Shown piece after piece: positions 1-64,000 of a DNA stretch of 64,000 nt. Both the position numbers and the translations under genes were made by a program. The stretch spans positions 806,001 through 870,000 of the forward strand of contig NZ_CP085990.1 in assembly GCF_020736705.1 (NCBI RefSeq), in the 5' to 3' direction. Below the pieces are notes generated by a model. The model was not told where the DNA came from. It worked only from the letters and a program-made list of their open reading frames with translations, and did not search any database. Source of the stretch: Psychrobacter sanguinis. GTDB lineage: Bacteria; Pseudomonadota; Gammaproteobacteria; Pseudomonadales; Moraxellaceae. Each line of letters starts with the position of its first letter. Position 1 is the first letter of the stretch.

Positions 1-240
1 TTTGGCTTATCTAGCGCAGTCTTCACCGGCGATATGCAACGCGGCATGAACTTTGCTAAACGTATGCAAGCTGGCATGACCCATATTAATGATATGCCAG
101 TAAATGATGAAAGTATGGTGCCTTTTGGGGGCGTAAAGAACTCAGGTATTGGCCGCTTTAATAGCGATCAAGTTTTAGAAGAGTTCACTAGAACTCACTG
201 GGTATCGTTCCAGAATGAACCCCGTGATTATGGGATCTAA
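1..240 (+). CDS. Aldehyde dehydrogenase, C-terminal fragment (gene enters from the left edge)
   Basis: The reading frame is open from the first base, so the gene starts outside the window and only the last 79 residues are visible. The fragment matches the C-terminal part of NAD(P)-dependent aldehyde dehydrogenases: [10 protein letters not shown], then [14 protein letters not shown], then [12 protein letters not shown], the region that closes the substrate tunnel and contributes to the dimer interface. The INDxxVNDE form is common in benzaldehyde/vanillin-type members, so an aromatic aldehyde substrate is possible. The catalytic Cys and NAD-binding residues lie off the window, so substrate and cofactor cannot be judged. 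A hairpin terminator follows at 310-336. Confidence 0.85.
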
Positions 241-309
241 GCATATTTTCCGTTTTTAACATCAGCCTAATACATTAGTGAATATAGGCTCAGTGCTTTT
301 AGCTCAAAA

Positions 310-336
310 GAGGTCACTATAGGTGGCCTCTTTTTT
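310..336 (+). terminator. Intrinsic terminator of the aldehyde dehydrogenase gene
   Basis: Arms GAGGTCAC (310-317) and GTGGCCTC (323-330) pair with one G-U and are followed directly by six T residues. It lies about 70 bases after the stop codon and before xerD. Confidence 0.8.
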
Positions 337-456
337 ATTTATAATAAGACCGGTAGTATCAGGTACGTAAGGCCGTTAAAGACGACCCTTACCCACTTTT
401 GTGATATATTCGAATCTTTATTATTTAGAGCCTAATCAAGATGTTGAGAGTGCACC

Positions 457-1395
457 ATGAGTCGTGATCGCGCCGTACAGCCTAGACAACCTAAAGCTTT
501 AGCCGTCGATGATGAGCCGGCGTACATTACAGAATTTCGTCAAGCCATGCTGGCGCGGGGGCTGTCCACCCGTACTCGTAACGCCTATGTGCGAGATTTA
601 AAGCACTGCGAAACGACCAACCCTAAAGCTTTAACGCTTTGGGATGATACGGATGTCATGCAATGCCTCACAGCACTTAATAAGCAAGGAAAAACCCCGC
701 GCACTCAAGCTCGTATGCTATCGAGCTTACGTCAGTTCTACTTATGGATGGTCGGTAATGAACGCCGAGAAGACAATCCCTGTGAGCGTATTAAAACCCC
801 AAAAATTGGACGCTCGCTGCCTAAGGATTTGTCTGAGAATGATGTGGAAAGCTTGATGTCTGCCCCTGATACTAGCACTGCTTTGGGATTACGTGATAAA
901 GCAATGCTAGAAGTACTCTACGCTTGCGGACTTCGAGTCAGTGAACTGATGAACTTATCTTTAGAGCAAGTCAACCTCAACGCAGGTTGGCTACAAATCA
1001 CTGGCAAAGGTAATAAAACACGCCTGGTACCGTTAGGAGAATATGCCAGTGAAGCCTTGGATGATTACTTGAGTCATGCTCGAGGTGAGTTGGTAGCACA
1101 TCTAAAGTCTGGCAACTGCCAAGCGGTATTTTTAACCACACAAGGGGGCTATATGACCCGCCAAAACTTTTGGTATATGATTAAAAAATATGCCAAACAA
1201 GCGGGCATTGAAAGCGACTTATCACCGCACACTCTACGCCACGCCTTTGCCACCCATTTACTCAATCATGGGGCTGATTTACGCAGCGTACAGTTACTAT
1301 TAGGCCATAGTGACTTATCAACCACGCAAATTTATACCCATGTCGCTACCGCTAGACTGCAACAGCTTCATGAGGCGCATCATCCGAGAGGTTAA
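457..1395 (+). CDS. xerD: Site-specific tyrosine recombinase XerD
   Basis: Tyrosine recombinase that acts with XerC at dif to resolve chromosome dimers at division, regulated by FtsK. The protein is 312 aa (E. coli XerD is 298). Residues 22-108 form the N-terminal SAM-like core-binding domain and about 125-300 the catalytic domain. All catalytic residues are visible: R160 (GLRVSEL), K184 (GKGNK), H258 and R261 (HTLRHAFATH), H284 (LLGHSDLSTT) and nucleophile Y293 (IYTHVAT). XerD rather than XerC is favoured by the LPKDLSE segment and the C-terminal LHEAHHPRG tail. The N-terminus is about 15 residues longer than in E. coli. The gene stands alone between its upstream neighbour's terminator and the convergent rlmA. 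An integrase of a mobile element is unlikely because no element boundaries are present. Confidence 0.93.
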   Translation: MSRDRAVQPRQPKALAVDDEPAYITEFRQAMLARGLSTRTRNAYVRDLKHCETTNPKALTLWDDTDVMQCLTALNKQGKTPRTQARMLSSLRQFYLWMVGNERREDNPCERIKTPKIGRSLPKDLSENDVESLMSAPDTSTALGLRDKAMLEVLYACGLRVSELMNLSLEQVNLNAGWLQITGKGNKTRLVPLGEYASEALDDYLSHARGELVAHLKSGNCQAVFLTTQGGYMTRQNFWYMIKKYAKQAGIESDLSPHTLRHAFATHLLNHGADLRSVQLLLGHSDLSTTQIYTHVATARLQQLHEAHHPRG

Positions 1396-1460
1396 AAAGT
1401 TGAAAGAAATTTATCAGTTTTCTTAAATTGGATTAGGTATAGGCTAACTCAGTTTATTGG

Positions 1461-2435
1461 CTAAATTCTCACCAAATCATAAACCACAAAGCGAGCAGTA
1501 GTCTCAAACGGCTGATGCTCAGTAGAAGCCAATAACGCCTCACGCTTTTCAGCTTTAGCCCGGTAAGAATACGGGGTCATAGTTAATAAATCAGCCAAGG
1601 CCTGCTTTTCAAGCACCAAATCTGCCGATACCTTATGCGTTGCCACCTCCTTAAAGTAAGGGGCTAGCTCCTCTAAAAACTTATCCGAATCATGCGGACG
1701 CACATCATCAAACAATGCCTCACGCATACTTTGCAAATGCCCCGCATCTGGCTTGGCAATAATTAGACGCCCCTCCGACTTTAATACTCGAGCAAATTCT
1801 TCGGGCAATATCGGACTAAAAATAGTGCTAATGCCATCAATACTCTTGTCTACTAAGGGTAAGTGCGAGGCGCTGGCCACCATAGGATAAATGGCGGTAT
1901 TTTTGGCCGTCGATTTATCTGCTTTAAGCTGATACCAAAGCTGCTGGTCTTGTTTTGCTACTCTCGCGGTTGTGGCGACCGCCGGCTTACTGATATCCAG
2001 TGCGATTAAACAAGGATGATCGGTATCTATTTTCGCTAGAGCCTCAGCTATAGCACCCGTGTAATAGCCCTCTCCACAGCCCACATCCAGCCAAGTTTGC
2101 GCATTTAAATGATATTGAACTGATTCTGCTGATTGCCCTGACTTTACTTGAATCAAACTGGCAATTAGCTGCTGTAACGGCTGATAAAAGCTTTGGTTTA
2201 AAAAACGATGGCGGGCATCGATAGACGCTTGGCTGTCCCCCGGCTCTTTAGACTTTTTGTTTTGTACCGGTAATAAATTAACATAGCCTTGGCGCGCCAC
2301 ATCAAAAGGGTGCTTAGTCTCTTTATCGTTCAAACTGCCGTCGCATAGCCAAGTTTTAGCGTCGACAATGAGCGGGGACTGACAGTAAGGACAGACAAAA
2401 TGCGGTTGATCAAATGCTAAAGGTTGAAAGGTCAT
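1461..2435 (-). CDS. rlmA: 23S rRNA (guanine-N1) methyltransferase, RlmA type
   Basis: SAM-dependent methyltransferase expected to methylate N1 of a guanine in helix 35 of 23S rRNA (G745 in E. coli). The 324-aa protein starts with the family's zinc-finger segment: C15, C18, C31 and H42. It continues with GYVNLLPVQNKKSKEPGDS (residues 50-68), nearly the E. coli RlmA signature. SAM-binding motif I is LDVGCGEGYYTG (residues 116-127). The C-terminal MTPYSYRA resembles MTPFAWRA of E. coli. It is longer than E. coli RlmA (269 aa), with an insertion of about 50 residues around the SAM motif. It is convergent with xerD and lies downstream of mraY on the same strand. Confidence 0.9.
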   Translation of the reverse strand: MTFQPLAFDQPHFVCPYCQSPLIVDAKTWLCDGSLNDKETKHPFDVARQGYVNLLPVQNKKSKEPGDSQASIDARHRFLNQSFYQPLQQLIASLIQVKSGQSAESVQYHLNAQTWLDVGCGEGYYTGAIAEALAKIDTDHPCLIALDISKPAVATTARVAKQDQQLWYQLKADKSTAKNTAIYPMVASASHLPLVDKSIDGISTIFSPILPEEFARVLKSEGRLIIAKPDAGHLQSMREALFDDVRPHDSDKFLEELAPYFKEVATHKVSADLVLEKQALADLLTMTPYSYRAKAEKREALLASTEHQPFETTARFVVYDLVRI

Positions 2436-2490
2436 AAGTCAAAAATCCTATTGCCAAGCCTAAAATTTAACGATATCAAACTTAAAGTAA

Positions 2491-2515
2491 AACGGGTGCC
2501 AATATGACACCCGTT
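2491..2515 (-). terminator. Hairpin downstream of mraY, possible weak terminator
   Basis: Perfect 8-bp stem AACGGGTG / CACCCGTT with a 9-base loop, lying 57 bases after the mraY stop codon on the minus strand and upstream of rlmA. It is followed on that strand by TTACTTTAAG, a poor T tract. It may end or attenuate the dcw transcript before rlmA. Confidence 0.45.
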
Positions 2516-2571
2516 ACTAAATATTGATTATTGAATTGTCGATAGTATCGTACAGTAATTAAACTGCTGTA

Positions 2572-3693
2572 TTAACGCAGCTTTAAGGTCATTAGTCCTA
2601 GCACTACCAGCAAAATAGCAATAATCCAAAAGCGCACCACAACTTGGGTCTCTTTCCAGCCCAGCTCTTCAAAGTGATGATGCAACGGTGCCATTAATAA
2701 CACGCGTTTCTTACGTAGCTTAAATGAGCCCACTTGTAAGATGACTGATACAGCTTCTGCCACAAATAAACCACCCATAATGGCAAAAGCAATTTCTTGA
2801 CGGGTCATTACCGCGATAGTACCCAACATCGCCCCCAGTGCCAAAGCACCAACGTCGCCCATAAATACTTGTGCTGGATGCGCGTTGTACCATAAAAAGC
2901 CCAAACCAGAGCCAATCATGGCAGCACAGACAATGGTCACCTCAGAGTTATAAGCAATATAGGGTACATGCAAATAGTCGGCAAAGCGTACATCACCTGA
3001 TACATAAGAAAAGACACCGAGACCGGCGGCAACGAATACTACTGGCAAAATGGCCAAGCCGTCTAGACCATCGGTGAGGTTCACCGCATTAGACGAGCCA
3101 TTAATGACAAAGTAGGTGAAAATAATAAATGCCAAACCAAAAGGTACCGCTGAGAAAGGGATAACCCAATCTTTAAATAGAGGTATCAATAAATCCACCA
3201 TAGCCTTGGTACTGGCGGGGTCAGGTTGCTGACTGGCGATATAATACAGGGAACTACCCACAAACAAAGCGCCCACTGATAACCAAAAATACTTTTTGCG
3301 AGCGATTAAACCTTTGGGGTTTTTATATTTAATCTTAAGCCAGTCATCTGCCCAACCTACTGCCCCAAAAATAACCATCACCACCATTAAAATCCAAACA
3401 TAAGGGTTGGTTAAATTGGCCCAACACAATGTTGAGAAACCAATTGAGGTTAAAATAAGTACCCCACCCATGGTTGGTGTACCGGTTTTTGCTAAGTGGG
3501 TTTTAGGACCATCATCACGTACCGCTTGGTCATATTTGACACTGCGAAGATAAGCGATAGTACGTGGGCCGAGGATAATACTAAAGGCGAGTGAGGTAAT
3601 GACAGTGAGCAGTGCCCGTAGAGTTAAAGATGACACCGCTGAAAACGGTGAATAGAATTGACTCAACCAACTGTCAAACAACCAATATAACAC
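2572..3693 (-). CDS. mraY: Phospho-N-acetylmuramoyl-pentapeptide-transferase MraY
   Basis: Integral membrane enzyme that transfers phospho-MurNAc-pentapeptide from UDP to undecaprenyl phosphate, giving lipid I. The 373-aa protein has the family's roughly ten hydrophobic segments. Its signatures are [18 protein letters not shown] (residues 60-77), WADDWLKI with the conserved Asp pair, [10 protein letters not shown] (Mg-binding Asp) and [12 protein letters not shown] (HHH motif). It is the last gene of the visible rsmH-ftsL-ftsI-murE-murF-mraY series. A 240-bp spacer without a gene separates it from murF, longer than usual in dcw clusters. murD, ftsW, murG and murC, which often follow, are absent here and must lie elsewhere. 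Confidence 0.97.
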
Positions 3694-3933
3694 CGCCTAC
3701 TCCTCATGAATTTTTAAAAAATTTTGTATATTTAACAATAAATAGCAATGAAAATAAAATTTAAAATAAGACAGCATTGCCACAACTGAAGCTGTGACAC
3801 TGAATATGAAATTTGTTTTTAAGCCTCAAAAAGGCCAAATCAGTCGAATTATCGCAAAAATACGGGATAAAAACAGGATTAAAGCAACTTTTCACCAAAA
3901 ACGCACATTGTTAATGCATCTTTAGAAAGTAAA

Positions 3934-5457
3934 TCAATCCGTATTTTTGCTTAAATCATCGATTAAGGTTTCCATAGTCGTGCTGCGTGACCCTTTGAAT
4001 AATAGGGTACAAACCTGTTGGCTTTCGGTCTTTTGGGCCAATACTGCTTGAAGCTTAGGAAATAATTCTGCTTTAGTATCAAAAGCATACGCCTGCTGCA
4101 TACCTTGATTGCGAGCGCCGGCGACAGTATCCGCAGCAAATTCGCCTGCACACAGCAGCAAATCAATTGCTTTATTTGCAATCGCTTGCCCGAGTTTGTA
4201 ATGCTCTTCACTAGAGGCATCACCAAGCTCACCAATATCGCCAAGTACCAATACTTTATAGCCTGCTTGAGCGGCCAAGACATCGGCGGCAGCTCGCATA
4301 GAGTTTGGATTGGCATTATAGGTATCATCGATAATGTGGTGCATGCCTAAGGTCTGTCTTCCCAAGCGGCCTTTGCTAGAGGTGGCTTGATTCAGGCCTG
4401 CTGCGATAACTTCAGGAGCGATGCCAGCGGCATAAGCACAGGCAGCTGCTGCTAAAGCATTGCTCACATTATGCTCGCCTGACATAGGTAGCGTAATGTC
4501 TACCACAGAGGTTTGTGAATCTAGGTCAAAATGTAATTTAAAACAGCTTTGTAGCGCAGTGGTCTGCACCTCAGTGGCGTAAACTTGAGGCTGGCTTGAG
4601 TCAGCCTTATCACTGTTATGTTGTAAATGCTGCCAACCATAATGAATCACATTGGGTGTGTGCTGTTTAGCGACCGCGGTTAATTGCTGCGTATAATCGT
4701 CATCAAACGGCACCACCGCAGTGCTAGATTCTGTCAACGACTGATAAATCTCTGCCTTGGTTTTGGCAATATTGTCACGACCGCCAAATTCCCCAAGATG
4801 CGCCGTTCCGATGTTTAAGATACAGGCCACATCTGGCTTGACCATAGCCGTGGTATAAGCAATCTCACCCACATGGTTTGCGCCTAACTCTAAGACCGCA
4901 TAACGGTGTTGTTGCTCTAATTCAAGCAGCATCATGGGTACGCCAAAGTCATTATTTAGATTACCGCGTGTCACTAGAGTGGTGCTTTGCTGAGCGGCAT
5001 TGGCTGTTTCTACTTGGGTAAAGATATGACGCAGCATCTCTTTGACAGTGGTTTTGCCACTTGATCCGGTTAAGGCAATTACCTTTAGATTAGGATGCTG
5101 CTGACGACGATAGGCGGCAATTTGACCGAAAGCCAAACGAGTGTCGTCTACCTTAAGTTGCGGTACGGGTAATGCTTCAATAGGTTGGCTAACAATGGCA
5201 GCAATAGCGCCCTTCTCAACAGCGGCAGTCACAAAATTGTGCCCATCAAAGTTCTCGCCAACAATGGCTAAGAAGATGTCACCGGCCTGTATTTTACGGG
5301 TATCAGTAATGATACGAGTGGCATTGAGCGTTGTTTTGTTTTGAGCATCTAAGCCAATCCATTGACTGTCAAGCTGAGCCGTTGCTGCCTGAAGATGCTC
5401 AGGCGTCCAGTTGAATAATCCGCTAGTTTGGGCTGAGTCTGTGTTTGATTGGCTCAT
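3934..5457 (-). CDS. murF: UDP-N-acetylmuramoyl-tripeptide--D-alanyl-D-alanine ligase MurF
   Basis: Cytoplasmic Mur ligase that adds D-Ala-D-Ala to UDP-MurNAc-tripeptide using ATP. At 507 aa it is slightly longer than E. coli MurF (452). Visible motifs are the P-loop ALTGSSGKTTVKEM (near residue 130), LELGANHVGEIAYT, LNIGTAHLGEFGG, the central-domain GEHNVSNALAAAA, and IDDTYNANPNSMRAA, the MurF-specific C-terminal signature. KGSRSTTMETLI closes the third domain. An insertion of about 20 polar residues near 'HLQHNSDKADSSQ' is variable and probably a surface loop. It sits 85 bp after murE and before mraY. Confidence 0.97.
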   Translation of the reverse strand: MSQSNTDSAQTSGLFNWTPEHLQAATAQLDSQWIGLDAQNKTTLNATRIITDTRKIQAGDIFLAIVGENFDGHNFVTAAVEKGAIAAIVSQPIEALPVPQLKVDDTRLAFGQIAAYRRQQHPNLKVIALTGSSGKTTVKEMLRHIFTQVETANAAQQSTTLVTRGNLNNDFGVPMMLLELEQQHRYAVLELGANHVGEIAYTTAMVKPDVACILNIGTAHLGEFGGRDNIAKTKAEIYQSLTESSTAVVPFDDDYTQQLTAVAKQHTPNVIHYGWQHLQHNSDKADSSQPQVYATEVQTTALQSCFKLHFDLDSQTSVVDITLPMSGEHNVSNALAAAACAYAAGIAPEVIAAGLNQATSSKGRLGRQTLGMHHIIDDTYNANPNSMRAAADVLAAQAGYKVLVLGDIGELGDASSEEHYKLGQAIANKAIDLLLCAGEFAADTVAGARNQGMQQAYAFDTKAELFPKLQAVLAQKTESQQVCTLLFKGSRSTTMETLIDDLSKNTD

Positions 5458-5542
5458 TACTGTGTCTCATCTGAATTAAAAGTTATTTATATCGCTAACC
5501 GTATGCTATTAACCAAAGAATAATTGGCCAAGCCAACCGAGG

Positions 5543-7261
5543 TTAACGTTTGTTAGCCTCGATTAAGGCGTGTTGCAGCACTTCTCTATCATCAAAGTCA
5601 TGACGTACACCTTTGATTTCTTGATAGGTCTCATGACCTTTGCCCGCGATGACCACGATATCTTGCGAACCGGCATGCTCTACCGCGTATTGAATCGCCT
5701 GTTTGCGGTCGGCAATGACTTTGGTTTTCTGATGCTGCTCGTCACTCATGCCCTGCTGCATGTCCTCTAAGATCTGTTCGGGGTCTTCACTGCGTGGATT
5801 GTCAGAGGTCAATACCACTTTATCGGCCACAGCCAAACCTGCCTGTGCCATCAGAGGACGCTTACCTTTGTCTCTGTCACCACCGCAGCCGAAGATGGCC
5901 CAAAGATTGCCACTACAATGTGATTTTAAACTGGTCAATACTTGAGTTAAGGCATCTGGCGTATGGGCATAATCGACGATGAATACGCCCTGCTCCGAGT
6001 CTGCGTCTTGGTCCTCAATGCTAACCCGTTGCATACGTCCACTAGCCCCTTGCAATTTAGTCACTAAAGCAGGCAGGTCTTCAAGCTCGATACCCAACGC
6101 CATTGCTCCTGCGACTGCTGCCAACAGGTTGGCCACATTAAAGCGTCCCAATAGCGGACTGTGTAAGGTTAATGAGCCAAAGCTGGTTTCGACTTCAATT
6201 TTGACACCTTCCAAGCTGGGCTCAATCTTGTTCGCCACAAAGTAGGCATCATTGGCTATCTCGTTAATAGTTCCTTGTTCTGACGCTAAGCTATATAACC
6301 AGACTTTAACCCCTGAACGGCGAGCAGTCTCTGCCATCAATGAAGCAAATTCATCATCGGCATTAATCACAGCGTGGGTCAATTGTGGGAAATAGGCAGT
6401 ATCAAATAAACGGGCTTTGGCACGGGCGTAATCTTCCATATCGGGGTGATAGTCGAGGTGATCACGGCTTAAATTGGTGTAAACAGCAACGGTCACTGGC
6501 ACAGCTTGTAGACGCTGCTGGTCTAAACCGTGTGAACTGGCTTCTAAGGCCAAGATACTGACACCTTCATCGTGCATCTTTCGCAAAAAGCGTTGTACCG
6601 CTAAGGCATCGCCCGTGGTATGACTGGCTTGTACTAAACTGTCTAGACGACCATTACCTGCAGTGCCCATGACAGCGCTGTTTTGTAGCTGAGCGACGTT
6701 TGAAAATTGACAAAGTTGGGCAATCAATTGGCTGATAGTGGTCTTACCATTGGTACCCGTTACCGCAATGACTTGCGGCAGCTGCTGTTGTAAATCTGAA
6801 CTCTGGGTAAGACTCGATAAAGAAGCAGAAGGCAATAAGCTGATTTGAATCAAGCTGCCCAAAATATCACGTAGATTGGCAACAAATATAATAGGACACG
6901 CATACTCAGCGGTTTGGGTGCTAGATGCTAAGTATTGAGGCTCAATCTCAGTAAGGATAAAAGCCGCTTTTTCAGCGGCTACTTGGGCATATTGTTGGCT
7001 TTTTTCGATAGGTTGAGTATGACTTTTTAATAACACGAACGCAGCAGGTGCAGCGACAGATGGAGCATTATTTACCTCATTGTCCAGTTGACGGCTGTCC
7101 AATACAAATTTGGAAAACGCTATATCAATGCCCGGCTGAGATAAAATTTGCTGCAAAGTCTGAGACTGTTCAGGTAAGACTTTTAAAGCAGTTTCAACCA
7201 CTTGGCGTAAGGTTAATGCTGAAGCCTCGTTGTCTGTCGATGCTAATTGATTCGCTGTCAT
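5543..7261 (-). CDS. murE: UDP-N-acetylmuramoyl-tripeptide ligase MurE (meso-diaminopimelate type)
   Basis: Mur ligase that adds the third stem-peptide residue. The 572-aa protein shows the P-loop AVTGTNGKTTISQL, the ALEASSHGLDQQRL segment, TNLSRDHLDYHPDMEDYARAK with the usual carbamoylated Lys, GRFNVANLLAAV, GCGGDRDKGKRPLM and SDNPRSEDP. The DNPR motif is what binds meso-diaminopimelate in the family, so the added residue should be meso-DAP. It is longer than E. coli MurE (495 aa) because of a longer N-terminal domain with polar, Q- and S-rich stretches. It lies between ftsI (161-bp spacer) and murF (85-bp spacer). Confidence 0.97.
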   Translation of the reverse strand: MTANQLASTDNEASALTLRQVVETALKVLPEQSQTLQQILSQPGIDIAFSKFVLDSRQLDNEVNNAPSVAAPAAFVLLKSHTQPIEKSQQYAQVAAEKAAFILTEIEPQYLASSTQTAEYACPIIFVANLRDILGSLIQISLLPSASLSSLTQSSDLQQQLPQVIAVTGTNGKTTISQLIAQLCQFSNVAQLQNSAVMGTAGNGRLDSLVQASHTTGDALAVQRFLRKMHDEGVSILALEASSHGLDQQRLQAVPVTVAVYTNLSRDHLDYHPDMEDYARAKARLFDTAYFPQLTHAVINADDEFASLMAETARRSGVKVWLYSLASEQGTINEIANDAYFVANKIEPSLEGVKIEVETSFGSLTLHSPLLGRFNVANLLAAVAGAMALGIELEDLPALVTKLQGASGRMQRVSIEDQDADSEQGVFIVDYAHTPDALTQVLTSLKSHCSGNLWAIFGCGGDRDKGKRPLMAQAGLAVADKVVLTSDNPRSEDPEQILEDMQQGMSDEQHQKTKVIADRKQAIQYAVEHAGSQDIVVIAGKGHETYQEIKGVRHDFDDREVLQHALIEANKR

Positions 7262-7422
7262 TCTGCTAGCCTTGTTAGATGCATTCAGCCATTTAGCTAG
7301 CCACTATTAACTTTTCAGTTAGCGTAGTTATCGGTAAATGTAGTTACCGGTAAAGACGTCATTAATTGAAGCGTTAAGCAATTAACTAGCTAAGCGGCTA
7401 TCCATGCTTATTGTTGATTAAA

Positions 7423-9537
7423 TTATTCAGTTTTCAACGGTTTATCTAAGGGTACGTTATAAAGACGCAATGCTTCTTGCATCACGTTTTTAAATACGGG
7501 CGCTGCCACAATACCGGCGTAGTAAGTCTTTCTAGGATCTTCGACCAAGATGACCGTTACCAAACGTGGATTGGATGCAGGCGCGATACCGGCAAACACC
7601 GTACGGTATTGATCAGTGTAGTAACCCCCTTTCGGATTTACTCGGCGTGAAGTACCCGTTTTACCGGCAATACGATAACCATCGATGGCGGCGGCAGTCG
7701 CTGTACCCCCTGGCTGAGTAACGGTTTCCATCATTTTAACCACAGACATGGCATGTTTTTCATCCAACACCCGTGTGCCTACTGGTCTTTGCTTTTGTTT
7801 TTCTAAGGTTAAGGGGTGTAATACACCTCCTGAGCCTAGTGCGGCATAAGCCTGAGCAATCTGAGCCAAAGTCACTTGCAAACCATAACCGTAACTTACT
7901 GTGGCACGGCGAGAGGTTTCAATTTCCTTAGGCGTTGGAATAATACCGGCCTGCTCTCCTGGGAAGTTCAGTGCGGTCTTTTTGCCAAAACCGAATTCTT
8001 TTTGCACATTGGTAATGCCATCAGGTGGTAGAGACAATGCAATCTTAGTAGAGGCCACGTTACTTGATTTTTGAATCAAAGTAGACATGGTAATTGTGCC
8101 CAAGTTATTGTGATCTCGAATGGTATAGCCTCTTACTCTGATTGATCCTGGGCTGGTATTAATCAGTGAGTTTTCAGTATATTTTCCAGATTTCAATGCT
8201 GCGGCCACTGTGAAAGGCTTCATCACTGAGCCGGGCTCAAATACGTCTAGTACGGCTCGGTTACGTTGGTTATTGCCGGTCATTTCGTTTAAGTTATTGT
8301 TGTTAAACGATGGCCAAGTAGACAATGCCAAGACTTCGCCAGTGTGTACATCGACCACCATCCCGGTTGACCATCTGGCTTCTTGTACACGACCCACATG
8401 CTCAAGCTCCTTGTACAGCAGATACTGTAGACGTGAGTCAATAGACAAGTTAACATCTTGTCCAGGCACCATAGGTTTAATTTGTTCAAGCTCTTCAATG
8501 CTATTTTGATAACGGTCTTTTAGTACTCGAACCTTACCATCTTCGCCCGCCAGCTTCGCTTGAAACTGACGTTCAACACCGGCGCGGCCTTCATAGCCAC
8601 TATTAGGATCATTGGCATTATGGCCCATGAAGCCCAGTAGCTGCGCATTGGGTTGCGGCTGAGGGTAGTAACGGCGAAACTCTTGTTTTTCATAAACGCC
8701 AGGGAAGTCCAACGCCACTACCGCATCGGCAATCTCTGGAGTTACTTTGTTTAATAAGGGCAGGTAATGTGAACCAGATCCTTTAGGCAATACTGCTTTT
8801 ACCGCATCGTCATCACTCACATCGACGGTGTTATTGATGGCCACAGCTTGTTGTAGACGCTCAAGTGATACCCCAGAGACACTGGCAAGTTGAGCCAAAT
8901 CCATCTCTTTTAATTTCTTAAGCAGTCTTTGCTGTGCTTCCGGGTCATCTGAATTTTTCTTAATGCGCTTCTGCAAGTCATAGTAAGCCTGCGCATAGTC
9001 ATAAGGACTAAACGAGACACTGGACAAAGGCGCACTTACCGCCAATGGCTGGTTATTACGATCGGTGATCATACCTCGATAAGAATGCTGAGTACGCTCA
9101 CTGGTAATTATTTCATTACCTTTATCAATAAATTTTTGAGAATTAATGAGTTGCAGGTACAAAGCACGGCTAACCAAACCCAATAAAAATAAAGAGGCAA
9201 AAAACCAGATTATTTTAAAGCGAATTAAGTCACTTTCTGCGCTGGCTCGAGTAGAGGCGCCTACTGTGCCTTTATGATTGCGATGTTTGACACTGGTATA
9301 AGCACCACTGGTCTCTTTTTCTTTCTGCCAGAATTTTAGCTTGGCCATACCCCCTTTGTCGGTATTACTACTATTGGCTTTACCACCTTTCGAGGACTGC
9401 GGCTTTTTAGGGGCAACCAAAGGCTCAGTCACTTTACCGTGCATGGGCTTATCAGCAGCACTTTTTTTGGTGCTGGTTTTTGGAGCAGTGGCTTTTTTTC
9501 TTGGACTACTTGGCGGATTAGAAGGCTTCTTACTCAT
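7423..9537 (-). CDS. ftsI: Septal peptidoglycan transpeptidase FtsI (PBP3)
   Basis: Class B penicillin-binding protein that cross-links septal peptidoglycan with FtsW. The 704-aa protein is unusually long (E. coli FtsI is 588). Residues 1-105 form a Lys/Ser/Pro-rich cytoplasmic extension. One membrane segment follows (about 106-126, IIWFFASLFLLGLVSRALYL), then the dimerisation domain and the transpeptidase domain. Active-site motifs are intact: S437-V-M-K440 (GSVMKPFTVAAA), S491-S-N493 and K626-T-G (AGKTGTSRR). Its first codons overlap the end of ftsL by 8 bp, indicating translational coupling. The basic N-terminal tail probably contacts cytoplasmic division proteins or DNA-rich midcell surroundings; that role is inference. 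Confidence 0.96.
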   Translation of the reverse strand: MSKKPSNPPSSPRKKATAPKTSTKKSAADKPMHGKVTEPLVAPKKPQSSKGGKANSSNTDKGGMAKLKFWQKEKETSGAYTSVKHRNHKGTVGASTRASAESDLIRFKIIWFFASLFLLGLVSRALYLQLINSQKFIDKGNEIITSERTQHSYRGMITDRNNQPLAVSAPLSSVSFSPYDYAQAYYDLQKRIKKNSDDPEAQQRLLKKLKEMDLAQLASVSGVSLERLQQAVAINNTVDVSDDDAVKAVLPKGSGSHYLPLLNKVTPEIADAVVALDFPGVYEKQEFRRYYPQPQPNAQLLGFMGHNANDPNSGYEGRAGVERQFQAKLAGEDGKVRVLKDRYQNSIEELEQIKPMVPGQDVNLSIDSRLQYLLYKELEHVGRVQEARWSTGMVVDVHTGEVLALSTWPSFNNNNLNEMTGNNQRNRAVLDVFEPGSVMKPFTVAAALKSGKYTENSLINTSPGSIRVRGYTIRDHNNLGTITMSTLIQKSSNVASTKIALSLPPDGITNVQKEFGFGKKTALNFPGEQAGIIPTPKEIETSRRATVSYGYGLQVTLAQIAQAYAALGSGGVLHPLTLEKQKQRPVGTRVLDEKHAMSVVKMMETVTQPGGTATAAAIDGYRIAGKTGTSRRVNPKGGYYTDQYRTVFAGIAPASNPRLVTVILVEDPRKTYYAGIVAAPVFKNVMQEALRLYNVPLDKPLKTE

Positions 9538-9985
9538 CTTTGCCTCCTTGTTGCTGCTGGATGGTCAATTCTGCTTCATCGGCTGCTTTGGGCTGTTCAA
9601 TATTCAACCTATCCCCAGGCTTAGCCGCTGTCGGCTGCAAGATAAGCTTGTCTTTAGTTGTGGGGGAATACATACCAAGCTGCGTAACCGCACGGCTGGC
9701 AATTTGTGGCGTGGCACTAAAGGTTTGTTGTTCGATGACCAAACGCTGATTCTCAATTTGTAAATTACGATGTTCAACTTTCATTTTTTGCAACGCCATA
9801 TAGTCCTCATGGTACTGTTGCACCTGTTCGGCGGTCAATACCGCTGTCCAGATTATGCCAATCGCTAGCAAAATCATGACAGCACCGTAGACGCTAACAC
9901 CACGATAACGCTTGGTTAAAAAATCGCTAATCTCTAGCGAGTCTTTATCTATTAGATTCGAGCTTGGGGATTTATTATTTGCCAT
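9530..9985 (-). CDS. ftsL: Cell division protein FtsL
   Basis: Small bitopic divisome protein expected to form a complex with FtsB and FtsQ and activate FtsWI. The 151-aa protein has a short cytoplasmic part (1-30), one membrane helix (about 31-51, VYGAVMILLAIGIIWTAVL), a periplasmic coiled coil (about 52-90, rich in E/Q/L with MKVEHRNLQIENQRLVIEQQ) and a Q/E-rich tail. Sequence conservation in the family is low, so the call rests on topology, size and position between rsmH and ftsI. Its end overlaps the ftsI start by 8 bp. Confidence 0.9.
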   Translation of the reverse strand: MANNKSPSSNLIDKDSLEISDFLTKRYRGVSVYGAVMILLAIGIIWTAVLTAEQVQQYHEDYMALQKMKVEHRNLQIENQRLVIEQQTFSATPQIASRAVTQLGMYSPTTKDKLILQPTAAKPGDRLNIEQPKAADEAELTIQQQQGGKDE

Positions 9986-10136
9986 ATGTGACTGATGTTG
10001 TGACCCGAGTGGTCTTTAAGGGTAAAAAATGGCTCCGTAAAAGAGCAGCGTTATGGGTTTTTGAGGACTAGATTGTGTTTAACTTACCACGCTCAGCGTG
10101 TCCCCTTAACTGACCTGATTTATACAATAATCTGCT

Positions 10137-11180
10137 TTAGCTGTGTAGCTCGCTAGGGGCGTTATTATATGGGGTATCGGTGCGGGTTGCTACTCTTAAC
10201 CAAGCACTACGTGAACGATTATTAACACTCACCTCAGCCTTACTTGGTGCAATGCGTTTTGGCTTACTAAAATAGCGGGGGCGCACCGGTGGCATCGGCA
10301 GGTTTTCATCTTCAGGGTATTGGCCTCGGCTGTGACGCTGTAAAAACTGCTTAATACGGCGGTCTTCTAACGAATGGAAGCTTATGACTGCCAATTGACC
10401 TTCGGGCGCTAACAACGTCAAGCTCTGTTGTAAAAAACTATCAATATCACCCAGCTCATTATTAATAAATATGCGCATGGCTTGGAAACTTTGAGTCGCC
10501 GGATGTTTGCCTTTTTGCCATTTTGGGTGAGCCTGCTTAATCACTTCTGCTAACTCTAGTGTTGAGGTATAGCGCTCCATCTGTTTAATAGCGCGGGCGA
10601 TTCGGCGGCTGTGTCGCTCTTCCCCAAAATCATACAATACATTGGCAAGCTCTTCTTCGTCTACTGTCTCTAGCCACTCCCCTACTGACTGACCACGACT
10701 GGTGTCCATACGCATATCGATGGCACCATCTCGCATAAAGCTAAAGCCGCGACTGCCGTCATCCAATTGCGGAGAGGAGACCCCTAAATCAGCCATGATG
10801 CCATTTACCTGCGTGATGCCGTGTTCATTCAAGCAGTGGGTTATATTGGCAAAACTATCATGCACAACTGTCACACGATTGTCACTTTTTGCTATTTCTT
10901 CCGCCACAGCGATGGCTTCAGGGTCTTTATCAAACACAAAAAGTTGCCCATCGTCACTTAATGACTCTAAAAGCAGTTTGCTGTGACCGCCTCGACCAAA
11001 GGTCGCGTCCACAAAAATGCCAGAGACTTTAGATTCTGAGTCAGTGGCTTTGCTAGATTTTTTTGTGGGATTTTTACCTAAGACAGCGGCGACAGTCTCA
11101 TACAATAGCACGGTTTCGTGGCTAAAATTGGCTTTGGGTGAGGAAGGGTTTGCTGCAGCTGAAGAGACGGCGTCGGTCAC
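10137..11180 (-). CDS. rsmH: 16S rRNA (cytosine1402-N4)-methyltransferase RsmH (MraW)
   Basis: SAM-dependent methyltransferase for N4 of C1402 in the ribosomal P site. The 347-aa protein shows the family motifs HETVLLYETVAAVLG, FVDATFGRGGHSKLLLE (SAM motif I), FDKDPEAIAVAEE, IMADLGVSSPQLDDGSRGFSFMRDGAIDMRMD, ATQSFQAMRIFINNELG and VISFHSLEDRRIKQFL. It is the first gene of the dcw operon. mraZ, normally just upstream, is missing: the next 590 bases hold no gene before divergent gltX. There is a 151-bp gap to ftsL. Confidence 0.97.
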   Translation of the reverse strand: MTDAVSSAAANPSSPKANFSHETVLLYETVAAVLGKNPTKKSSKATDSESKVSGIFVDATFGRGGHSKLLLESLSDDGQLFVFDKDPEAIAVAEEIAKSDNRVTVVHDSFANITHCLNEHGITQVNGIMADLGVSSPQLDDGSRGFSFMRDGAIDMRMDTSRGQSVGEWLETVDEEELANVLYDFGEERHSRRIARAIKQMERYTSTLELAEVIKQAHPKWQKGKHPATQSFQAMRIFINNELGDIDSFLQQSLTLLAPEGQLAVISFHSLEDRRIKQFLQRHSRGQYPEDENLPMPPVRPRYFSKPKRIAPSKAEVSVNNRSRSAWLRVATRTDTPYNNAPSELHS

Positions 11181-11236
11181 AATAAATAGGCTCCCTTAAT
11201 GGAGTAAACAATACAAACTAAGTCTGTAAAAAATTT

Positions 11237-11295
11237 CAGTAAAATAGCTCAGTAAAAAATGGCTCAATAAAAAAATAGCTCAGTAAAAAAAGTCT
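11237..11295. repeat. Degenerate tandem repeat (4 units of 13-16 bp) in the rsmH leader
   Basis: Four head-to-tail units start at 11237, 11250, 11265 and 11281. Each is CA(G/A)T, a run of A residues, then a form of TAGCT/TGGCT/GTCT. The units differ mainly in A-run length (4 to 7). The block lies about 60-115 bases upstream of the rsmH start codon. Confidence 0.7.
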
Positions 11296-11657
11296 GGTGC
11301 TAATTAACCCGCGATTCAGTACGCGGCTAAACTGACCCATAAAGAATTTAACAATACGGCAATTAATAAAATAATATCACTGCCTTTCAAGCATTATGAC
11401 TCACCATTTACCAACACTATGGCCAATCAGTTATATTCATTTTAGCGACTAAAAAACGAAGGTCGAACAAGGTCAACCTCATTATCGCAAGTCATAGTTG
11501 CTTGTCAAGGTAAGCAGGCAAACTAAGGCGTATTATATGCTTTTTTTGGTATCTCGCCTTATTTTGAGATGAATTTTGGTAGAAATTTATCACTTTTTTT
11601 TCAAATTAAGGTTTGTTTCAATTTATCTGTGATTTATAAGCCTTAGGCCAAACCTGT

Positions 11658-11663
11658 TATAAT
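11658..11663 (+). promoter_or_regulatory. Candidate -10 element for gltX
   Basis: Perfect TATAAT about 110 bases upstream of the gltX start codon. The region 17 bp upstream (TTATAA) is a poor -35, so this is only a candidate. Confidence 0.35.
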
Positions 11664-11771
11664 GTGTTTTAAGTCCACATCCAATTTTCGTTTCTTATTA
11701 TTACCCCCTTTACTCTGGTTTTTTATAGACCTTTTTAAACTTTGATATAAACAGATTATAAGAGAACTCTC

Positions 11772-13292
11772 ATGACACAGACTGCTTCGAATCGTCCTGT
11801 TCGTACCCGTATTGCCCCCTCACCTACCGGTTTTCCGCACGTAGGCACTGCCTATATTGCCCTATTCAACTTAGCTTTTGCTAAAGCGCATGGCGGTGAA
11901 TTCATCCTTAGAATAGAGGACACTGACCAAAGCCGTTCAACTGAGCAATCTGAAAAAATGATTTTGGATGCCCTGCGTTGGGTGGGTCTTGATTGGGCGG
12001 AAGGTCCGGACAATGGTGGCCCACATGCCCCTTATCGTCAAAGTGAGCGCAGTGATATTTATAAAAAACATGCGCAAGAACTGTTAGATAAAGGTCATGC
12101 GTTCCGCTGCTTCTGTACGCCAGAAGAGCTAGATGCGATGCGTGCTGACCAAATCGCCCGCGGCGAGAACCCTCATTATGATGGTCGTTATGCCGATCTA
12201 CCACGCGAAGAATCTGATAAATTAGCCGCAGAAGGCAAACCTTTCGTTATTCGTATGAAAGTACCGACTGAAGGCGTGTGTAAAATTCAAGACATGCTAC
12301 GCGGTGAGGTTGAGATTCCTTGGGAACAAGTGGACATGCAAGTGCTGCTAAAAACAGACGGTCTGCCAACTTACCATTTGGCAAACGTGGTGGATGACCA
12401 CTTAATGGAAATCACTCACGTTATTCGTGGTGAAGAATGGCTGAACTCTGCGCCTAAGCATCAACTATTATACGAATACTTCGGTTGGGAAATGCCAGTG
12501 CTATGCCATATGCCACTGCTACGTAACCCAGACAAATCAAAGCTCTCTAAGCGTAAGAACCCAACTTCAATCACTTACTATCGTGATGCCGGTGTGTTGC
12601 CTGAAGCGCTATTGAACTACTTGGGCCGTATGGGCTACTCAATGCCTGATGATAAAGAAATCTTCACCCTTGAGGAGATGATTGCCAGCTTTGATATTAC
12701 CCGTGTGTCATTAGGTGGTCCTATCTTCGATATCGAAAAACTGAACTGGTTAAACGGCGAATGGCTGCGTGCCTTAACCCCTGAACAGCTTAAAAATAAG
12801 ATTCTAGACTGGGCAAATGATTCAGATAAGCTAACTGCGATTGCGGCGGCGATTCAGCCTCGCATTCATTTGCTATCTGATGCGGTAAACTGGGCAGGTT
12901 TCTACTTCCAAAACCTACCAAACATCACTGCCGAAAGCTTTGAGCACAAGACACTAACGCCTGAGCAAATCATGGAAATCCTACAAATTGCCACGTGGAA
13001 GCTTGAAGCCCTACCTGAATGGACCGAAGAGAATATCTTCGCTACCCTAAAAGGCTTAAGCGCTGCAATGGATATCAAACTGCGTGACATGATGGCACCA
13101 TTCTTTATCGCCATCGCTGGTAGTACGTCATCGACGCCTGTAATGAACTCTATGTACGTGATTGGCGCGGACATGACTTTAACTCGCCTACGTCATGCCG
13201 TAGAAGTTTTAGGCGGTATTGGCAAAAAGAAACTGAAGAAACTTGAGAAAACCGCAGCGGATATGCCAGACTTTTTGACTGCTGCTGAATAG
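11772..13292 (+). CDS. gltX: Glutamyl-tRNA synthetase
   Basis: Class I aminoacyl-tRNA synthetase that charges tRNA-Glu in the cytoplasm. The 506-aa protein has the HIGH-type motif ([14 protein letters not shown], residues 12-25) and the KMSKS-type loop KLSKRKNP (near residue 258), followed by the anticodon-binding helical domain. [13 protein letters not shown] and [15 protein letters not shown] are also typical. The start ATG is preceded by AAGAGAACT. Codon use is strongly biased, as expected for a highly expressed gene. The single-gene unit ends at a hairpin terminator at 13340-13375. Confidence 0.97.
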
Positions 13293-13339
13293 GTTTTAGT
13301 TAGTTTTAGTTTTAGCTCAACTTAAAGATTATTGCTACC

Positions 13340-13375
13340 AACGTGAGCTTTGCTAATGCAGAGTTCACGTTTTTT
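13340..13375 (+). terminator. Intrinsic terminator after gltX
   Basis: Outer arms AACGTGA (13340-13346) and TCACGTT (13365-13371) extend inward with G-U-containing pairs GCTTTGC/GCAGAGT around a TAAT loop, followed by a T run. Confidence 0.8.
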
Positions 13376-13458
13376 CGTTGCATAATCCTCACTACAGTGT
13401 AAATATAAATTAATATAATAAAATGTTTATAGTGTTATTTACTTCCGAGGATCAAACC

Positions 13459-13971
13459 ATGAAAACAATAAAGTATATCGTTACTTTAGCTACATCCTTA
13501 ATGATTTCTTTAAGTAGTTATGCTACAACAATTGTTAATACTATACCATGGGGTACTACATCAGGAGGATTTGGAACTGTAGTATCATATTCCTCAGATT
13601 ACGATTCGGATTTAAAGTACTTTGAAGCCTTAATAAGCCACTCTCAAGGGGGTAAGCAAAGACTTTATTTTGCAAACGCTTATTTGGATGATGATAGCAT
13701 GTGTAGCTATGAAACTGGGTACCCCACAAGTACAACCGTTGTATTTAATGGACAAGCAGTAAAAATGTCACGTTGGTGTCTAAAGTTTAATGGTACTAAT
13801 AAGTATTACTATAGTTATACCCCAGAAACTGAACGTGGTCATAGTTATGTGGTTAATCTTTTTAAAACATCTGTTTCTCCTGTTAGAATCAAACTAGATA
13901 CTGAAAGTTTATATCTGCCTGCTATTGGATTCAGTAAAATCTGGAACAATGCAGGTGGTAACGCTATCTAG
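13459..13971 (+). CDS. Small secreted protein of unknown function
   Basis: I do not recognise this family. The 170-aa product starts with a clear signal peptide (MKTIKYIVTLATSLMISLSSYA, cleavage likely after SYA at about residue 22). The start at 13459 is preferred over an in-frame ATG 36 bases upstream because the signal peptide begins here and GAGGATC precedes it at SD distance. The mature part is rich in Tyr, Ser and Asn, has two Cys (in DDDSMCSYETG and SRWCLKFNG) that could form a disulfide, and looks beta-rich. The gene is AT-richer than its neighbours and uses rarer AT-ending codons, which suggests acquired DNA. It has its own terminator at 13997-14024. Confidence 0.7.
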   Translation: MKTIKYIVTLATSLMISLSSYATTIVNTIPWGTTSGGFGTVVSYSSDYDSDLKYFEALISHSQGGKQRLYFANAYLDDDSMCSYETGYPTSTTVVFNGQAVKMSRWCLKFNGTNKYYYSYTPETERGHSYVVNLFKTSVSPVRIKLDTESLYLPAIGFSKIWNNAGGNAI

Positions 13972-13996
13972 CCATAACCATAGTTCCTCAAAACCC

Positions 13997-14024
13997 AAAA
14001 GCTGAGCTTCTACTCAGCTTTTTT
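13997..14024 (+). terminator. Intrinsic terminator after the secreted-protein gene
   Basis: Perfect 10-bp stem AAAAGCTGAG / CTCAGCTTTT with a 6-base loop, running into TTTTTT, 26 bases after the stop codon. Confidence 0.85.
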
Positions 14025-14222
14025 GTGCTCATCTGAAACACAATTCTACAAAAGCTCTTTTCTAAACCCTTTAGAAACCTTAACTTACTTGCCTATAACA
14101 CGCTGACGACAAAACATTATATAAAAATATATAATAATTGTTATGCTAATACTTAGAGACAAGATAAATAGATAATTTCTTCCAACAAATAATCCCATTA
14201 AAATTAAAATCAAGGAGACACC

Positions 14223-14597
14223 ATGCCTAAAACAACAGACTATGTTAGCACCCTATTCGATAATGACAATAATCCGAGCAAAGTAACGATTGCCTTAACC
14301 ATGGCTGGTAAAGCCTTAGAAAAAGGGCATTCGGCAACTATTATCTTAATGGTAGATGGTGTACGTCTAGCTGTACCCAATGCGTTTGACAAAATCGACA
14401 TCGGCGCACCTTTTAAACCTGCTGCTGAGCTTTTAAAAGCGTTTATGGAGAAAGGGGGTCAAATTCTAGTGTGCGGCGCTTGCCTAAAACACAATGGCAT
14501 AGAAGAATCAGCCATTGATGAGCGTTTTGAAATTATTGATGCTGGTGATGTTATCGATTTAGTGATGTCTGCTAAAGGCTCATTACAATTGTCTTAG
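14223..14597 (+). CDS. DsrE/DsrF-like family protein
   Basis: The 124-aa cytoplasmic protein has the DsrE-like alpha/beta layout: an initial strand and helix (KVTIALTMAGKALEKGHSATIILMVDGVRLAV) and a conserved Cys-containing loop ILVCGACLKHNGI near residue 85. In the family such cysteines can carry persulfides in sulfur relay, but many stand-alone members have no known function. The start is supported by AAGGAGA just upstream. It is a single-gene unit with a terminator at 14637-14672 shared with the convergent YgjP-like gene. No other sulfur-relay genes (tusA, tusB) are nearby, so a sulfurtransferase role is only possible. Confidence 0.8.
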   Translation: MPKTTDYVSTLFDNDNNPSKVTIALTMAGKALEKGHSATIILMVDGVRLAVPNAFDKIDIGAPFKPAAELLKAFMEKGGQILVCGACLKHNGIEESAIDERFEIIDAGDVIDLVMSAKGSLQLS

Positions 14598-14636
14598 TAA
14601 CATTAATAATATAGGCTTGTTTATAAATTAGAAAAT

Positions 14637-14672
14637 AAAAGGGCTGACAGTGATTGTCAGCCCTTTTTTATT
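14637..14672. terminator. Bidirectional intrinsic terminator
   Basis: Near-perfect inverted repeat: AAAAGGGCTGACA and TGTCAGCCCTTTT around a short loop, flanked by A and T runs. It serves the DsrE gene (plus) and the YgjP-like gene/efflux operon (minus). Confidence 0.88.
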
Positions 14673-14681
14673 AACAACTTT

Positions 14682-15185
14682 TTAGCTTTCATTCTTTTCT
14701 AACTCTCGCCACAGTAACCACAACCGCATGTCTAGCTCAACTTGGTGATAATCCGGTTGCATATGCGTGCACAACTGGTAAAAGGCTCTGTTATGATCAC
14801 TTTCTTTAAAATGAGCCAACTCATGCACCACAATCATTCGCAAAAACTCTAATGGTGCCTCTTTAAACACACTGGCTACAGTGATGCTATTGTGCGATTT
14901 AAGTTTACTGCCCTGCACCCGAGACTGATGGGTGTGGATACCTAGAGCCTGTTTTAATACTTTAAGTTTACTGTTGTAGCTGACCTGCGATAATGTGCCC
15001 ACATTTTTCATGTGGCGGTTTTTTAGCTCGGTGACGTATTGGTAAAGCGCCTTATCACTTTGAAGCTGATGTTCCTCAGGATACTTTTGTTTCAGATAGT
15101 CGCCTAAGCGATCTGCTTCAATTAAAGCCTTGGCTTGATCCTGAATATACTCAGGATAGTGAGAAATATATTTAAGACCGGCCAA
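14682..15185 (-). CDS. YgjP-type zinc metallopeptidase (M48-related)
   Basis: The 167-aa protein carries the zinc-protease motif HELAHFKESDH: H121, E122 and H125, with H131 as likely third ligand. This spacing is that of the YgjP/WLM-like metallopeptidase group. Upstream are a conserved helix and strand (SITVASVFKEAPLEFLRMIVV) that position the site. The in vivo substrate is not established. No signal peptide is present, so it is probably cytoplasmic. It follows the HlyD-family gene on the same strand with a 19-base gap and may share its transcript. Confidence 0.82.
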   Translation of the reverse strand: MAGLKYISHYPEYIQDQAKALIEADRLGDYLKQKYPEEHQLQSDKALYQYVTELKNRHMKNVGTLSQVSYNSKLKVLKQALGIHTHQSRVQGSKLKSHNSITVASVFKEAPLEFLRMIVVHELAHFKESDHNRAFYQLCTHMQPDYHQVELDMRLWLLWRELEKNES

Positions 15186-15204
15186 TGGGTTATTCCTATA
15201 GTAT

Positions 15205-16569
15205 TTATTGGGTAGTAGTTATCTTGGTAGAAGTTGTTTTGACCGTAGTTGTCTTGGCTTGTGTATTAGTATGCGACTTAGTATCAACATCCGCTTCAAC
15301 TGACATACCAGGACGTAACCTTGCGAGGTCAGGTTGATTGGCATCTAAATCAATGCGCACCGGAATACGCTGTGCCACTTTAATATAGTTGCCTGTAGCA
15401 GGGTTAGCGCTTCCCGTGGTTAATTCACTACCTGTTGCTGGTGAAATATTGCTGACACGACCTGTGAAAGTTTTTCCGCCTAAGGCATCAACCTGTATAG
15501 TAGCCCGATCACCGATGACTATATTAGCGACCTGTGTCTCTTTAAAGTTAGCAATCACCCACACGCCTTCCGGCACAATATACATAAGCTGCATACCCGG
15601 AGTCACATATTGTCCATTTTTAACGCTCAATTGGCTAAGCTGACCCGATTCAGGCGCAGTGATAAAAGTATTGTCTAAATTGATTTTCGCTTGTTTGGCA
15701 GCGGCTTGGGCATTTTCGATATTGGCATCATATGATGAATGGTTGCTAAGTGTCTTCTGGCGCGCTTGCTTGGCTGCCTCTAAATTTGCTCGGGCCTGCT
15801 CAACGCCTGCTTTAGCCTGGGCGAGCTGCGCTTGAGTATGCGCAACCTCTGCTTTTGAAACGGCACCAATAGTCATAGCCTCTAAGTCTTGGTAACGCTG
15901 CACATCTTGCTCGGCACTCAGTACACGCGCTTCGGCACTGTGTAAATCTGCTTCGCGGGCCTCTATCTGAGCCTGGCTGACTTGCACGTCTTGCTCATTG
16001 GCAGCTCGATTGGTAACTGCCACTTGGATATTAGACTCGGCTTGTTGTAATTGCTGCTGAAAGTTGCGATCGTCAATTTTTACCAATAAATCACCAGCGG
16101 CAACTTTAGCAAAATCCTGCACTGCCACTTGTGTCACGTAACCGGAAACTTGTGGGCTGATGATGGTGGTGCGACCTTTAACAAAGGCATTGTCGGTATG
16201 CTGCACCGTAGGCGTAAATGGAGGCAGTTTCCAAGCGTATAAGATCAACAATACGCCTATAACAATCAATGCTATTAGGAAAATTAGATGAAGCAGCGGT
16301 TTTTTTTTCGGAGACCAACTATATGTCGAAGAGATAGGCTCTTTTGGTGGTTTTGGTGGGTCATTATTATCAGCGGTATTATCACCAGCTTCTGATGTAC
16401 CCTCTGCTTCAGGCGTTGATTCAGGTTTAGTCTCTGTAGTGATAGTAGAGGACACAGCTTGTTTATGCTGCTCATCATTGATAGTCGCTTTTTGTAGAGG
16501 CGTATCTGCAGAAGGAGTGGCCGGCGTCTGAGTAGGCTCATTAAGGTCATTATACTTTTCTTGGCTCAA
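15205..16569 (-). CDS. EmrA-like membrane fusion (HlyD family) protein
   Basis: Periplasmic adaptor of an MFS-driven tripartite efflux pump. The 454-aa protein has a long acidic/Pro/Thr-rich cytoplasmic head (1-90), one membrane helix (about 93-112, LLHLIFLIALIVIGVLLILYAW), a lipoyl half-motif (VKGRTTIISPQVSGYVTQVAVQ), a long alpha-hairpin coiled coil (about 165-300), the second lipoyl half and a beta-barrel domain with TGSELTTGSANPATGNYIKVAQRIPVRI split by the typical EmrA sequence. The C-terminal tail is Thr/Lys-rich and encoded by a degenerate 15-bp tandem repeat (15213-15257). It is in the same direction as, and 187 bases after, the MFS gene, its likely partner. Confidence 0.9.
   Translation of the reverse strand: MSQEKYNDLNEPTQTPATPSADTPLQKATINDEQHKQAVSSTITTETKPESTPEAEGTSEAGDNTADNNDPPKPPKEPISSTYSWSPKKKPLLHLIFLIALIVIGVLLILYAWKLPPFTPTVQHTDNAFVKGRTTIISPQVSGYVTQVAVQDFAKVAAGDLLVKIDDRNFQQQLQQAESNIQVAVTNRAANEQDVQVSQAQIEAREADLHSAEARVLSAEQDVQRYQDLEAMTIGAVSKAEVAHTQAQLAQAKAGVEQARANLEAAKQARQKTLSNHSSYDANIENAQAAAKQAKINLDNTFITAPESGQLSQLSVKNGQYVTPGMQLMYIVPEGVWVIANFKETQVANIVIGDRATIQVDALGGKTFTGRVSNISPATGSELTTGSANPATGNYIKVAQRIPVRIDLDANQPDLARLRPGMSVEADVDTKSHTNTQAKTTTVKTTSTKITTTQ
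15213..15257 (-). repeat. Degenerate 15-bp tandem repeat encoding the Thr-rich tail of the HlyD protein
   Basis: Three adjacent 15-base units (15213, 15228, 15243) of the form TAGTAGTTATCTTGG on the plus strand. On the coding strand they specify a T/K/S-rich pentapeptide-like pattern in the last residues of the adaptor. Confidence 0.65.
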
Positions 16570-16756
16570 GACGCTCTCCTTTTATAGCAAATAAAGAATA
16601 TAGAAAATAATAAATAAAGATAAAAAGTTTGTAGAGTCATGTTTTGTGGCAATATTTTTAACGTAATATTAAGGGCGAAAAACGTTTATAGCGAGCCTCA
16701 ACAAAACTTGCCGAACCACCCTGGATTAGGCAGTCAACCGTTAGGAGCGATGATAT

Positions 16757-18376
16757 TTATTTTCCGAGCATTTTGGCAAGAATGGCAAGCTCTTTACCCA
16801 GCGGATTGCTTTTGTGATAGCGGTGATAAGCAAAATTAAGTAGCAAAATAATAGTAGTCACACTGGCCATAACGGCTGCGACAAAGAATAAATCTCGATA
16901 GGCCGCTACTGTTGCTTGTAGCGTGACGTTTTTAATAATTTGCGACAAAGCAGCAGGGTCACCCAAATTGGCTGAGTTCATCATATTGGCATAGTGGCTT
17001 TGGGTACGTATCGTGGTAAAAGCTTGAATGATTGCCGCACCCGCAAGCCCGCCAATGGTTTGAGAAATACTAAAAATAACAGAGAAGCTAATAATATAAG
17101 CAGGACCATTAGCAATAGCGCGAATCATGCCCTCAAAGACCATAGGACCCATAAAATAAATAGCAGAAAAAGCAATTAAAAATTGGCTAGCATAAAACAT
17201 TTCTGGGGTAGAATTAAGGGATGCCCCTGTATCTAGCCAAGCCCCTAAGGCGATTAAAGCCACCGCGATAATAACCGGTCGACGCAGCTCTGTTGCCTTA
17301 AGTAACCACATACTGATAAGCAGTGCTAATAAACTTGCCGCTAATACAACAGCATAGAACCCCACCATCTGATCATTGCCATAGCCCAAAGTTGTTAACA
17401 GTCCTGCCGCCCCCACACTCTGTTCGGACAGCAATATTCGCATAACAGCGCCGGTAATCATAAAGGCAATGACATTACGACTGCGCATCCACCGTACTTG
17501 TAGCATCGGATTTTTGCGATGTGTTTCAATCCATAACGCAATATTAATACACACGAAGGCAATGATGAGCGGATAACTCAGCCAGGGCGTAGTCCACCAT
17601 ACAATCCGCCCTTGCACCAAAAATACGCATAGAGCAGCAAGCCCCCCTGCAAAGAATGTAAAACTCAAGATATCGAGTTTTTCAAAAACTTTGTCCGTCT
17701 TGCCAGGCGGTAGCTCTAATAGATTGATTAACCCAAAACAAAGCAGCGCCAGACCAAATTGAAATAGAAATAAATTCTCAATATCACCTTCGACCGCCAG
17801 ATAAGGTGAGACAATACGGGCTAAGGGAGTGCCAAACTGGACTAGGCCAAACCCCAAAATCATACCACTGATACGTTTTGCGACAGGCATACCCTGTAAC
17901 GAGTAAAAAATCGCCAGTACTGTCATTGCACTGGCAGCAATGCCACTGATACCACGAGCAATAAGCTCCAAATAGTAAGGCTCAAGCAAGTTATCAATAT
18001 AAACCGTTAGCAAGCCACTGCTCACTATCCACTGCAAACTGGTGGCCAGTAATAGTAAAAATAGGGCGATTTTGCTAAATGAAGATATGCCAAATTGCTG
18101 CCGTATCTTGTATAGCAATACAGTAATACAAGCATTGGTCATGTTATAAGTGACCGATATCCAGCCCCCTTCGACAGGGGTCAACCCCAATGAGCCTTGG
18201 ATATTAGGTAAATTAACCACCAACAAACCGTTTTGAAAACCTGCGATTAGACCGACAAGAATACCGATAAGTAAGTACAACACCTTACGCAATGAAGGAT
18301 GATCAGGGTTTGCAGGAGAGCCCACCATAAAGGGTTGTTCATGGGGCTTAAATTGATATTCAGTGCTCACGGGCAC
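16757..18376 (-). CDS. MFS transporter of the DHA2 (EmrB-like, 14-TMS) family
   Basis: Inner-membrane drug/proton antiporter-type protein of 539 aa with about 14 hydrophobic segments (first at about residues 30-50, VLYLLIGILVGLIAGFQNGLLVV). Family features include VNLPNIQGSLGLTPVEGGWISVTYNMTNA near TM1-2. The likely start is GTG at 18376 or a second GTG two codons later; no ATG fits. It precedes the EmrA-like adaptor, so the two probably form an efflux system. No outer-membrane factor or local regulator gene is seen. Substrate cannot be deduced. Confidence 0.88.
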   Translation of the reverse strand: MPVSTEYQFKPHEQPFMVGSPANPDHPSLRKVLYLLIGILVGLIAGFQNGLLVVNLPNIQGSLGLTPVEGGWISVTYNMTNACITVLLYKIRQQFGISSFSKIALFLLLLATSLQWIVSSGLLTVYIDNLLEPYYLELIARGISGIAASAMTVLAIFYSLQGMPVAKRISGMILGFGLVQFGTPLARIVSPYLAVEGDIENLFLFQFGLALLCFGLINLLELPPGKTDKVFEKLDILSFTFFAGGLAALCVFLVQGRIVWWTTPWLSYPLIIAFVCINIALWIETHRKNPMLQVRWMRSRNVIAFMITGAVMRILLSEQSVGAAGLLTTLGYGNDQMVGFYAVVLAASLLALLISMWLLKATELRRPVIIAVALIALGAWLDTGASLNSTPEMFYASQFLIAFSAIYFMGPMVFEGMIRAIANGPAYIISFSVIFSISQTIGGLAGAAIIQAFTTIRTQSHYANMMNSANLGDPAALSQIIKNVTLQATVAAYRDLFFVAAVMASVTTIILLLNFAYHRYHKSNPLGKELAILAKMLGK

Positions 18377-18903
18377 CTGATAAATGCTGTGAATAGATCA
18401 TAAAATAAAACCATAGGTAGGAAGCCGAAAAGCTCCAGCGGTTTAATACTTTTTTCAAGACTATTAGTACTATTTTTAAGACTAAAAGGTAAAAGTTAAC
18501 CCAAGTCGAGTTTGCTATTTTATCACAGTTTATAGCCACCATTACCAGTGCTGCTTTCAATTTTGCTACTGGTTTTGCTTTCACTTGTGTTTATAGCCGC
18601 TCTAATTTTGGACAATATACTTTTGCCAACCTACTGTTTTAAATAACATTTGTCCTAAAAAAAGCATATAAGCAAAGACGACTGAAGTTACTAAAGTAAA
18701 TGTATCAAGCACACAAACCAGCATTTGCTTTGTTGGTTATCGATACTGCGCTGACCCTAGTAACACTAACCCCAAAAATGCTGGCAATAGAGATTTCGCT
18801 ACATAGAATAAAACGAACAAATCGAATACAAAACTAAATGTGCTTTTGTAGATAGTTATACAGATGCTTGTAAATAATAGTTATAAATAAAGGAACCTCT
18901 GCC
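18377..18903. other. Divergent intergenic region (efflux pair / pirin), no gene seen
   Basis: About 525 AT-rich bases. A 74-codon minus-strand frame at 18360-18584 overlaps the MFS start, has no convincing ribosome site and looks spurious. No regulator gene of the MarR or TetR type is present. Promoters for both flanking genes are expected here but I could not place them firmly. Confidence 0.55.
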
Positions 18904-19809
18904 ATGACAATCATTGATAATACACAACAACAGCAAGCCAAAGAACCTGTCGTAAGCTCACCTCGCAGCGTTGAGCATTTGTTTGCCGGTATAGACACTC
19001 AAGACGGCGCAGGCGTAAAGCTAACCCGAGTCTTGACTCAGGAACTACAGCACCGCTTAGATCCCTATCTGATGCTAGATAACTTTAAAAGTGACAATCC
19101 TGACGATTATATCGCTGGATTCCCTAATCATCCTCACCGCGGCTTTGAAACCATTACTTATATGATCAGTGGTCGTATGCGTCATAAAGACAGTGCGGGT
19201 AATGAAGGCTTGATTGAAAACGGGGGCGTACAGTGGATGACCGCAGCCAGTGGAGTTATCCATTCAGAAATCCCCGAACAAGAAGACGGGAACATGGAAG
19301 GCTTTCAGTTGTGGCTGAACCTACCGGCTAAAGACAAAATGAGAGACCCTTGGTATAAAGACTTTCAGAAGGCTGACCTACCCCAGTTTACGACTAACAG
19401 CGGTGCCAATGTTACGGTCATTGCTGGGGAATCACATGGTATCCAAGGCGCGGTCACTCGTGAGGTGACTGAACCGACTTACTTGGACATTCATTTGTCG
19501 GCAGGCAGTCGCTTTAGTCATGCCATCCCTGCCGACCATAATGCCTTTGTCTTTGTGTATCGTGGCAGTGCTCGTATTTCTGATCAGCAGATACCTGTGA
19601 AAACCATGGCCATACTAAAAAACGTCGCCAATACGGATGGGGTAATTATTGAAGCGGATACTACGCAAGATACCAAGGTCATCTTAATCACCGGACGTCC
19701 GCTAAATGAGCCTATCGTCCAATACGGTCCATTTGTCATGAACACCCAAAAACAAATTATTGAGGCCGTAAACGACTTTCAACAAGGTCGGTTTGGTGAG
19801 GGGCTATAA
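18904..19809 (+). CDS. Pirin family protein (bicupin)
   Basis: The 301-aa cytoplasmic bicupin has the N-terminal metal site of pirins: H76 and H78 (FPNHPHRGFETITYM), H120 and E122 (ASGVIHSEIP). MEGFQLWLNLPAKDK is also family-typical. Some bacterial pirins have quercetin 2,3-dioxygenase activity and others act as redox or stress regulators, so the precise role is unknown. The start is supported by AAAGGAACCTCTGCC upstream. It is a single-gene unit with a hairpin at 19853-19879. Confidence 0.92.
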   Translation: MTIIDNTQQQQAKEPVVSSPRSVEHLFAGIDTQDGAGVKLTRVLTQELQHRLDPYLMLDNFKSDNPDDYIAGFPNHPHRGFETITYMISGRMRHKDSAGNEGLIENGGVQWMTAASGVIHSEIPEQEDGNMEGFQLWLNLPAKDKMRDPWYKDFQKADLPQFTTNSGANVTVIAGESHGIQGAVTREVTEPTYLDIHLSAGSRFSHAIPADHNAFVFVYRGSARISDQQIPVKTMAILKNVANTDGVIIEADTTQDTKVILITGRPLNEPIVQYGPFVMNTQKQIIEAVNDFQQGRFGEGL

Positions 19810-19852
19810 TCAAAAATAGTAATTACCCTTTATTATCGCTGTTTTTTTCAGG

Positions 19853-19879
19853 AGCGGGCCATGTTAAATTCGGCCCGCT
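19853..19879 (+). terminator. Hairpin after the pirin gene, probable terminator
   Basis: Perfect 8-bp GC-rich stem AGCGGGCC / GGCCCGCT with an 11-base loop, 43 bases after the stop. The following T tract is short (TTTGTGT). Confidence 0.6.
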
Positions 19880-20115
19880 TTGTGTATATAGCTTTTCTTT
19901 ATAGGCGTTTGATGATGAGTGGCCTATTAGGTTAATTAATTCCGCGTTAAATCGTTAAAAACAAAAAAATTGCCTTATTTTTGAATTAAAGGCTTTTCAC
20001 GTTCATAATTTTGACATATAATGCCGCCACATCTTAAGCGATGGCGCTATTTTTGCTGTAATCTGCTGTAAAGACTTCTTTTTTGAAATATTTTCAAAAT
20101 AATCAAAAAAAAGTA

Positions 20116-20144
20116 TTGACAAGATTACTTAACTTGCATAAAAT
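20116..20144 (+). promoter_or_regulatory. Sigma-70 promoter of the tRNA pair
   Basis: Perfect -35 TTGACA (20116-20121), 17-bp spacer and -10 TAAAAT (20139-20144), followed by a GC-rich discriminator (ACGCCC) typical of stringently controlled stable-RNA promoters. It lies 18 bases upstream of tRNA-Ala. Confidence 0.85.
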
Positions 20145-20161
20145 ACGCCCACCCTTAGCAA

Positions 20162-20237
20162 GGGGCTATAGCTCAGTTGGTAGAGCACTTGCATGGCATG
20201 CAAGGGGTCAACGGTTCGACTCCGTTTAGCTCCACCA
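20162..20237 (+). tRNA. tRNA-Ala (anticodon GGC)
   Basis: A 76-base cloverleaf: acceptor GGGGCTA/TAGCTCC, D stem GCTC/GAGC, anticodon stem CTTGC/GCAAG with loop ATGGCAT (anticodon GGC), T arm AACGG-TTCGACT-CCGTT, and encoded CCA end. All stems are perfectly paired. Confidence 0.97.
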
Positions 20238-20293
20238 ATAAGTTAAGATGAGTTGGTATTCAATATATTATATATAGTGATTATCAGCGGCAC

Positions 20294-20339
20294 CAACGTA
20301 AGCACCTAGGCAACGCTATTTTTATAGCACCTTACGTTG
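20294..20339 (+). other. Hairpin in the spacer between the two tRNAs
   Basis: Outer arms CAACGTAAG (20294-20302) and CTTACGTTG (20331-20339) are perfectly complementary. Inside is a second hairpin GCTAT-TTTT-ATAGC (20315-20328). It is probably a processing signal in the tRNA precursor. Confidence 0.55.
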
Positions 20340-20369
20340 TAAAACTATTTCATGTTTACATGATTTTGT

Positions 20370-20445
20370 GTCCCGTTCGTCTAGAGGCCTAGGACCCCGC
20401 CCTTTCACGGCGGTAACAGGGGTTCGAATCCCCTACGGGATACCA
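20370..20445 (+). tRNA. tRNA-Glu (anticodon TTC)
   Basis: A 76-base cloverleaf close to E. coli tRNA-Glu: acceptor GTCCCGT/ACGGGAT (G1-U72 wobble), anticodon stem CCGCC/GGCGG with loop CTTTCAC (anticodon TTC), T arm with GTTCGAAT and encoded ACCA end. It is co-transcribed with tRNA-Ala. Confidence 0.97.
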
Positions 20446-20493
20446 CCTATTCGAGCTTGTCCTTAGTGTTATATTTACTAAGAGATAAGCACT

Positions 20494-20526
20494 AAACCTC
20501 CAATCAGAACGATTGGAGGTTTTTTT
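20494..20526 (+). terminator. Intrinsic terminator of the tRNA operon
   Basis: Perfect 12-bp stem AAACCTCCAATC / GATTGGAGGTTT with a 5-base loop, ending in a run of T residues, 48 bases after tRNA-Glu. Confidence 0.9.
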
Positions 20527-20961
20527 ATGTCTAGAATTTATGTCTAATTTGCCGCTCTGTTATTTGATACTACGTTATTAACTTCATTCCTATCTAAATC
20601 TCTATTTAATTTTTGAATTTTTCTTTGAAAATCATTAATTAACCTTGCCTCTATACACAGTTAATACTCTAATCCTCTATTAACTTACTGTTTACTGACA
20701 GTGTATGCAGTTGGTATACATTTCTTGTCATATCCTTACTAAACTAAATCTTTAAAGCTTATTAGCTATGCTAATATCCGAATCGATAGGAGAGTAGACT
20801 GAGTCTATCGATATTTTACTAATAATTGTTGTTAAATTAGATAGATAGCTATTTTTTCGTTTACTCATACCTATAAAAGCTAACTAAAAACGTTATCTCT
20901 AAAATTAAACCAATATAACTCAAATTAACTCAATTCAAATTAGAGTAATAAGGACAATAAA
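20527..20961 (+). other. AT-rich spacer between the tRNA operon and a membrane-protein gene, no gene seen
   Basis: About 435 bases without a plausible reading frame. AAGGACAATAAA just before 20962 gives the downstream ribosome site. Despite lying next to tRNA genes, no integrase gene or duplicated tRNA 3' end (att site) was found. Confidence 0.6.
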
Positions 20962-22008
20962 ATGATTACTTCATATCCACCACAAAAGCGCCCTTCTTGG
21001 CGTGGTGTACTAGCAGGACTTCTGATGGGTTTAATCGTAGTTATGGCTATGATTGCCCTAGCGCTAGTATTAAGCTCTTTTCTACCATTTAGTCTTCAAG
21101 GTACCAGTATCGCTGCAGGAATTTATACTGCCATTACTGCGCTAGTCAGTGCTTATGTCGCAGGTTATTTTGCGGTTAAATATTCTGCACCTGAAACTTT
21201 ATTCGGTGACGGTACAGAAATTGATCCCAAAGATGCCACTTTAACTGGTATGTTAGCGGCCGCTTCAATGATTGCCTTAACTACCGTTATGGCAGTGAAT
21301 GGTGCCACAGGCATTTTGTCATCAGCGACGAATGCAGTAGGCAGTACCGTTAGTACAGTAGCCAATACCACTGCTACGGCAGCGGGCGGCGTAGCCACTG
21401 CTGTTGGCACAGTGGCTGGTCAATCAGACACCAATGTACAGCAAGAAGCTAAAAATGTTTATGACAAAGTAGTGGGTGATATCAGTCGTAGTGATGTTGA
21501 AAAATGGGTGGCTAAAAACTCGCAGAATCTAGATCAAGAACAAGTAAATGCAACCACCACTGTTATCACACAATTGGTGAACGAACAGAAAGCGGAAGTT
21601 AAGTCTTTAGATTTTACTGACCTTGATACTTGGAAAAACTTAGATGAGATTGCTAAAAAGCGTCTGGCTGATGTTCAACAAACTCTAGAAAGCGATGAAA
21701 TTATTACTCGTCTTCAAACAGCAGGTCTGAGTGAACCTGAAGCTCAGCAAGTTCGTACAGAAGTTGTTGCCTCATATAATGAATACAAAGCGCAAACTGA
21801 ACAAATGGTAGCGTCTGCTAGCGAAAAAGCCAATCAGGCCCTTTATCAAGCAGAAGATGTGGCTCGTAAAACTGCGTTATACACAGGCTTATTCTGGTTA
21901 ATCAGCTCTTTATTAACCTTCCTTGCTAGTATTGCCGGTGCACGTAGTGCCGCAGCAAATTACCGTCTAGACAAGCCTATCGTTACTTTAGGTGACAATG
22001 TACGTTAA
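20962..22008 (+). CDS. Membrane protein of unknown function with a helical soluble middle domain
   Basis: I do not recognise a named family. The 348-aa protein has hydrophobic segments at about 14-40, 49-72 and 92-116, then an A/T/G/V-rich stretch (about 117-150). A polar, mostly alpha-helical region follows (150-300, with repeated helices such as EAKNVYDKVVGDISRSDVEKW), then a last membrane segment at about 302-325 (TALYTGLFWLISSLLTFLASIAGA). The layout resembles YtxH- or DUF-type envelope proteins but no motif is decisive. It has its own ribosome site (AAGGACAA). Its original terminator lay at 22101-22122 plus 23516-23538 and was split by the IS4-family insertion. Confidence 0.7.
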   Translation: MITSYPPQKRPSWRGVLAGLLMGLIVVMAMIALALVLSSFLPFSLQGTSIAAGIYTAITALVSAYVAGYFAVKYSAPETLFGDGTEIDPKDATLTGMLAAASMIALTTVMAVNGATGILSSATNAVGSTVSTVANTTATAAGGVATAVGTVAGQSDTNVQQEAKNVYDKVVGDISRSDVEKWVAKNSQNLDQEQVNATTTVITQLVNEQKAEVKSLDFTDLDTWKNLDEIAKKRLADVQQTLESDEIITRLQTAGLSEPEAQQVRTEVVASYNEYKAQTEQMVASASEKANQALYQAEDVARKTALYTGLFWLISSLLTFLASIAGARSAAANYRLDKPIVTLGDNVR

Positions 22009-22109
22009 TAGCTATATTAATTTACACTGTGTTTAACTGACCTTTTAAAGGTTAATGAGTGACCGTTTAATGCTTTGATAGATTAATACCGTCCTCTTAC
22101 AAAAAAGCG

Positions 22110-22122
22110 CTCTGATTCAGAG
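22110..22122. repeat. Left copy of the 13-bp IS target-site duplication
   Basis: CTCTGATTCAGAG directly abuts the left end of the IS and is identical to 23516-23528. Confidence 0.93.
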
Positions 22123-22162
22123 TAATGCCAGTCAGTTAAGGCAAAAACTCAATAAAAGTAAT

Positions 22163-22197
22163 AAAATAGCCTATCTAATAAGTAGATGGGCTATTTT
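22163..22197 (+). promoter_or_regulatory. Hairpin at the start of the transposase message
   Basis: A 14-bp stem with one G-U pair: AAAATAGCCTATCT (22163-22176) and AGATGGGCTATTTT (22184-22197) with a 7-base loop. It immediately precedes the ATG at 22201 and covers the other candidate ATG at 22186. Such hairpins in several ISs block translation from read-through transcripts; that function here is inference. Confidence 0.6.
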
Positions 22198-22200
22198 ACT

Positions 22201-23502
22201 ATGAGACTACAAGACGCTATTAATGAGACGCATAAAAGGATTCCAGACACCCTAGAACAATTTAGTGAATTAATAGATCCTGACTGGATACAGCAGGCTT
22301 TAGAATATACGGGCAAAGCGAGCATTAGAAGACGTAAGCTACCTGCCGAACATGTTGTTTGGATAGTCATCGGCACAGCTTTATATCGAAACCGTTCCAT
22401 CTGGTATATCACAGAGCAAATGCGGCTTAATATAGACACACAGGCCTGCGTACCCAGCGCTGTGGTACAAGCAAGACAACGCCTCGGGTATGAGCCTCTA
22501 AAGCAGCTATTTCATCAACTAAGTGCTCACTACCAAACAGAATCACGAGCCCAGCAGCAAGACTTCATGGGACTTAGCGTCCACGCTGTAGACGGTGTCG
22601 TATACTCACTCCCATACACTGATGAGAACCTTCAGCACTTTAGCTCAAGCAAAGGCAGAACTAAAGAGGCGCCCTATCCCCAAATGCGTTCGGTATGTCT
22701 GATCAATACTGACACGCATGAGATCATTGACACAACCCTTGCAGATATGGGTCAAGGAGAGATCACCTTGGCCCATCAGCTAAATGTTGAAGACAATAGC
22801 ATTACGCTCTTTGATAGAGCCTATTTCTCAGCAGACCTACTGATTAGTTGGCAACAAGCCCATCCAAACAGCCACTGGCTCATGCGGGCTAAAGATAATC
22901 TGCGTTACACTGTGATTGAAACCTTTAGTGAAGGGGACTACTTAATACAAATGCCCGTCTCTCCTCAGGCACAAAAGAAAAATCCAAACCTACCCGATAC
23001 TTGGCAAGCTCGATTAATTGAGTGTCGTTATGAGGGTAAGACAAGACGATACATCACCTCTTTAATAGATGATAAACGCTTTACTAAGGATAAAGTGGCA
23101 CAGCTTTACTTGCAGCGCTGGGAGATCGAGATGGCTTTTAGGGAAATTAAGTCTGATTTACAGCAGGGGCTGTTGTTAAGAAGTAAGCTGCCACAGCTTG
23201 TGTTACAAGAGTTCTGGGGGCTTATGATTGCTTATAATCTGATAAGACGTTTGATGCGATATATGGCAGTTAGAGCTAAGGTTAGCCCTCTACGAATTAG
23301 CTTTCATATGGCGTCTATTACGATTGTTGATCTGTTACGGTTTGCACCTTTACAGGCTGCAGGACTCTTCCCTAAGTTGTTAGATGCACTTTTAGAGGAA
23401 GGAAAATTGTTTGTTATTCCTGAACGTAGAAAGCGATCTTGCCCGAGGGTGGTTAAGGGTAAGCCACAAAAATATCCCAAAAAAAATACCAGTCAGCCTT
23501 AA
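22201..23502 (+). CDS. IS4-family transposase
   Basis: DDE transposase of 433 aa from ATG 22201 (438 aa if ATG 22186 is used). The later start aligns with the N-terminus of E. coli IS4 transposase (MRLQDAINET versus MHIGQALDLV). Catalytic residues in 433-aa numbering are D131 (HAVDGVVYS), D205 (TLFDRAYFS) and E310 within the Y303-R306-E310-K317 signature (YLQRWEIEMAFREIK). The N-terminal RRRKLPAEHVVW and PSAVVQARQRLG segments are characteristic of the family. No frameshift or stop interrupts it, so it should be functional. A hairpin (CCAGTCAG/CTGACTGG, 23489-23510) overlaps its stop codon and the right end. Confidence 0.95.
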   Translation: MRLQDAINETHKRIPDTLEQFSELIDPDWIQQALEYTGKASIRRRKLPAEHVVWIVIGTALYRNRSIWYITEQMRLNIDTQACVPSAVVQARQRLGYEPLKQLFHQLSAHYQTESRAQQQDFMGLSVHAVDGVVYSLPYTDENLQHFSSSKGRTKEAPYPQMRSVCLINTDTHEIIDTTLADMGQGEITLAHQLNVEDNSITLFDRAYFSADLLISWQQAHPNSHWLMRAKDNLRYTVIETFSEGDYLIQMPVSPQAQKKNPNLPDTWQARLIECRYEGKTRRYITSLIDDKRFTKDKVAQLYLQRWEIEMAFREIKSDLQQGLLLRSKLPQLVLQEFWGLMIAYNLIRRLMRYMAVRAKVSPLRISFHMASITIVDLLRFAPLQAAGLFPKLLDALLEEGKLFVIPERRKRSCPRVVKGKPQKYPKKNTSQP

Positions 23503-23515
23503 CTGACTGGCATTA

Positions 23516-23528
23516 CTCTGATTCAGAG
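23516..23528. repeat. Right copy of the 13-bp IS target-site duplication
   Basis: CTCTGATTCAGAG, identical to 22110-22122. It is followed by GCGC and seven T residues, the remaining half of the interrupted terminator. Confidence 0.93.
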
Positions 23529-23619
23529 CGCTTTTTTTATGATTAGAATTTGAACAATAGTTTTTAGCATTAAATTAAATTGGAATCATATAATTTAATG
23601 GGCTTAGCGTTGGCTTTTT

Positions 23620-25221
23620 TTAATCTAAGCGTAAACCAATAATCGCTGGGATACCTTGACGAACAACCTCAATGGTCACTACTCCCTTCTCAGGAAGCTG
23701 ACGTAATGCACGTTGAAAGTCATCAATACTAGCAATCGACTTCTGATGTAAGTTAGTAATAACATCCCCTGGTCGTAATCCTGCACGTGCCGCTATACCT
23801 GTTGGGTCCACCTCTGTGACCAACACCCCTTCTCCGCCCAATTGAGCCAAGCTTTCTTTAGGCAACGCTTGAATACGTAACCCCAGACGAATCTGACTGT
23901 TATTTGACTTGGTCACTACAGCATCAGGAGCAACCTCATCGGGAGCGACCGATAGTTTACCACTGATATTGAACTGCTTTCCTTGACGCAGTACGACAGC
24001 ATTAAAAGTATCGCCTGGCTTGCTGCGGTTAATGATATTCAATAAATCTGACGACTCTAAAATCATCTTATTGTTATATTGAATAATAATATCACCGGCT
24101 TTAAGTCCTGCCGCTTCTGCTGGAGATTTTGGTGTCACTTTGATCAGCAAGGCACCTTGAGGCTTACTTAGGCCATAGGCCTCTGCTAAGTTACGGTCGA
24201 TATCCTGTGGGAAGATACCCATGTAAGCACGCGACACTACCCCAGTTTTTTTAAGCTGCTGATAAATATCCAAAGCTTCATTAATAGGGATTGAGAAGGA
24301 CAGTCCCATATAACCGCCGGTACCACTAAAAATACGCGAGTTAATACCAATCACTTGCCCATTGCGGTTAAATAAAGGACCGCCAGAGTTACCAGGGTTT
24401 AGCGCCACATCTGACTGAATAAAGGGCACGCTGATATCACGTGAGAAGTTACGTGACTTAGCACTGACGATACCGGCAGATGCTGAATAGTCAAAACCAA
24501 AAGGAGAACCAATGGCCAATACCGGCTCACCCACTTTTACCGCATTGGAATCTCCCATGGGTAAAGCGGGATAAGATTTGCCTGGCATCGCTTTAACTTT
24601 TAACACTGCCACATCTGAGCGCTCATCACTACCCACCAACGTGGCATCTAATTCAGTACGGTCATTTAAGGTCACTGTAATCTTATCCGCACCCGCAATT
24701 ACGTGATGGTTGGTCAATAAATACCCATCTGAGGTAACAAAGAATCCCGTACCATAGTTGTATTCGATAGCCGGAGTTTGAGCGCCAGGAATACGTATTC
24801 TATCGCCGAAGAACTGACGTAACAGCTCTACCGTCTGTGCCTTAGCCAGCTCTTCTTCACTCACCTTGGTGACCACATTCACCCGAGCCACCCCTGGAGT
24901 GACCTGCTCTACCAGATCCGAAAAATCTGAGGCGACCACAGCCGCTTGTGCCACTGACGGGGCAGCAGCCGTTGCTGCTAAAGTGGCAGTCACTGCTGTA
25001 GTGCCTAATGTACCCAATCCCAAACTACTAAGCGCAAGCACTGAACCTGCACTGAATGCTTTTATATTTCGTTGCAATTTATTTAGCTTGTTAACTTTGT
25101 TCAGCCCAGTCATAGAGGTTGAGTCTAATAACGACTGTGCTGATGTATCTTCTGCCTGATACTGGATCAGGCGCTCAGCGACAATGGAAGGGTAGTTGTC
25201 TTTTTTTGAGGCACTATTCAT
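23620..25221 (-). CDS. DegP/HtrA-family periplasmic serine protease (Do-like)
   Basis: ATP-independent periplasmic quality-control protease/chaperone. From the preferred ATG at 25221 (AGGAG ten bases upstream) it has 533 aa; an upstream in-frame start would add 12 residues. A hydrophobic export segment lies at about 55-95, after an unusually long N-terminal stretch of roughly 50 polar residues. The catalytic triad is complete: H173 (TNHHVIAGAD), D203 (DERSDVAVLK) and S279 (LNPGNSGGPLF). Two PDZ domains follow (around GAFIKVTPKSPAEAAGLKAGD-like and LVTEVDPTGIAARAGLRPGD segments). The gene is monocistronic; its original terminator was disrupted by the IS insertion. Confidence 0.94.
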   Translation of the reverse strand: MNSASKKDNYPSIVAERLIQYQAEDTSAQSLLDSTSMTGLNKVNKLNKLQRNIKAFSAGSVLALSSLGLGTLGTTAVTATLAATAAAPSVAQAAVVASDFSDLVEQVTPGVARVNVVTKVSEEELAKAQTVELLRQFFGDRIRIPGAQTPAIEYNYGTGFFVTSDGYLLTNHHVIAGADKITVTLNDRTELDATLVGSDERSDVAVLKVKAMPGKSYPALPMGDSNAVKVGEPVLAIGSPFGFDYSASAGIVSAKSRNFSRDISVPFIQSDVALNPGNSGGPLFNRNGQVIGINSRIFSGTGGYMGLSFSIPINEALDIYQQLKKTGVVSRAYMGIFPQDIDRNLAEAYGLSKPQGALLIKVTPKSPAEAAGLKAGDIIIQYNNKMILESSDLLNIINRSKPGDTFNAVVLRQGKQFNISGKLSVAPDEVAPDAVVTKSNNSQIRLGLRIQALPKESLAQLGGEGVLVTEVDPTGIAARAGLRPGDVITNLHQKSIASIDDFQRALRQLPEKGVVTIEVVRQGIPAIIGLRLD

Positions 25222-25712
25222 TATTGGTATTCTCCTGGAGGGATCTGTGATGCGCATTAGGCTGGCTTCAGTACACTCAATGACCTTAATAACTTAAATT
25301 GCTTAAGTAACTTAACTAACAATACCAAGGCAAATGCCAACGCCAACCTTACCGCCACAGCGGTTAATTATTATGGCTAACAAAAATTTCTATTTATTCT
25401 CTATTCATAATAAGGGCTTTTTATAAGATACGCTAGGCACTTATATCACACCTATTCAACGCCTTAATTGCAGTTACTTTCTAATTTGGTAAACCGTTAG
25501 AAAATAACGGTCTGTTTTTAAAATCCACTATTTAAATGGCGTATAAAACCTGCTATTTTCTTAATTAACAACACTTTAATCAGTTAAATTAAATTGACCA
25601 AACGAAGACAATTGATGGCATGATTCTCACATAATTTCATTGTTTTTTTAAAAATTAACGGTTCTTTAAAGTCATCATTGGGTGATAGTATCTGATGTGT
25701 TACTTTATTTCG
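25222..25712. other. Spacer upstream of degP, no gene seen
   Basis: About 490 AT-rich bases that should contain the degP promoter. A degenerate tandem repeat of four units beginning CTTAA lies at 25285-25319. No plausible coding frame is present on either strand. Confidence 0.6.
25285..25319. repeat. Degenerate 9-bp tandem repeat in the degP leader
   Basis: Four adjacent units: CTTAATAA, CTTAAATTG, CTTAAGTAA and CTTAACTAA. The block lies 65-100 bases upstream of the degP start codon. Confidence 0.55.
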
Positions 25713-25721
25713 TGATATTAT
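25713..25721 (+). promoter_or_regulatory. Extended -10 promoter for the structured RNA segment
   Basis: TGATATTAT combines an extended-10 TG with a TATTAT hexamer. The -35 position (around 25692-25698) is poor, as allowed for extended -10 promoters. Transcription would begin near 25728. Confidence 0.5.
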
Positions 25722-25727
25722 AGTCCT

Positions 25728-25948
25728 ACTTAACCCTAGTTTCTTTTGCTTAGGGTGTCAACAGTTGACCTAGAGACGGCCATTATTCGTCGTCAACTCA
25801 TGGTTAAAGTCTATATCTGACTTTAAGACTGTTGAATCAATTCCGTTAACGTAGAGTAACTGCTATAAACCGTTGGTTAATTAAAATAAATATTTATAGC
25901 ACAAGCTACATTAACAAAGCCTAGTCGTCATTCACTAGGCTTTTTTTT
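25728..25948 (+). ncRNA. Candidate structured RNA ending in an intrinsic terminator (small RNA or antiporter leader)
   Basis: This roughly 220-base non-coding stretch contains five consecutive hairpins. H1 is ACCCTA/TAGGGT (25733-25756). H2 is AGTTGAC/GTCAACT (25763-25798) with an inner GACG/CGTC stem and a 5-base bulge. H3 is TTAAAGTC/GACTTTAA (25804-25826). H4 is TGCTATAAA/TTTATAGCA (25861-25901). H5 is AAAGCCTAGT/ACTAGGCTTT (25916-25943), running into eight T residues. An extended -10 lies just upstream. It resembles neither 6S RNA, tmRNA, SRP RNA nor RNase P RNA as I know them. It may be an independent sRNA or a terminator-controlled 5' leader of the antiporter gene that starts 107 bases further on. 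The exact 5' end is inferred. Confidence 0.55.
25916..25948 (+). terminator. Intrinsic terminator at the end of the structured RNA
   Basis: Perfect 10-bp stem AAAGCCTAGT / ACTAGGCTTT, 8-base loop and eight T residues. No protein gene precedes it on this strand for more than 2 kb. Confidence 0.88.
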
Positions 25949-26054
25949 ACAGTGTCTATCTGTCTCTCCCTATCTAACCCTATTTAAACTTGCAGAATTT
26001 AGCGCATGCTGACTGCTTGACTGGGACTCGACACTGCAAACACAAGGATTTTTT

Positions 26055-28325
26055 ATGGATACCGCCTTATTATTATCTGGCGTGGTTGGGTTAGGCATTG
26101 CAGCGCAATGGCTGGCTTGGTATTTAAAACAGCCGTCAATTTTGTTTTTACTTCTAATTGGTATTTTTATTGGCCCAATAATGAATTATTTTGACCCAGA
26201 TGCGGTCATTGGTGATTTGTTATTCCCATTTATCTCTTTGGGCGTGGCGATTATTTTATTTGAAGGCTCGCTGACTTTAGAGTTTGAGGAAATTAAGCAG
26301 CACGGTAAAGTAGTTCAGATGCTGGTATCGGTAGGCGTGGTAATTACCATTGCTATAGTCGCCCTGTCCACTTACTTGCTGTTTGACGTTGACCCACTCA
26401 TTGCCTTACTTTTCGGGTCCTTGGTCTGTGTGACCGGCCCTACAGTTATCATGCCGTTACTGCGCAGTGTGCGCCCCAATAAGACCATCTCCAACATCTT
26501 AAAGTGGGAAGGTATTATCATCGACCCCGTGGGCGCTATCGCTGTGGTATTGGTGTACGAGTATATTATTTCAGGCGGCGAAGCCAACAGCATTTTCTTG
26601 TTTGCTGAAATCGTCATTATTGCCACTGCCATTGGTATGTTTGGTGCTTTTGTGTTGGCCAATCTTATCAAGCGCCACATGATTCCTGAATTCTTACACA
26701 ACGTTTTTACCTTAGCCTTTGTGCTATTACTGTTCTCAATATCCAACCATTTAGAGCACGAATCGGGTCTCTTGGCTGTGACCGTGATGGGCGTCGCCTT
26801 AGCCAACTGGAAAGGCTTCCCACGCGAGCAAATTCTTGAATTTAATGAGTCACTAACTGTCTTATTAATTTCAGTACTGTTTATTGTTTTGGCCGCACGC
26901 GTTGAGCTAGACAGCTTATTAAGCGTTGGTTTCCAAGGTCTAGTGCTCTTAGCTATCGTAATGTTCATCGCCCGTCCACTTTCGGTTTGGGTTTCTTCGA
27001 TGGGATCAAATTTAAAGACCTCTGAGAAGATGATGATCAGCTGGATTGGCCCTCGCGGTATCGTCGCCGCCGCCATTTCATCTCTATTTGCCATTCGTCT
27101 TCAAGAATATGATATTCAGGGGGTAGAGCTATTAGTACCTCTAGTATTTATGGTTATTATTGGCACAGTGTTGATTCAAGGTCTAGGGGCCAAAATGGTG
27201 GGCAACCTGTTGGGTGTGCGTGAGCCTGCCAGTAACGGGGTATTAATTGTTGGCTCAAATCCTGTGGCACTGAAAGTAGCAGAAGCGCTTCAAGAGCAAG
27301 GCTTCGATGTGTTAGTGGCGCATAACAACTATACCAATATCTCCAAAGCGCGTATGTCTGGGCTGCGCACTTACTTTGGTAACCCTATCTCTGACCATGC
27401 CGACCGTCATCTAGATTTAATCGGAATTGGCCATCTATTTGCCATGAGCACCGATAAAGAAATGAACACGTTGTCAGAGCTTCACTATCGTCATGAATTT
27501 GGTGAACAGAAAATTTACCGTTTAAAATTCGCTGAAGATAAAACCAAGACTGAAAGAGAAAGCAAACGTTCTAGCTTTAATTCTCGCTGGCTGTTTGGGA
27601 AAGATGTCACCTATACCAAAATGGCCAGTATGCTGTCTAAAAAGGCCCGAGTGAAGATTACCAATATTACTGACAGCTATAGCTACAATCAGTATCGTGC
27701 CGATAATAAGCAATTTGTGCCGCTATTTACTATTGATAAAGAAGGCCATTTGCATGTGATTACCGACAGTTTTGAAAACGAGATTCCTCGTGACCATAAG
27801 CTGGTTGCTTTGGTAATTGAAGATGAAGTGCAACCCAAACCAGTGGACGTCACTGAAAAACAGAATCAGGCCCGTGCCTTAGCGGACTTACAATTTAAGT
27901 CCACTTCTAAGAGCCCAGAGAAGCGCAAAGAAAAGACCTTAAGTGATGATGTACGTGATCCTATGTATGCCCCTAATGCTAAAGGTAGCAATGAGGTTAA
28001 AGCTAACAATGAGATGAAAGAAAGTGTTTTTGATACCGAGCTACTTTCTGACAAGGCAAGTGACACTCTTCCCTCTACTCATTCAGTCCCTGTTACGCCT
28101 TTAGAAGCCACTTTGGCAACTAAGCTTGAGAAAAAGCTACAGAAGCAAACTGAAATTGTTCAGGAAAACGCTAAGCCTACCAAATCCTCAGCATCGAGAA
28201 AGTCACTCCAGTCGCAAGACAATGGTAACTCACAAGCCCCTCGACAGGCCAACGGCTCGTTAGATCCTGAACGTCTTCCTGATACTCAGGCCCGTAAAGA
28301 CAGTGCGGAACACAAGAATGCTTAG
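26055..28325 (+). CDS. CPA1-type cation/proton antiporter with a TrkA-N-like domain
   Basis: Inner-membrane Na+ (or K+)/H+ antiporter of 756 aa. About 12 membrane segments occupy residues 1-390. Conserved antiporter motifs include LFEGSLTLEFEEI, VTGPTVIMPLL (about 126-136) and EGIIIDPVGAI with likely ion-binding D157. A Rossmann domain (about 395-510) begins NGVLIVGSNPVALKVAEAL, resembling nucleotide-binding TrkA-N/RCK domains that gate K+ transport. Residues from about 600 to the end are highly charged, low in complexity and probably disordered, an unusual tail. A leader with a structured RNA and terminator precedes it; a terminator follows at 28378-28406. Na+ versus K+ specificity cannot be read from sequence. 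Confidence 0.88.
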   Translation: MDTALLLSGVVGLGIAAQWLAWYLKQPSILFLLLIGIFIGPIMNYFDPDAVIGDLLFPFISLGVAIILFEGSLTLEFEEIKQHGKVVQMLVSVGVVITIAIVALSTYLLFDVDPLIALLFGSLVCVTGPTVIMPLLRSVRPNKTISNILKWEGIIIDPVGAIAVVLVYEYIISGGEANSIFLFAEIVIIATAIGMFGAFVLANLIKRHMIPEFLHNVFTLAFVLLLFSISNHLEHESGLLAVTVMGVALANWKGFPREQILEFNESLTVLLISVLFIVLAARVELDSLLSVGFQGLVLLAIVMFIARPLSVWVSSMGSNLKTSEKMMISWIGPRGIVAAAISSLFAIRLQEYDIQGVELLVPLVFMVIIGTVLIQGLGAKMVGNLLGVREPASNGVLIVGSNPVALKVAEALQEQGFDVLVAHNNYTNISKARMSGLRTYFGNPISDHADRHLDLIGIGHLFAMSTDKEMNTLSELHYRHEFGEQKIYRLKFAEDKTKTERESKRSSFNSRWLFGKDVTYTKMASMLSKKARVKITNITDSYSYNQYRADNKQFVPLFTIDKEGHLHVITDSFENEIPRDHKLVALVIEDEVQPKPVDVTEKQNQARALADLQFKSTSKSPEKRKEKTLSDDVRDPMYAPNAKGSNEVKANNEMKESVFDTELLSDKASDTLPSTHSVPVTPLEATLATKLEKKLQKQTEIVQENAKPTKSSASRKSLQSQDNGNSQAPRQANGSLDPERLPDTQARKDSAEHKNA

Positions 28326-28377
28326 TCAGCAACTACGCTTTACGTTCTAAACTTTCATATAAATAATGAACCAAAAA

Positions 28378-28406
28378 ATGAGCAGCTGAAGGGCTGCTCT
28401 TTTTTA
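28378..28406 (+). terminator. Intrinsic terminator after the antiporter gene
   Basis: Stem GAGCAGC (28380-28386) / GCTGCTC (28393-28399) with a 6-base loop and a T run. Confidence 0.85.
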
Positions 28407-28456
28407 TTGTTTATTTGTTTAATTTTATTTAATACGACATATAACTTTTTATTCTA

Positions 28457-29095
28457 TTAACGATGCTCATTAACCACTTGCCAAATACGTTGAGCCACAG
28501 TAGCAGCATCGCCACGAGCATCAATCCTATGGATTCGCTGCGGCTGTGCCAAATACTGCTCGTTAAAACCCTGATAGACTCTTTCAAAAAAGGCCATCTG
28601 CTGTTGCTCAAAGCGATCAGCCGCACTGCGCTTACCAGCACGCTGCATGCCTTCTTCTATAGGTAAGTCTAGCCATAAGGTAATGTCAGGCAGACGGGGC
28701 ACAAACTGAGCGATTAAACTGTCAATTTTTTGCCGCATCTCTGAATCACCAGAGGCTCGACCATAGCCTTGATAAGCCACCGTAGAATCTATAAACCGAT
28801 CGCATATCACCCATTTTCCAGCAGTCAATGCGGGTAATATCACCTGTGCTAAATGATCGCTACGGGCAGCGAACATCAGTAGCAGCTCGGTATCATCCGT
28901 GATCTCGGTACAGGGATCTAGCAGCAGTGCCCGTAGCTGCTCTGCAAAAGGACTGCCACCCGGTTCACGGGTGCGTACATAGTCGATGTCTTCAGCCTCT
29001 AAGCGCTGACATAGACCTTCAATGGCGGTGGTCTTGCCCACACCCTCGGTCCCCTCAAAGCTCACAAACTTAGCTTGATTGACTGTCTGCAACAT
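28457..29095 (-). CDS. tmk: Thymidylate kinase
   Basis: Phosphorylates dTMP to dTDP with ATP. From ATG 29095 it is 212 aa, the usual family length. An in-frame ATG at 29143 would add 16 residues and overlap mltG; the shorter start has GAGAG at a suitable distance and begins just before the conserved core. Motifs are the P-loop FEGTEGVGKTTAIEGL, TREPGGSPFAEQLR (DRX/TREPGG region), ICDRFIDSTVAYQGYGR (dTMP binding) and the LID segment RAGKRSAADRFEQQ. It lies directly downstream of mltG as in many gammaproteobacteria. The usual next gene, holB, is absent. Confidence 0.95.
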   Translation of the reverse strand: MLQTVNQAKFVSFEGTEGVGKTTAIEGLCQRLEAEDIDYVRTREPGGSPFAEQLRALLLDPCTEITDDTELLLMFAARSDHLAQVILPALTAGKWVICDRFIDSTVAYQGYGRASGDSEMRQKIDSLIAQFVPRLPDITLWLDLPIEEGMQRAGKRSAADRFEQQQMAFFERVYQGFNEQYLAQPQRIHRIDARGDAATVAQRIWQVVNEHR

Positions 29096-29120
29096 AAGGC
29101 TTGCTCTCTTTATCGATAGA

Positions 29121-30308
29121 TTATTGACTGTTTTTCTTATCACGCATCACTTGTAGATACTCTTTTACGGCTTGATTGTGCTCAGCCAGCGTCTTAGTGA
29201 ACTTGTGGCCCCCATTACCAGTCGCTACAAAATACATCACATCGCTATTGGCAGGATGCATAGCGGCTTCGATAGAAGCAGTAGAAGGCAGCGCAATCGG
29301 CGTTGGTGGTAGGCCATCGATTTGATAGGTGTTATAAGCCGTCTTTTCATTAATGTCTGTACGGCGAATATTGCCATCATAACGCTCGCCCATGCCATAA
29401 ATAATGGTGGGATCTGTCTGCAGACGCATGCCCTGATTAAGACGGTTGACGAAAACCGCAGATACCAGTTCGCGCTCACTTGCTATGCTGGTTTCTTTCT
29501 CGATAATAGAGGCCATGATTAATGCGTCATAAGGCGTCTTATAAGGCAGATCTGAATCACGTTTCTCCCAAGCTTCATCCAATGCTTGCTGTTGACGTTT
29601 ATAAAGATCTGTCAAAATCTGCTTGTCCGTTACCCCTCGAGCATAGTGATAGGTATCTGGGGTAAACCAACCCTCTAAGTTGCTAGAGAACTGTCCTTCT
29701 GGGGTAAACGCATCAATACCCAACAGCTGTTTAAAGTTGGCTTTAGGCTTACCATTAGATTCTAGGACTTCTAAGACAACCCCGTCACTATTGGCAATGA
29801 CTTTATATAAATCAGCAGCAGTTTTACCCTCAATAATTTGGATTGAAACCATGTCTACTTTTTGGCCTTTTTTGAAGGCATCCATTAGCTGTTTAAAGCT
29901 GGCATTTTTAGGCACTTCATAAGTCCCCGCATGTAGCGGCGTATCAACGGTAGATTTGATATACAGTTTGGCTAAACTGGCCGAGAACATCGGCACATCA
30001 CGCTGAAACTGGGGCAGGAAACCGTAATAGCTTTCCCCTTCTTTCACCACTAAGTCGCCTGCCTCTTGTTTAGAATGTCCAAACAAGGTCTGATAACCCA
30101 TGGCCAATACAAAAGCAGCCATTAATCCAAATACCAACATGAGCTGATAGCTACGTTTGGAGGTGGGTTTTGGTGGCTGTTTCTTATGACGAGAAGGGTC
30201 GTCACAGACTAAAGACACATCTGTGGGTTGCACATTTTCAGTCTCAGTAGCAGACGGTTTATTCGGATTATTGCTTGGATTTTTTGGATTAGAATCGCTC
30301 ATAGCCAC
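29121..30308 (-). CDS. mltG: Endolytic peptidoglycan transglycosylase MltG
   Basis: Membrane-anchored lytic transglycosylase that cuts nascent glycan strands. The 395-aa protein has a polar cytoplasmic N-terminus (1-50), one membrane helix (about 54-74, LMLVFGLMAAFVLAMGYQTLFG), a LysM-like segment and the YceG catalytic domain. The family signature IMASIIEKETSIASER contains the catalytic Glu, followed by RLNQGMRLQTDPTIIYGMG and NTYQIDGLPPTPIALPS. It is upstream of tmk on the same strand. pabC, which normally precedes it, lies about 6 kb away behind an inserted block. Confidence 0.95.
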   Translation of the reverse strand: MAMSDSNPKNPSNNPNKPSATETENVQPTDVSLVCDDPSRHKKQPPKPTSKRSYQLMLVFGLMAAFVLAMGYQTLFGHSKQEAGDLVVKEGESYYGFLPQFQRDVPMFSASLAKLYIKSTVDTPLHAGTYEVPKNASFKQLMDAFKKGQKVDMVSIQIIEGKTAADLYKVIANSDGVVLEVLESNGKPKANFKQLLGIDAFTPEGQFSSNLEGWFTPDTYHYARGVTDKQILTDLYKRQQQALDEAWEKRDSDLPYKTPYDALIMASIIEKETSIASERELVSAVFVNRLNQGMRLQTDPTIIYGMGERYDGNIRRTDINEKTAYNTYQIDGLPPTPIALPSTASIEAAMHPANSDVMYFVATGNGGHKFTKTLAEHNQAVKEYLQVMRDKKNSQ

Positions 30309-30747
30309 TCACGAGGTAAAAGTTTGCTAGAATTTAGCACTGTATGCTCTGATATTCAATGGTGAATGAGCATCTGGGGTGTTTGGTCTCCTATATAACT
30401 CTATATGAACAACTATATATAAGGCATAGAGTTAGATTAATTCTCTTATCTAATGAACCCTCTCCTAACCTCTTTAATACCCTTAAATAAGTCACCTTTT
30501 AATTCTAATACATCAAACTTTTGCAGATTTTAACTGCTTATCGTTGAAGATTACAAAAAAATTACTATTGACGATTACCCTTAACCAATGATTTCTATTG
30601 GCTTTTTTTTAAACAATCCTTTTGGTGCAACTCTGAACTTTATAATGATTAGAAAAAAAAGTGTAAATACTATCTAAAAATGTTAATGTAAGAATTAAAT
30701 TTACCTTAACAATATATTTTAAAAAAACTAATAAAAGGATTCTAACA
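30309..30747. other. Divergent AT-rich spacer between mltG and the YjbE-like gene
   Basis: About 440 bases with no plausible gene. It includes an 8-bp inverted repeat AACTCTAT (30397-30404) / ATAGAGTT (30426-30433) that could be an operator or hairpin. A very AT-rich stretch before 30748 probably carries the promoter of the exopolysaccharide-type locus. Confidence 0.5.
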
Positions 30748-31437
30748 TTGAAAATACTAGTAGGCGTTATCTCGTTAATAACCCTAGGGACATTAAGTTT
30801 TTCTGCCCAAGCCGGCATCCATCAAGACTCTCATGGCAATGTGGGTTATGATACTTTAGAAGAATGTCAACAAGCTATAAATTCAGGAACAGCTAGATTT
30901 TATAGATCTAGCACCTTTAAAAAGCCTCTATTACACAACAATGAAGTATCAGTATCTGAAGGATTGCTGGGTAATTTACACCCACAATTTCAAAATGGTA
31001 CTTGCGATATTGGTACAGGTCATCGCCAACGTCGTGATGGCGTTGCTAAAGCCATTCAAGGTAAATATATTCCTTACTCACCAGAGATGATGATTAATCA
31101 ATATCATGATGCTTCAGGTAGAATTGTTCGTGTCTCTATGCATCAGTGTGATAACTGGTTTAGTGGCGCATTCCCTAAAGGTATGCCTGTTGTTCCACCA
31201 CCGCAACCTGTTCCACAACCAGCACCGCAACCTCTACCAACCGTCCAGACACCCCCTCCTGTCGTACAACCTGTAACTCCACCACCACCAGCTCCTACGC
31301 CAGCAGTCGTAGCATCTTCGGGTAGTATTCCTGTATGGGCGCCAGTAGCCGCTGCCGCAGTAATTGGTATTGCGATTGCCGCGAGTGGTGATGATGATAA
31401 TGATTCTGGCACTTCAGGTACTACAGGCACTAAATAA
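30748..31437 (+). CDS. Secreted Pro-rich protein with a YjbE/GfcA-like C-terminus
   Basis: The 229-aa product begins at a TTG codon preceded by AAAAGGA; the start is supported by an immediate signal peptide (KILVGVISLITLGTLSFSAQA, cleavage near residue 22). Residues 23-140 form an unrecognised domain with three Cys. Residues 146-190 are a P/Q/V-rich linker (repeats of PQPVPQP type). The end (VPVWAPVAAAA-like hydrophobic segment, then GDDDNDSGTSGTTGTK) resembles the tail of E. coli YjbE/GfcA, which has an Ala/Gly stretch then a Gly/Asp/Thr-rich end. Position just before yjbF- and yjbH-like genes supports this. The resemblance is from memory and limited to the C-terminus. Confidence 0.65.
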   Translation: MKILVGVISLITLGTLSFSAQAGIHQDSHGNVGYDTLEECQQAINSGTARFYRSSTFKKPLLHNNEVSVSEGLLGNLHPQFQNGTCDIGTGHRQRRDGVAKAIQGKYIPYSPEMMINQYHDASGRIVRVSMHQCDNWFSGAFPKGMPVVPPPQPVPQPAPQPLPTVQTPPPVVQPVTPPPPAPTPAVVASSGSIPVWAPVAAAAVIGIAIAASGDDDNDSGTSGTTGTK

Positions 31438-31481
31438 GTAGCCATTCATATCTGATGTACTCACCATCCTTATAAAACCTT

Positions 31482-31521
31482 AATATGCCTTAAATTTGTA
31501 AGAATTTAAGGCATATTTTTT
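31482..31521 (+). terminator. Strong hairpin terminator/attenuator inside the Yjb-like locus
   Basis: Perfect 15-bp stem AATATGCCTTAAATT (31482-31496) / AATTTAAGGCATATT (31503-31517) with a 6-base loop, followed by T residues. It ends only 23 bases before the yjbF-like start codon. Confidence 0.85.
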
Positions 31522-31544
31522 CTGAATCATAAAGATGAGAAAAA

Positions 31545-32231
31545 ATGCTAAAAATAAATAAGCCTACTTTTACGCTATTAATCGTAACTGGTGCTTTTAC
31601 AGTATTCGGATGTACTACCAAAACAGGATGTTCAGAAAGCAATACGATATGTTTTGGTACTTCTAAAGGCATTATTACTGGCAATAATGTTTCTAAAAAC
31701 AGTGCCGATATGCCTAAACTTGATCCCAACTTTAATTATATTAGGCTAAATATGAACGGCCACATTGCCTGGTTGGCGCAAGGCGCTAACGATCAATGGC
31801 CGAGTCTTAATACTGAGGTGTTTTATAGTGCAGATCGTTCTGTTTTCAAATGGAGCAATGGCCGTTTAATTACGGTAACGACACCTGAATATGACTGGCG
31901 TGAACGTACCGTCTATCCTTTAAATTGGTCAGCACACAATCATCAACAATTCATGCGAGAGATTGATACGGTGGACGGCATTACAGCGGTTCGTGAACGG
32001 CGTGAATTAAGCAGTAATGGGACGCCTGAGCGCCATGATTTTGTCGGTGATAAAACGACTTTAAACTGGGTACATGAATACACCATATCAGCAAGCCCAA
32101 CGATGCAAGCTCAACCTACCTTCGATAGTTGGTATGCGTTTGATTCGAATAATATGAATAAGCCAGTCTATGGTCAACAATGCATCTCAAAAAGATATTG
32201 TTTATCTTGGCAAGTATGGAAAACATCATGA
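31545..32231 (+). CDS. YjbF/GfcB-family outer-membrane lipoprotein
   Basis: Lipoprotein of the group-4-capsule/exopolysaccharide YjbF (GfcB, YmcC) family, thought to assist polysaccharide secretion at the outer membrane. The 228-aa precursor has a lipobox ending at C23 (FTVFGC) after a hydrophobic stretch. The mature part has the family's pattern, including NGHIAWLAQGAND, VFKWSNGRLITVT and a C-terminal beta-rich region with ASPTMQAQPTFDSWYAFD. Its stop codon overlaps the start of the next gene (ATGA), indicating coupled translation. It begins 23 bases after a strong terminator, leaving little room for a promoter of its own. Confidence 0.85.
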   Translation: MLKINKPTFTLLIVTGAFTVFGCTTKTGCSESNTICFGTSKGIITGNNVSKNSADMPKLDPNFNYIRLNMNGHIAWLAQGANDQWPSLNTEVFYSADRSVFKWSNGRLITVTTPEYDWRERTVYPLNWSAHNHQQFMREIDTVDGITAVRERRELSSNGTPERHDFVGDKTTLNWVHEYTISASPTMQAQPTFDSWYAFDSNNMNKPVYGQQCISKRYCLSWQVWKTS

Positions 32232-35200
32232 AGCGTAAATTATGTGCTCCTCCCCACTTTAATTACAAACATTTAGTTCTGGCTTTATCTTCCTGTCTCA
32301 CTCTATCCATTAATGCTAATGCGCAAAATCAAACCCAGTCGCTGACCACAACTTTAGATAACTCATCTGAGGCTGTAGAGTCAGTTATCAGTACCTCTAA
32401 TCATTCAAGAATGCTGACCGGTCCTGCAGGCCAGCGAATGGGCGGTTGGTTGTCACAAGAGTTGAATAATCATCAAAATAGTGGCTTTAAACCTAACTCT
32501 AAATCTGACTTTAAACCTGCCTATGAACCTGCCATGGCCTGGCAATCGAGCGCTGAAGTAGCACCGCAGCGGAAACAGCAAACAACCCTTATTGCCGATT
32601 TAGATCATCTTTTAAAAAGTAAGTCGTCAATAAAAAATAACTTATTACCCCTAAAGCAGTGGTTGCAGTCCCTATCAGCTACAGGGCGTGTGCTGCTTCC
32701 TAAGCAGGACCCTCGCTATTTAGAAGCCAACCCAAGTATTGAACCTGTTTTACGTACTGGGGATACTGTTCTTCTCCATGCCAATCCAAACACAGTGACC
32801 GTATTATTCGATGACACACAAGCGTGCCGAGTTCTTTATGAAGCGGGTACAAAAGCCCAGAACTATATCGACGATTGCCTAACCACTTTAAACAAACAGA
32901 CGCAAGCCGATGATGCTTATCTGATTTTACCAGATGGCACTATACAATACATTACCTTAGCAAAGTGGAATGCCCAAAGCCAGATGCCGCCTATTTCAGG
33001 GTCGTGGCTATGGGTACCTGATGCTACCACTGGTTGGCCAAAAGATTTGGCCCAAGATATTGCTAAATTTATAGCCACTCAAGGCCAAGATTTGCCATTA
33101 CCATTTGGGCAAAATGAGAATCCTATTAGTCTTACCGTTAGCCAACCTGAAACGTCCAGAGATCTACCTATTAGCTCAAGCGACTGGGGTGTCGTTGGTT
33201 TATTACAAACCCCTACCGCAAGGATGCATGACCAAGGCACCTTAGTAACTCATATATCTCACGTCGATCCCTATACTCAATACAATCTTCTTTTGCAGCC
33301 ATTTAATAGGCTTGAAACCACCGTACGCTATAGCAATATTGATGGGGTATCTTATGGTCCTGTCAGCCCCAAGCAAGATTTAAAAGACAAGTCATTAGAT
33401 GTTAAATTGAAGTTATTAAAAGAGGACCGCTGGTTGCCTGAATTAGCTGTTGGCTGGCGAGATATGGCAGGTACTAGCTTATTCGCTGGTGAGTACCTAG
33501 TCGCTAACAAACGTTACGGCGACTTTGACTTTAGCTTGGGTATGGGTTGGGGCTATTTAGGCGCTCGAGGTAATATTGATAATCCTCTAGGCGCTATTGA
33601 TGATCGCTTTGATGAGCGAATTGTGGATAAGGGAGGCGAAGGTGGAGAATTGAGTGCGAAATCTTGGTTTACTGGCCCAACCTCATTATTCGGTGGAATA
33701 CAATGGCAGACTCCTTATGATCCGCTTACACTCAAAATTGAGTATGATGGCAATGATTATCAGTCTGAACCTTATTCTGATAAAAACCTGAATACCAAGG
33801 ACTTTCCAGTCAATATTGGGGCGACCTGGCAAGATTTAGACCGTGGTATCGCTGTTAGCGCAGGCTATGAGCGTGGTGATACTCTTATGCTTGGCCTAAC
33901 CTTGCAAGGAGATTTATCCAAGCTTGGCCGCATTAAACCCAAAGCCTATCAAGTCAAAAATATACAAAAGCTTCCAGCCACTCAATACTCTAATCTTAGT
34001 TATCAAATCAATTTAGGCCAAGGCAATTCAGACACTTATACTAATCCGGCCATAATCAATGCCTTCTCTCAAGCTACTGGATGGAAGGCCACAGACCTGT
34101 CAATCACTCAGGGCAATGTTATATTAAACGTTGAAGACTATGGTGGCGCCTTTATCAAGGAAAGACTGCAGCAAGGTATGGAAGTACTACGTCAAGTCTT
34201 GCCAGCGGACACTAATTTTATTCAAATACAAGTGTCTCGTTATGGAGAGCCTGTAGGTGTATTCAATATCGATCCAGACACGTGGTCTCAGCAATATTTA
34301 CAGCTTCCGCCTCCCTCACAGCGTATTGATCACCCACTGACCATTACCACAGCGGTACCTACCTATCCCGCTTTAAATACTCAAGTAGTGTCTCATACTG
34401 AATTGCCAAAAGGGTCTATTCGATTTACACCCAGTTTGCAGCAAAGTATTGGGGGTCCTGACGGCTATCTATTTGGTATTTTTGCGAATGCAAATGCAGA
34501 TTACAAACTTTGGACAGGCTCATGGGTAGATGGCACAGCACAAGTGCGTGTGGTAGACAACTACGATAATTACTCGTATGTAGCAGACAGCAATTTACCT
34601 CGGGTTAGAACTAATTTTGGCGAGTATATGACCACCTCCAGAATCCTCATGCCGAACCTTCAGTGGAACCAATTTAAATCATTTGGTAATAACTTATATG
34701 GCTTAGCATACGCAGGATACCTCGACCCTATGTTTGCCGGTGTTGGTGGTGAAATTCTATATCGTAAGCCTAATCAGCCTTGGGCCGTGGGCGTCGATTT
34801 AAATCATGTGCGTCAACGTGATTTCGACCAGCATTTTGGGTTGCAAGATTATGAAGCCACTACGGGTAATGTTAGTGTCTATTGGGACACCCCTTGGTAT
34901 GATGTCGATATGAAGGTATCCGCCGGTCAGTATTTAGCGGGGGATAAAGGCGCCACATTAGACTTGTCTCGTCAGTTTAATAATGGCGTAAAAATGGGTG
35001 GCTGGATTACCAAGACTGATGTCACCTCTGAAGAGTTTGGGGAAGGTAGTTTAGACAAAGGCATTTACGTATCCCTCCCATTAGACACTCTATTTAGTCA
35101 ATGGTCATCGAGTTCAGCGACATTGGTATATCAGCCTCTAATTCGTGATGGTGGTGCGAAACTTTATCGAAAGAATGAGCTAATAGACTTAACCTCTCCA

Positions 35201-35245
35201 CTAGACAAGTCAGCATTGGATATCAAAAATCCTTTAGCTCGCTAG
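32228..35245 (+). CDS. GfcC-YjbH (GfcD) fusion, exopolysaccharide secretion outer-membrane protein
   Basis: The start at 32228 is chosen because it overlaps the preceding stop (ATGA) and is followed by a signal peptide (MKRKLCAPPHF...LSINANA). The 1005-aa protein is about 300 residues longer than E. coli YjbH (698 aa). The extra N-terminal part (about 105-290) resembles GfcC/YjbG: LQSLSATGRVLLPKQDPRYLEANP, RTGDTVLLHANPNTVTVL and ISGSWLWVPDATTGWP. The rest (about 300-1005) matches the YjbH beta-barrel-like family, with SSDWGVVGLLQTPTARM, LEVAVGWRDMAGTSLFAGEY-type and GDKGATLDLSRQFNNGVKMGGW segments. It therefore looks like YjbG and YjbH joined in one chain. The role in surface polysaccharide export is inferred from the families. 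Confidence 0.83.
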   Translation: MKRKLCAPPHFNYKHLVLALSSCLTLSINANAQNQTQSLTTTLDNSSEAVESVISTSNHSRMLTGPAGQRMGGWLSQELNNHQNSGFKPNSKSDFKPAYEPAMAWQSSAEVAPQRKQQTTLIADLDHLLKSKSSIKNNLLPLKQWLQSLSATGRVLLPKQDPRYLEANPSIEPVLRTGDTVLLHANPNTVTVLFDDTQACRVLYEAGTKAQNYIDDCLTTLNKQTQADDAYLILPDGTIQYITLAKWNAQSQMPPISGSWLWVPDATTGWPKDLAQDIAKFIATQGQDLPLPFGQNENPISLTVSQPETSRDLPISSSDWGVVGLLQTPTARMHDQGTLVTHISHVDPYTQYNLLLQPFNRLETTVRYSNIDGVSYGPVSPKQDLKDKSLDVKLKLLKEDRWLPELAVGWRDMAGTSLFAGEYLVANKRYGDFDFSLGMGWGYLGARGNIDNPLGAIDDRFDERIVDKGGEGGELSAKSWFTGPTSLFGGIQWQTPYDPLTLKIEYDGNDYQSEPYSDKNLNTKDFPVNIGATWQDLDRGIAVSAGYERGDTLMLGLTLQGDLSKLGRIKPKAYQVKNIQKLPATQYSNLSYQINLGQGNSDTYTNPAIINAFSQATGWKATDLSITQGNVILNVEDYGGAFIKERLQQGMEVLRQVLPADTNFIQIQVSRYGEPVGVFNIDPDTWSQQYLQLPPPSQRIDHPLTITTAVPTYPALNTQVVSHTELPKGSIRFTPSLQQSIGGPDGYLFGIFANANADYKLWTGSWVDGTAQVRVVDNYDNYSYVADSNLPRVRTNFGEYMTTSRILMPNLQWNQFKSFGNNLYGLAYAGYLDPMFAGVGGEILYRKPNQPWAVGVDLNHVRQRDFDQHFGLQDYEATTGNVSVYWDTPWYDVDMKVSAGQYLAGDKGATLDLSRQFNNGVKMGGWITKTDVTSEEFGEGSLDKGIYVSLPLDTLFSQWSSSSATLVYQPLIRDGGAKLYRKNELIDLTSPLDKSALDIKNPLAR

Positions 35246-35400
35246 TGGATGGTATCGCTCGAAATAATCTCATCTTAAATCTTTCAGTCATCGTTAAAGT
35301 GCGGTGGCTTTTTGATGAAAGACGGTTTATTGTTTTGACAGCTTGATTAGAGTTACAGCCAAACTGTTAGAATCCAAACCATCCATAGCGACTTATAAGA

Positions 35401-35967
35401 TTATATTCTGTTCTCGTAACAGCTTGGACGCATATGTGCTGTTTTTGAAGTGCTATTTATATTGGATATTAGCTTTGATCTATCATCCCACATAGGAAGA
35501 TGTGCTGTCGCTACTAGCCTTTCATGAAACTGGTGGGGAGCATATTCCTCATCTACCTCGTCATTGATACGAAAAAAACATTCTTCTCGGTAATCTATAT
35601 AGCAATGCAGCCTATTTTTCACAAACTTATTCCAATGCCATAACAGTTGTATAGACGTTGCCACAGGTTTGGTAAAAGGCTCTAAGTTTACGGTTAATGC
35701 ACACATAATAAGTCCATCTTCAGGAATAATATGGATACCCTGTTGGATAACCTCTTGCCGAGTGTGTGCATATTCAAATATTCCCCCATAAGCCCTATAG
35801 CTTTTAATGTCTTTTAAATAAATAAGGCCGAATGCTAATTGGGTAAATCTTGGTAAATGAACGATTTTATCTGGATGCAATTTTGCTTTTTTACAAAGCT
35901 CATCAAAAGCCATCAAGCGCCGTAATTGTACTGGAATCCTCTTATCTTCATAGATAGAACGCATCAT
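35401..35967 (-). CDS. Hypothetical protein of unknown function
   Basis: I do not recognise this family. From ATG 35967 (AAGAAG upstream) it is 188 aa; an alternative ATG at 36000 would add 11 residues. The product lacks a signal peptide or membrane segment and is rich in His, Arg and aromatic residues (for example WHWNKFVKNRLHCYIDYREECFFR). It is transcribed away from the DpnD-like gene, with a 9-bp inverted repeat over its start region (35969-35997). It lies within the block that separates pabC from mltG. Confidence 0.6.
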   Translation of the reverse strand: MMRSIYEDKRIPVQLRRLMAFDELCKKAKLHPDKIVHLPRFTQLAFGLIYLKDIKSYRAYGGIFEYAHTRQEVIQQGIHIIPEDGLIMCALTVNLEPFTKPVATSIQLLWHWNKFVKNRLHCYIDYREECFFRINDEVDEEYAPHQFHERLVATAHLPMWDDRSKLISNINSTSKTAHMRPSCYENRI

Positions 35968-35968
35968 A

Positions 35969-35997
35969 ATCACTTCTTTATTTGAATGAGAAGTGAT
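35969..35997. promoter_or_regulatory. Inverted repeat over the start of the hypothetical gene (operator or RNA hairpin)
   Basis: Perfect 9-bp arms ATCACTTCT and AGAAGTGAT separated by 11 bases. On the minus-strand mRNA one arm contains the likely ribosome site AAGAAG, so a hairpin would hide it. TGATCATTGATCA follows directly. Confidence 0.45.
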
Positions 35998-36116
35998 CAT
36001 TGATCAAAAAACAAACAGGCACAATAGCTATTAACAAAAGACGATCAATATCAATCAGTTATAGATTATATAATTTGGTTTAAACACTTTTGTTGCATGC
36101 CTACAAGGTCGATTAG

Positions 36117-36332
36117 ATGAAAGGATTGTTAGAAGAATTGATGAGCGAAACACCCAAGACTTACTGTGTAGAAGTGACAGAGACCTTGTCAAAGTTGGTA
36201 AAGATTAGTGCAAGTAGTGAGGAGCAAGCCTTATCGTTGGTCAAACAGGCATATCGGCAAGAAAGTATAGTCTTAACTAGCGAGGATTATCTTCAAACAA
36301 ACTTCTTATTGAACGGCGCTAAAGATAACTGA
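36117..36332 (+). CDS. DpnD/PcfM-like small protein
   Basis: The 71-aa protein resembles the DpnD/PcfM C-terminal domain family: a strand ending in ETLSKLVKISA, a helix with SSEEQALSLVKQAY and the hallmark ESIVLTSEDYLQTNF. Members occur near restriction-modification, phage and conjugative genes, but their function is not established. A second in-frame ATG at 36141 is an alternative start. The 3' end overlaps the pabC coding end by 40 bases in the convergent orientation, which is unusual and suggests this gene was placed here by insertion. No methylase or nuclease gene is adjacent. Confidence 0.7.
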   Translation: MKGLLEELMSETPKTYCVEVTETLSKLVKISASSEEQALSLVKQAYRQESIVLTSEDYLQTNFLLNGAKDN

Positions 36333-37327
36333 AATTGCTCATCTTGAAACCATAACTGCTGAACGGGGATCACGCCACGTACCCCATTACAAAAGAACAT
36401 CGACTCAATCTGGCCCAAATCTTCATCGCGTAAAAGACGTTCTTGAGCCGGTACACCTTGACGGGCCAACCTATCCATAATGACCTGACGCATAACCCCG
36501 CGAACGCCTGAATGGATAATCGGTGGTGTATACCAATTGAGGGAAGTTTGATGACTATTGGTCGCATCTGGCTTGGATTTTAAACAATAAAACACATTGC
36601 TCATTACCCCTTCCACCCAATTACCACTCATATCTGCTACCAAGCCTTCAACGAGTTCAGGATTCTGCTGCTTATGGCGTTGTAACTCACCAGCTATGAT
36701 TACCCCATCCAAGCGGTTTAAACTTTTTAAACCCGCTAATGGCTCAGGTAAGCTGGCTAGCTGTGACTGCAAACACTTGGCAATAATCGGTGATTGCTCT
36801 AGCACAACCTGTTCTAAGCATTGTGAATCACTACCCTGCTTTATCGACTCCTGCTTTATTGGCAAAAACTGAGCCGTTTGTTGCGCTAGCGGTGCAGTTT
36901 TCATCACCCCTATCCAAATTAAAGCCTCATTGTCACAGGCAAGCATTGAATACGCATATCCTCGTAGATCTTGGGTAGGACGAGAAATGATGAGTTTTAT
37001 CATGCCATGGTCGATAGTAGCGGCAAACTGCTGTAGTTGCGGCCAAAGTCTTTGCTCAACTTCAGGAGTAATAGTTAACTGTAAGGCTTGGCAATGGCTA
37101 TGGAGACGGGCTTGATGATAAGACGGCCAAAGTAAATGAGCATTATGCACCCCCATGGTGGTAAAAAACCCATCACCATAGGCCAATGCCCGTAGATTAG
37201 GTGCAATTTGCTGAGGCGCAGTCGCAAGATAATCAGAAACAGCGGTAGAGGAAGGTGCATTTTCCGAGACGGAAAGCGCCATCATGCCAGTATCGCTGAG
37301 TTGATACCATGTCATGGCATGAGACAT
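36293..37327 (-). CDS. pabC: Aminodeoxychorismate lyase / class IV aminotransferase (PabC-like)
   Basis: PLP enzyme expected to convert 4-amino-4-deoxychorismate to p-aminobenzoate for folate synthesis. The 344-aa protein has the fold-type IV hallmark RALAYGDGFFTTMGV near the N-terminus, the conserved Arg-containing segment IKLIISRPTQ, and LAGLKSLNRLDGVI with the likely PLP-binding Lys. The C-terminal HSGVRGVMRQVIMDR is also typical. It is longer than E. coli PabC (269 aa), with additional Q/S-rich insertions and an N-terminal extension. It lies on the same strand as mltG and tmk, its usual neighbours, but 6 kb upstream of them. A perfect 17-bp tandem duplication lies in its leader (37367-37400). 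Confidence 0.88.
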   Translation of the reverse strand: MSHAMTWYQLSDTGMMALSVSENAPSSTAVSDYLATAPQQIAPNLRALAYGDGFFTTMGVHNAHLLWPSYHQARLHSHCQALQLTITPEVEQRLWPQLQQFAATIDHGMIKLIISRPTQDLRGYAYSMLACDNEALIWIGVMKTAPLAQQTAQFLPIKQESIKQGSDSQCLEQVVLEQSPIIAKCLQSQLASLPEPLAGLKSLNRLDGVIIAGELQRHKQQNPELVEGLVADMSGNWVEGVMSNVFYCLKSKPDATNSHQTSLNWYTPPIIHSGVRGVMRQVIMDRLARQGVPAQERLLRDEDLGQIESMFFCNGVRGVIPVQQLWFQDEQFQLSLAPFNKKFV

Positions 37328-37366
37328 AATGATTTCCTCTAATGAGAGATTTGTTGATATGAGAAG

Positions 37367-37400
37367 CTTATTAAGATGAAAGACTTATTAAGATGAAAGA
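37367..37400. repeat. Perfect tandem duplication of 17 bp upstream of pabC
   Basis: CTTATTAAGATGAAAGA occurs twice head to tail at 37367-37383 and 37384-37400, with no mismatch. Confidence 0.85.
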
Positions 37401-37508
37401 ATATTTAAGCGAGGCAAAGCCAACCAATGAACCACTTTGCCTTATTACTTTAAAAATCATTTTAAAACCAGTCATCCCTAACTAATAAATTAGAAAAAAT
37501 AACTGGAT

Positions 37509-38204
37509 TTATTTATTTATAATAATCATGCAGCTGTAGAACTCACACTTAGCCAGCTCTACCTTAGTCTCATTAATGGTTTTATTCTTAACAATTTTCC
37601 CCGTCAAGATACTTTTTACCAAGTCGCCGCCTTCTTTACCCATCAGACCAGTCATGACTTTGTATACTTTTTTGGCATGATCAACGCTCATTTGCTTTTC
37701 ACTGTCTGAGTCATTGGGGTTGGCATAGTACCAGCCTAGCTCTAAGTAATCATCAGAATCAATGATATCCAAATAAGGTTCATCGCCTTTCATAAAGCGA
37801 TATTTCACTGCCATATTACTGGCATAATCTAAGCTTTTTTCATCAGTGACGGTGACTTTACCGAATTGTTTTTTTATCGCATCCACATCTTCTAAGGTCA
37901 GATTTTGAGCTTTGGCCGCTTTCCAGTTTTGTACATCGTAGCTTACCGGTTTCCCTTCAGGCTTTTTGTTAGCGCTTGAATCAACACGGCTATCTGCTTG
38001 ATGACTGGCCACAGCATCATTCTTAGACAGAGCTTGCTTTGAAGCTTCTGCTTCTGAAGAGGCTTCAATTGGCGTCGAAGTTTCATCGGCCTTGCTACAC
38101 CCTGTAAATAATAAACAGGTGGCTAACCCTATGGCACTGAACTTTGAGAGCATTGAGCCTGTAGTAAATGGTCGGCTAGAGTTTTTGGACTTGCTGAAAA
38201 TCAT
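37509..38204 (-). CDS. Predicted lipoprotein of unknown function
   Basis: The 231-aa precursor has an unusually long, basic N-region and a lipobox LLFTGC with C36 as the lipidation site. An internal start at residue 18 would give a more usual signal length, but AAGGTG precedes the first ATG. After the Cys come about 60 residues of S/A/E/D-rich linker, then a folded domain with an alternating helix/strand pattern (QNWKAAKAQNLTLEDVDAIKKQFG, LGWYYANPNDSD). Two Cys lie near the end (KCEFYSC), possibly a disulfide. No family is recognised. It is monocistronic and divergent from aroE. Confidence 0.75.
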   Translation of the reverse strand: MIFSKSKNSSRPFTTGSMLSKFSAIGLATCLLFTGCSKADETSTPIEASSEAEASKQALSKNDAVASHQADSRVDSSANKKPEGKPVSYDVQNWKAAKAQNLTLEDVDAIKKQFGKVTVTDEKSLDYASNMAVKYRFMKGDEPYLDIIDSDDYLELGWYYANPNDSDSEKQMSVDHAKKVYKVMTGLMGKEGGDLVKSILTGKIVKNKTINETKVELAKCEFYSCMIIINK

Positions 38205-38548
38205 TCACGCACACCTTTTTACTTATTTTTTGGACCGTTACCCACCTTGGTAACGCTTCTATGAAGACTTTAAAATAAAGCCCCCACTCTCTCTAAAAAT
38301 GAGTGTCTAGTTTATCCAAATCGCCACGCATTGCATAGTGGAAAAAGCATGAAGCCCAAGACAAACCTTACAGACGACTCTCCCAAGCATAGTGGGTTTG
38401 TTATACTCATCTTTTTGTACTAAATTATAGGTAACAAACAGCCGAGACAGCTGTCTAAGCTCACTGTATGTTAACCCAGTTTTGGCATTATCTTACGCCC
38501 ACCAACCCACTTCGTCCTAATAGGACAGCTAACAACACAGAGTATCTT
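38205..38548. other. Divergent intergenic region upstream of aroE, no gene seen
   Basis: About 340 bases between the lipoprotein gene and the preferred aroE start. An in-frame ATG at 38468 would extend AroE by 27 residues with no homology to the family. No hairpin with a T tract is present. Confidence 0.55.
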
Positions 38549-39382
38549 ATGAGTCAGTCTAGCCCTCAGCACTTCATCGTTATTGGCAATCCTATCGCCC
38601 ACAGCAAATCTCCTGAGATTCACCAGCAGTTTGCCAAACAAACGCAGCTACAGATTCGTTATAACCGTCAGTACTGTCCCGATGACGCTGCCAGCTTTAT
38701 TGCCGTGGTAGAAGCGTTTTTCAATGGAGGCGGTGTTGGCGCTAATGTGACTGTACCTTTTAAACAAGTAGCATACCAGTTATGTGCAGAGCGTGGGCAG
38801 CTTTCAACACATGCTCAAGTGGCAGGAGCGGTGAACACGCTTATGCTAAAGGAAGGTAAAATCTATGGCGACAACACTGATGGTCAAGGATTGGTCAATC
38901 ATCTACTCAGCCTAGGCTGGCCACTTCAAGGCGCTAAAGTTGCGATATTGGGTGCTGGCGGGGCATCACGCGGAGTGGCTCTGCCGCTTATTGAGGCGGG
39001 TATTAAACAGCTTACCATTGCCAACCGCACCGTGGAAAAAGCCCAAGCCTTGGTTCAACAACTGGGTACAGCCAGCCCAATTATTGACGCTATTCAGCCT
39101 ACTTACTGTGCTTTAGAACAGTTAGAGGGTGATTTTGACATCATTATCAATGCCACCTCAATCGGCCTATCAGGTGACATGCTACCTCTAAAAGACAGCT
39201 TAAATTGCCACTATGCTTACGATATGATGTATGACCGTGAGCTACCGTTTTTGACTCATTTTTCTGATAAAGGGGCTGAAGTTTCACCAGGCTACGGCAT
39301 GCTCATTGGACAAGCGGCGTTAAGCTTTAAACTGTGGACTGGCGCTAGCGTTGACCTTAATGCCTTAAATGAGGCTCAGTAA
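38549..39382 (+). CDS. aroE: Shikimate dehydrogenase
   Basis: NADPH-dependent reduction of 3-dehydroshikimate to shikimate in aromatic biosynthesis. The ATG at 38549 gives 277 aa (E. coli AroE 272) and starts just before the conserved strand FIVIGNPIAHSKSPEIHQQF. Catalytic Lys lies in ANVTVPFKQ and Asp in GDNTDGQGLV. The nucleotide-binding loop is LGAGGASRGV, followed by NRTVEKA. NATSIGLSGDM and YDMMYDRELPFL are also family motifs. The gene is convergent with the broken FUSC-type gene. Confidence 0.95.
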   Translation: MSQSSPQHFIVIGNPIAHSKSPEIHQQFAKQTQLQIRYNRQYCPDDAASFIAVVEAFFNGGGVGANVTVPFKQVAYQLCAERGQLSTHAQVAGAVNTLMLKEGKIYGDNTDGQGLVNHLLSLGWPLQGAKVAILGAGGASRGVALPLIEAGIKQLTIANRTVEKAQALVQQLGTASPIIDAIQPTYCALEQLEGDFDIIINATSIGLSGDMLPLKDSLNCHYAYDMMYDRELPFLTHFSDKGAEVSPGYGMLIGQAALSFKLWTGASVDLNALNEAQ

Positions 39383-39473
39383 CGATCCATAAATGATGTT
39401 AGTCAGCATTACCTCTATCGATAACACTAACGTTAATAAAATGGCTTTATACAATAATAAGCTACCCTAAGCA

Positions 39474-40555
39474 CTATGGTTTGGGACTAAACACTTTAGT
39501 CTCTAAAGCCATTAACGGCTTTCTTAACCCAGTAGAGTGCATGACTACCCCACCAAGTAAGGCAATAAGACAGCCCAATAAGGTGTCTAAGAACCTAGCT
39601 TGTACAATACCGTCGTAGGCCGCTGATGCACCAGCAGATAACGCTGAGTGCCCCCTGCCGTATTCAGCAATAAATATTGTCAACGGCGTGACCATAACCA
39701 CTGCCAACGCATAATGGCGGGTAATGATGGTTTCTATCCAGACAAACATCATAAATATGGCGATTGCTACCCCGATGTCTGATAAGGGCAGTGACAATAA
39801 AAACCAAGCCACAAATACCCCAAAATCCGATGCAACTGTTTAATCCACATCGTCCGTAATTGCATGCCTTGCATGATAACGTAGCAGCTAACAGGAACCC
39901 AATAAGGGTAAGGCATGTCTAACCATAAAGCCACCTCCAGTGACAGTACCACAAAGGCGCTAACAATTAAGCTCTCTGTCACCATGCCCAACTGATAACC
40001 ATAACCTAGGTCTACATGCTCCGCTGGCGACCTTACTATCCACAAATTATAGAACAGAGACACTATCCAAGCATAAATAGCCCCAGCAGCAACAATACCA
40101 ATTTTAGGCAATATCCCCGACCATTCTACTGGCATAAAAATAGCCAAAACTGACGCCATAATAATAAACATACCCCCAGGTGGAGGCAGACGTAGATAGC
40201 GGCCTATTAGCACCATTGAAAAGGTCATTAAGATAAACAGTGGCACTCTTATAGCTGGCAGGTTATGAGCCACAAGACCTAAACTAAAGCTACTGACCAT
40301 AATAATGCCAATAAAAAATAGTAATCCCTGACGTTGATGTATATTGCCTGCTTTAGGCTGATTAAGAAATATCATGGCACCTAAAGAAGCCAACACCCCT
40401 ATCGGTAGCTGATCAAATAAAGCGGCAATAAAAATGGTAGAAGCTATGGTAAAAGCGGCCATTATCCCTACGTATAAGGGTCTAATTTTTGGTTTAAAGG
40501 TAAATAAATGGTCAGCTTCTCGTTTGGCAAGCTCTTTTAAACGCTGTGTTGACAT
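39474..40555 (-). pseudogene. FUSC-family membrane transporter gene broken by a single-base frameshift
   Basis: Two overlapping minus-strand frames together encode one protein of about 360 aa. The first part (from 40555, residues 1-250) has about six or seven membrane segments and ends in out-of-frame sequence after TMWIKQLHRILG. The second (to 39474) continues as VAWFLLSLPLSDIGVAIAIFMMFVWIETI and carries the remaining membrane segments. Adding one G to the run of four G residues (complement of 39818-39821) restores RILGVFVAWFLL. The family (fusaric-acid-resistance/aromatic acid exporter-like) is inferred from topology and sequence style. It may be a true pseudogene, a slipping G tract that switches the gene, or a sequencing error. 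Confidence 0.75.
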
Positions 40556-41201
40556 AAAGAGGAAATACTCAGATTGTGATTTTTTAGAATTATAGTTTAG
40601 TAAGGTTTAGGAAAAGCAAAAATACACTAGAATAAAAAAATGAGACAGAAGGGATGCCCTCTATTTTATTTTATAGAGGGTGTTATTGTTTGAGTAAGAT
40701 ATCTAGAGTTAAGCATTGAAGCAAAATTATCTAGATAAAGTTATCACGGGAAGTTTTTATCTAACTTAAAATAAGTGTCATTTAGAAAAATAGGATAGTG
40801 ACATTTCACTAACAGGAGTCCAACACTTCTCTAGACTTAAGTTAATATTATAAGGATATGCTGTTTAAAAAGTTTAAAGACACTGCTTTAAACACACTTT
40901 TAAAAACAATGCTTTCTGAAAGCATTGCTTTATAGTGACTTTTTATTAGAAAAAACTAAGCGATTGTAAGTCCAATATAATTTTAAAACGAAGCAAAGCA
41001 GGTGCTTTTTTTTGAGCTTTATTAAACTTATTTTTATGAAACAGTTATTCACCGATGAATAATAGTTATGAATAATAGGTTTTTATGTTAATTGGGCTTA
41101 TACTAAAATCCATATTACCCTCCTATATTATTCACATTATGCTAGGTTGACAATACCTCGCAGCGGCGACAAATATATTATTCAATGGAAGAGAGTCTAC
41201 T
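40556..41201. other. Long intergenic region with three hairpins, no gene seen
   Basis: About 645 AT-rich bases between the FUSC pseudogene and an acyl-CoA dehydrogenase gene. Hairpins: CCCTCTA/TAGAGGG (40657-40680), CAATGCTTT/AAAGCATTG with a 3-base loop (40907-40927), and AAGCA/TGCTT with eight T residues after it (40991-41013, terminator-like). A short untranslated transcript is conceivable. GAAGAGAG before 41202 is the downstream ribosome site. Confidence 0.5.
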
Positions 41202-43022
41202 ATGCTAAGTTATAAAGCCCCCTTACGTGACATGAAATTCTTATTAAATGATGTGTTCGATTTCCAGACGCATTATAAAGATTTAAGCAATGGTGAAAAT
41301 GCTGATCCAGAAACTGTAGATATGATTCTACAAGGTATCGCTGACTTCGCTGAAAACGTTATTAGCCCATTATATCAGCCAGCAGATGCTGAAGGTTGCC
41401 AATTTAAAGATGGCGTTGTGACTACGCCAAAAGGCTTTAAAGATGCCTACAATCAGTTTGTAGAGGGCGGCTGGCAAGGTATTTCGTACCCAGAAGAGTA
41501 TGGCGGTATGAACTTACCGATGTCATTAAACCTTGTTAAATCTGAAATGATTGGTACCGCTAACTGGCCATGGGCAATGTACCCAGGTTTGACCACGGGC
41601 TGTATCAACACTTTAATGCAATACGGTACTGAAGAACAAAAAGATACTTACCTACCTAAATTAGTAGAAGGTACGTGGTCAGGTACGATGTGTCTAACTG
41701 AACCACAAGCAGGTACTGACTTAGGTCAAGTAAAAACCAAAGCGGTACCACAAGAAGACGGTACTTATAAGCTAAACGGTACCAAAATCTTCATCTCAAG
41801 TGGTGAGCATGACCTAACTGATAACATCATTCACATCGTTCTAGCCCGTCTTCCAGATGCGCCTGAAGGTACTCGTGGTATCTCGCTATTTATCGTTCCT
41901 AAATTCAATGTCAATGAAGAAGGCGAAGCGGGCGAGCGTAACGATGTAAGCTGTGGCTCAATCGAGCATAAAATGGGTATCGCGTCATCAGCCACTTGTG
42001 TTCTAAACTTTGATGATGCTACTGGTTACCTAATCGGTGAACCGCATCGTGGTCTAAAAGCAATGTTCACTTTCATGAACACTGCCCGTATCGGTACTGG
42101 TATTCAAGGTCTGGCTCATTGTGAACTTGCTTTCCAAAACGCCCTTCCTTATGCCAAAGAACGTCGTTCAATGCGCACTCTATCAGGCGTAAAAGAGCCA
42201 GAAAAAGTAGCTGACGCTATCATTAACCATGCTGACGTACGTCGTATGCTGTTGACCATGAAGTCGTTCGCTGAAGGCGGCCGTTCAATGATTTATCATG
42301 CTGCGCGTTATGCTGATAAGATGTCTCAAGGTATCGCAGAAGGTAATGACGAAGAGTTTGAAAAGTGGGATGACAAGCTAGGTTTCTATACCCCAATTCT
42401 AAAAGGTTTCTTAACTGAACTAGGTATTGAAGCAGCTAAAGAAGGTCAGCAAGTATATGGTGGCCATGGTTACATTAAAGAATGGGGCATGGAGTTAATC
42501 GCTCGTGACGCACGTATTGCCACTCTTTATGAAGGAACCACTGGCGTACAGGCACTTGATCTATTGGGCCGTAAGGTAATCTTACAGTCAAAAGGCAAAA
42601 TCATTCGTGATTACACCTCAGGTATCATGAAGTGGTGTGGCGATTATGCTTTAGACAAAAACATGCGTAAATTTGTTTGGTCATTAACTAAGCTATGTGC
42701 AGAGTGGAATACCTTAACTGTACGTCTAATGCTAAGCGCGCGTAAAGACCGTGAAATCATCTCAGCCGCTTCTGTTGACTACTTAATGTATTCAGGTTAT
42801 GTGATGATGGCTTACCACTGGGCACGTATGGCAGCCGTAGCTTATGACAAGCTAGAGAACGGTGGTGTTGAAGCGCCAGAATTCTACAAAGCTAAAATTC
42901 AGACTGCTGAATTCTACTTTGACAAGATCTTACCTCGTACTTCAGGTCATGCTGAAAGCATGGTAGCGCCAAGCTCGTCTATGACCGACATGGACATTGA
43001 GCACTTTGCTTTCTTAGACTAA
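41202..43022 (+). CDS. Acyl-CoA dehydrogenase (about 600-aa class)
   Basis: FAD-dependent acyl-CoA dehydrogenase of 606 aa. This longer class carries an extra C-terminal domain and includes DmdC-like and related fatty-acyl enzymes. The order is an N-terminal helical domain (ISYPEEYGGMNLPM), the beta domain with FAD contacts (GTMCLTEPQAGTDLGQVKT, KIFISSGEHDLTDN), the C-terminal helical domain with QVYGGHGYIKEWGME, and LYEGTTGVQALDLLGRKV containing the usual catalytic Glu. The final 120 residues form the acetyl-CoA-dehydrogenase-like C-terminal domain. Strong codon bias suggests high expression. It is monocistronic, ending at the terminator 43051-43087. Chain-length specificity is not deducible. 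Confidence 0.92.
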   Translation: MLSYKAPLRDMKFLLNDVFDFQTHYKDLSNGENADPETVDMILQGIADFAENVISPLYQPADAEGCQFKDGVVTTPKGFKDAYNQFVEGGWQGISYPEEYGGMNLPMSLNLVKSEMIGTANWPWAMYPGLTTGCINTLMQYGTEEQKDTYLPKLVEGTWSGTMCLTEPQAGTDLGQVKTKAVPQEDGTYKLNGTKIFISSGEHDLTDNIIHIVLARLPDAPEGTRGISLFIVPKFNVNEEGEAGERNDVSCGSIEHKMGIASSATCVLNFDDATGYLIGEPHRGLKAMFTFMNTARIGTGIQGLAHCELAFQNALPYAKERRSMRTLSGVKEPEKVADAIINHADVRRMLLTMKSFAEGGRSMIYHAARYADKMSQGIAEGNDEEFEKWDDKLGFYTPILKGFLTELGIEAAKEGQQVYGGHGYIKEWGMELIARDARIATLYEGTTGVQALDLLGRKVILQSKGKIIRDYTSGIMKWCGDYALDKNMRKFVWSLTKLCAEWNTLTVRLMLSARKDREIISAASVDYLMYSGYVMMAYHWARMAAVAYDKLENGGVEAPEFYKAKIQTAEFYFDKILPRTSGHAESMVAPSSSMTDMDIEHFAFLD

Positions 43023-43039
43023 TCTATCGGCTATTTGCT

Positions 43040-43090
43040 ACTAGATTACAAAAAAACCGCTCTATTTATTAGGGCGGTTTTTTTATGTCT
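43040..43090 (+). repeat. Direct repeat, copy 1 (contains a terminator)
   Basis: This 51-base segment is identical to 44301-44351 except at one position (C versus T before the A run). The two copies flank the WG-repeat gene. Confidence 0.92.
43051..43087 (+). terminator. Intrinsic terminator of the acyl-CoA dehydrogenase gene
   Basis: AAAAAACCGCTC pairs with GGGCGGTTTTTT (one G-U) around a 9-10-base loop; the T run follows at once. Confidence 0.88.
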
Positions 43091-43259
43091 GTGAGTATTA
43101 GACTTCGAAGTAAATAAATTTAAAATTTACAAAATATAAAACTTAAAAATAAAATTTTAAGTCTAGCTTATATATTAATCTTGCTAAAATATGATTAAAT
43201 ATTGTTATGAGATTTATTAGATAACTACTTATTCTTTTAACTATTTAGAGATTTCTATC

Positions 43260-44225
43260 ATGAGAAAAACCACCCTATTACTTGCCATTACAACAAGCCT
43301 ATCTATGCTGCCTAGCCTTGCTAGTGCAGCCAACTCTGTCAACTCTTCTTGTGTGACACCTAAGGCTTCAGGATATGATCAAATTGGCTGCCTCCATGAT
43401 GGGCTGGCTGGAGTAATCAAGACTATAAAAACCAAAGCAGGTCCTGTAGAAAAAGTAGGTTATATCGATAAAAAAGGTAAGTTGGTTATTCCAATGGTTT
43501 ATGACGTTGAATATACAGGAGATGGTGGCGAAGAAAGTACTTTTTATGACTTTTCAGAGGGATTAGCACTGGTTAAAAAAAATGACAGTTTTGGCTTTAT
43601 TGATACTCAAGGCAATGTAGTCATTCCCCTCAAATACTGGTCTGCTAAAAGCTTTACCGAAGGCTTAGCACCTGTTTCCATAAGCTACACAGAAAATAAT
43701 GAGTCCAAGTGGGGCGCTATTGATAAGAACGGAAAAATCATCATTCCTTTTGAGTATGAAGATTTAGATAATTTTAAAGGCGGTCTTGCCACTGCTAGAG
43801 AATATAATAATGAAGAATATGGGAAGGCTGGGGTCATTAACAAAAAAAATGAGACAGTTATTCCGTTTGCTTATGATGAAGTTGGCGAGCTGAGTGAAGG
43901 GCTATTAGCCGCGTCTAAAGACTCCAAATGGGGGTATATCGATATCTCAAATAATGTGGTCATCCCTTTCACTGCTAAATACCATCATGCCAATGCTTTC
44001 TCTAATGGATTGGCTGCAGTGTTTGGTTCCCAAGCGGATTCAGATTATACTTTTGGGTATATTGATAAAAAAGGCAAGCTGGTTATCCCGATAAAACACC
44101 AACTTCCTTATATGACATCTTTAGACGAAGCTAATTTTAAAAATGGTATCGCTACCGTGTATGACATAAATGAATCTAAATTTTGTATCAACCTTAAGGG
44201 TGCCAAGGTTAAATGTCCTAAATAG
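43260..44225 (+). CDS. Secreted WG-repeat protein
   Basis: The 321-aa product begins with a signal peptide (RKTTLLLAITTSLSMLPSLASA, cleavage near residue 24). It then has six WG-type (KWG) repeats, each of the form GYIDKKGKLVIPxxYD...F.EGLAxV: at about residues 65, 107, 157, 190, 222 and 262. WG repeats form beta-propeller- or blade-like surfaces and are presumed binding modules; their ligands are mostly unknown. Two Cys near the N-terminus (SSCVTP, IGCLHDG) and two near the C-terminus (KFCINL, VKCPK) could form disulfides. The gene lies between two nearly identical 51-bp terminator repeats. Confidence 0.88.
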   Translation: MRKTTLLLAITTSLSMLPSLASAANSVNSSCVTPKASGYDQIGCLHDGLAGVIKTIKTKAGPVEKVGYIDKKGKLVIPMVYDVEYTGDGGEESTFYDFSEGLALVKKNDSFGFIDTQGNVVIPLKYWSAKSFTEGLAPVSISYTENNESKWGAIDKNGKIIIPFEYEDLDNFKGGLATAREYNNEEYGKAGVINKKNETVIPFAYDEVGELSEGLLAASKDSKWGYIDISNNVVIPFTAKYHHANAFSNGLAAVFGSQADSDYTFGYIDKKGKLVIPIKHQLPYMTSLDEANFKNGIATVYDINESKFCINLKGAKVKCPK

Positions 44226-44300
44226 ACAAGGGAAAAGCCGCCTCAATTTCGCTTTATTTTATATAACAAACAAATCTTCAGTACCGCTATCTGTGTACCC

Positions 44301-44351
44301 ACTAGATTATAAAAAAACCGCTCTATTTATTAGGGCGGTTTTTTTATGTCT
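44301..44351 (+). repeat. Direct repeat, copy 2 (contains a terminator)
   Basis: Matches 43040-43090 at 50 of 51 positions. Confidence 0.92.
44311..44348 (+). terminator. Intrinsic terminator after the WG-repeat gene
   Basis: Same hairpin as at 43051-43087: CCGCTC/GGGCGG core between A and T runs. Confidence 0.88.
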
Positions 44352-44454
44352 ACAATTTTTTACTTCACACTAAAGTAGGGTCGGCTCATACTAAATACCT
44401 AATCTATTATATCTAACCCATCAACTTATTTTTGAATTAACAAAGGGACAAGTT

Positions 44455-44943
44455 ATGGCTATTTTTAAACTCCTTCACTCTTTCAGTAAAAACAAATCCA
44501 GCATTAGTGACCCCCTTAATATGAATTGGGCTAAGTTTAGTTTATTGACATTGTTATGTGTCAGTCAAATGGGCGTAGCGGCTTCTATCAAACCCATCCA
44601 TTTCCAGCAAGGCGCTGTTACCAGTAAGGTAGAGGGGGTTTTACAACCGAAACAGAATGACACTTGGTATCAATTTAAAGCCCAGAAGGGTCAGTATGCA
44701 GTCATTAACATTATGGCTAAAAGCAATACCACTGAAATAGCCAATGTCGGCGTGTTACATATGCCTTCAGGCAAGGAAGAAGGGAGCAAAGGCGGGATTG
44801 TCTATCAAGGTTGCCTGCCCGAAACAGGCAACTATAAGCTGCGTATTGCACGCAACCTAATGGCGACTACAGGCGGCAAAGCAGGCTACCAAGCTGAAGT
44901 GGTAGTATTGCCTAATTATGCCAGCCAAGAGCTGTGTAAATGA
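44455..44943 (+). CDS. Secreted small beta-rich protein, possibly PliG/PPC-like
   Basis: The 162-aa product has a long N-region and a hydrophobic export segment (about 25-43, AKFSLLTLLCVSQMGVAAS). The mature part begins IKPIHFQQGAVTSKVEGVL and continues NDTWYQFKAQKGQYAVINI and CLPETGNYKLRIARN. This pattern (strand, G-containing turn, 'F.A.KGQ', 'G.Y.LR') resembles PliG-type inhibitors of g-type lysozyme and bacterial pre-peptidase C-terminal beta-sandwich domains. Without a search I cannot choose between them. A pair of Cys (QGC, ELCK) may form a disulfide. Start choice: the first ATG follows AAAGGGACAAGTT. It is convergent with the CHMI-type gene. Confidence 0.6.
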   Translation: MAIFKLLHSFSKNKSSISDPLNMNWAKFSLLTLLCVSQMGVAASIKPIHFQQGAVTSKVEGVLQPKQNDTWYQFKAQKGQYAVINIMAKSNTTEIANVGVLHMPSGKEEGSKGGIVYQGCLPETGNYKLRIARNLMATTGGKAGYQAEVVVLPNYASQELCK

Positions 44944-45005
44944 TTTGAGCACAGATGGAACTTGTGGTTCTATTCTTAATAAAAAATAAAGACTATAACC
45001 CTAAG

Positions 45006-45380
45006 CTAAGGCTGAACGCTTATCTTGCTATAAGCGGCGCTTAACTCCACCACTTCAACACAGTACTGAATACTGACTCGGCCAGACTGCTGCTCAGCCA
45101 GCTCTTGCTGTAAACAAGCCAGCAGCTTCTCGGCCAGATCATCACGAATCTGTTGGCTGCGTCCGGGCATTAGCCTTAATTGTAGATAAATAAAGCCTTC
45201 TTGCTGTTGATCATCATCTATCCCTACCAAAAAGGTCTCGACATCGAGTAGACGCGCCTTAATGGCTTGCGGCTTATCGAAGTGGCCGGTTTCCCATAAG
45301 CAGCTATTGAGTTTTTTGAGTAGGCGCTCAGGGCGGTTAATAGTAATGTTTGGTGTGGCTTGAACAATAACGTGTGGCAT
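45006..45380 (-). CDS. 5-carboxymethyl-2-hydroxymuconate isomerase (CHMI)-like protein
   Basis: The 124-aa protein belongs to the tautomerase superfamily CHMI branch: MPHVIVQATPNI at the start, so the mature N-terminus would be catalytic Pro2, then LLKKLNSCLWETGHF, AIKARLLDVETFLVG and YLQLRLMPGRSQQIRDDL. CHMI acts in homoprotocatechuate (4-hydroxyphenylacetate) breakdown, but no other pathway genes are nearby, so the physiological substrate is uncertain. It precedes nothing in an obvious operon: ybaK starts 580 bases upstream on the same strand and ends 113 bases before it. Confidence 0.83.
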   Translation of the reverse strand: MPHVIVQATPNITINRPERLLKKLNSCLWETGHFDKPQAIKARLLDVETFLVGIDDDQQQEGFIYLQLRLMPGRSQQIRDDLAEKLLACLQQELAEQQSGRVSIQYCVEVVELSAAYSKISVQP

Positions 45381-45493
45381 CTAAGTACTCTATATAAGTT
45401 AAAATCAGAAATGGATAAGACAAATGAGACTTCGTGTCTGTAAGCCTGGCGCTAATTAAATGGCTTTAATCAAAGCGTTTTAATCAAATGGCT

Positions 45494-45961
45494 CTAGTCA
45501 ACAATATCGGCAAATTTAGCGGTCAGTGCTTGTGCTAATTGCTGTGGCGGTAGTTCAATCTCAAGTCCTCGCCTACCCCCGCTGACATGAAGAGTGGTTA
45601 ACGATTGGGCAGAATCGTGAATAATCGTAGGCAGTCGCTTTTTTTGACCCAAAGGACTTACTCCGCCTAAGACATAGCCACTGCTTCGCTCGACCATCTT
45701 TGGGTCTGCCATCTGCACTTTTTTGCAGCCCAGTGCTTTGGCCATTTTTTTGAAGTTTAAGGTGTCACTGACGGGCAGTACTGCCACTGCAAGTTTGTTG
45801 GCATCAGTCTCTACAACGAGCGTTTTAAATACCTGCTCAGCAGGTAAACCTAATTTATCAGCCGCTTCTAGACCATATGACTCAGCGTTAGGGTCGTGTT
45901 CATATTCATGGATTTGATAATTGAGCTTTAATTTTTTGGCTAAATTGATGGCTGGGGTCAT
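45494..45961 (-). CDS. ybaK: Cys-tRNA(Pro)/Cys-tRNA(Cys) deacylase YbaK
   Basis: Trans-editing enzyme that hydrolyses Cys-tRNA(Pro) formed by prolyl-tRNA synthetase. The ATG at 45961 (AAGGGAC ten bases upstream) gives 155 aa, close to the 159 aa of E. coli YbaK, and starts MTPAINLAKKLK like MTPAVKLLEKNK there. Motifs: YEHDPNAESYGLEAADKLGL, VFKTLVVE, LNFKKMAKALGCKKVQMADP, SGYVLGGVSPLGQKKRLPTI with the conserved Lys-rich loop, and SGGRRGLEIEL. An upstream ATG at 46012 would add 17 unmatched residues. Confidence 0.93.
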   Translation of the reverse strand: MTPAINLAKKLKLNYQIHEYEHDPNAESYGLEAADKLGLPAEQVFKTLVVETDANKLAVAVLPVSDTLNFKKMAKALGCKKVQMADPKMVERSSGYVLGGVSPLGQKKRLPTIIHDSAQSLTTLHVSGGRRGLEIELPPQQLAQALTAKFADIVD

Positions 45962-46026
45962 AGACAGTCCCTTCAATACAGATAAGTTCTCAATACATTT
46001 AGAGTACCGCATAAGTCTAAAAACTA

Positions 46027-46060
46027 AAAGCCCCCCCTTGATTCAAGGAGGGCTTTTTTA
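46027..46060 (-). terminator. Intrinsic terminator after rapA (minus strand; bidirectional shape)
   Basis: AAAAGCCCxCCTTGA pairs with TCAAGGxGGGCTTTTT, with one mismatch, and is flanked by A and T runs. It lies 33 bases after the rapA stop on the minus strand, upstream of ybaK. Confidence 0.82.
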
Positions 46061-46092
46061 TAGTGGTCAGTTTAATCGTCTAGTCCAGGGGA

Positions 46093-48975
46093 TTATGGCT
46101 TCACGGCTACCAACACACGGATACTGTCTGGCACAAGCGATAAGTTATTCAACGCCTGCTCTCCTTGTGCTTTCAGATTTTCTAAACGCTCAATCTCTTC
46201 ATCACGTACGTTCGGGTTCACTTGTTGTAGCTGCTTTAAGCGGCTGATTTCACGCTCCCAAACTTGGCTAAAGCGGGCCAATGCTTGGGCACTGATTGTC
46301 TCAAGTTTACTTTGAGCAATGGCTTCAGCATCATAGTAACGCGACTCAATAACTTGACTGCGTACTTTAACCACCTGACGGGCACGGTTTTTATCCAGAC
46401 GTTCAATATGAGGCATAATCATATCTGCGGTGATACGCTCTGATAAATCACCACCCTGCTCACCTAAGAACACCCGTAAATTTTGGGTCGGTAGCGTAGC
46501 TGCTAAATTCAATACTTTAGGAGCAATAGTAGCCACTCTAAAGTTAACTTCTATCAGCAGCATGCCCTCTGGTACGGTATTACTCTTCAGCATCGCAACT
46601 GTCGTGTTACCAAAGGTACCTGAGTTAACCATGTCATAAATGGCCAACATCAAAGGATGCTCGTGAGTGATAAAGTCCATATCTTCGCGCATCAAGGCTT
46701 GGCTGCGCTTAAAGGTCAAGGTCATGCCATCTTCAGAGATAGGTAGGTTATCAACATCGGTATGCTGACTGTTTTCAGCCTCTGGTGGATGCACCGCCCA
46801 AGAGCCATCGCGTTGTACACTGTGATCTAGGTTCACCGACGAGAAGAAACGATCTAAGAATGCTGGTAATAAATTATTGGCATCAAAGTCGCTCATCGCA
46901 TCCGCAATACGTGAGGCAACTCTTGGACGACAAGAGTTGTATTCAAGCAGGCGATCTCGACCCGACTGCAATTCTGCCTCTAAGTCTTCACGGACACTGG
47001 CGGCTTGCACAATTAACTCACGCAACGCTGCACGGTTTTGTTCATTGTCCTCGCCTTCAAGTAGCGGTTTAAGCTCTACGATAAACTGCTCTTGCACGGT
47101 TTGGGCAGTCGGTGAGATATGATTAAAGATATTAAGCGCAGCATCATACCAGTGGTACATACGCTCTTGAGCAGTGCCTTGAATGTAAGGCACGTGCAAG
47201 GTGATTTTTTGACTTTGACCAATACGGTCTAGACGACCAATACGCTGCTCTAAAGTATCTGGATTCGCCGGTAAATCCCAGAGAATAAGATGACTGGCAA
47301 ACTGGAAGTTACGACCTTCTGAGCCAATCTCTGAACACAATAAGATTTGGGCACCAGCGTCATCAGCGAAGAAGGCAGCGGCTTGGTCACGTTCCAATAA
47401 GGTCATTTGCTCAGTAAAAATAGCGGTCTTAATACCCGCATGTAAGCGTAATACCGCCTCTAAACTCTCTACTGTAGCCCCACTACGAGCAATCAGCAGT
47501 ACTTTTTTCTGCTTTAACTCTTCTTTTAATAGTTTGATCAACCAAGGCACACGGGGGTCATCTTCTAGCCAGCCACCATCAGGTTGATTTTCTTCGCCCC
47601 ATAACTGCTCACGTAATTTACCACACGTTTGATAGCTGCCGACCCAGCTCTCTGGACAAGGCAATGGGTGGGGACGGCTAGTACGGCCATGGAAACCTTG
47701 AACACTGTCGCGCGTATTGCGGAACAGCACTCGCCCAGTACCGTGACGGTCTAACAACTGATTTAGGGCATACGTACGTAGTTTGTCATCTTCGTTAATA
47801 GTGGCCAACTCATCTGGATTACTGAAGCCAAGAAGATGGGTTAACGCTTTAATCTGACCTTCGGATAAAGGTTTTTGATCCATTAATACTTCTGCCACAG
47901 CGGCAGTATCAGAGAAAGCAGCTTGACCCTCAATAAAGTCTTCTAAGTCATCAAAACGGTCCGAATCAAGCAGACGTAAACGGGCAAAATGACTTTCTAT
48001 ACCTAGCTGTTCGGGGGTAGCGGTTAGCAATAAAACACCTGGGGTTTCATGGGCAAAATCTGCCACTAACTCATATTTATCGTTGCCCCCCTGCTCAGGA
48101 TCCCAGTGTAAATGATGCGCTTCATCCACTACCAAGAGATCAAAACCAGCTTCCATCGCTTGTTCATATAAGTCGTGGTGATCGAGCAGTAAATCTAGGC
48201 TGGCAATAATGCACTGCTCTGTGGCAAATACATTTTGATCGGGGTTGTGCTCTTTAATCGCAGCAGTACGTACCAAGTCAAATAGAGCAAAGTTTAAGTT
48301 GAAGCGGCGGCGCATTTCCACCATCCACTGATACTGCAAACTGTCTGGCACTAATATCAACACACGCTGTGCTTTACCCGTCAGTAACTGCTGATGGATA
48401 ATCAGTCCCGCTTCAATGGTTTTTCCCAAACCCACTTCATCAGCTAATAAAACTCGCGGCGCGATACGCTTACCTACTTCATGGGCAATATATAGCTGAT
48501 GTGGAATGATGTCGACGCGAGCGCCCATCAAGCCTTTGAGCGGATGGCCTGCCAGTGCAGACTGCATACGTAAGATGTCTTGACGCAGCTCATACCAATC
48601 GCCACGCTCAACACGACCTGCCAACAAGCGCTCTAGAGGCTTGGCCAAAGTGATATTGGCGGCCAAACGGGTTTCCATAATGCCACGTGGGTGTCCTTCC
48701 ACATGATATTTGATCACCCCCATCACCTCTTCAATCCCGGTAACGATGTGCGTATTCCCTTCTTGATCGGTAATCTCATCGCCTACCTTGAAAGTCACTC
48801 GAGACAAAGGTGCCGAGTTTTTGGCATATACACGGGTTTCTTCACTTTGAGCGAATAAGATATGCACACAGCGGTCATCAACATCAATAACCACACCTAA
48901 GCCAAGCTCAGCTTCGGTATCAGATAAATAACGTTGACCAACGGCGAATTCGGGGATTAAAGCAGCTATTGTCAT
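46093..48975 (-). CDS. rapA: RNA polymerase-associated SWI2/SNF2 ATPase RapA
   Basis: ATP-dependent translocase that binds RNA polymerase and helps it recycle. The 960-aa length matches E. coli RapA (968). Order: N-terminal Tudor-like domains (VGQRYLSDTEAELGLGVVIDVDDR), helicase core with Walker A LLADEVGLGKTIEAG, motif II VVDEAHHLHWD, motif III LLLTATPEQLGIESHFARLRLLD, motif V LLCSEIGSEGRNFQFASHL and motif VI EQRIGRLDRIGQ, then RapA-specific C-terminal domains ending in VNPNVRDEEIERLE. It is monocistronic. The region upstream has no gene for 500 bases. Confidence 0.97.
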   Translation of the reverse strand: MTIAALIPEFAVGQRYLSDTEAELGLGVVIDVDDRCVHILFAQSEETRVYAKNSAPLSRVTFKVGDEITDQEGNTHIVTGIEEVMGVIKYHVEGHPRGIMETRLAANITLAKPLERLLAGRVERGDWYELRQDILRMQSALAGHPLKGLMGARVDIIPHQLYIAHEVGKRIAPRVLLADEVGLGKTIEAGLIIHQQLLTGKAQRVLILVPDSLQYQWMVEMRRRFNLNFALFDLVRTAAIKEHNPDQNVFATEQCIIASLDLLLDHHDLYEQAMEAGFDLLVVDEAHHLHWDPEQGGNDKYELVADFAHETPGVLLLTATPEQLGIESHFARLRLLDSDRFDDLEDFIEGQAAFSDTAAVAEVLMDQKPLSEGQIKALTHLLGFSNPDELATINEDDKLRTYALNQLLDRHGTGRVLFRNTRDSVQGFHGRTSRPHPLPCPESWVGSYQTCGKLREQLWGEENQPDGGWLEDDPRVPWLIKLLKEELKQKKVLLIARSGATVESLEAVLRLHAGIKTAIFTEQMTLLERDQAAAFFADDAGAQILLCSEIGSEGRNFQFASHLILWDLPANPDTLEQRIGRLDRIGQSQKITLHVPYIQGTAQERMYHWYDAALNIFNHISPTAQTVQEQFIVELKPLLEGEDNEQNRAALRELIVQAASVREDLEAELQSGRDRLLEYNSCRPRVASRIADAMSDFDANNLLPAFLDRFFSSVNLDHSVQRDGSWAVHPPEAENSQHTDVDNLPISEDGMTLTFKRSQALMREDMDFITHEHPLMLAIYDMVNSGTFGNTTVAMLKSNTVPEGMLLIEVNFRVATIAPKVLNLAATLPTQNLRVFLGEQGGDLSERITADMIMPHIERLDKNRARQVVKVRSQVIESRYYDAEAIAQSKLETISAQALARFSQVWEREISRLKQLQQVNPNVRDEEIERLENLKAQGEQALNNLSLVPDSIRVLVAVKP

Positions 48976-49489
48976 ATATCAGTCAATTCTTTTATTAAAA
49001 TGTAGGGTTTCGCTTATTCACAAGCAACAACAGTATGAAATGCTGTCAGTTGTGCCTTATTATAAAGGATTATTAGCACTATCTACGTTAATGAGGCCAA
49101 AGTTAGTAAATTCTACACCTAACTGTTTGAAAACACCTCTTGCTATCGATATTTTTTGTCATTTTAACAAGGAATGAGTCTTATTATGATGATTTAGCCG
49201 CAAAATTTATTCAAATTAATTCTATCTATGACCTGGGTGATTAATAGCCGTCGCTTTTTTAACAGCTCACTTGTTTATTGTCAGCTTTAGAATTTTTGGC
49301 TTTACAACGGTTGGCTTTGAAGTTATCAGCTTTAGAACTGGGGCTGACAGTGGTAGCATGTTGGCTTAGAAGGGCTTATTCATCGCTTCAACCCGCCCCT
49401 CATTTACTAAACTCGTAATTTATTTAACCCATAATTTAGAGAAATAAGGCCTAAGAGCCTTAACAGACTTTTATATCAAGGAGAAAACT
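48976..49489. other. Divergent intergenic region rapA / hydroxyacid dehydrogenase, no gene seen
   Basis: About 510 bases with no convincing coding frame. It includes a degenerate tandem repeat of four exact 15-base units (49281-49340). CAAGGAGAAAACT before 49490 gives the downstream ribosome site. Confidence 0.6.
49281..49340. repeat. Degenerate tandem repeat, four 15-bp units
   Basis: Units begin at 49281, 49296, 49311 and 49326: TCAGCTTTAGAATTT, TTGGCTTTACAACGG, TTGGCTTTGAAGTTA and TCAGCTTTAGAACTG. The shared core is GCTTT followed by A/C-rich bases. Confidence 0.7.
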
Positions 49490-50437
49490 ATGCAAGCGGT
49501 ATTTTTGGACCGAGGGACGTTTCTAGACACTGTTGATCTACCCGCCCCTAAAGGTGTCAGCGATTATATAACTTATGACGATACTGAGCAGAATGATGAG
49601 TTAATCATTGAACGCTGTAAAGACGCCGATATTATTTTTGCCAACAAAGTTAAACTTAACGACAAAGTAATTGCGGCCCTACCCAATTTAAAACTGATTC
49701 AGCTTACGGCCACCGGGATGAATAATGTCGATGCAGAAGCTTGTAAAGCACACAATGTTGAGCTGTATAACGTCGCCGGTTATGCGGTAAAAAGTGTGCC
49801 AGAACATACCTTTATGTTGATGTTGGCTGCACTACGGGCTGGGGTTTATTATCATGACAAAGTCAGTGACGGCAGTTGGGAACAAGCAGGTAGCTTTTGT
49901 CTAATGGACGTGCCCTTGATTGATTTGGAAGATAAGACCTTGGGTATTATTGGTATCGGCACTATTGGCAAGCGTGTCACTGAGATTGCCAAAGCCTTTG
50001 GTATGAAAGTGCTGTGGGCAGAGCATCAAGGTAAAGAACCACGTAATGATGACTATACTGATTTTGATACTGTGCTTGAGACCTCAGATGTGATTAGCTT
50101 ACATTGTCCTTTGACGGAGCAAACGAAGCATTTAATTAACCAAGATACTTTGGCCAAAATGACCAAGAAGCCGTTGGTGGTGAATGTGGCACGTGGCGGT
50201 GTTGTCGACTCTCAAGCCATGACAGATGCGGTACAAAGTGGCCAAGTTATGGGTTATGCCACCGATGTATTTGAGCAAGAGCCAACCACTCAGGACGACC
50301 CTTTGTTGCAGTTGGCCAAACAAAATCACCCTCGAGTTGTGTTTAGTCCGCACAATGCGTGGGGCAGCCAAGCCGCTCAAGAGAAGCTGTGGGAGATATT
50401 GAGTAAGCAGGTAAGTGAGTTTATTGCGAAGCAGTAG
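49490..50437 (+). CDS. D-2-hydroxyacid dehydrogenase (glycerate/hydroxypyruvate type)
   Basis: NAD(P)-dependent D-isomer-specific 2-hydroxyacid dehydrogenase of 315 aa. Motifs: NAD-binding LGIIGIGTIGKRVTEIA (about residues 144-160), VISLHCPLTEQTKHLIN, VNVARGGVVDSQAM with the catalytic Arg nearby, a Glu in DVFEQEP and catalytic His in SPHNAWGS. The N-terminal LIQLTATGMNNVD is typical of the hydroxypyruvate reductase (HprA-like) branch. The exact substrate (hydroxypyruvate, glyoxylate or another) cannot be fixed. The start has a strong ribosome site (AAGGAG). Confidence 0.9.
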   Translation: MQAVFLDRGTFLDTVDLPAPKGVSDYITYDDTEQNDELIIERCKDADIIFANKVKLNDKVIAALPNLKLIQLTATGMNNVDAEACKAHNVELYNVAGYAVKSVPEHTFMLMLAALRAGVYYHDKVSDGSWEQAGSFCLMDVPLIDLEDKTLGIIGIGTIGKRVTEIAKAFGMKVLWAEHQGKEPRNDDYTDFDTVLETSDVISLHCPLTEQTKHLINQDTLAKMTKKPLVVNVARGGVVDSQAMTDAVQSGQVMGYATDVFEQEPTTQDDPLLQLAKQNHPRVVFSPHNAWGSQAAQEKLWEILSKQVSEFIAKQ

Positions 50438-50601
50438 AAGAGTTTTGAATAAAGACTCAATGTATATTAACTTTATCCTTTATTTTCAAATACTGAGCCA
50501 TTCTTCATAAAAAAAAGACTCGTAAACATTCGATATTATATTTAATAAGCCTAGGCTTTCAAGGTTTAGGCTATTAATCCTTGTACACTATCATTTCTGA
50601 A

Positions 50602-50973
50602 TTAAAGACCTTTGGGATTGTTACCATACTTATTGGAACCAGGTTTACTGTCCATACAGCACATGATAAGTAAGACAACAGTACCAAGGTACGGAATGAA
50701 TGACAGCAATGACCACCATCCAGATAAACCAATATCATGCAAACGGCGGACGGTGACTGCCCATATAGGAATCGCTAACCCTAGACTATAGACAACAATA
50801 ATGCCAAATATAATATTTAATCCAGTCTCAGAGTTGCCAAATGGTATAATTAGCAAGCTAATAGCAATTACAAATAATAGATAAAATAAATTAAACATCC
50901 AGAATTCTTGTCGGCTTGCTCGACCATCAAAGTCTGCATATCTATTTTTTATAGCATCAAAGAACCAGTTCAT
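50602..50973 (-). CDS. DUF805 family inner-membrane protein
   Basis: The 123-aa protein from ATG 50973 (GAGAGGGA five bases upstream; a start six codons earlier is possible) has the DUF805 layout: an amphipathic N-terminus with KNRYADFDGRASRQEFWMF, then about four membrane segments, and the signature VTVRRLHDIGLSGWWSLL. It ends in a polar tail with PGSNKYGNNPKG. Function of the family is not established. It lies 75 bases downstream of nothing obvious on its strand; the EamA-type gene is upstream and ends 58 bases away only in the reverse sense (its end is at 51049). Confidence 0.88.
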   Translation of the reverse strand: MNWFFDAIKNRYADFDGRASRQEFWMFNLFYLLFVIAISLLIIPFGNSETGLNIIFGIIVVYSLGLAIPIWAVTVRRLHDIGLSGWWSLLSFIPYLGTVVLLIMCCMDSKPGSNKYGNNPKGL

Positions 50974-51048
50974 AAGATCCCTCTCACTCAATACTTCAGT
51001 TATCTAGTTATCCACTATTTATATCTAATAATGGAACTCAATAAATAT

Positions 51049-51945
51049 TTAGCCCCAAAAGAGCACAAAAACACAGGCAATTGCTAAGACAATACCCAAT
51101 ATATTAAGCTTGCTAAGCGTCTCTTTGAAAGCAAAGACACCGATTAACGTAGCCACGGCAATAACCCCGACGTTCATGCCGGTGAAGACCACACTGGGAG
51201 AATCTGCCAACACTTGATGCGCTTTAACATAGGCATAGATATTGCCCATATTTAATGCCCCCAATATCAAGCCTGATGCCAATGCTTTGCTGTGCCATTG
51301 GGTTTTGTTGATTAACAGATAAACAAACAGTAATAGTCCGGCGAGCCCAAAGGTCATAAATAGGGTCAACGGGAAAGCAGCACCCTGCTTGGCCACTTGT
51401 TTAAATAAGATATCAATGACACCGTAACCTACCCACACGCCTAATAACCAAACCCCCACAGGGACTTTTTTGGTTATGCCAGATTTATTGGCACTATCGG
51501 GGTTGGCATAAATCGACTGATTAACAGTCGCCGTCTCCGGCTTACGGTAAATTAAAGCCACAAGTGCTAGAAAGCCGAGAAATATACCCCAAGTGCGCTG
51601 CAAGGTCAGAGCCTCACCAAATAAGGCGAAAGCGGCAACTATTGGAATAATAAGTGACAAGCGCTGTGCGGCATCGGTTGCAATAATACCCACCGATTCA
51701 ATAGCCCGACCTAAGATAACAAACACTAACGGCAACAATATACCCAATAGCAGTATAATACCCCAAGCACTGCCTAAGTCGTTGATAGTAGAGAGATCGG
51801 GCTTTAATAACAGCCCTGTCAATATAAAAGCCACGGGATAACCGGCGACAATAGTTTGACGAATATCGATTTGATTTTGACGCAGTACTTTTAGCAGTAC
51901 GGATACTGCCACACTGCATAAAACCGCTATAAACAGATAAAACAT
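51049..51945 (-). CDS. EamA/DMT-superfamily permease
   Basis: Inner-membrane transporter of the drug/metabolite superfamily, 298 aa with ten predicted membrane segments in two similar halves. The first half ends around LQRTWGIFLGFLALVALIYRKPE and the second begins with PVGVWLLGVWVGYGVID. GEALTLQRTWGIFLG and FKETLSKLNILGIVLA are matching end-of-repeat motifs. The loop between the halves is polar. The substrate is unknown. It is upstream of, and on the same strand as, the DUF805 gene, so the two may be co-transcribed. Confidence 0.85.
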   Translation of the reverse strand: MFYLFIAVLCSVAVSVLLKVLRQNQIDIRQTIVAGYPVAFILTGLLLKPDLSTINDLGSAWGIILLLGILLPLVFVILGRAIESVGIIATDAAQRLSLIIPIVAAFALFGEALTLQRTWGIFLGFLALVALIYRKPETATVNQSIYANPDSANKSGITKKVPVGVWLLGVWVGYGVIDILFKQVAKQGAAFPLTLFMTFGLAGLLLFVYLLINKTQWHSKALASGLILGALNMGNIYAYVKAHQVLADSPSVVFTGMNVGVIAVATLIGVFAFKETLSKLNILGIVLAIACVFVLFWG

Positions 51946-52115
51946 GACTTTTTAGACCAGTTAATAAACGTGTTAGGAATGTAACAATTTATTTCTATAG
52001 ATACAAGCATAGGGATAAATAAAAGACAAAAGCCAACCTCAGCAGTCATTAATTCTGCTAATATCTACCTTGTTTCGTAGCTGTTTCATCCTCATAAATA
52101 GCTCGATAACAGCCT

Positions 52116-52159
52116 GTTTAATGATCGCTCAACAATCGTTTAATAGCCGTTCAATAATC
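52116..52159. repeat. Degenerate 11-bp tandem repeat, four units
   Basis: GTTTAATGATC, GCTCAACAATC, GTTTAATAGCC and GTTCAATAATC lie head to tail. The second and fourth, and the first and third, are most alike, so the ancestral unit may have been 22 bp. Confidence 0.6.
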
Positions 52160-52262
52160 AGTAAATACCCATTACCTTACACCCAAATTCAGCCTTAGTT
52201 TCTGTCTATAACTATCTATATATCGCTAAGACTGGCTGTGTATAGTTACCTTAAACGTTATC

Positions 52263-52298
52263 TTTATTCTGCTTTTATATTTTATTCTGTCTTTATAT
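52263..52298. repeat. 18-bp tandem duplication
   Basis: TTTATTCTGCTTTTATAT (52263-52280) is followed by TTTATTCTGTCTTTATAT (52281-52298), with two differences. Confidence 0.65.
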
Positions 52299-52384
52299 TC
52301 GGTGATGATTTAGACAGCGCTGTTTTTAATGTGAACTGTCTCTCTTTCTTTTAAACACAATTTATTGTGATTTTGTTGGTCCTT

Positions 52385-54319
52385 ATGAATAAGCTCTTCC
52401 AGTACTTCGAGACTCGCCTTTCCGCTTTTCCCGAAAATAAAATCCCTCTGCCCAAAGAAGGGTTATTTAAATTCCTGTGGGCCTGTACTTATGGCCTACG
52501 TAAATGGCTCGTCTTGTTTATGGTGCTTACCGCTGGTATTGGCGTGTATGAAGCCCTACTCTATGCCTGGATTGGGGATTTAGTTGACTGGATGGGGATA
52601 TATACCCCCACCACGCTTTGGGAAGAAAAAAGCAGTACCTTAAAGATGATGTTCGCCGTATTGGTGCTTAGTCCTTTTTGGGTAGGTCTGGCAGCATTGG
52701 TACACTTTCAGGTGATTCAGGGTGTGTTTCCGATGCAAATGCGTTGGCGTTTTCACAAGCGCATGCTCGGTCAGTCAATGGAGTTTTATCAAAACGAGTT
52801 CTCTGGTCGTGTTTCTGCCAAGGTGATGCAGACCGCCCTGGCTGTACGAGACACTGTGATTACTGTCGTCGATATGATGACTTATGTCCTGGTTTTCTTC
52901 GTGACCAGTGGCATTATCTTATTTCAGCTCGACAGCTTATTACTCGTCCCCTTTGCGCTTTGGATAGTGATGTTTGGGGCGACGCTGTGGTACTTTTTGC
53001 CAAAGCTTAGAGAAACTGCCAGTACTCAGGCCAATGCTCGTGCCTTAATGACCGGCCGCATTACCGATGCGTATGCCAATATCATGACGGTTAAGCTATT
53101 TAGCCACTCGCGACGAGAGCTGAGCTATGCCAAGGCAGCCATGAAGCAGTTTTTGGGTACCGTCCATGGTCAGATGCGCTGGGTTACTTCGCTTGAATTC
53201 GTCAACCACTTGGTTAGTGTGGCCTTAATTGGAAGCACCGCTGCTATCGGTCTGTATTTGTGGCAACGAGGCGATGTGGGTGTTGGCGCTCTTGCAGTAG
53301 CGACAGCGATGGCTCTGCGCTTAAACAGTCTAACCCACTGGATTATGTGGCAAATGGCCAGCCTATTTGAGAGTATTGGTACCGTACAAGATGGTATCCG
53401 TACCTTATCGGCGCCTCAAAAAATAGTCGATGCGCCTAATGCTAAAGAGTTGGTCATCACTGAGGGTCATATTAAGTTTGAAAATGTGGACTTCGGTTAT
53501 GAAGGGTCAGGTAAGGCCAATATGGGTTTAAAAGTTGCGACAGAAGACGACAAACTTGATCAAGACGCATCAGCGCTCAATAACCAATCAACTTCCTCAA
53601 ACTATATCAAATTGTTGGATAACTTTAATTTGGATATCAAACCGGGCGAGAAAATAGGTCTGGTAGGTCGTTCAGGGGCAGGTAAATCGACGCTAGTGAA
53701 TCTGTTGTTGCGCTTTTATGATGTGGACTCAGGGCATATCACAATTGATAACCAAGCCATTGATGAAGTGACTCAAGAGAGTCTGCGTCGTCAAATTGGT
53801 ATGGTGACTCAGGACACGTCTTTATTGCACCGTACGGTTCGAGAAAACATTGCTTATGGTCGCCCTACAGCAACAGATGAAGAGATTATCGCGGCCTGTA
53901 AGGAAGCACAGGCGTGGCAATTTATTGAAGAATTGCATGATTCTAAGGGCAATACCGGTCTAGATACTCAGGTTGGTGAGCGTGGGGTTAAACTCTCAGG
54001 TGGGCAACGTCAGCGTATCGCCATTGCTCGAGTGATGCTCAAAAATGCGCCTATTTTATTACTTGATGAGGCCACTAGTGCATTAGATTCAGAAGTAGAA
54101 TATGCTATTACTGAAAGCCTAAACAGTATGATGACCGGTAAAACGGTTATTGCTATTGCGCACCGTCTGTCGACCATTGCAGCATTAGATCGCTTGGTGG
54201 TTATGGACAAAGGGCGTATTATTGAGCAAGGCAGTCATGAAGAATTATTGGCTAAAAATGGCGTTTACGCAGGTCTTTGGGAGCGTCAAAGTGGTGGTTT
54301 CCTCGGAGAAGATGAGTAA
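52385..54319 (+). CDS. ABC-type exporter, fused membrane and ATPase domains
   Basis: Half-transporter of 644 aa from ATG 52385 that would dimerise. Six membrane helices occupy about residues 25-330 and the nucleotide-binding domain about 365-640. Walker A is LVGRSGAGKSTLVNLLL, the signature is LSGGQRQRIAIARVML, Walker B is ILLLDEATSALD and the H-loop is AIAHRLSTI. An insertion of about 35 polar residues (ATEDDKLDQDASALNNQSTSS) splits the start of the ATPase domain, an unusual feature. The MsbA/MdlB-like type exports lipids, peptides or drugs; the substrate is unknown. The alpha/beta hydrolase gene follows after 55 bases and may be in the same transcript. Confidence 0.9.
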   Translation: MNKLFQYFETRLSAFPENKIPLPKEGLFKFLWACTYGLRKWLVLFMVLTAGIGVYEALLYAWIGDLVDWMGIYTPTTLWEEKSSTLKMMFAVLVLSPFWVGLAALVHFQVIQGVFPMQMRWRFHKRMLGQSMEFYQNEFSGRVSAKVMQTALAVRDTVITVVDMMTYVLVFFVTSGIILFQLDSLLLVPFALWIVMFGATLWYFLPKLRETASTQANARALMTGRITDAYANIMTVKLFSHSRRELSYAKAAMKQFLGTVHGQMRWVTSLEFVNHLVSVALIGSTAAIGLYLWQRGDVGVGALAVATAMALRLNSLTHWIMWQMASLFESIGTVQDGIRTLSAPQKIVDAPNAKELVITEGHIKFENVDFGYEGSGKANMGLKVATEDDKLDQDASALNNQSTSSNYIKLLDNFNLDIKPGEKIGLVGRSGAGKSTLVNLLLRFYDVDSGHITIDNQAIDEVTQESLRRQIGMVTQDTSLLHRTVRENIAYGRPTATDEEIIAACKEAQAWQFIEELHDSKGNTGLDTQVGERGVKLSGGQRQRIAIARVMLKNAPILLLDEATSALDSEVEYAITESLNSMMTGKTVIAIAHRLSTIAALDRLVVMDKGRIIEQGSHEELLAKNGVYAGLWERQSGGFLGEDE

Positions 54320-54374
54320 CATGATTTCTACAGCCAGTGTCACAGTTTAATTGGAAGAGGATGATTACAGGTCA

Positions 54375-55373
54375 ATGAAAGGAATTCAAGTTAATAGGTT
54401 TCAACAGTTTGAAAAGTTCATTGAATTGGACGGAAAACAAGCTCGATACTATGATTTTTCAAGTTTAAGTTCGGATTTCTCTAGCTTAGACTCGGATTTT
54501 TCAAGCTCAGGCTCCGATCTATCGAGCACAAGCTCAAAAGTGGCAGTCGCTGCTAGTAATGACAAGCCCTGTGCTCATTTTTATGGCGGGAATGGTTTTG
54601 CTGCTGGGGTTTATCAGCCCTTAATCTTTGAGCTTAGTCAGCAGTTTGACATGAGCAGCTTGGCAATGCGGGGTTATTGGCCCGATTTACCCACTGATAA
54701 AGTTCTGACTCGAGAGCAAGATGCCGATTTGCTCATTGAGTTTTTGGAACGTACCCAAAGCAAACCGGTGATTGGCATCGGCCATTCACAAGGGGCGACG
54801 GCGACGGCCATCGCTGCCGCAAAAAGACCAGATTTATTTTCTGCTCTTTATTTGATTGATCCAGTGACTTTTACCAAAAAGCAGACTTTGCTTTATAACC
54901 GAACCCCTCGTTTGATTTTACAGACCCAAGAGCCCTTTAAAAGCACACGGGTCAAACAAGCTGATTGGGACAGTGTCGATGCTTATTATCAAGATTTGCG
55001 CCAGCGCCGCGCCTTTAAGCGTATTAGTGACGCTAACTTAAGAATTTTTGCTGAAAATAGCTTGGTGGCTAAAGAGGAAGGTGAGTCAGGTTTTACGCTG
55101 TTATTCAAGCCAAAACAAGAGCTCGCCAGCTATTATGGTACGCCTTACATCACTCCAGCGCTTAAAAAGCTTAATAAGAAAAAACTGCCCTACTATCTGA
55201 TATTGGCCAAGCCTTCTATTTTTAATAGCGAAAAAGTTCGTCAAAGCTGGAAGGGCGTGGTATCGATTCAAAACAGAATCGTGCTGTCTGACTACGGTCA
55301 CTTATTACCCATAGAAGCCCCAAAAGCTTGTGCTGAAGTGATTGTCAATTTTGAGCATTCACGGGTCAAGTAA
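54375..55373 (+). CDS. Alpha/beta hydrolase with a Ser-rich repeat insertion
   Basis: The 332-aa protein from ATG 54375 (a TTG start 24 bases upstream is less likely) has the alpha/beta hydrolase fold: an oxyanion-loop segment FYGGNGFAAGVYQPLIFELS and nucleophile elbow GIGHSQGATATAIAA with the catalytic Ser. DYGHLLPIEAP near the end supplies the likely catalytic His. Between the first strands (residues 29-54) lies a Ser/Asp-rich stretch made of heptads SSLSSDF, SSLDSDF and SSSGSDL, encoded by 21-bp tandem repeats. The substrate is unknown. It is probably co-transcribed with the ABC exporter gene. Confidence 0.83.
   Translation: MKGIQVNRFQQFEKFIELDGKQARYYDFSSLSSDFSSLDSDFSSSGSDLSSTSSKVAVAASNDKPCAHFYGGNGFAAGVYQPLIFELSQQFDMSSLAMRGYWPDLPTDKVLTREQDADLLIEFLERTQSKPVIGIGHSQGATATAIAAAKRPDLFSALYLIDPVTFTKKQTLLYNRTPRLILQTQEPFKSTRVKQADWDSVDAYYQDLRQRRAFKRISDANLRIFAENSLVAKEEGESGFTLLFKPKQELASYYGTPYITPALKKLNKKKLPYYLILAKPSIFNSEKVRQSWKGVVSIQNRIVLSDYGHLLPIEAPKACAEVIVNFEHSRVK
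54459..54536 (+). repeat. In-frame 21-bp tandem repeat inside the hydrolase gene
   Basis: Units start at 54459, 54480 and 54501, with a partial unit at 54522. Each encodes a Ser-rich heptapeptide. Divergence between units is moderate. Confidence 0.75.
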
Positions 55374-55422
55374 CATTTGTGGGTTAAATAATGGGTCAAG
55401 GAACATTCGTGGTTTAAGTAAT
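55363..55422. repeat. 30-bp tandem duplication spanning the hydrolase stop codon
   Basis: Two 30-base units, 55363-55392 and 55393-55422, match at 26 positions. The first contains the TAA stop of the hydrolase. Each unit contains GGGTCAAG and a GTGG(G/T)TTAA variant. Confidence 0.8.
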
Positions 55423-55437
55423 TGAAAACGGGTTTAT

Positions 55438-56070
55438 ATGGATTTATTTGCGCCACAGCCTTCAGATAACTTATTGCCGTTCGATGGTATCGTTAATGAT
55501 TTGGGATTTGTTTTAGAAGACTCTCAAACGCTGTATCAACAGTTGCTTAACGAGTTGCCTTGGCAATCCGATAAAGTGACGTTGTTTGGGAAGACGCATA
55601 TTACCACCCGTAAGATTGTGTGGATGGGTGATACCGCAGCGGATGACTCTTTGGCCTATCGCTACTCAGGACACACACGTGAAATCATACCTTGGCATCC
55701 GGTAGTGTTTCACGTGAAACAGTTGATTGAACAAAAGTTATCTGAGATTGACGTAGCCGCTCACTTTAACACCTGTTTGCTTAACTATTATCCTACAGGT
55801 TCAGATGGTATGGGGTATCATGCCGATGATGAACCTGAGCTGGGACCACAGCCTATCATTGCTTCTTTGTCGCTGGGTGCCACCCGTAAATTTGTTTTAA
55901 AGCACAAAAATCCCCCGACAAACGCGCAATCCAAAGTTGAGCTTCATCTTGAGTCAGGTCAGTTAATTGTCATGCGCGGCGTTACTCAGCAATATTGGAA
56001 ACATACCGTGACGAAGACCAAAACCGTGCAGCAAGGTCGAATCAGTCTAACCTTTCGTAAAATGATCTAA
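55438..56070 (+). CDS. AlkB-like Fe(II)/2-oxoglutarate dioxygenase
   Basis: The 210-aa protein belongs to the AlkB-like demethylase family (ALKBH2/3-like branch), which removes alkyl groups from nucleic-acid bases or other substrates. The iron ligands are visible: His and Asp in MGYHADDEPELG (HxD) and the distal His in YWKHTVTKT, with the 2-oxoglutarate Arg in GRISLTFRKM. NTCLLNYYPTGSDGMG and IASLSLGATRKFVLKHK are further family motifs. It lies 64 bases after the hydrolase gene. A perfect parS palindrome is embedded at 55706-55721 and encodes VFHVKQ. No ada-type gene is near. Confidence 0.92.
   Translation: MDLFAPQPSDNLLPFDGIVNDLGFVLEDSQTLYQQLLNELPWQSDKVTLFGKTHITTRKIVWMGDTAADDSLAYRYSGHTREIIPWHPVVFHVKQLIEQKLSEIDVAAHFNTCLLNYYPTGSDGMGYHADDEPELGPQPIIASLSLGATRKFVLKHKNPPTNAQSKVELHLESGQLIVMRGVTQQYWKHTVTKTKTVQQGRISLTFRKMI
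55706..55721. promoter_or_regulatory. parS centromere-like site (ParB-binding palindrome)
   Basis: TGTTTCACGTGAAACA is a perfect 16-bp palindrome and matches the bacterial parS consensus TGTTNCACGTGAAACA at every position. It is inside the AlkB-like coding sequence. I found no second copy in the window. Confidence 0.85.
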
Positions 56071-56296
56071 TGACTTCTTAATCACTGAGTAATTTAAAAC
56101 CACATGTTTTATAACCATATGCTTTAAAACCGGCTACCAAACACCTACTACAGGTGCCAGTCGAGCTGCTTTGGTTTTCACTATATATATTAGTGGCAAC
56201 TTTGGTAGACGTTTGACGCACTATACAAGAAGCCACTTCTTCATTAACCTTATGACAGTTAAAAAGATGCTTATAACAAATATATGAGTTCTTTAA

Positions 56297-56329
56297 AGTA
56301 GAGCTGTATAAATTTTATACAGCTCTACT
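56297..56329. terminator. 33-bp perfect palindrome overlapping the MDR gene's stop codon
   Basis: Arms of 16 bp (AGTAGAGCTGTATAAA and its complement) flank a single T. On the minus strand the first arm encodes the last residues and stop of the MDR protein; a hairpin here could end its transcript, though the following T tract is short. Confidence 0.6.
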
Positions 56330-57325
56330 GTAGATTTCTAACACAATTTTGCCAAAGCTGTCACCCTTTTGTAGCTGCTGATGGGCTTTAGCAGTTTCTG
56401 CTAAGGCATAAACTTCCTCAATTTGTAGACTTAGCTGATTACTGGCTACTTTTTGCAATACCTGTTCCAAATCTTCAGCGTTTGGTTTGGCAATAAAGCC
56501 CTCTACGGCTAATTTTTTATCCGCTCCCGCTTGTTTTAGCGCTTCTGCCCAAATCGAAGGCAATACAACCACACGGCCTGCCGGCTTAACCACGGCCAAA
56601 GCACGTTTGCCCGCATCACCACCGACTAAATCGAGTAGCAAGTCCGCATTTAGTTCCGGAAACGCATCATCTTTGGTGTAATCGATCCAGCCTTCAAGCT
56701 TACTGGTATCAATTAAACCCTCTAGCTTTTGATACTTTTCAGGAGAGCAAATCACGGTCAGCTTAATGCCTAGCGTGTCAATCTTATTAATAAGTAGCTG
56801 CAAGGCTAAGTGGCCGACGCCACCTGCTGGCGCACTCATTACCACATGCTCACCTTGCTTAATATCAGCAAAATCAATCATTTGAAGAGCGGTTGTACCG
56901 ACACAAGGAATCGCACCGGCTGTTTTTAGGGTTACCGCATCGGGTACTTTTGCCAGTAGCGACGCATCGACCACGTTATATTCCGCATAACAGCCGCCCT
57001 CAAAGTTTAGGGCTGATACTCGGTCGCCCACTTTGAAGCCATCAGCATCACTGGCAACCACCTCGCCTGCCATATCAAATCCTAGAATGGCTGACTCATT
57101 ATTGGCAAATTGCTGTTTCTTAATATTTTCAGCACCCCAACCTAAGCCTTGACGGGTTTTATAATCAACAGGATTAATGCCTGCATAAGCGATTTTAACC
57201 AACACTTGATTGTCACCCATTTCAGGTACGGCCACATCGCTTTGATAGTGTAAAACCTCTAGCTCACCAAATTCTGTGATAATAATGGCCGATTGAGTTT
57301 CAGGGATGTTTTGCTTAGAGGACAT
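56315..57325 (-). CDS. Zinc-independent MDR oxidoreductase (quinone reductase-like)
   Basis: NADPH-dependent medium-chain reductase of 336 aa, of the quinone oxidoreductase/enoyl reductase group. Motifs: VKIAYAGINPVDYKTRQG, the catalytic-domain LGFDMAGEVVASDADGFKVGDRVSAL, and the Rossmann loop VVMSAPAGGVGHLALQLL. DLLLDLVGGDAGKRAL is also typical. The Cys and His ligands of structural and catalytic zinc are absent, as expected in this branch. The C-terminus FGKIVLEIYSRAV runs into a perfect palindrome that contains the stop codon. It is monocistronic and convergent with the AlkB-like gene. Confidence 0.9.
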   Translation of the reverse strand: MSSKQNIPETQSAIIITEFGELEVLHYQSDVAVPEMGDNQVLVKIAYAGINPVDYKTRQGLGWGAENIKKQQFANNESAILGFDMAGEVVASDADGFKVGDRVSALNFEGGCYAEYNVVDASLLAKVPDAVTLKTAGAIPCVGTTALQMIDFADIKQGEHVVMSAPAGGVGHLALQLLINKIDTLGIKLTVICSPEKYQKLEGLIDTSKLEGWIDYTKDDAFPELNADLLLDLVGGDAGKRALAVVKPAGRVVVLPSIWAEALKQAGADKKLAVEGFIAKPNAEDLEQVLQKVASNQLSLQIEEVYALAETAKAHQQLQKGDSFGKIVLEIYSRAV

Positions 57326-57424
57326 AGTAGACTCCTTGTCTGAAGGGATGGTTCTTAAAATGATGATTAAAGGGTAGCTGTGTTTATTGTTAATAGCTGT
57401 TGTGGTTAGGGTGAGCGACTGTTT

Positions 57425-59104
57425 TTATTCTTGCGGACTGTTTTTATCGAGCAGATCTTCTTCTCCGGCGCTGTCCATAATCTCCTCTTCTACTTTTTGC
57501 ATAAGTTTCGGATCAGGACGGGTATCAAGCACTTCATCGACCTCTCTATTACCTAGAATTTGTCTAGCGCGTTGCTTGGCTTGCTCTTTTTGCAGCACAT
57601 CAGCGACATTTTTCTGACTTTGTTTGAGCTCAGTAGCTGATACTGCGGTAGACTCATCTGTGTCTTCGGCACTAATAGTAGCCTCCACACTGCTCTCAGA
57701 CCCTGTCTTAGAAGCTTTATTGAGGTCTTTGATAGCATCCTCCAAATCACCGTTGAAGCGCATACGATAAATAGGCTCTGGTAAGCTAAAGCCATTATTT
57801 TCTAACGCATGCTTCGCTTCGCGTATCGCAATGCTTCGCGCTTTTAATAAGTCAGTATCGGTTTGATTTACCCATGCCTGAAATTCTAAGATGATATTTG
57901 AATCACCTACTTCATCAATTATAGCCACAGCTTTAGGGTCAGTAAGGATGAAATTTAGCTCATTAATGGCATCTAACCCGACCTTAATAGCAGCTAATGG
58001 ATCATCATTGGCATCTACTCCAAGCTTAAAGGTAAAGCGCCGTTCGGGGTTTTTGGTAAAATTTACAATAGTGGCCTTAAACACTTCTGAGTTAGGGATA
58101 CGCAGTTGGTTACCATCTGCCGTCATCAAAATAGTGGCCCGACTGGTGAGGCGTACTATGACCCCCTCTTGTCCATTAATATCCACATAATCTCGAGCCC
58201 TAAAAGGTTGGCGTATACTAAGCATTAAAGAGGCAATGTAGTTTTCAATGGTATCTTTGACCGCAAAACCTACCGCAATACCAATGACCCCAGCACCGCC
58301 TAACAAAGTACCGATAATAGCTTCAGCGCCTAAGAAGCTTAACGCCAGAATCAGTCCAATAATAACAAACACAAATTTGATAGTCTGGGATAAAAGTTCT
58401 GCCACAAAAGGGTTGGGGGCCACTCGTTTCCACAGCGACTGACGGCGGCTAACCCAAGCCCCAAACCAGACCACGACTACGAACACCACAATGGCTACCA
58501 ATAGTAATGGCAAAGCTTTGATGAGCCCACGAACTTGCTGCTTTAGCTGGGTAATCACTGGGGTAACATTATCTTGCACATCTAAGGTGCGGCTAATTCT
58601 ATCTTCTACCGCCACCACATCGCTGACTCGGTTGGCAAGATTAATCGCCTGCAGTGCCTTTTTTTCATTAGGCGCTTCGCCAGTTAAGCTAACCACCCCT
58701 TCATTAACGGTGACGTTAACCGCTTTAAGGCCTTCAATCTCTGAGAAGATACCGGTAATACGCTTTTTGATATCGTCATCATCGACTTGATTGGCACTGG
58801 TTTCAATGACAGTGTCTTTTTCGGTAATATTGCCAGCGGCAGGGGCAGCGTCTACCTCTCCCTCACTGCCCTCTTCTTCGACAACCTGTTCGGAGGCTCC
58901 TGCATCGGCAGCTCCTACATCGATAGCTCCCTCATCAGTAACTACTTCAGCAGAAGCATCGCTAGCAGCAGCCGTTTCAGTCGCCTGCTTCTCTTGTGAA
59001 GCCGCTTGAGCCGGTAAGCTGCTGACAGCAGTAATAACAAGCGCCAACATGCCTTGCTTTATGACATCGCTCAAAGGGAGTCGCTTCAGTGAGGGGTCAG
59101 CCAT
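57425..59104 (-). CDS. Mechanosensitive channel of the MscS family with an N-terminal BON domain
   Basis: The 559-aa protein has a signal-peptide-like start (VIKQGMLALVITAVSSLPAQA), an acidic A/E/D-rich linker (about 40-100), and a BON domain (about 105-165, DDDIKKRITGIFSEIEGLKAVNVTVNEGVVSLTG). A membrane region with three or four helices follows (about 190-275). The MscS pore helix and beta domain follow: LLGGAGVIGIAVGFAVKDTIENYIASLMLSIRQPF, VDINGQEGVIVRLTSRATILMTADGNQLRIPNSEVF. The C-terminal 100 residues are charged and probably helical. Such channels release solutes at hypo-osmotic shock; BON fusion suggests contact with the envelope. hisA lies 39 bases upstream on the same strand. Confidence 0.9.
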   Translation of the reverse strand: MADPSLKRLPLSDVIKQGMLALVITAVSSLPAQAASQEKQATETAAASDASAEVVTDEGAIDVGAADAGASEQVVEEEGSEGEVDAAPAAGNITEKDTVIETSANQVDDDDIKKRITGIFSEIEGLKAVNVTVNEGVVSLTGEAPNEKKALQAINLANRVSDVVAVEDRISRTLDVQDNVTPVITQLKQQVRGLIKALPLLLVAIVVFVVVVWFGAWVSRRQSLWKRVAPNPFVAELLSQTIKFVFVIIGLILALSFLGAEAIIGTLLGGAGVIGIAVGFAVKDTIENYIASLMLSIRQPFRARDYVDINGQEGVIVRLTSRATILMTADGNQLRIPNSEVFKATIVNFTKNPERRFTFKLGVDANDDPLAAIKVGLDAINELNFILTDPKAVAIIDEVGDSNIILEFQAWVNQTDTDLLKARSIAIREAKHALENNGFSLPEPIYRMRFNGDLEDAIKDLNKASKTGSESSVEATISAEDTDESTAVSATELKQSQKNVADVLQKEQAKQRARQILGNREVDEVLDTRPDPKLMQKVEEEIMDSAGEEDLLDKNSPQE

Positions 59105-59143
59105 TACCTATCCTTAACCTTGATAAATGAGGTGTCGCTGTAA

Positions 59144-59932
59144 TTACTGATCTAGGTAAGCTTGAGCCTGTCCCAAATCTAAGGTACCTTCATAGATAGC
59201 ACGGCCAGTAATAATACCTTCAATACAGTCACCATATGGCTTTAATAACTCGATGTCTTTCATATCCGTCACACCCCCCGAGGCAATCACTGGTAAGCCG
59301 CCTTCACGCGCCAAATTGACGGTCTGTTCTACGTTGACACCTTGCATCATGCCATCACGGGCAATATCAGTATAAACAATAGACGATACGCCAGCGTCGG
59401 CAAAACGCTTGGCCAACTCAGTGGCTTTCACATCGGTAATATTGGCCCAACCGTGAGTGGCCACCATGCCCTCTTTGGCATCGATACCGACGATAATATG
59501 GCCAGCAAACTCGCGGCAAGCTTCTTCAACAAATTCTGGGTTTTCGACCGCTTTGGTGCCGATAATAATGTAGGTCAGGCCTGCCGCTAGGTAATGCTCA
59601 ATAGTCTGTAAGCTACGCACACCGCCGCCCAATTGTACGGGTAAAGTTGGGTGCGCTTTGGCAATTTCCATGACGACATTCTTGTGAACTGGCACTCCAT
59701 CAAACGCCCCATTTAAATCGACTAAATGTAGGCGACGCGCCCCCTCATTCACCCAGCGAGTCGCCATGGCTACTGGATCATCTGAGAAGACCGTGTCATC
59801 TTCCATACGTCCCTGTTTTAAGCGCACACACTTACCATCTTTTAAATCAATAGCAGGAATAAGTATCGGTGCAACTGATTTATTTAGAGTTTCTAAAGAA
59901 TTACTAACGGGGGAATTGGAATTATTATGCAT
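59144..59932 (-). CDS. hisA: Phosphoribosylformimino-5-aminoimidazole carboxamide ribotide isomerase HisA
   Basis: Histidine-biosynthesis isomerase (ProFAR to PRFAR), a (beta/alpha)8 barrel. The 262-aa protein has a 23-residue polar N-terminal extension before [18 protein letters not shown] with the first catalytic Asp. [47 protein letters not shown] with the second catalytic Asp, [10 protein letters not shown] and [13 protein letters not shown] are family motifs. hisF and hisH are not in the window. The MscS-like gene follows closely on the same strand. Confidence 0.96.
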
Positions 59933-60324
59933 ATCAAAGGCCTATGTTATAAGAAGCAGTTAAAACAAATAAAGAGTGAACAAATAAAAATTTTGAGTTA
60001 CATTTGTATACTAAAATGGCTTAAATTCGCAAACATACTGGCAATTTTAGGGTAATTTAACGTATAATCCTAGGTTATATTGTATATGTATTTTGGTAGC
60101 CAGTCGCCACTGTCTTCTATGTTAAGAGATTAGCACAGGTCTTACTGCTCATTCTGATTTATCCTAAGTTTTTATGAGTAATTAGTCTGAGGTGCGTGTT
60201 TTGTCGTACTGTTGCTACACTCTCTTATCCCAGCAAGATTCTCTCTCGGTCACTATACCGTTCGTGACTTGTTCACTACCGACAGGACGTCTGGCATTTC
60301 TTCGCTTATGGAATAAGTTCGCTT
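59933..60324. other. Divergent intergenic region hisA / nqrA, no gene seen
   Basis: About 390 bases. A -10-like TATAAT lies at 60063-60068 on the plus strand with a poor -35 (TGGCAA near 60039-60044). This would leave a 250-base leader before nqrA. No hairpin with a T tract is obvious. Confidence 0.5.
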
Positions 60325-61686
60325 ATGATTACCATCAAAAAGGGGCTTGATTTGCCCATTGCTGGCGCACCCAGCAGTGAAATCACCCAGCATTCTCCAA
60401 AGCACGTTGCACTGGTGGGCTACGACTATGTCGGCATGAAACCTACAATGAACGTTAAAGAAGGTGATATAGTCACTAAAGGTCAACCCGTTTTTGAAGA
60501 TAAAAAACGCGTTGGGGTGATTTATACCGCACCTGCCTCCGGCAAAGTAATCGCCATTAACCGTGGTGAACGCCGAGTATTCGAGAGTATGGTTATTGAG
60601 GTCGATCCCAATGCCAACTCAGCCGATGAGGTAACGTTCAAGCAATATGCCTCTAACGAGTTAGCTGGACTTGATGCTGAAGCTGTTGAAGCGCAATTAA
60701 TCAAATCTGGTGAATGGACCGCTTTCCGTACTCGTCCTTATAGCCGTACGCCAGAAGTGGGTTCACGTCCACAGGCCATCTTCGTCACCGCCATGGATAC
60801 CAATCCATTGGCCTATGACCCTATGTTGCTGATTCAACAAGAGCAGCAGGCCTTTAACGACGGACTTGCGGTGCTGTCTACCTTATCACCAAAAACTTAC
60901 GTTTGTCATCACGGCAACGCAAACCTACCAAAAGTGGCCAACACGGCAGCGGGCAATAGCACTGAATACCATGCTTTTGCAGGCAAACACCCTGCAGGTA
61001 ATGCCGGTACTCACATTCACTTCTTACACCCTGTCAGCCGTCAAGTGACGGTTTGGACCATTGGTTTCCAAGATGTGATTGCGATTGGTAAGCTATTTAC
61101 CACTGGCCGACTATTCACACGCCGTTTGGTTAGCTTGGCAGGTCCGAGCGTTAAAAACCCACACTTGGTAGTGACTGAGCGTGGTGCAGACCTAACCGAA
61201 TTGACCCAAGGTCAATTAGATACAGGTGATAACCGTGTTATTACCGGTTCTGTATTGTCTGGTCGCAAAACCATTGCAACGACTGCTTATTTAGGCCGTT
61301 TCCACAATCAAGTAAGCGTCTTAAAAGAAGGCTATGAGCGTCCAACGCTGCACTTCTTTAGTCCAGGTGCTAACCGTTTTTCAAAACTGCCCATCTATAT
61401 TTCGCAGTTTTTTAAAGGTAAAAAATACAACTTTACCACGACCACAAATGGCTCTCCTCGTGCCATGGTGCCTATCGGTGTCTTTGAGGAAGTCATGCCA
61501 CAAGACTATTTGCCAACCCAGTTACTACGTGCCCTAATTGTTGAAGATATTATCTCAGCAGTAGATCTCGGTGCCTTAGAGCTTGATGAAGAAGACTTGG
61601 CTCTATGTACTTTCGTTTCACCAGGTAAATACGAGTTTGGCGACATCTTGCGTGATAACTTAACTCGCATCGAGCAGGAGGGCTAA
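60325..61686 (+). CDS. nqrA: Na+-translocating NADH:quinone reductase subunit A
   Basis: Subunit A of the six-subunit NQR complex that couples NADH oxidation by ubiquinone to Na+ export; NqrA binds the quinone. The 453-aa length fits the family (about 446). Typical segments are [42 protein letters not shown] and [51 protein letters not shown] and [12 protein letters not shown] are also typical. It is the first gene of an nqrABCD... operon, 5 bases before nqrB. Confidence 0.96.
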
Positions 61687-61691
61687 CGCTG

Positions 61692-62924
61692 ATGAAATTT
61701 TTACATAACATGTTTGACCGCTTAGAGCCTAGCTTTACCAAAGGCGGCAAATACGAAAAATACTACGCTGTGTTTGAGATGTTTGATACTTTCTTACGTC
61801 AGCCTAGTAGCACTACCCATTCAGCCGCACACGTACGTGATGGTATCGATTTAAAACGCATCATGATTATGGTGTGGTTATGCACGTTCCCTGCTATGTT
61901 CTGGGGTATGTACAACGTGGGCCATCAAGCCCTTACCGCTATGGCTCAAATGGGGTTAGAAGCGGAAGGTTGGCGTACGGTTATTACCAATATGGCAGGG
62001 TATGATCCCAATAGTATTTGGGCCGCCTTCGTTTATGGCGCCATGCAGTTCTTACCTATCTATATCGTCACTTTCGCTGTCGGTATCCTTTGGGAAATTA
62101 TTTTCGCAGTAGTGCGTGGCCATGAAGTCAACGAAGGTTTCTTCGTGACCTCGGTGCTTTTCGCCCTATGCTTACCGCCAGACATTCCTTTATGGCAAGT
62201 GGCACTAGGCATTAGCTTTGGTGTTGTGGTGGCTAAAGAAGTATTTGGTGGTACCGGTAAAAACTTCTTGAACCCTGCCCTATCAGGTCGTGCTTTCTTA
62301 TACTTTGCTTACCCTGCTTATATGTCAGGGGATACTGTATGGACTGCGGTTGACGGTTTCTCAGGTGCCACCCCATTAGGTCTAGCGGCCATTGGTATTA
62401 CCCCAGATAAATTCGTCGATGCGTATGGCAATGCCATTACTTGGATGGATGCTTTCTTAGGTAATATGCAAGGAAGTATCGGTGAAGTATCAACTTTAGC
62501 TATTTTGCTAGGTATGATTGTATTGATCTGGACCCGCATCGCTTCTTGGCGCATTATCGCAGGCTGTGTCGTTGGTTTGGTTGCTACGTCAATGGTATTT
62601 AATGCCATCGGTTCTACCGAAAACTTGATGATGAACCTACCTTGGTACTGGCACTTAGTATTGGGCGGTTTTGCCTTTGGTGCGGTATTTATGGCGACGG
62701 ATCCTGTGTCTGCTGCTCATACTAATAAGGGCCGTTGGGCTTATGGTATTTTGATTGGTTTTATGACTGTATTGATTCGCGTCATTAATCCAGCTTTCCC
62801 AGAGGGTATTATGCTAGCGATCTTATTTGCTAACTTGTTTGCCCCTCTATTCGACTACTTTGTCACTCAAGCAAACATCAAACGTCAAACGGCTCGGAGG
62901 ATGCGTCATGTCCCAGCAGACTAA
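61692..62924 (+). CDS. nqrB: Na+-translocating NADH:quinone reductase subunit B
   Basis: Membrane subunit with about ten helices that carries a covalent FMN. The 410-aa protein shows [10 protein letters not shown], in which T227 is the expected FMN-linked threonine. [58 protein letters not shown] and [20 protein letters not shown] are conserved. The N-terminal [18 protein letters not shown] is also family-typical. Its 3' end overlaps the nqrC start by 17 bases. Confidence 0.97.
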
Positions 62925-63765
62925 GAAAAGTTCAAACTCAAATGTGACCACTATTATGGTGGCACTGGTCTTATGTTTGGTGTGTTCCGTAATGGTATCC
63001 GCCGTTGCAGTAGGCTTAAAACCAGCTCAAGTTGAAAACCAACTGCTGGACCGTAACAAAAACATCTTGGTGGCTGCAGGCTTATTTGACCCTGCTAAAG
63101 ACACCAACGCAGATGTAGAAAAGCGCTTTGCGGACTTCGAAGTTAAAATGGTAGACCTTGAAAAAGGTGAGTATGCGACTGAAGCGGACTTAGCTAAAGT
63201 AGGCATTACAGATGTCAATAACTACGACGATAACCAAGCGTCTAAAAACAAAGCGTTAAGTATTGACCTAGGTAATGATGACCCTGCCAGTATTGGTGCG
63301 GTTCCTAAATTTGCCAAAATTTATGTTAAAAATGATGCCAATGGTAAACCTGAGCTAGTGGTCCTTCCTGTAAGAGGCTACGGTCTTTGGGGTACAATTT
63401 ACGGCTTCTTGACGCTTGAGAGCGATCTAAATACCATTAAAGGTATTAGTTGGTACGATCACAAAGAAACACCGGGTCTTGGCGCACGTATTGAAGAACC
63501 AGAGTGGCGTGCAAAATGGCAAGGTATTCATGCCTATGATGACAAAGGCGAAGTGGCCACTGGGGTAACCAAAGCAGGTCAAAGCCGTGAAAACTGGGTA
63601 GATGGCATTAGTGGTGCCACCTTGACCAGTGCGGGTGTGAAAAACCTTATCCAGTTCTGGCTTGGCGATCGTGGATACAAGCCATTCTTAGATAATTTAC
63701 GTGGTGGCAAGCCAGATAGCGCAGCTAAACCTAACGCTGAAACCACGACGGGCGAGGAGGCATAA
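62908..63765 (+). CDS. nqrC: Na+-translocating NADH:quinone reductase subunit C
   Basis: Membrane-anchored periplasmic subunit with a second covalent FMN. The ATG at 62908 (CGGAGG upstream) gives 285 aa and starts [10 protein letters not shown] before the single membrane helix [20 protein letters not shown]. The FMN-binding motif [10 protein letters not shown] has T238 as the modified threonine. [15 protein letters not shown] and ETPGLGARI are conserved. An upstream in-frame ATG within nqrB is not used because the SD and signal anchor fit here. It ends one base before nqrD starts. Confidence 0.96.
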
Positions 63766-63766
63766 T

Positions 63767-64000
63767 ATGTCAACAGATACTAAAAAAATCTTGACCACGC
63801 CGATTTTTGACAACAACCCGATTGCACTACAAATCTTGGGTATTTGTTCGGCGCTTGCAGTAACGACCAGTGTCAAAAACGCTTTAGTAATGTGTATTGC
63901 TTTAACCTTAGTAACCGCATTCTCAAGCTTTTTTATCTCCATTATCCGCAACCGTATTCCCTCTAGTATTCGTATTATCGTGCAAATGACGGTAATCGCC
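63767..64000 (+). CDS. nqrD: Na+-translocating NADH:quinone reductase subunit D, N-terminal part
   Basis: The first 78 codons are visible and the gene runs off the right edge. The product starts with [32 protein letters not shown] and continues with [16 protein letters not shown], the first helices of the NqrD/RnfE family. NSVKNAL-type and [17 protein letters not shown] segments match NqrD. GGCGAGGAGG precedes the start. nqrE and nqrF are expected beyond the window. Confidence 0.93.

Follow-up and report, generated by a model that had tools for sequence, protein, structure and literature searches.

An apparently undescribed structured RNA, probably a leader attenuator, upstream of a cation/proton antiporter gene in Psychrobacter sanguinis

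The intergenic region and its predicted fold

The window analysed here is a stretch of 64,000 nucleotides from Psychrobacter sanguinis, and it contains, between a divergent htrA gene and an antiporter gene, an intergenic region in which an extended −10 element (25713-25721) is followed by sequence that folds and then by an intrinsic terminator (25916-25948) (Table 1). The extended −10, TGATATTAT, had been placed just before the folded segment by the initial annotation, and this is where we find it. Two further claims about the gene order also hold: no protein gene precedes the terminator on its own strand, the nearest gene-length open reading frame upstream being htrA on the minus strand, and the antiporter starts downstream of the terminator, with its ATG at 26055 and the last of the eight T residues at 25948. 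The htrA gene points away from the antiporter in all eight loci of the clade described below and in 71 of the 72 named loci of Psychrobacter, the one miss being a locus (L098) with only 951 upstream bases. Since htrA is divergent and no neighbouring gene needs a terminator, the latter most likely ends a transcript that begins at the intergenic promoter. A match to the antiporter is found in all 105 genomes of the genus, albeit a partial one in some. Beyond htrA, at 22186-23502, lies an open reading frame of 438 amino acids, presumably an IS4-type transposase from its appearance, for which the 88 upstream flanks searched hold no relative.

Table 1. Coordinates of the features at the locus, in window numbering
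Feature	Positions	Strand	Basis or remark
Divergent htrA/degP-type serine protease gene	23620-25257	-	TIGR02037 above cut-off
Promoter block TTACTTTATTTCGTGATATTATA with extended −10	25700-25722	+	TG 25713-25714, TATTAT 25716-25721; conserved
P1, 5' hairpin with pyrimidine-rich loop	25733-25756	+	90% of cells paired, no double change
GTGTCAACAGT block, conserved, 5' side of P2	25755-25765	+	alignment A1, conservation by segment
P2, branched domain	25758-25835	+	closed by 25758-25766 with 25827-25835; minimum-energy fold
P4, long hairpin directly abutting the terminator	25845-25915	+	six pairs with double changes; RNAalifold
T, intrinsic terminator	25916-25948	+	stem-loop 25916-25943, eight T 25941-25948
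PP, post-terminator helix	25950-26036	+	25950-25956/26030-26036 and 25967-25970/26023-26026
Shine-Dalgarno AAGGA	26044-26048	+	sequence; block with 19 of 21 columns invariant (five species)
Antiporter gene	26055-28325	+	756 aa; Pfam Na_H_Exchanger and TrkA_N; cation/proton antiporter

The RNA spanning 25728-25952 folds with a predicted free energy of −61.7 kcal/mol (z −5.29), a value reached by none of 200 dinucleotide shuffles, and when it is cut before the terminator (25728-25910) it still has a z of −3.0, again with none of 200 shuffles as good. Folded as single sequences, the bodies from the five species that carry the element are uneven, with z of −3.3 for the window and −2.5, −2.2, −0.5 and −3.5 for the other four. 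As far as sequence analysis can tell, the structured RNA element is genuine.

Five consecutive hairpins had been proposed for this segment, and they fared differently. The first, P1, is borne out: it is formed by ACCCTAG and TTAGGGT with a bulge, and lies some 5 nt from the presumed 5' end. The last, the terminator stem with its run of eight T residues, is likewise confirmed. The second and third (25763-25798 and 25804-25826) are predicted inside P2 in this genome, but not as independent, conserved elements: on homologous columns in two alignments, the second keeps 0-2 of its seven pairs and the third 0-3 of its eight in the four orthologs, which lack a 17-base stretch in this region. These inner hairpins of P2 are particular to the window genome; the outer stem, by comparison, retains six or seven of its nine pairs in the four orthologs, with one double change. 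The fourth (25861-25901) is indeed paired, but it is not the whole of the element, being the upper part of the longer hairpin P4. Because P4 ends immediately before the terminator, the two may stack upon one another. Finally, helix PP begins one base after the U-run, and it can, therefore, exist only in RNA that extends past the terminator.

Conservation, clade distribution and known RNAs

At the DNA level, matches to the element were found in 11 of the 105 genus genomes, the window's own included: near full-length in P. pasteurii (G005), P. phenylpyruvicus (G023) and P. piechaudii (G081), to the 3' part in a metagenome-assembled genome (bin7, G105), for which the alignment shows the whole leader, and to short fragments in six others. 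Four further species of Psychrobacter thus carry the element in an equivalent position, and alignment of orthologous regions, which had been suggested as a check, reveals both conservation in these four and paired changes. A covariance model of the five sequences, which score above 170 bits by construction, returned the same five matches at this level from 105 genus and 348 family genomes; all of these lie before the antiporter gene, and no other match exceeds 39 bits. Weak matches are widespread: with the five included, they occur at E ≤ 1 in 70 of the 105 genomes searched in the genus and at E ≤ 0.1 in 123 of the 348 in the family. The best of them (38.8 and 34.3 bits) were rejected, as outside a terminator their sequence aligns poorly; two at 29 bits, in G035 and G085, lie before the antiporter, and the remainder are taken to be terminators. 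Similar terminators (L157-L176) are seen as weak matches elsewhere in the genus and family genomes, often on both strands of one site.

The invariant columns across the five species are distributed as follows: 34 of 200 before the promoter, 19 of 28 within it, 27 of 40 across P1 and the GTGTCAACAGT block, 18 of 78 for the remainder of P2, 26 of 73 in P4, 20 of 33 in the terminator and 35 of 99 beyond it. Ahead of the ribosome site, conservation is, therefore, highest in the promoter, the 5' 40 nt and the terminator; the sequence of P4 drifts while its fold is kept. For the named structure, counted over five sequences, three of which are closely related, and derived from the same sequence-only alignment (A1) on which it was counted, 93.3% of the 282 cells of its 57 pairs can pair, and nine pairs have changed on both sides. 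None of 500 shuffles reaches its pairing percentage, its double changes or its covariation score, and 11 of 500 reach its pair types; slid versions of the structure pair at 27-44%. Relative to column-shuffled alignments, RNAalifold gives z of −4.6 for the body without the terminator (0 of 200 shuffles as good), −2.9 for the 5' half (2 of 200), −7.9 for P4 (0 of 200) and −2.9 for the post-terminator region (0 of 200). Taken alone, P4 and the terminator contain eight pairs with double changes (0 of 500 shuffles). The signal for PP is modest: all 55 of its cells pair in the five species and two pairs show double changes, a result matched by 19 of 500 shuffles.

When 37 antiporters are placed in a tree by their first 600 residues, eight species cluster together (support 94/99, and 93% of 200 bootstrap trees), represented by genomes G000, G085, G005, G023, G105, G035, G081 and G077. 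The antiporters of the other seven are 86-88% identical to that of the window over their full length, whereas most other full-length matches are 73-77% identical, with shorter ones reaching 88%. For comparison of upstream sequences, 89 distinct regions were compiled; they derive from 122 loci, made up of 72 named loci and those of 50 among the 105 genus genomes, with overlap between the two sets. In all eight clade members, the antiporter ATG is preceded by the promoter and by a terminator of the CCTAG/CTAGG type; a loose energy scan detects a terminator-like hairpin in 17 of the 89 regions, the CCTAG type being confined to these eight. The distance from the presumed start to the end of the terminator is 203-222 nt in the five species with the element, but 83 nt in G085, 283 nt in P. 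lutiphocae and 389 nt in G035, and in these three the promoter and terminator are kept while P1-P4 are not seen. G035 and P. lutiphocae pair in the tree and G085 branches first, although the forks are partly unresolved; judged from these sequences, both a single gain followed by later loss and a single gain in the five would fit.

The element has no counterpart among the families that we searched. With cmscan and all Rfam 15 families, only two tRNAs reach the gathering score in the window, and none of the eight clade loci (the window and seven relatives) has a match at this level, so that the Infernal check proposed earlier yields no family for the segment or its relatives. A permissive scan (to E 5) of 25400-26200 gave 11 matches (E 0.5-4), all of them below gathering and none to the Na+-I, Li+-I or Li+-II riboswitch families. 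The earlier statement that 6S, tmRNA, SRP, RNase P, ykoK and yybP-ykoY are not matched is upheld by both scans; Rfam presumably holds models for these and for the three alkali-ion classes. The intergenic small RNAs SdsR and MicC have a promoter-hairpins-terminator layout in common with the element, but their scores (20.3 against a gathering score of 38, and 19.1 against 90, respectively) fall far short, and what aligns well in each match is the terminator. The plasmid collection contains no match to the element, and no viral contig has the exact 17-base core. Listings from the open-licence PubMed Central literature on small RNAs, leaders, transcription start sites, riboswitches and untranslated regions in Psychrobacter, and on attenuation of proton antiporters, show no description of it. 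Terminator-type leader attenuators combine their own promoter, a folded leader and an intrinsic terminator before the coding region; the layout here is the same, albeit with no conserved leader peptide, conserved anti-terminator or known factor. The initial proposal of an undescribed structured RNA upstream of an antiporter gene is thus sustained by the lack of an Rfam family, conservation in four other species, the paired changes and the column-shuffle tests; the element is apparently undescribed and narrowly distributed, new as a family but familiar as a kind.

The promoter

The promoter block, allowing up to two mismatches, occurs in six of the 105 genus genomes, in one copy each and always upstream of the antiporter. 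The more general pattern TG.TAT.AT is located at most 600 nt before the antiporter ATG in 85 of the 89 distinct regions, as against 13.9 in shuffles, and a stricter form in 70, as against 1.15; among the four regions without the pattern, that of G035 (L021) carries it at 603. The plain pattern also turns up on the other strand in 50 of the 89, in part owing to the near-palindromic nature of the block, and the strict form is, therefore, the better measure. In the window, 25722-25717 on that strand is TATAAT, and ATCATGnTATGATAACA, the form found in the genus, becomes TGTTATCAT when reversed; from this near-symmetry, the block may be bidirectional and serve htrA too. A hexamer scan of 25200-26500 found no sigma-70 two-hexamer site, with 4.0 expected by chance, so the promoter assignment rests on the extended −10 and its conservation. 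From its position, transcription is estimated to start near 25728.

After the terminator, no sigma-70 site better than chance was found in the five species (44-186 of 200 letter shuffles as good), whereas G085 has a good promoter-like site there (5 of 200). In the five species the upstream block scores 6.0-9.6 and the sites beyond the terminator 6.2-9.7; as the block does no better than these sites, the promoter score is weak evidence. A motif, TTTTGTC(T/C), is present in 46 of the 89 regions, about 90-300 nt before the antiporter ATG, mostly as part of a longer block of the type GCTTTTGTCTTTACTACTTTATAGTA.TATATCATATC with the appearance of a proximal promoter (examples include L030, L101, L111, L129 and L136), with a preceding hairpin in a subset. 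A genus-wide hairpin before TTTTGTCT, suggested by eye from that subset, was rejected: 19 non-redundant sequences out of 45 gave no consensus fold (energy 0, z 0.09).

Attenuation and its alternatives

We favour, with moderate confidence, the reading that this RNA would be the 5' leader of the antiporter mRNA and act as a transcription attenuator. RNA polymerase would start at the extended −10 promoter, and the leader would fold into P1, P2 and P4; by default, transcription would stop at the terminator to give an RNA of ~220 nt, whereas a fraction of polymerases would read through, allowing PP to form and the antiporter to be translated from the AAGGA/ATG. The antiporter would probably be expressed only when RNA polymerase passes the terminator, and P1, near the 5' end, probably also stabilises the RNA. 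Read-through may be regulated, presumably by a factor not visible in the sequence. The leader reading is preferred because the promoter accompanies the antiporter throughout the genus, htrA is divergent and PP needs read-through RNA; the absence of a better-than-chance promoter after the terminator in the five species is a weaker, fourth support, and the promoter-like site in G085 counts against it. The promoter is upstream of the terminator and goes with the downstream gene (85 of 89 regions), and the terminator falls between the presumed start and the ATG with no other gene to end. It is also the default state: across the eight species its arms pair with a mean probability of 0.86-0.98, and in every one holding the 5' arm open carries a penalty of 9-13 kcal/mol.

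What was not found is a mutually exclusive anti-terminator, in that no upstream helix of at least five pairs common to at least four of the five species competes with the terminator. Protein-dependent antitermination would need none. As no alternative fold is conserved, control by a protein or another factor acting in trans is somewhat likelier than sensing by a ligand-binding RNA. The idea of a prematurely terminated leader in the initial annotation gains from the conserved promoter, the divergent neighbour and the post-terminator helix, but not from any conserved switch between folds. Before the 3' arm of the terminator is made, its 5' arm would be paired upstream, with partners that differ, at a mean probability of 0.27-0.68 in seven species and 0.09 in the window; such pairing may allow a kinetic effect. 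Two candidate pairings were discarded: that between the 5' arm of P1 and the 3' arm of the terminator, possible by eye in the window but, also by eye, broken in P. phenylpyruvicus and bin7, is not among the helices common to at least four of the five, whereas that between the 5' arm of the terminator and the region before the Shine-Dalgarno (four of five species) cannot act before the terminator is made. Additionally, GGTGTC in the leader may pair with GACACT before the Shine-Dalgarno in four of the five. As regards ribosome-mediated attenuation by a leader peptide, no reading frame of at least 10 codons is common in position and product to all five species; P. phenylpyruvicus and P. piechaudii have a common ATG frame of 33 codons lacking a Shine-Dalgarno, which is absent from the window and bin7.

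Rather unlikely, though to be taken seriously, is that the ~220 nt would be an independent small RNA that acts in trans, equipped with a promoter and terminator of its own and a P1/GTGTCAACAGT core, the antiporter promoter lying elsewhere. The unit is complete from promoter to terminator; its promoter, 5' 40 nt and terminator are the best conserved before the ribosome site and the default fold terminates, and both the post-terminator site in G085 and the proximal-promoter-like TTTTGTC(T/C) block could provide the separate antiporter promoter. However, strong model matches occur only before the antiporter gene, the promoter block accompanies this gene across the genus even where the RNA is absent, PP keeps pairing 3' of the terminator and, for what this weak test is worth, the five species show no above-chance promoter signal beyond the terminator. 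A related proposal, which we consider unlikely, is a new class of regulatory RNA, specific to the clade, whose P1/GTGTCAACAGT core and P4 would sense an ion, pH or a protein and set read-through into the antiporter gene, the 220-nt leader perhaps acting as a small RNA as well.

Quite improbable, in our view, is a constitutive, unregulated partial terminator that simply lowers antiporter expression while the leader drifts: the start-to-terminator length varies from 83 to 389 nt among the eight species with promoter and terminator constant, and no alternative fold was found, but the conserved structure of P4 and sequence of P1 in five species are unexpected under drift.

The suggestion of an ion- or pH-responsive element gains no support, given that the eight species offer no competing fold within 9 kcal/mol of the terminated state, no anti-terminator is conserved and three of the eight clade members lack the leader body; for the last two reasons, an ion- or pH-sensing riboswitch is unproven. 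Li+ riboswitches commonly control nhaA genes (PMC9646797) and, in the Na+-I riboswitch (DUF1646 motif), the aptamer stem excludes the stem of an intrinsic terminator (PMC9337991). Like Na+-I and Li+-I/Li+-II (nhaA-I, nhaA-II) (PMC9337991, PMC9646797), the RNA described here would be a leader controlling a cation transporter gene, and in common with Na+-I it has an intrinsic terminator (PMC9337991); in contrast to all three, it has no covariance-model match and no conserved terminator-excluding stem, and its strong matches are confined to one small clade. A new class of such riboswitch is very improbable: the gene type fits the known alkali-ion targets (PMC9646797, PMC9337991), a conserved folded body stands ahead of the terminator and its 5' arm would be paired upstream beforehand in seven of eight species, albeit with differing partners, but no Rfam family reaches the gathering score, the mutual exclusion of terminator and aptamer on which Na+-I is built (PMC9337991) is not conserved, strong matches are limited to five species and missing in three close relatives, and the window itself has a low 5'-arm probability.

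If read-through is regulated, as the attenuator reading allows, the leader would be a young RNA switch acting on a cation/proton antiporter in one small clade; with the promoter and gene genus-wide and the switch in a single clade, it would be a good case for asking how control by terminators comes about. Alignment of the five species, together with the series of promoters and terminators from eight, makes the question directly testable. The antiporter itself presents two further features. Over its first ~590 residues it is 68-70% identical to proteins from Avibacterium, Bisgaardia and Otariodibacter (L137, L140-L143 and L145), a high value for another family, and it may, therefore, have been subject to horizontal transfer. 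Its C-terminus is variable: leaving out three fragments (G014, G021 and G087), the match stops at residue 626-654 in 12 of the 105 genus genomes.
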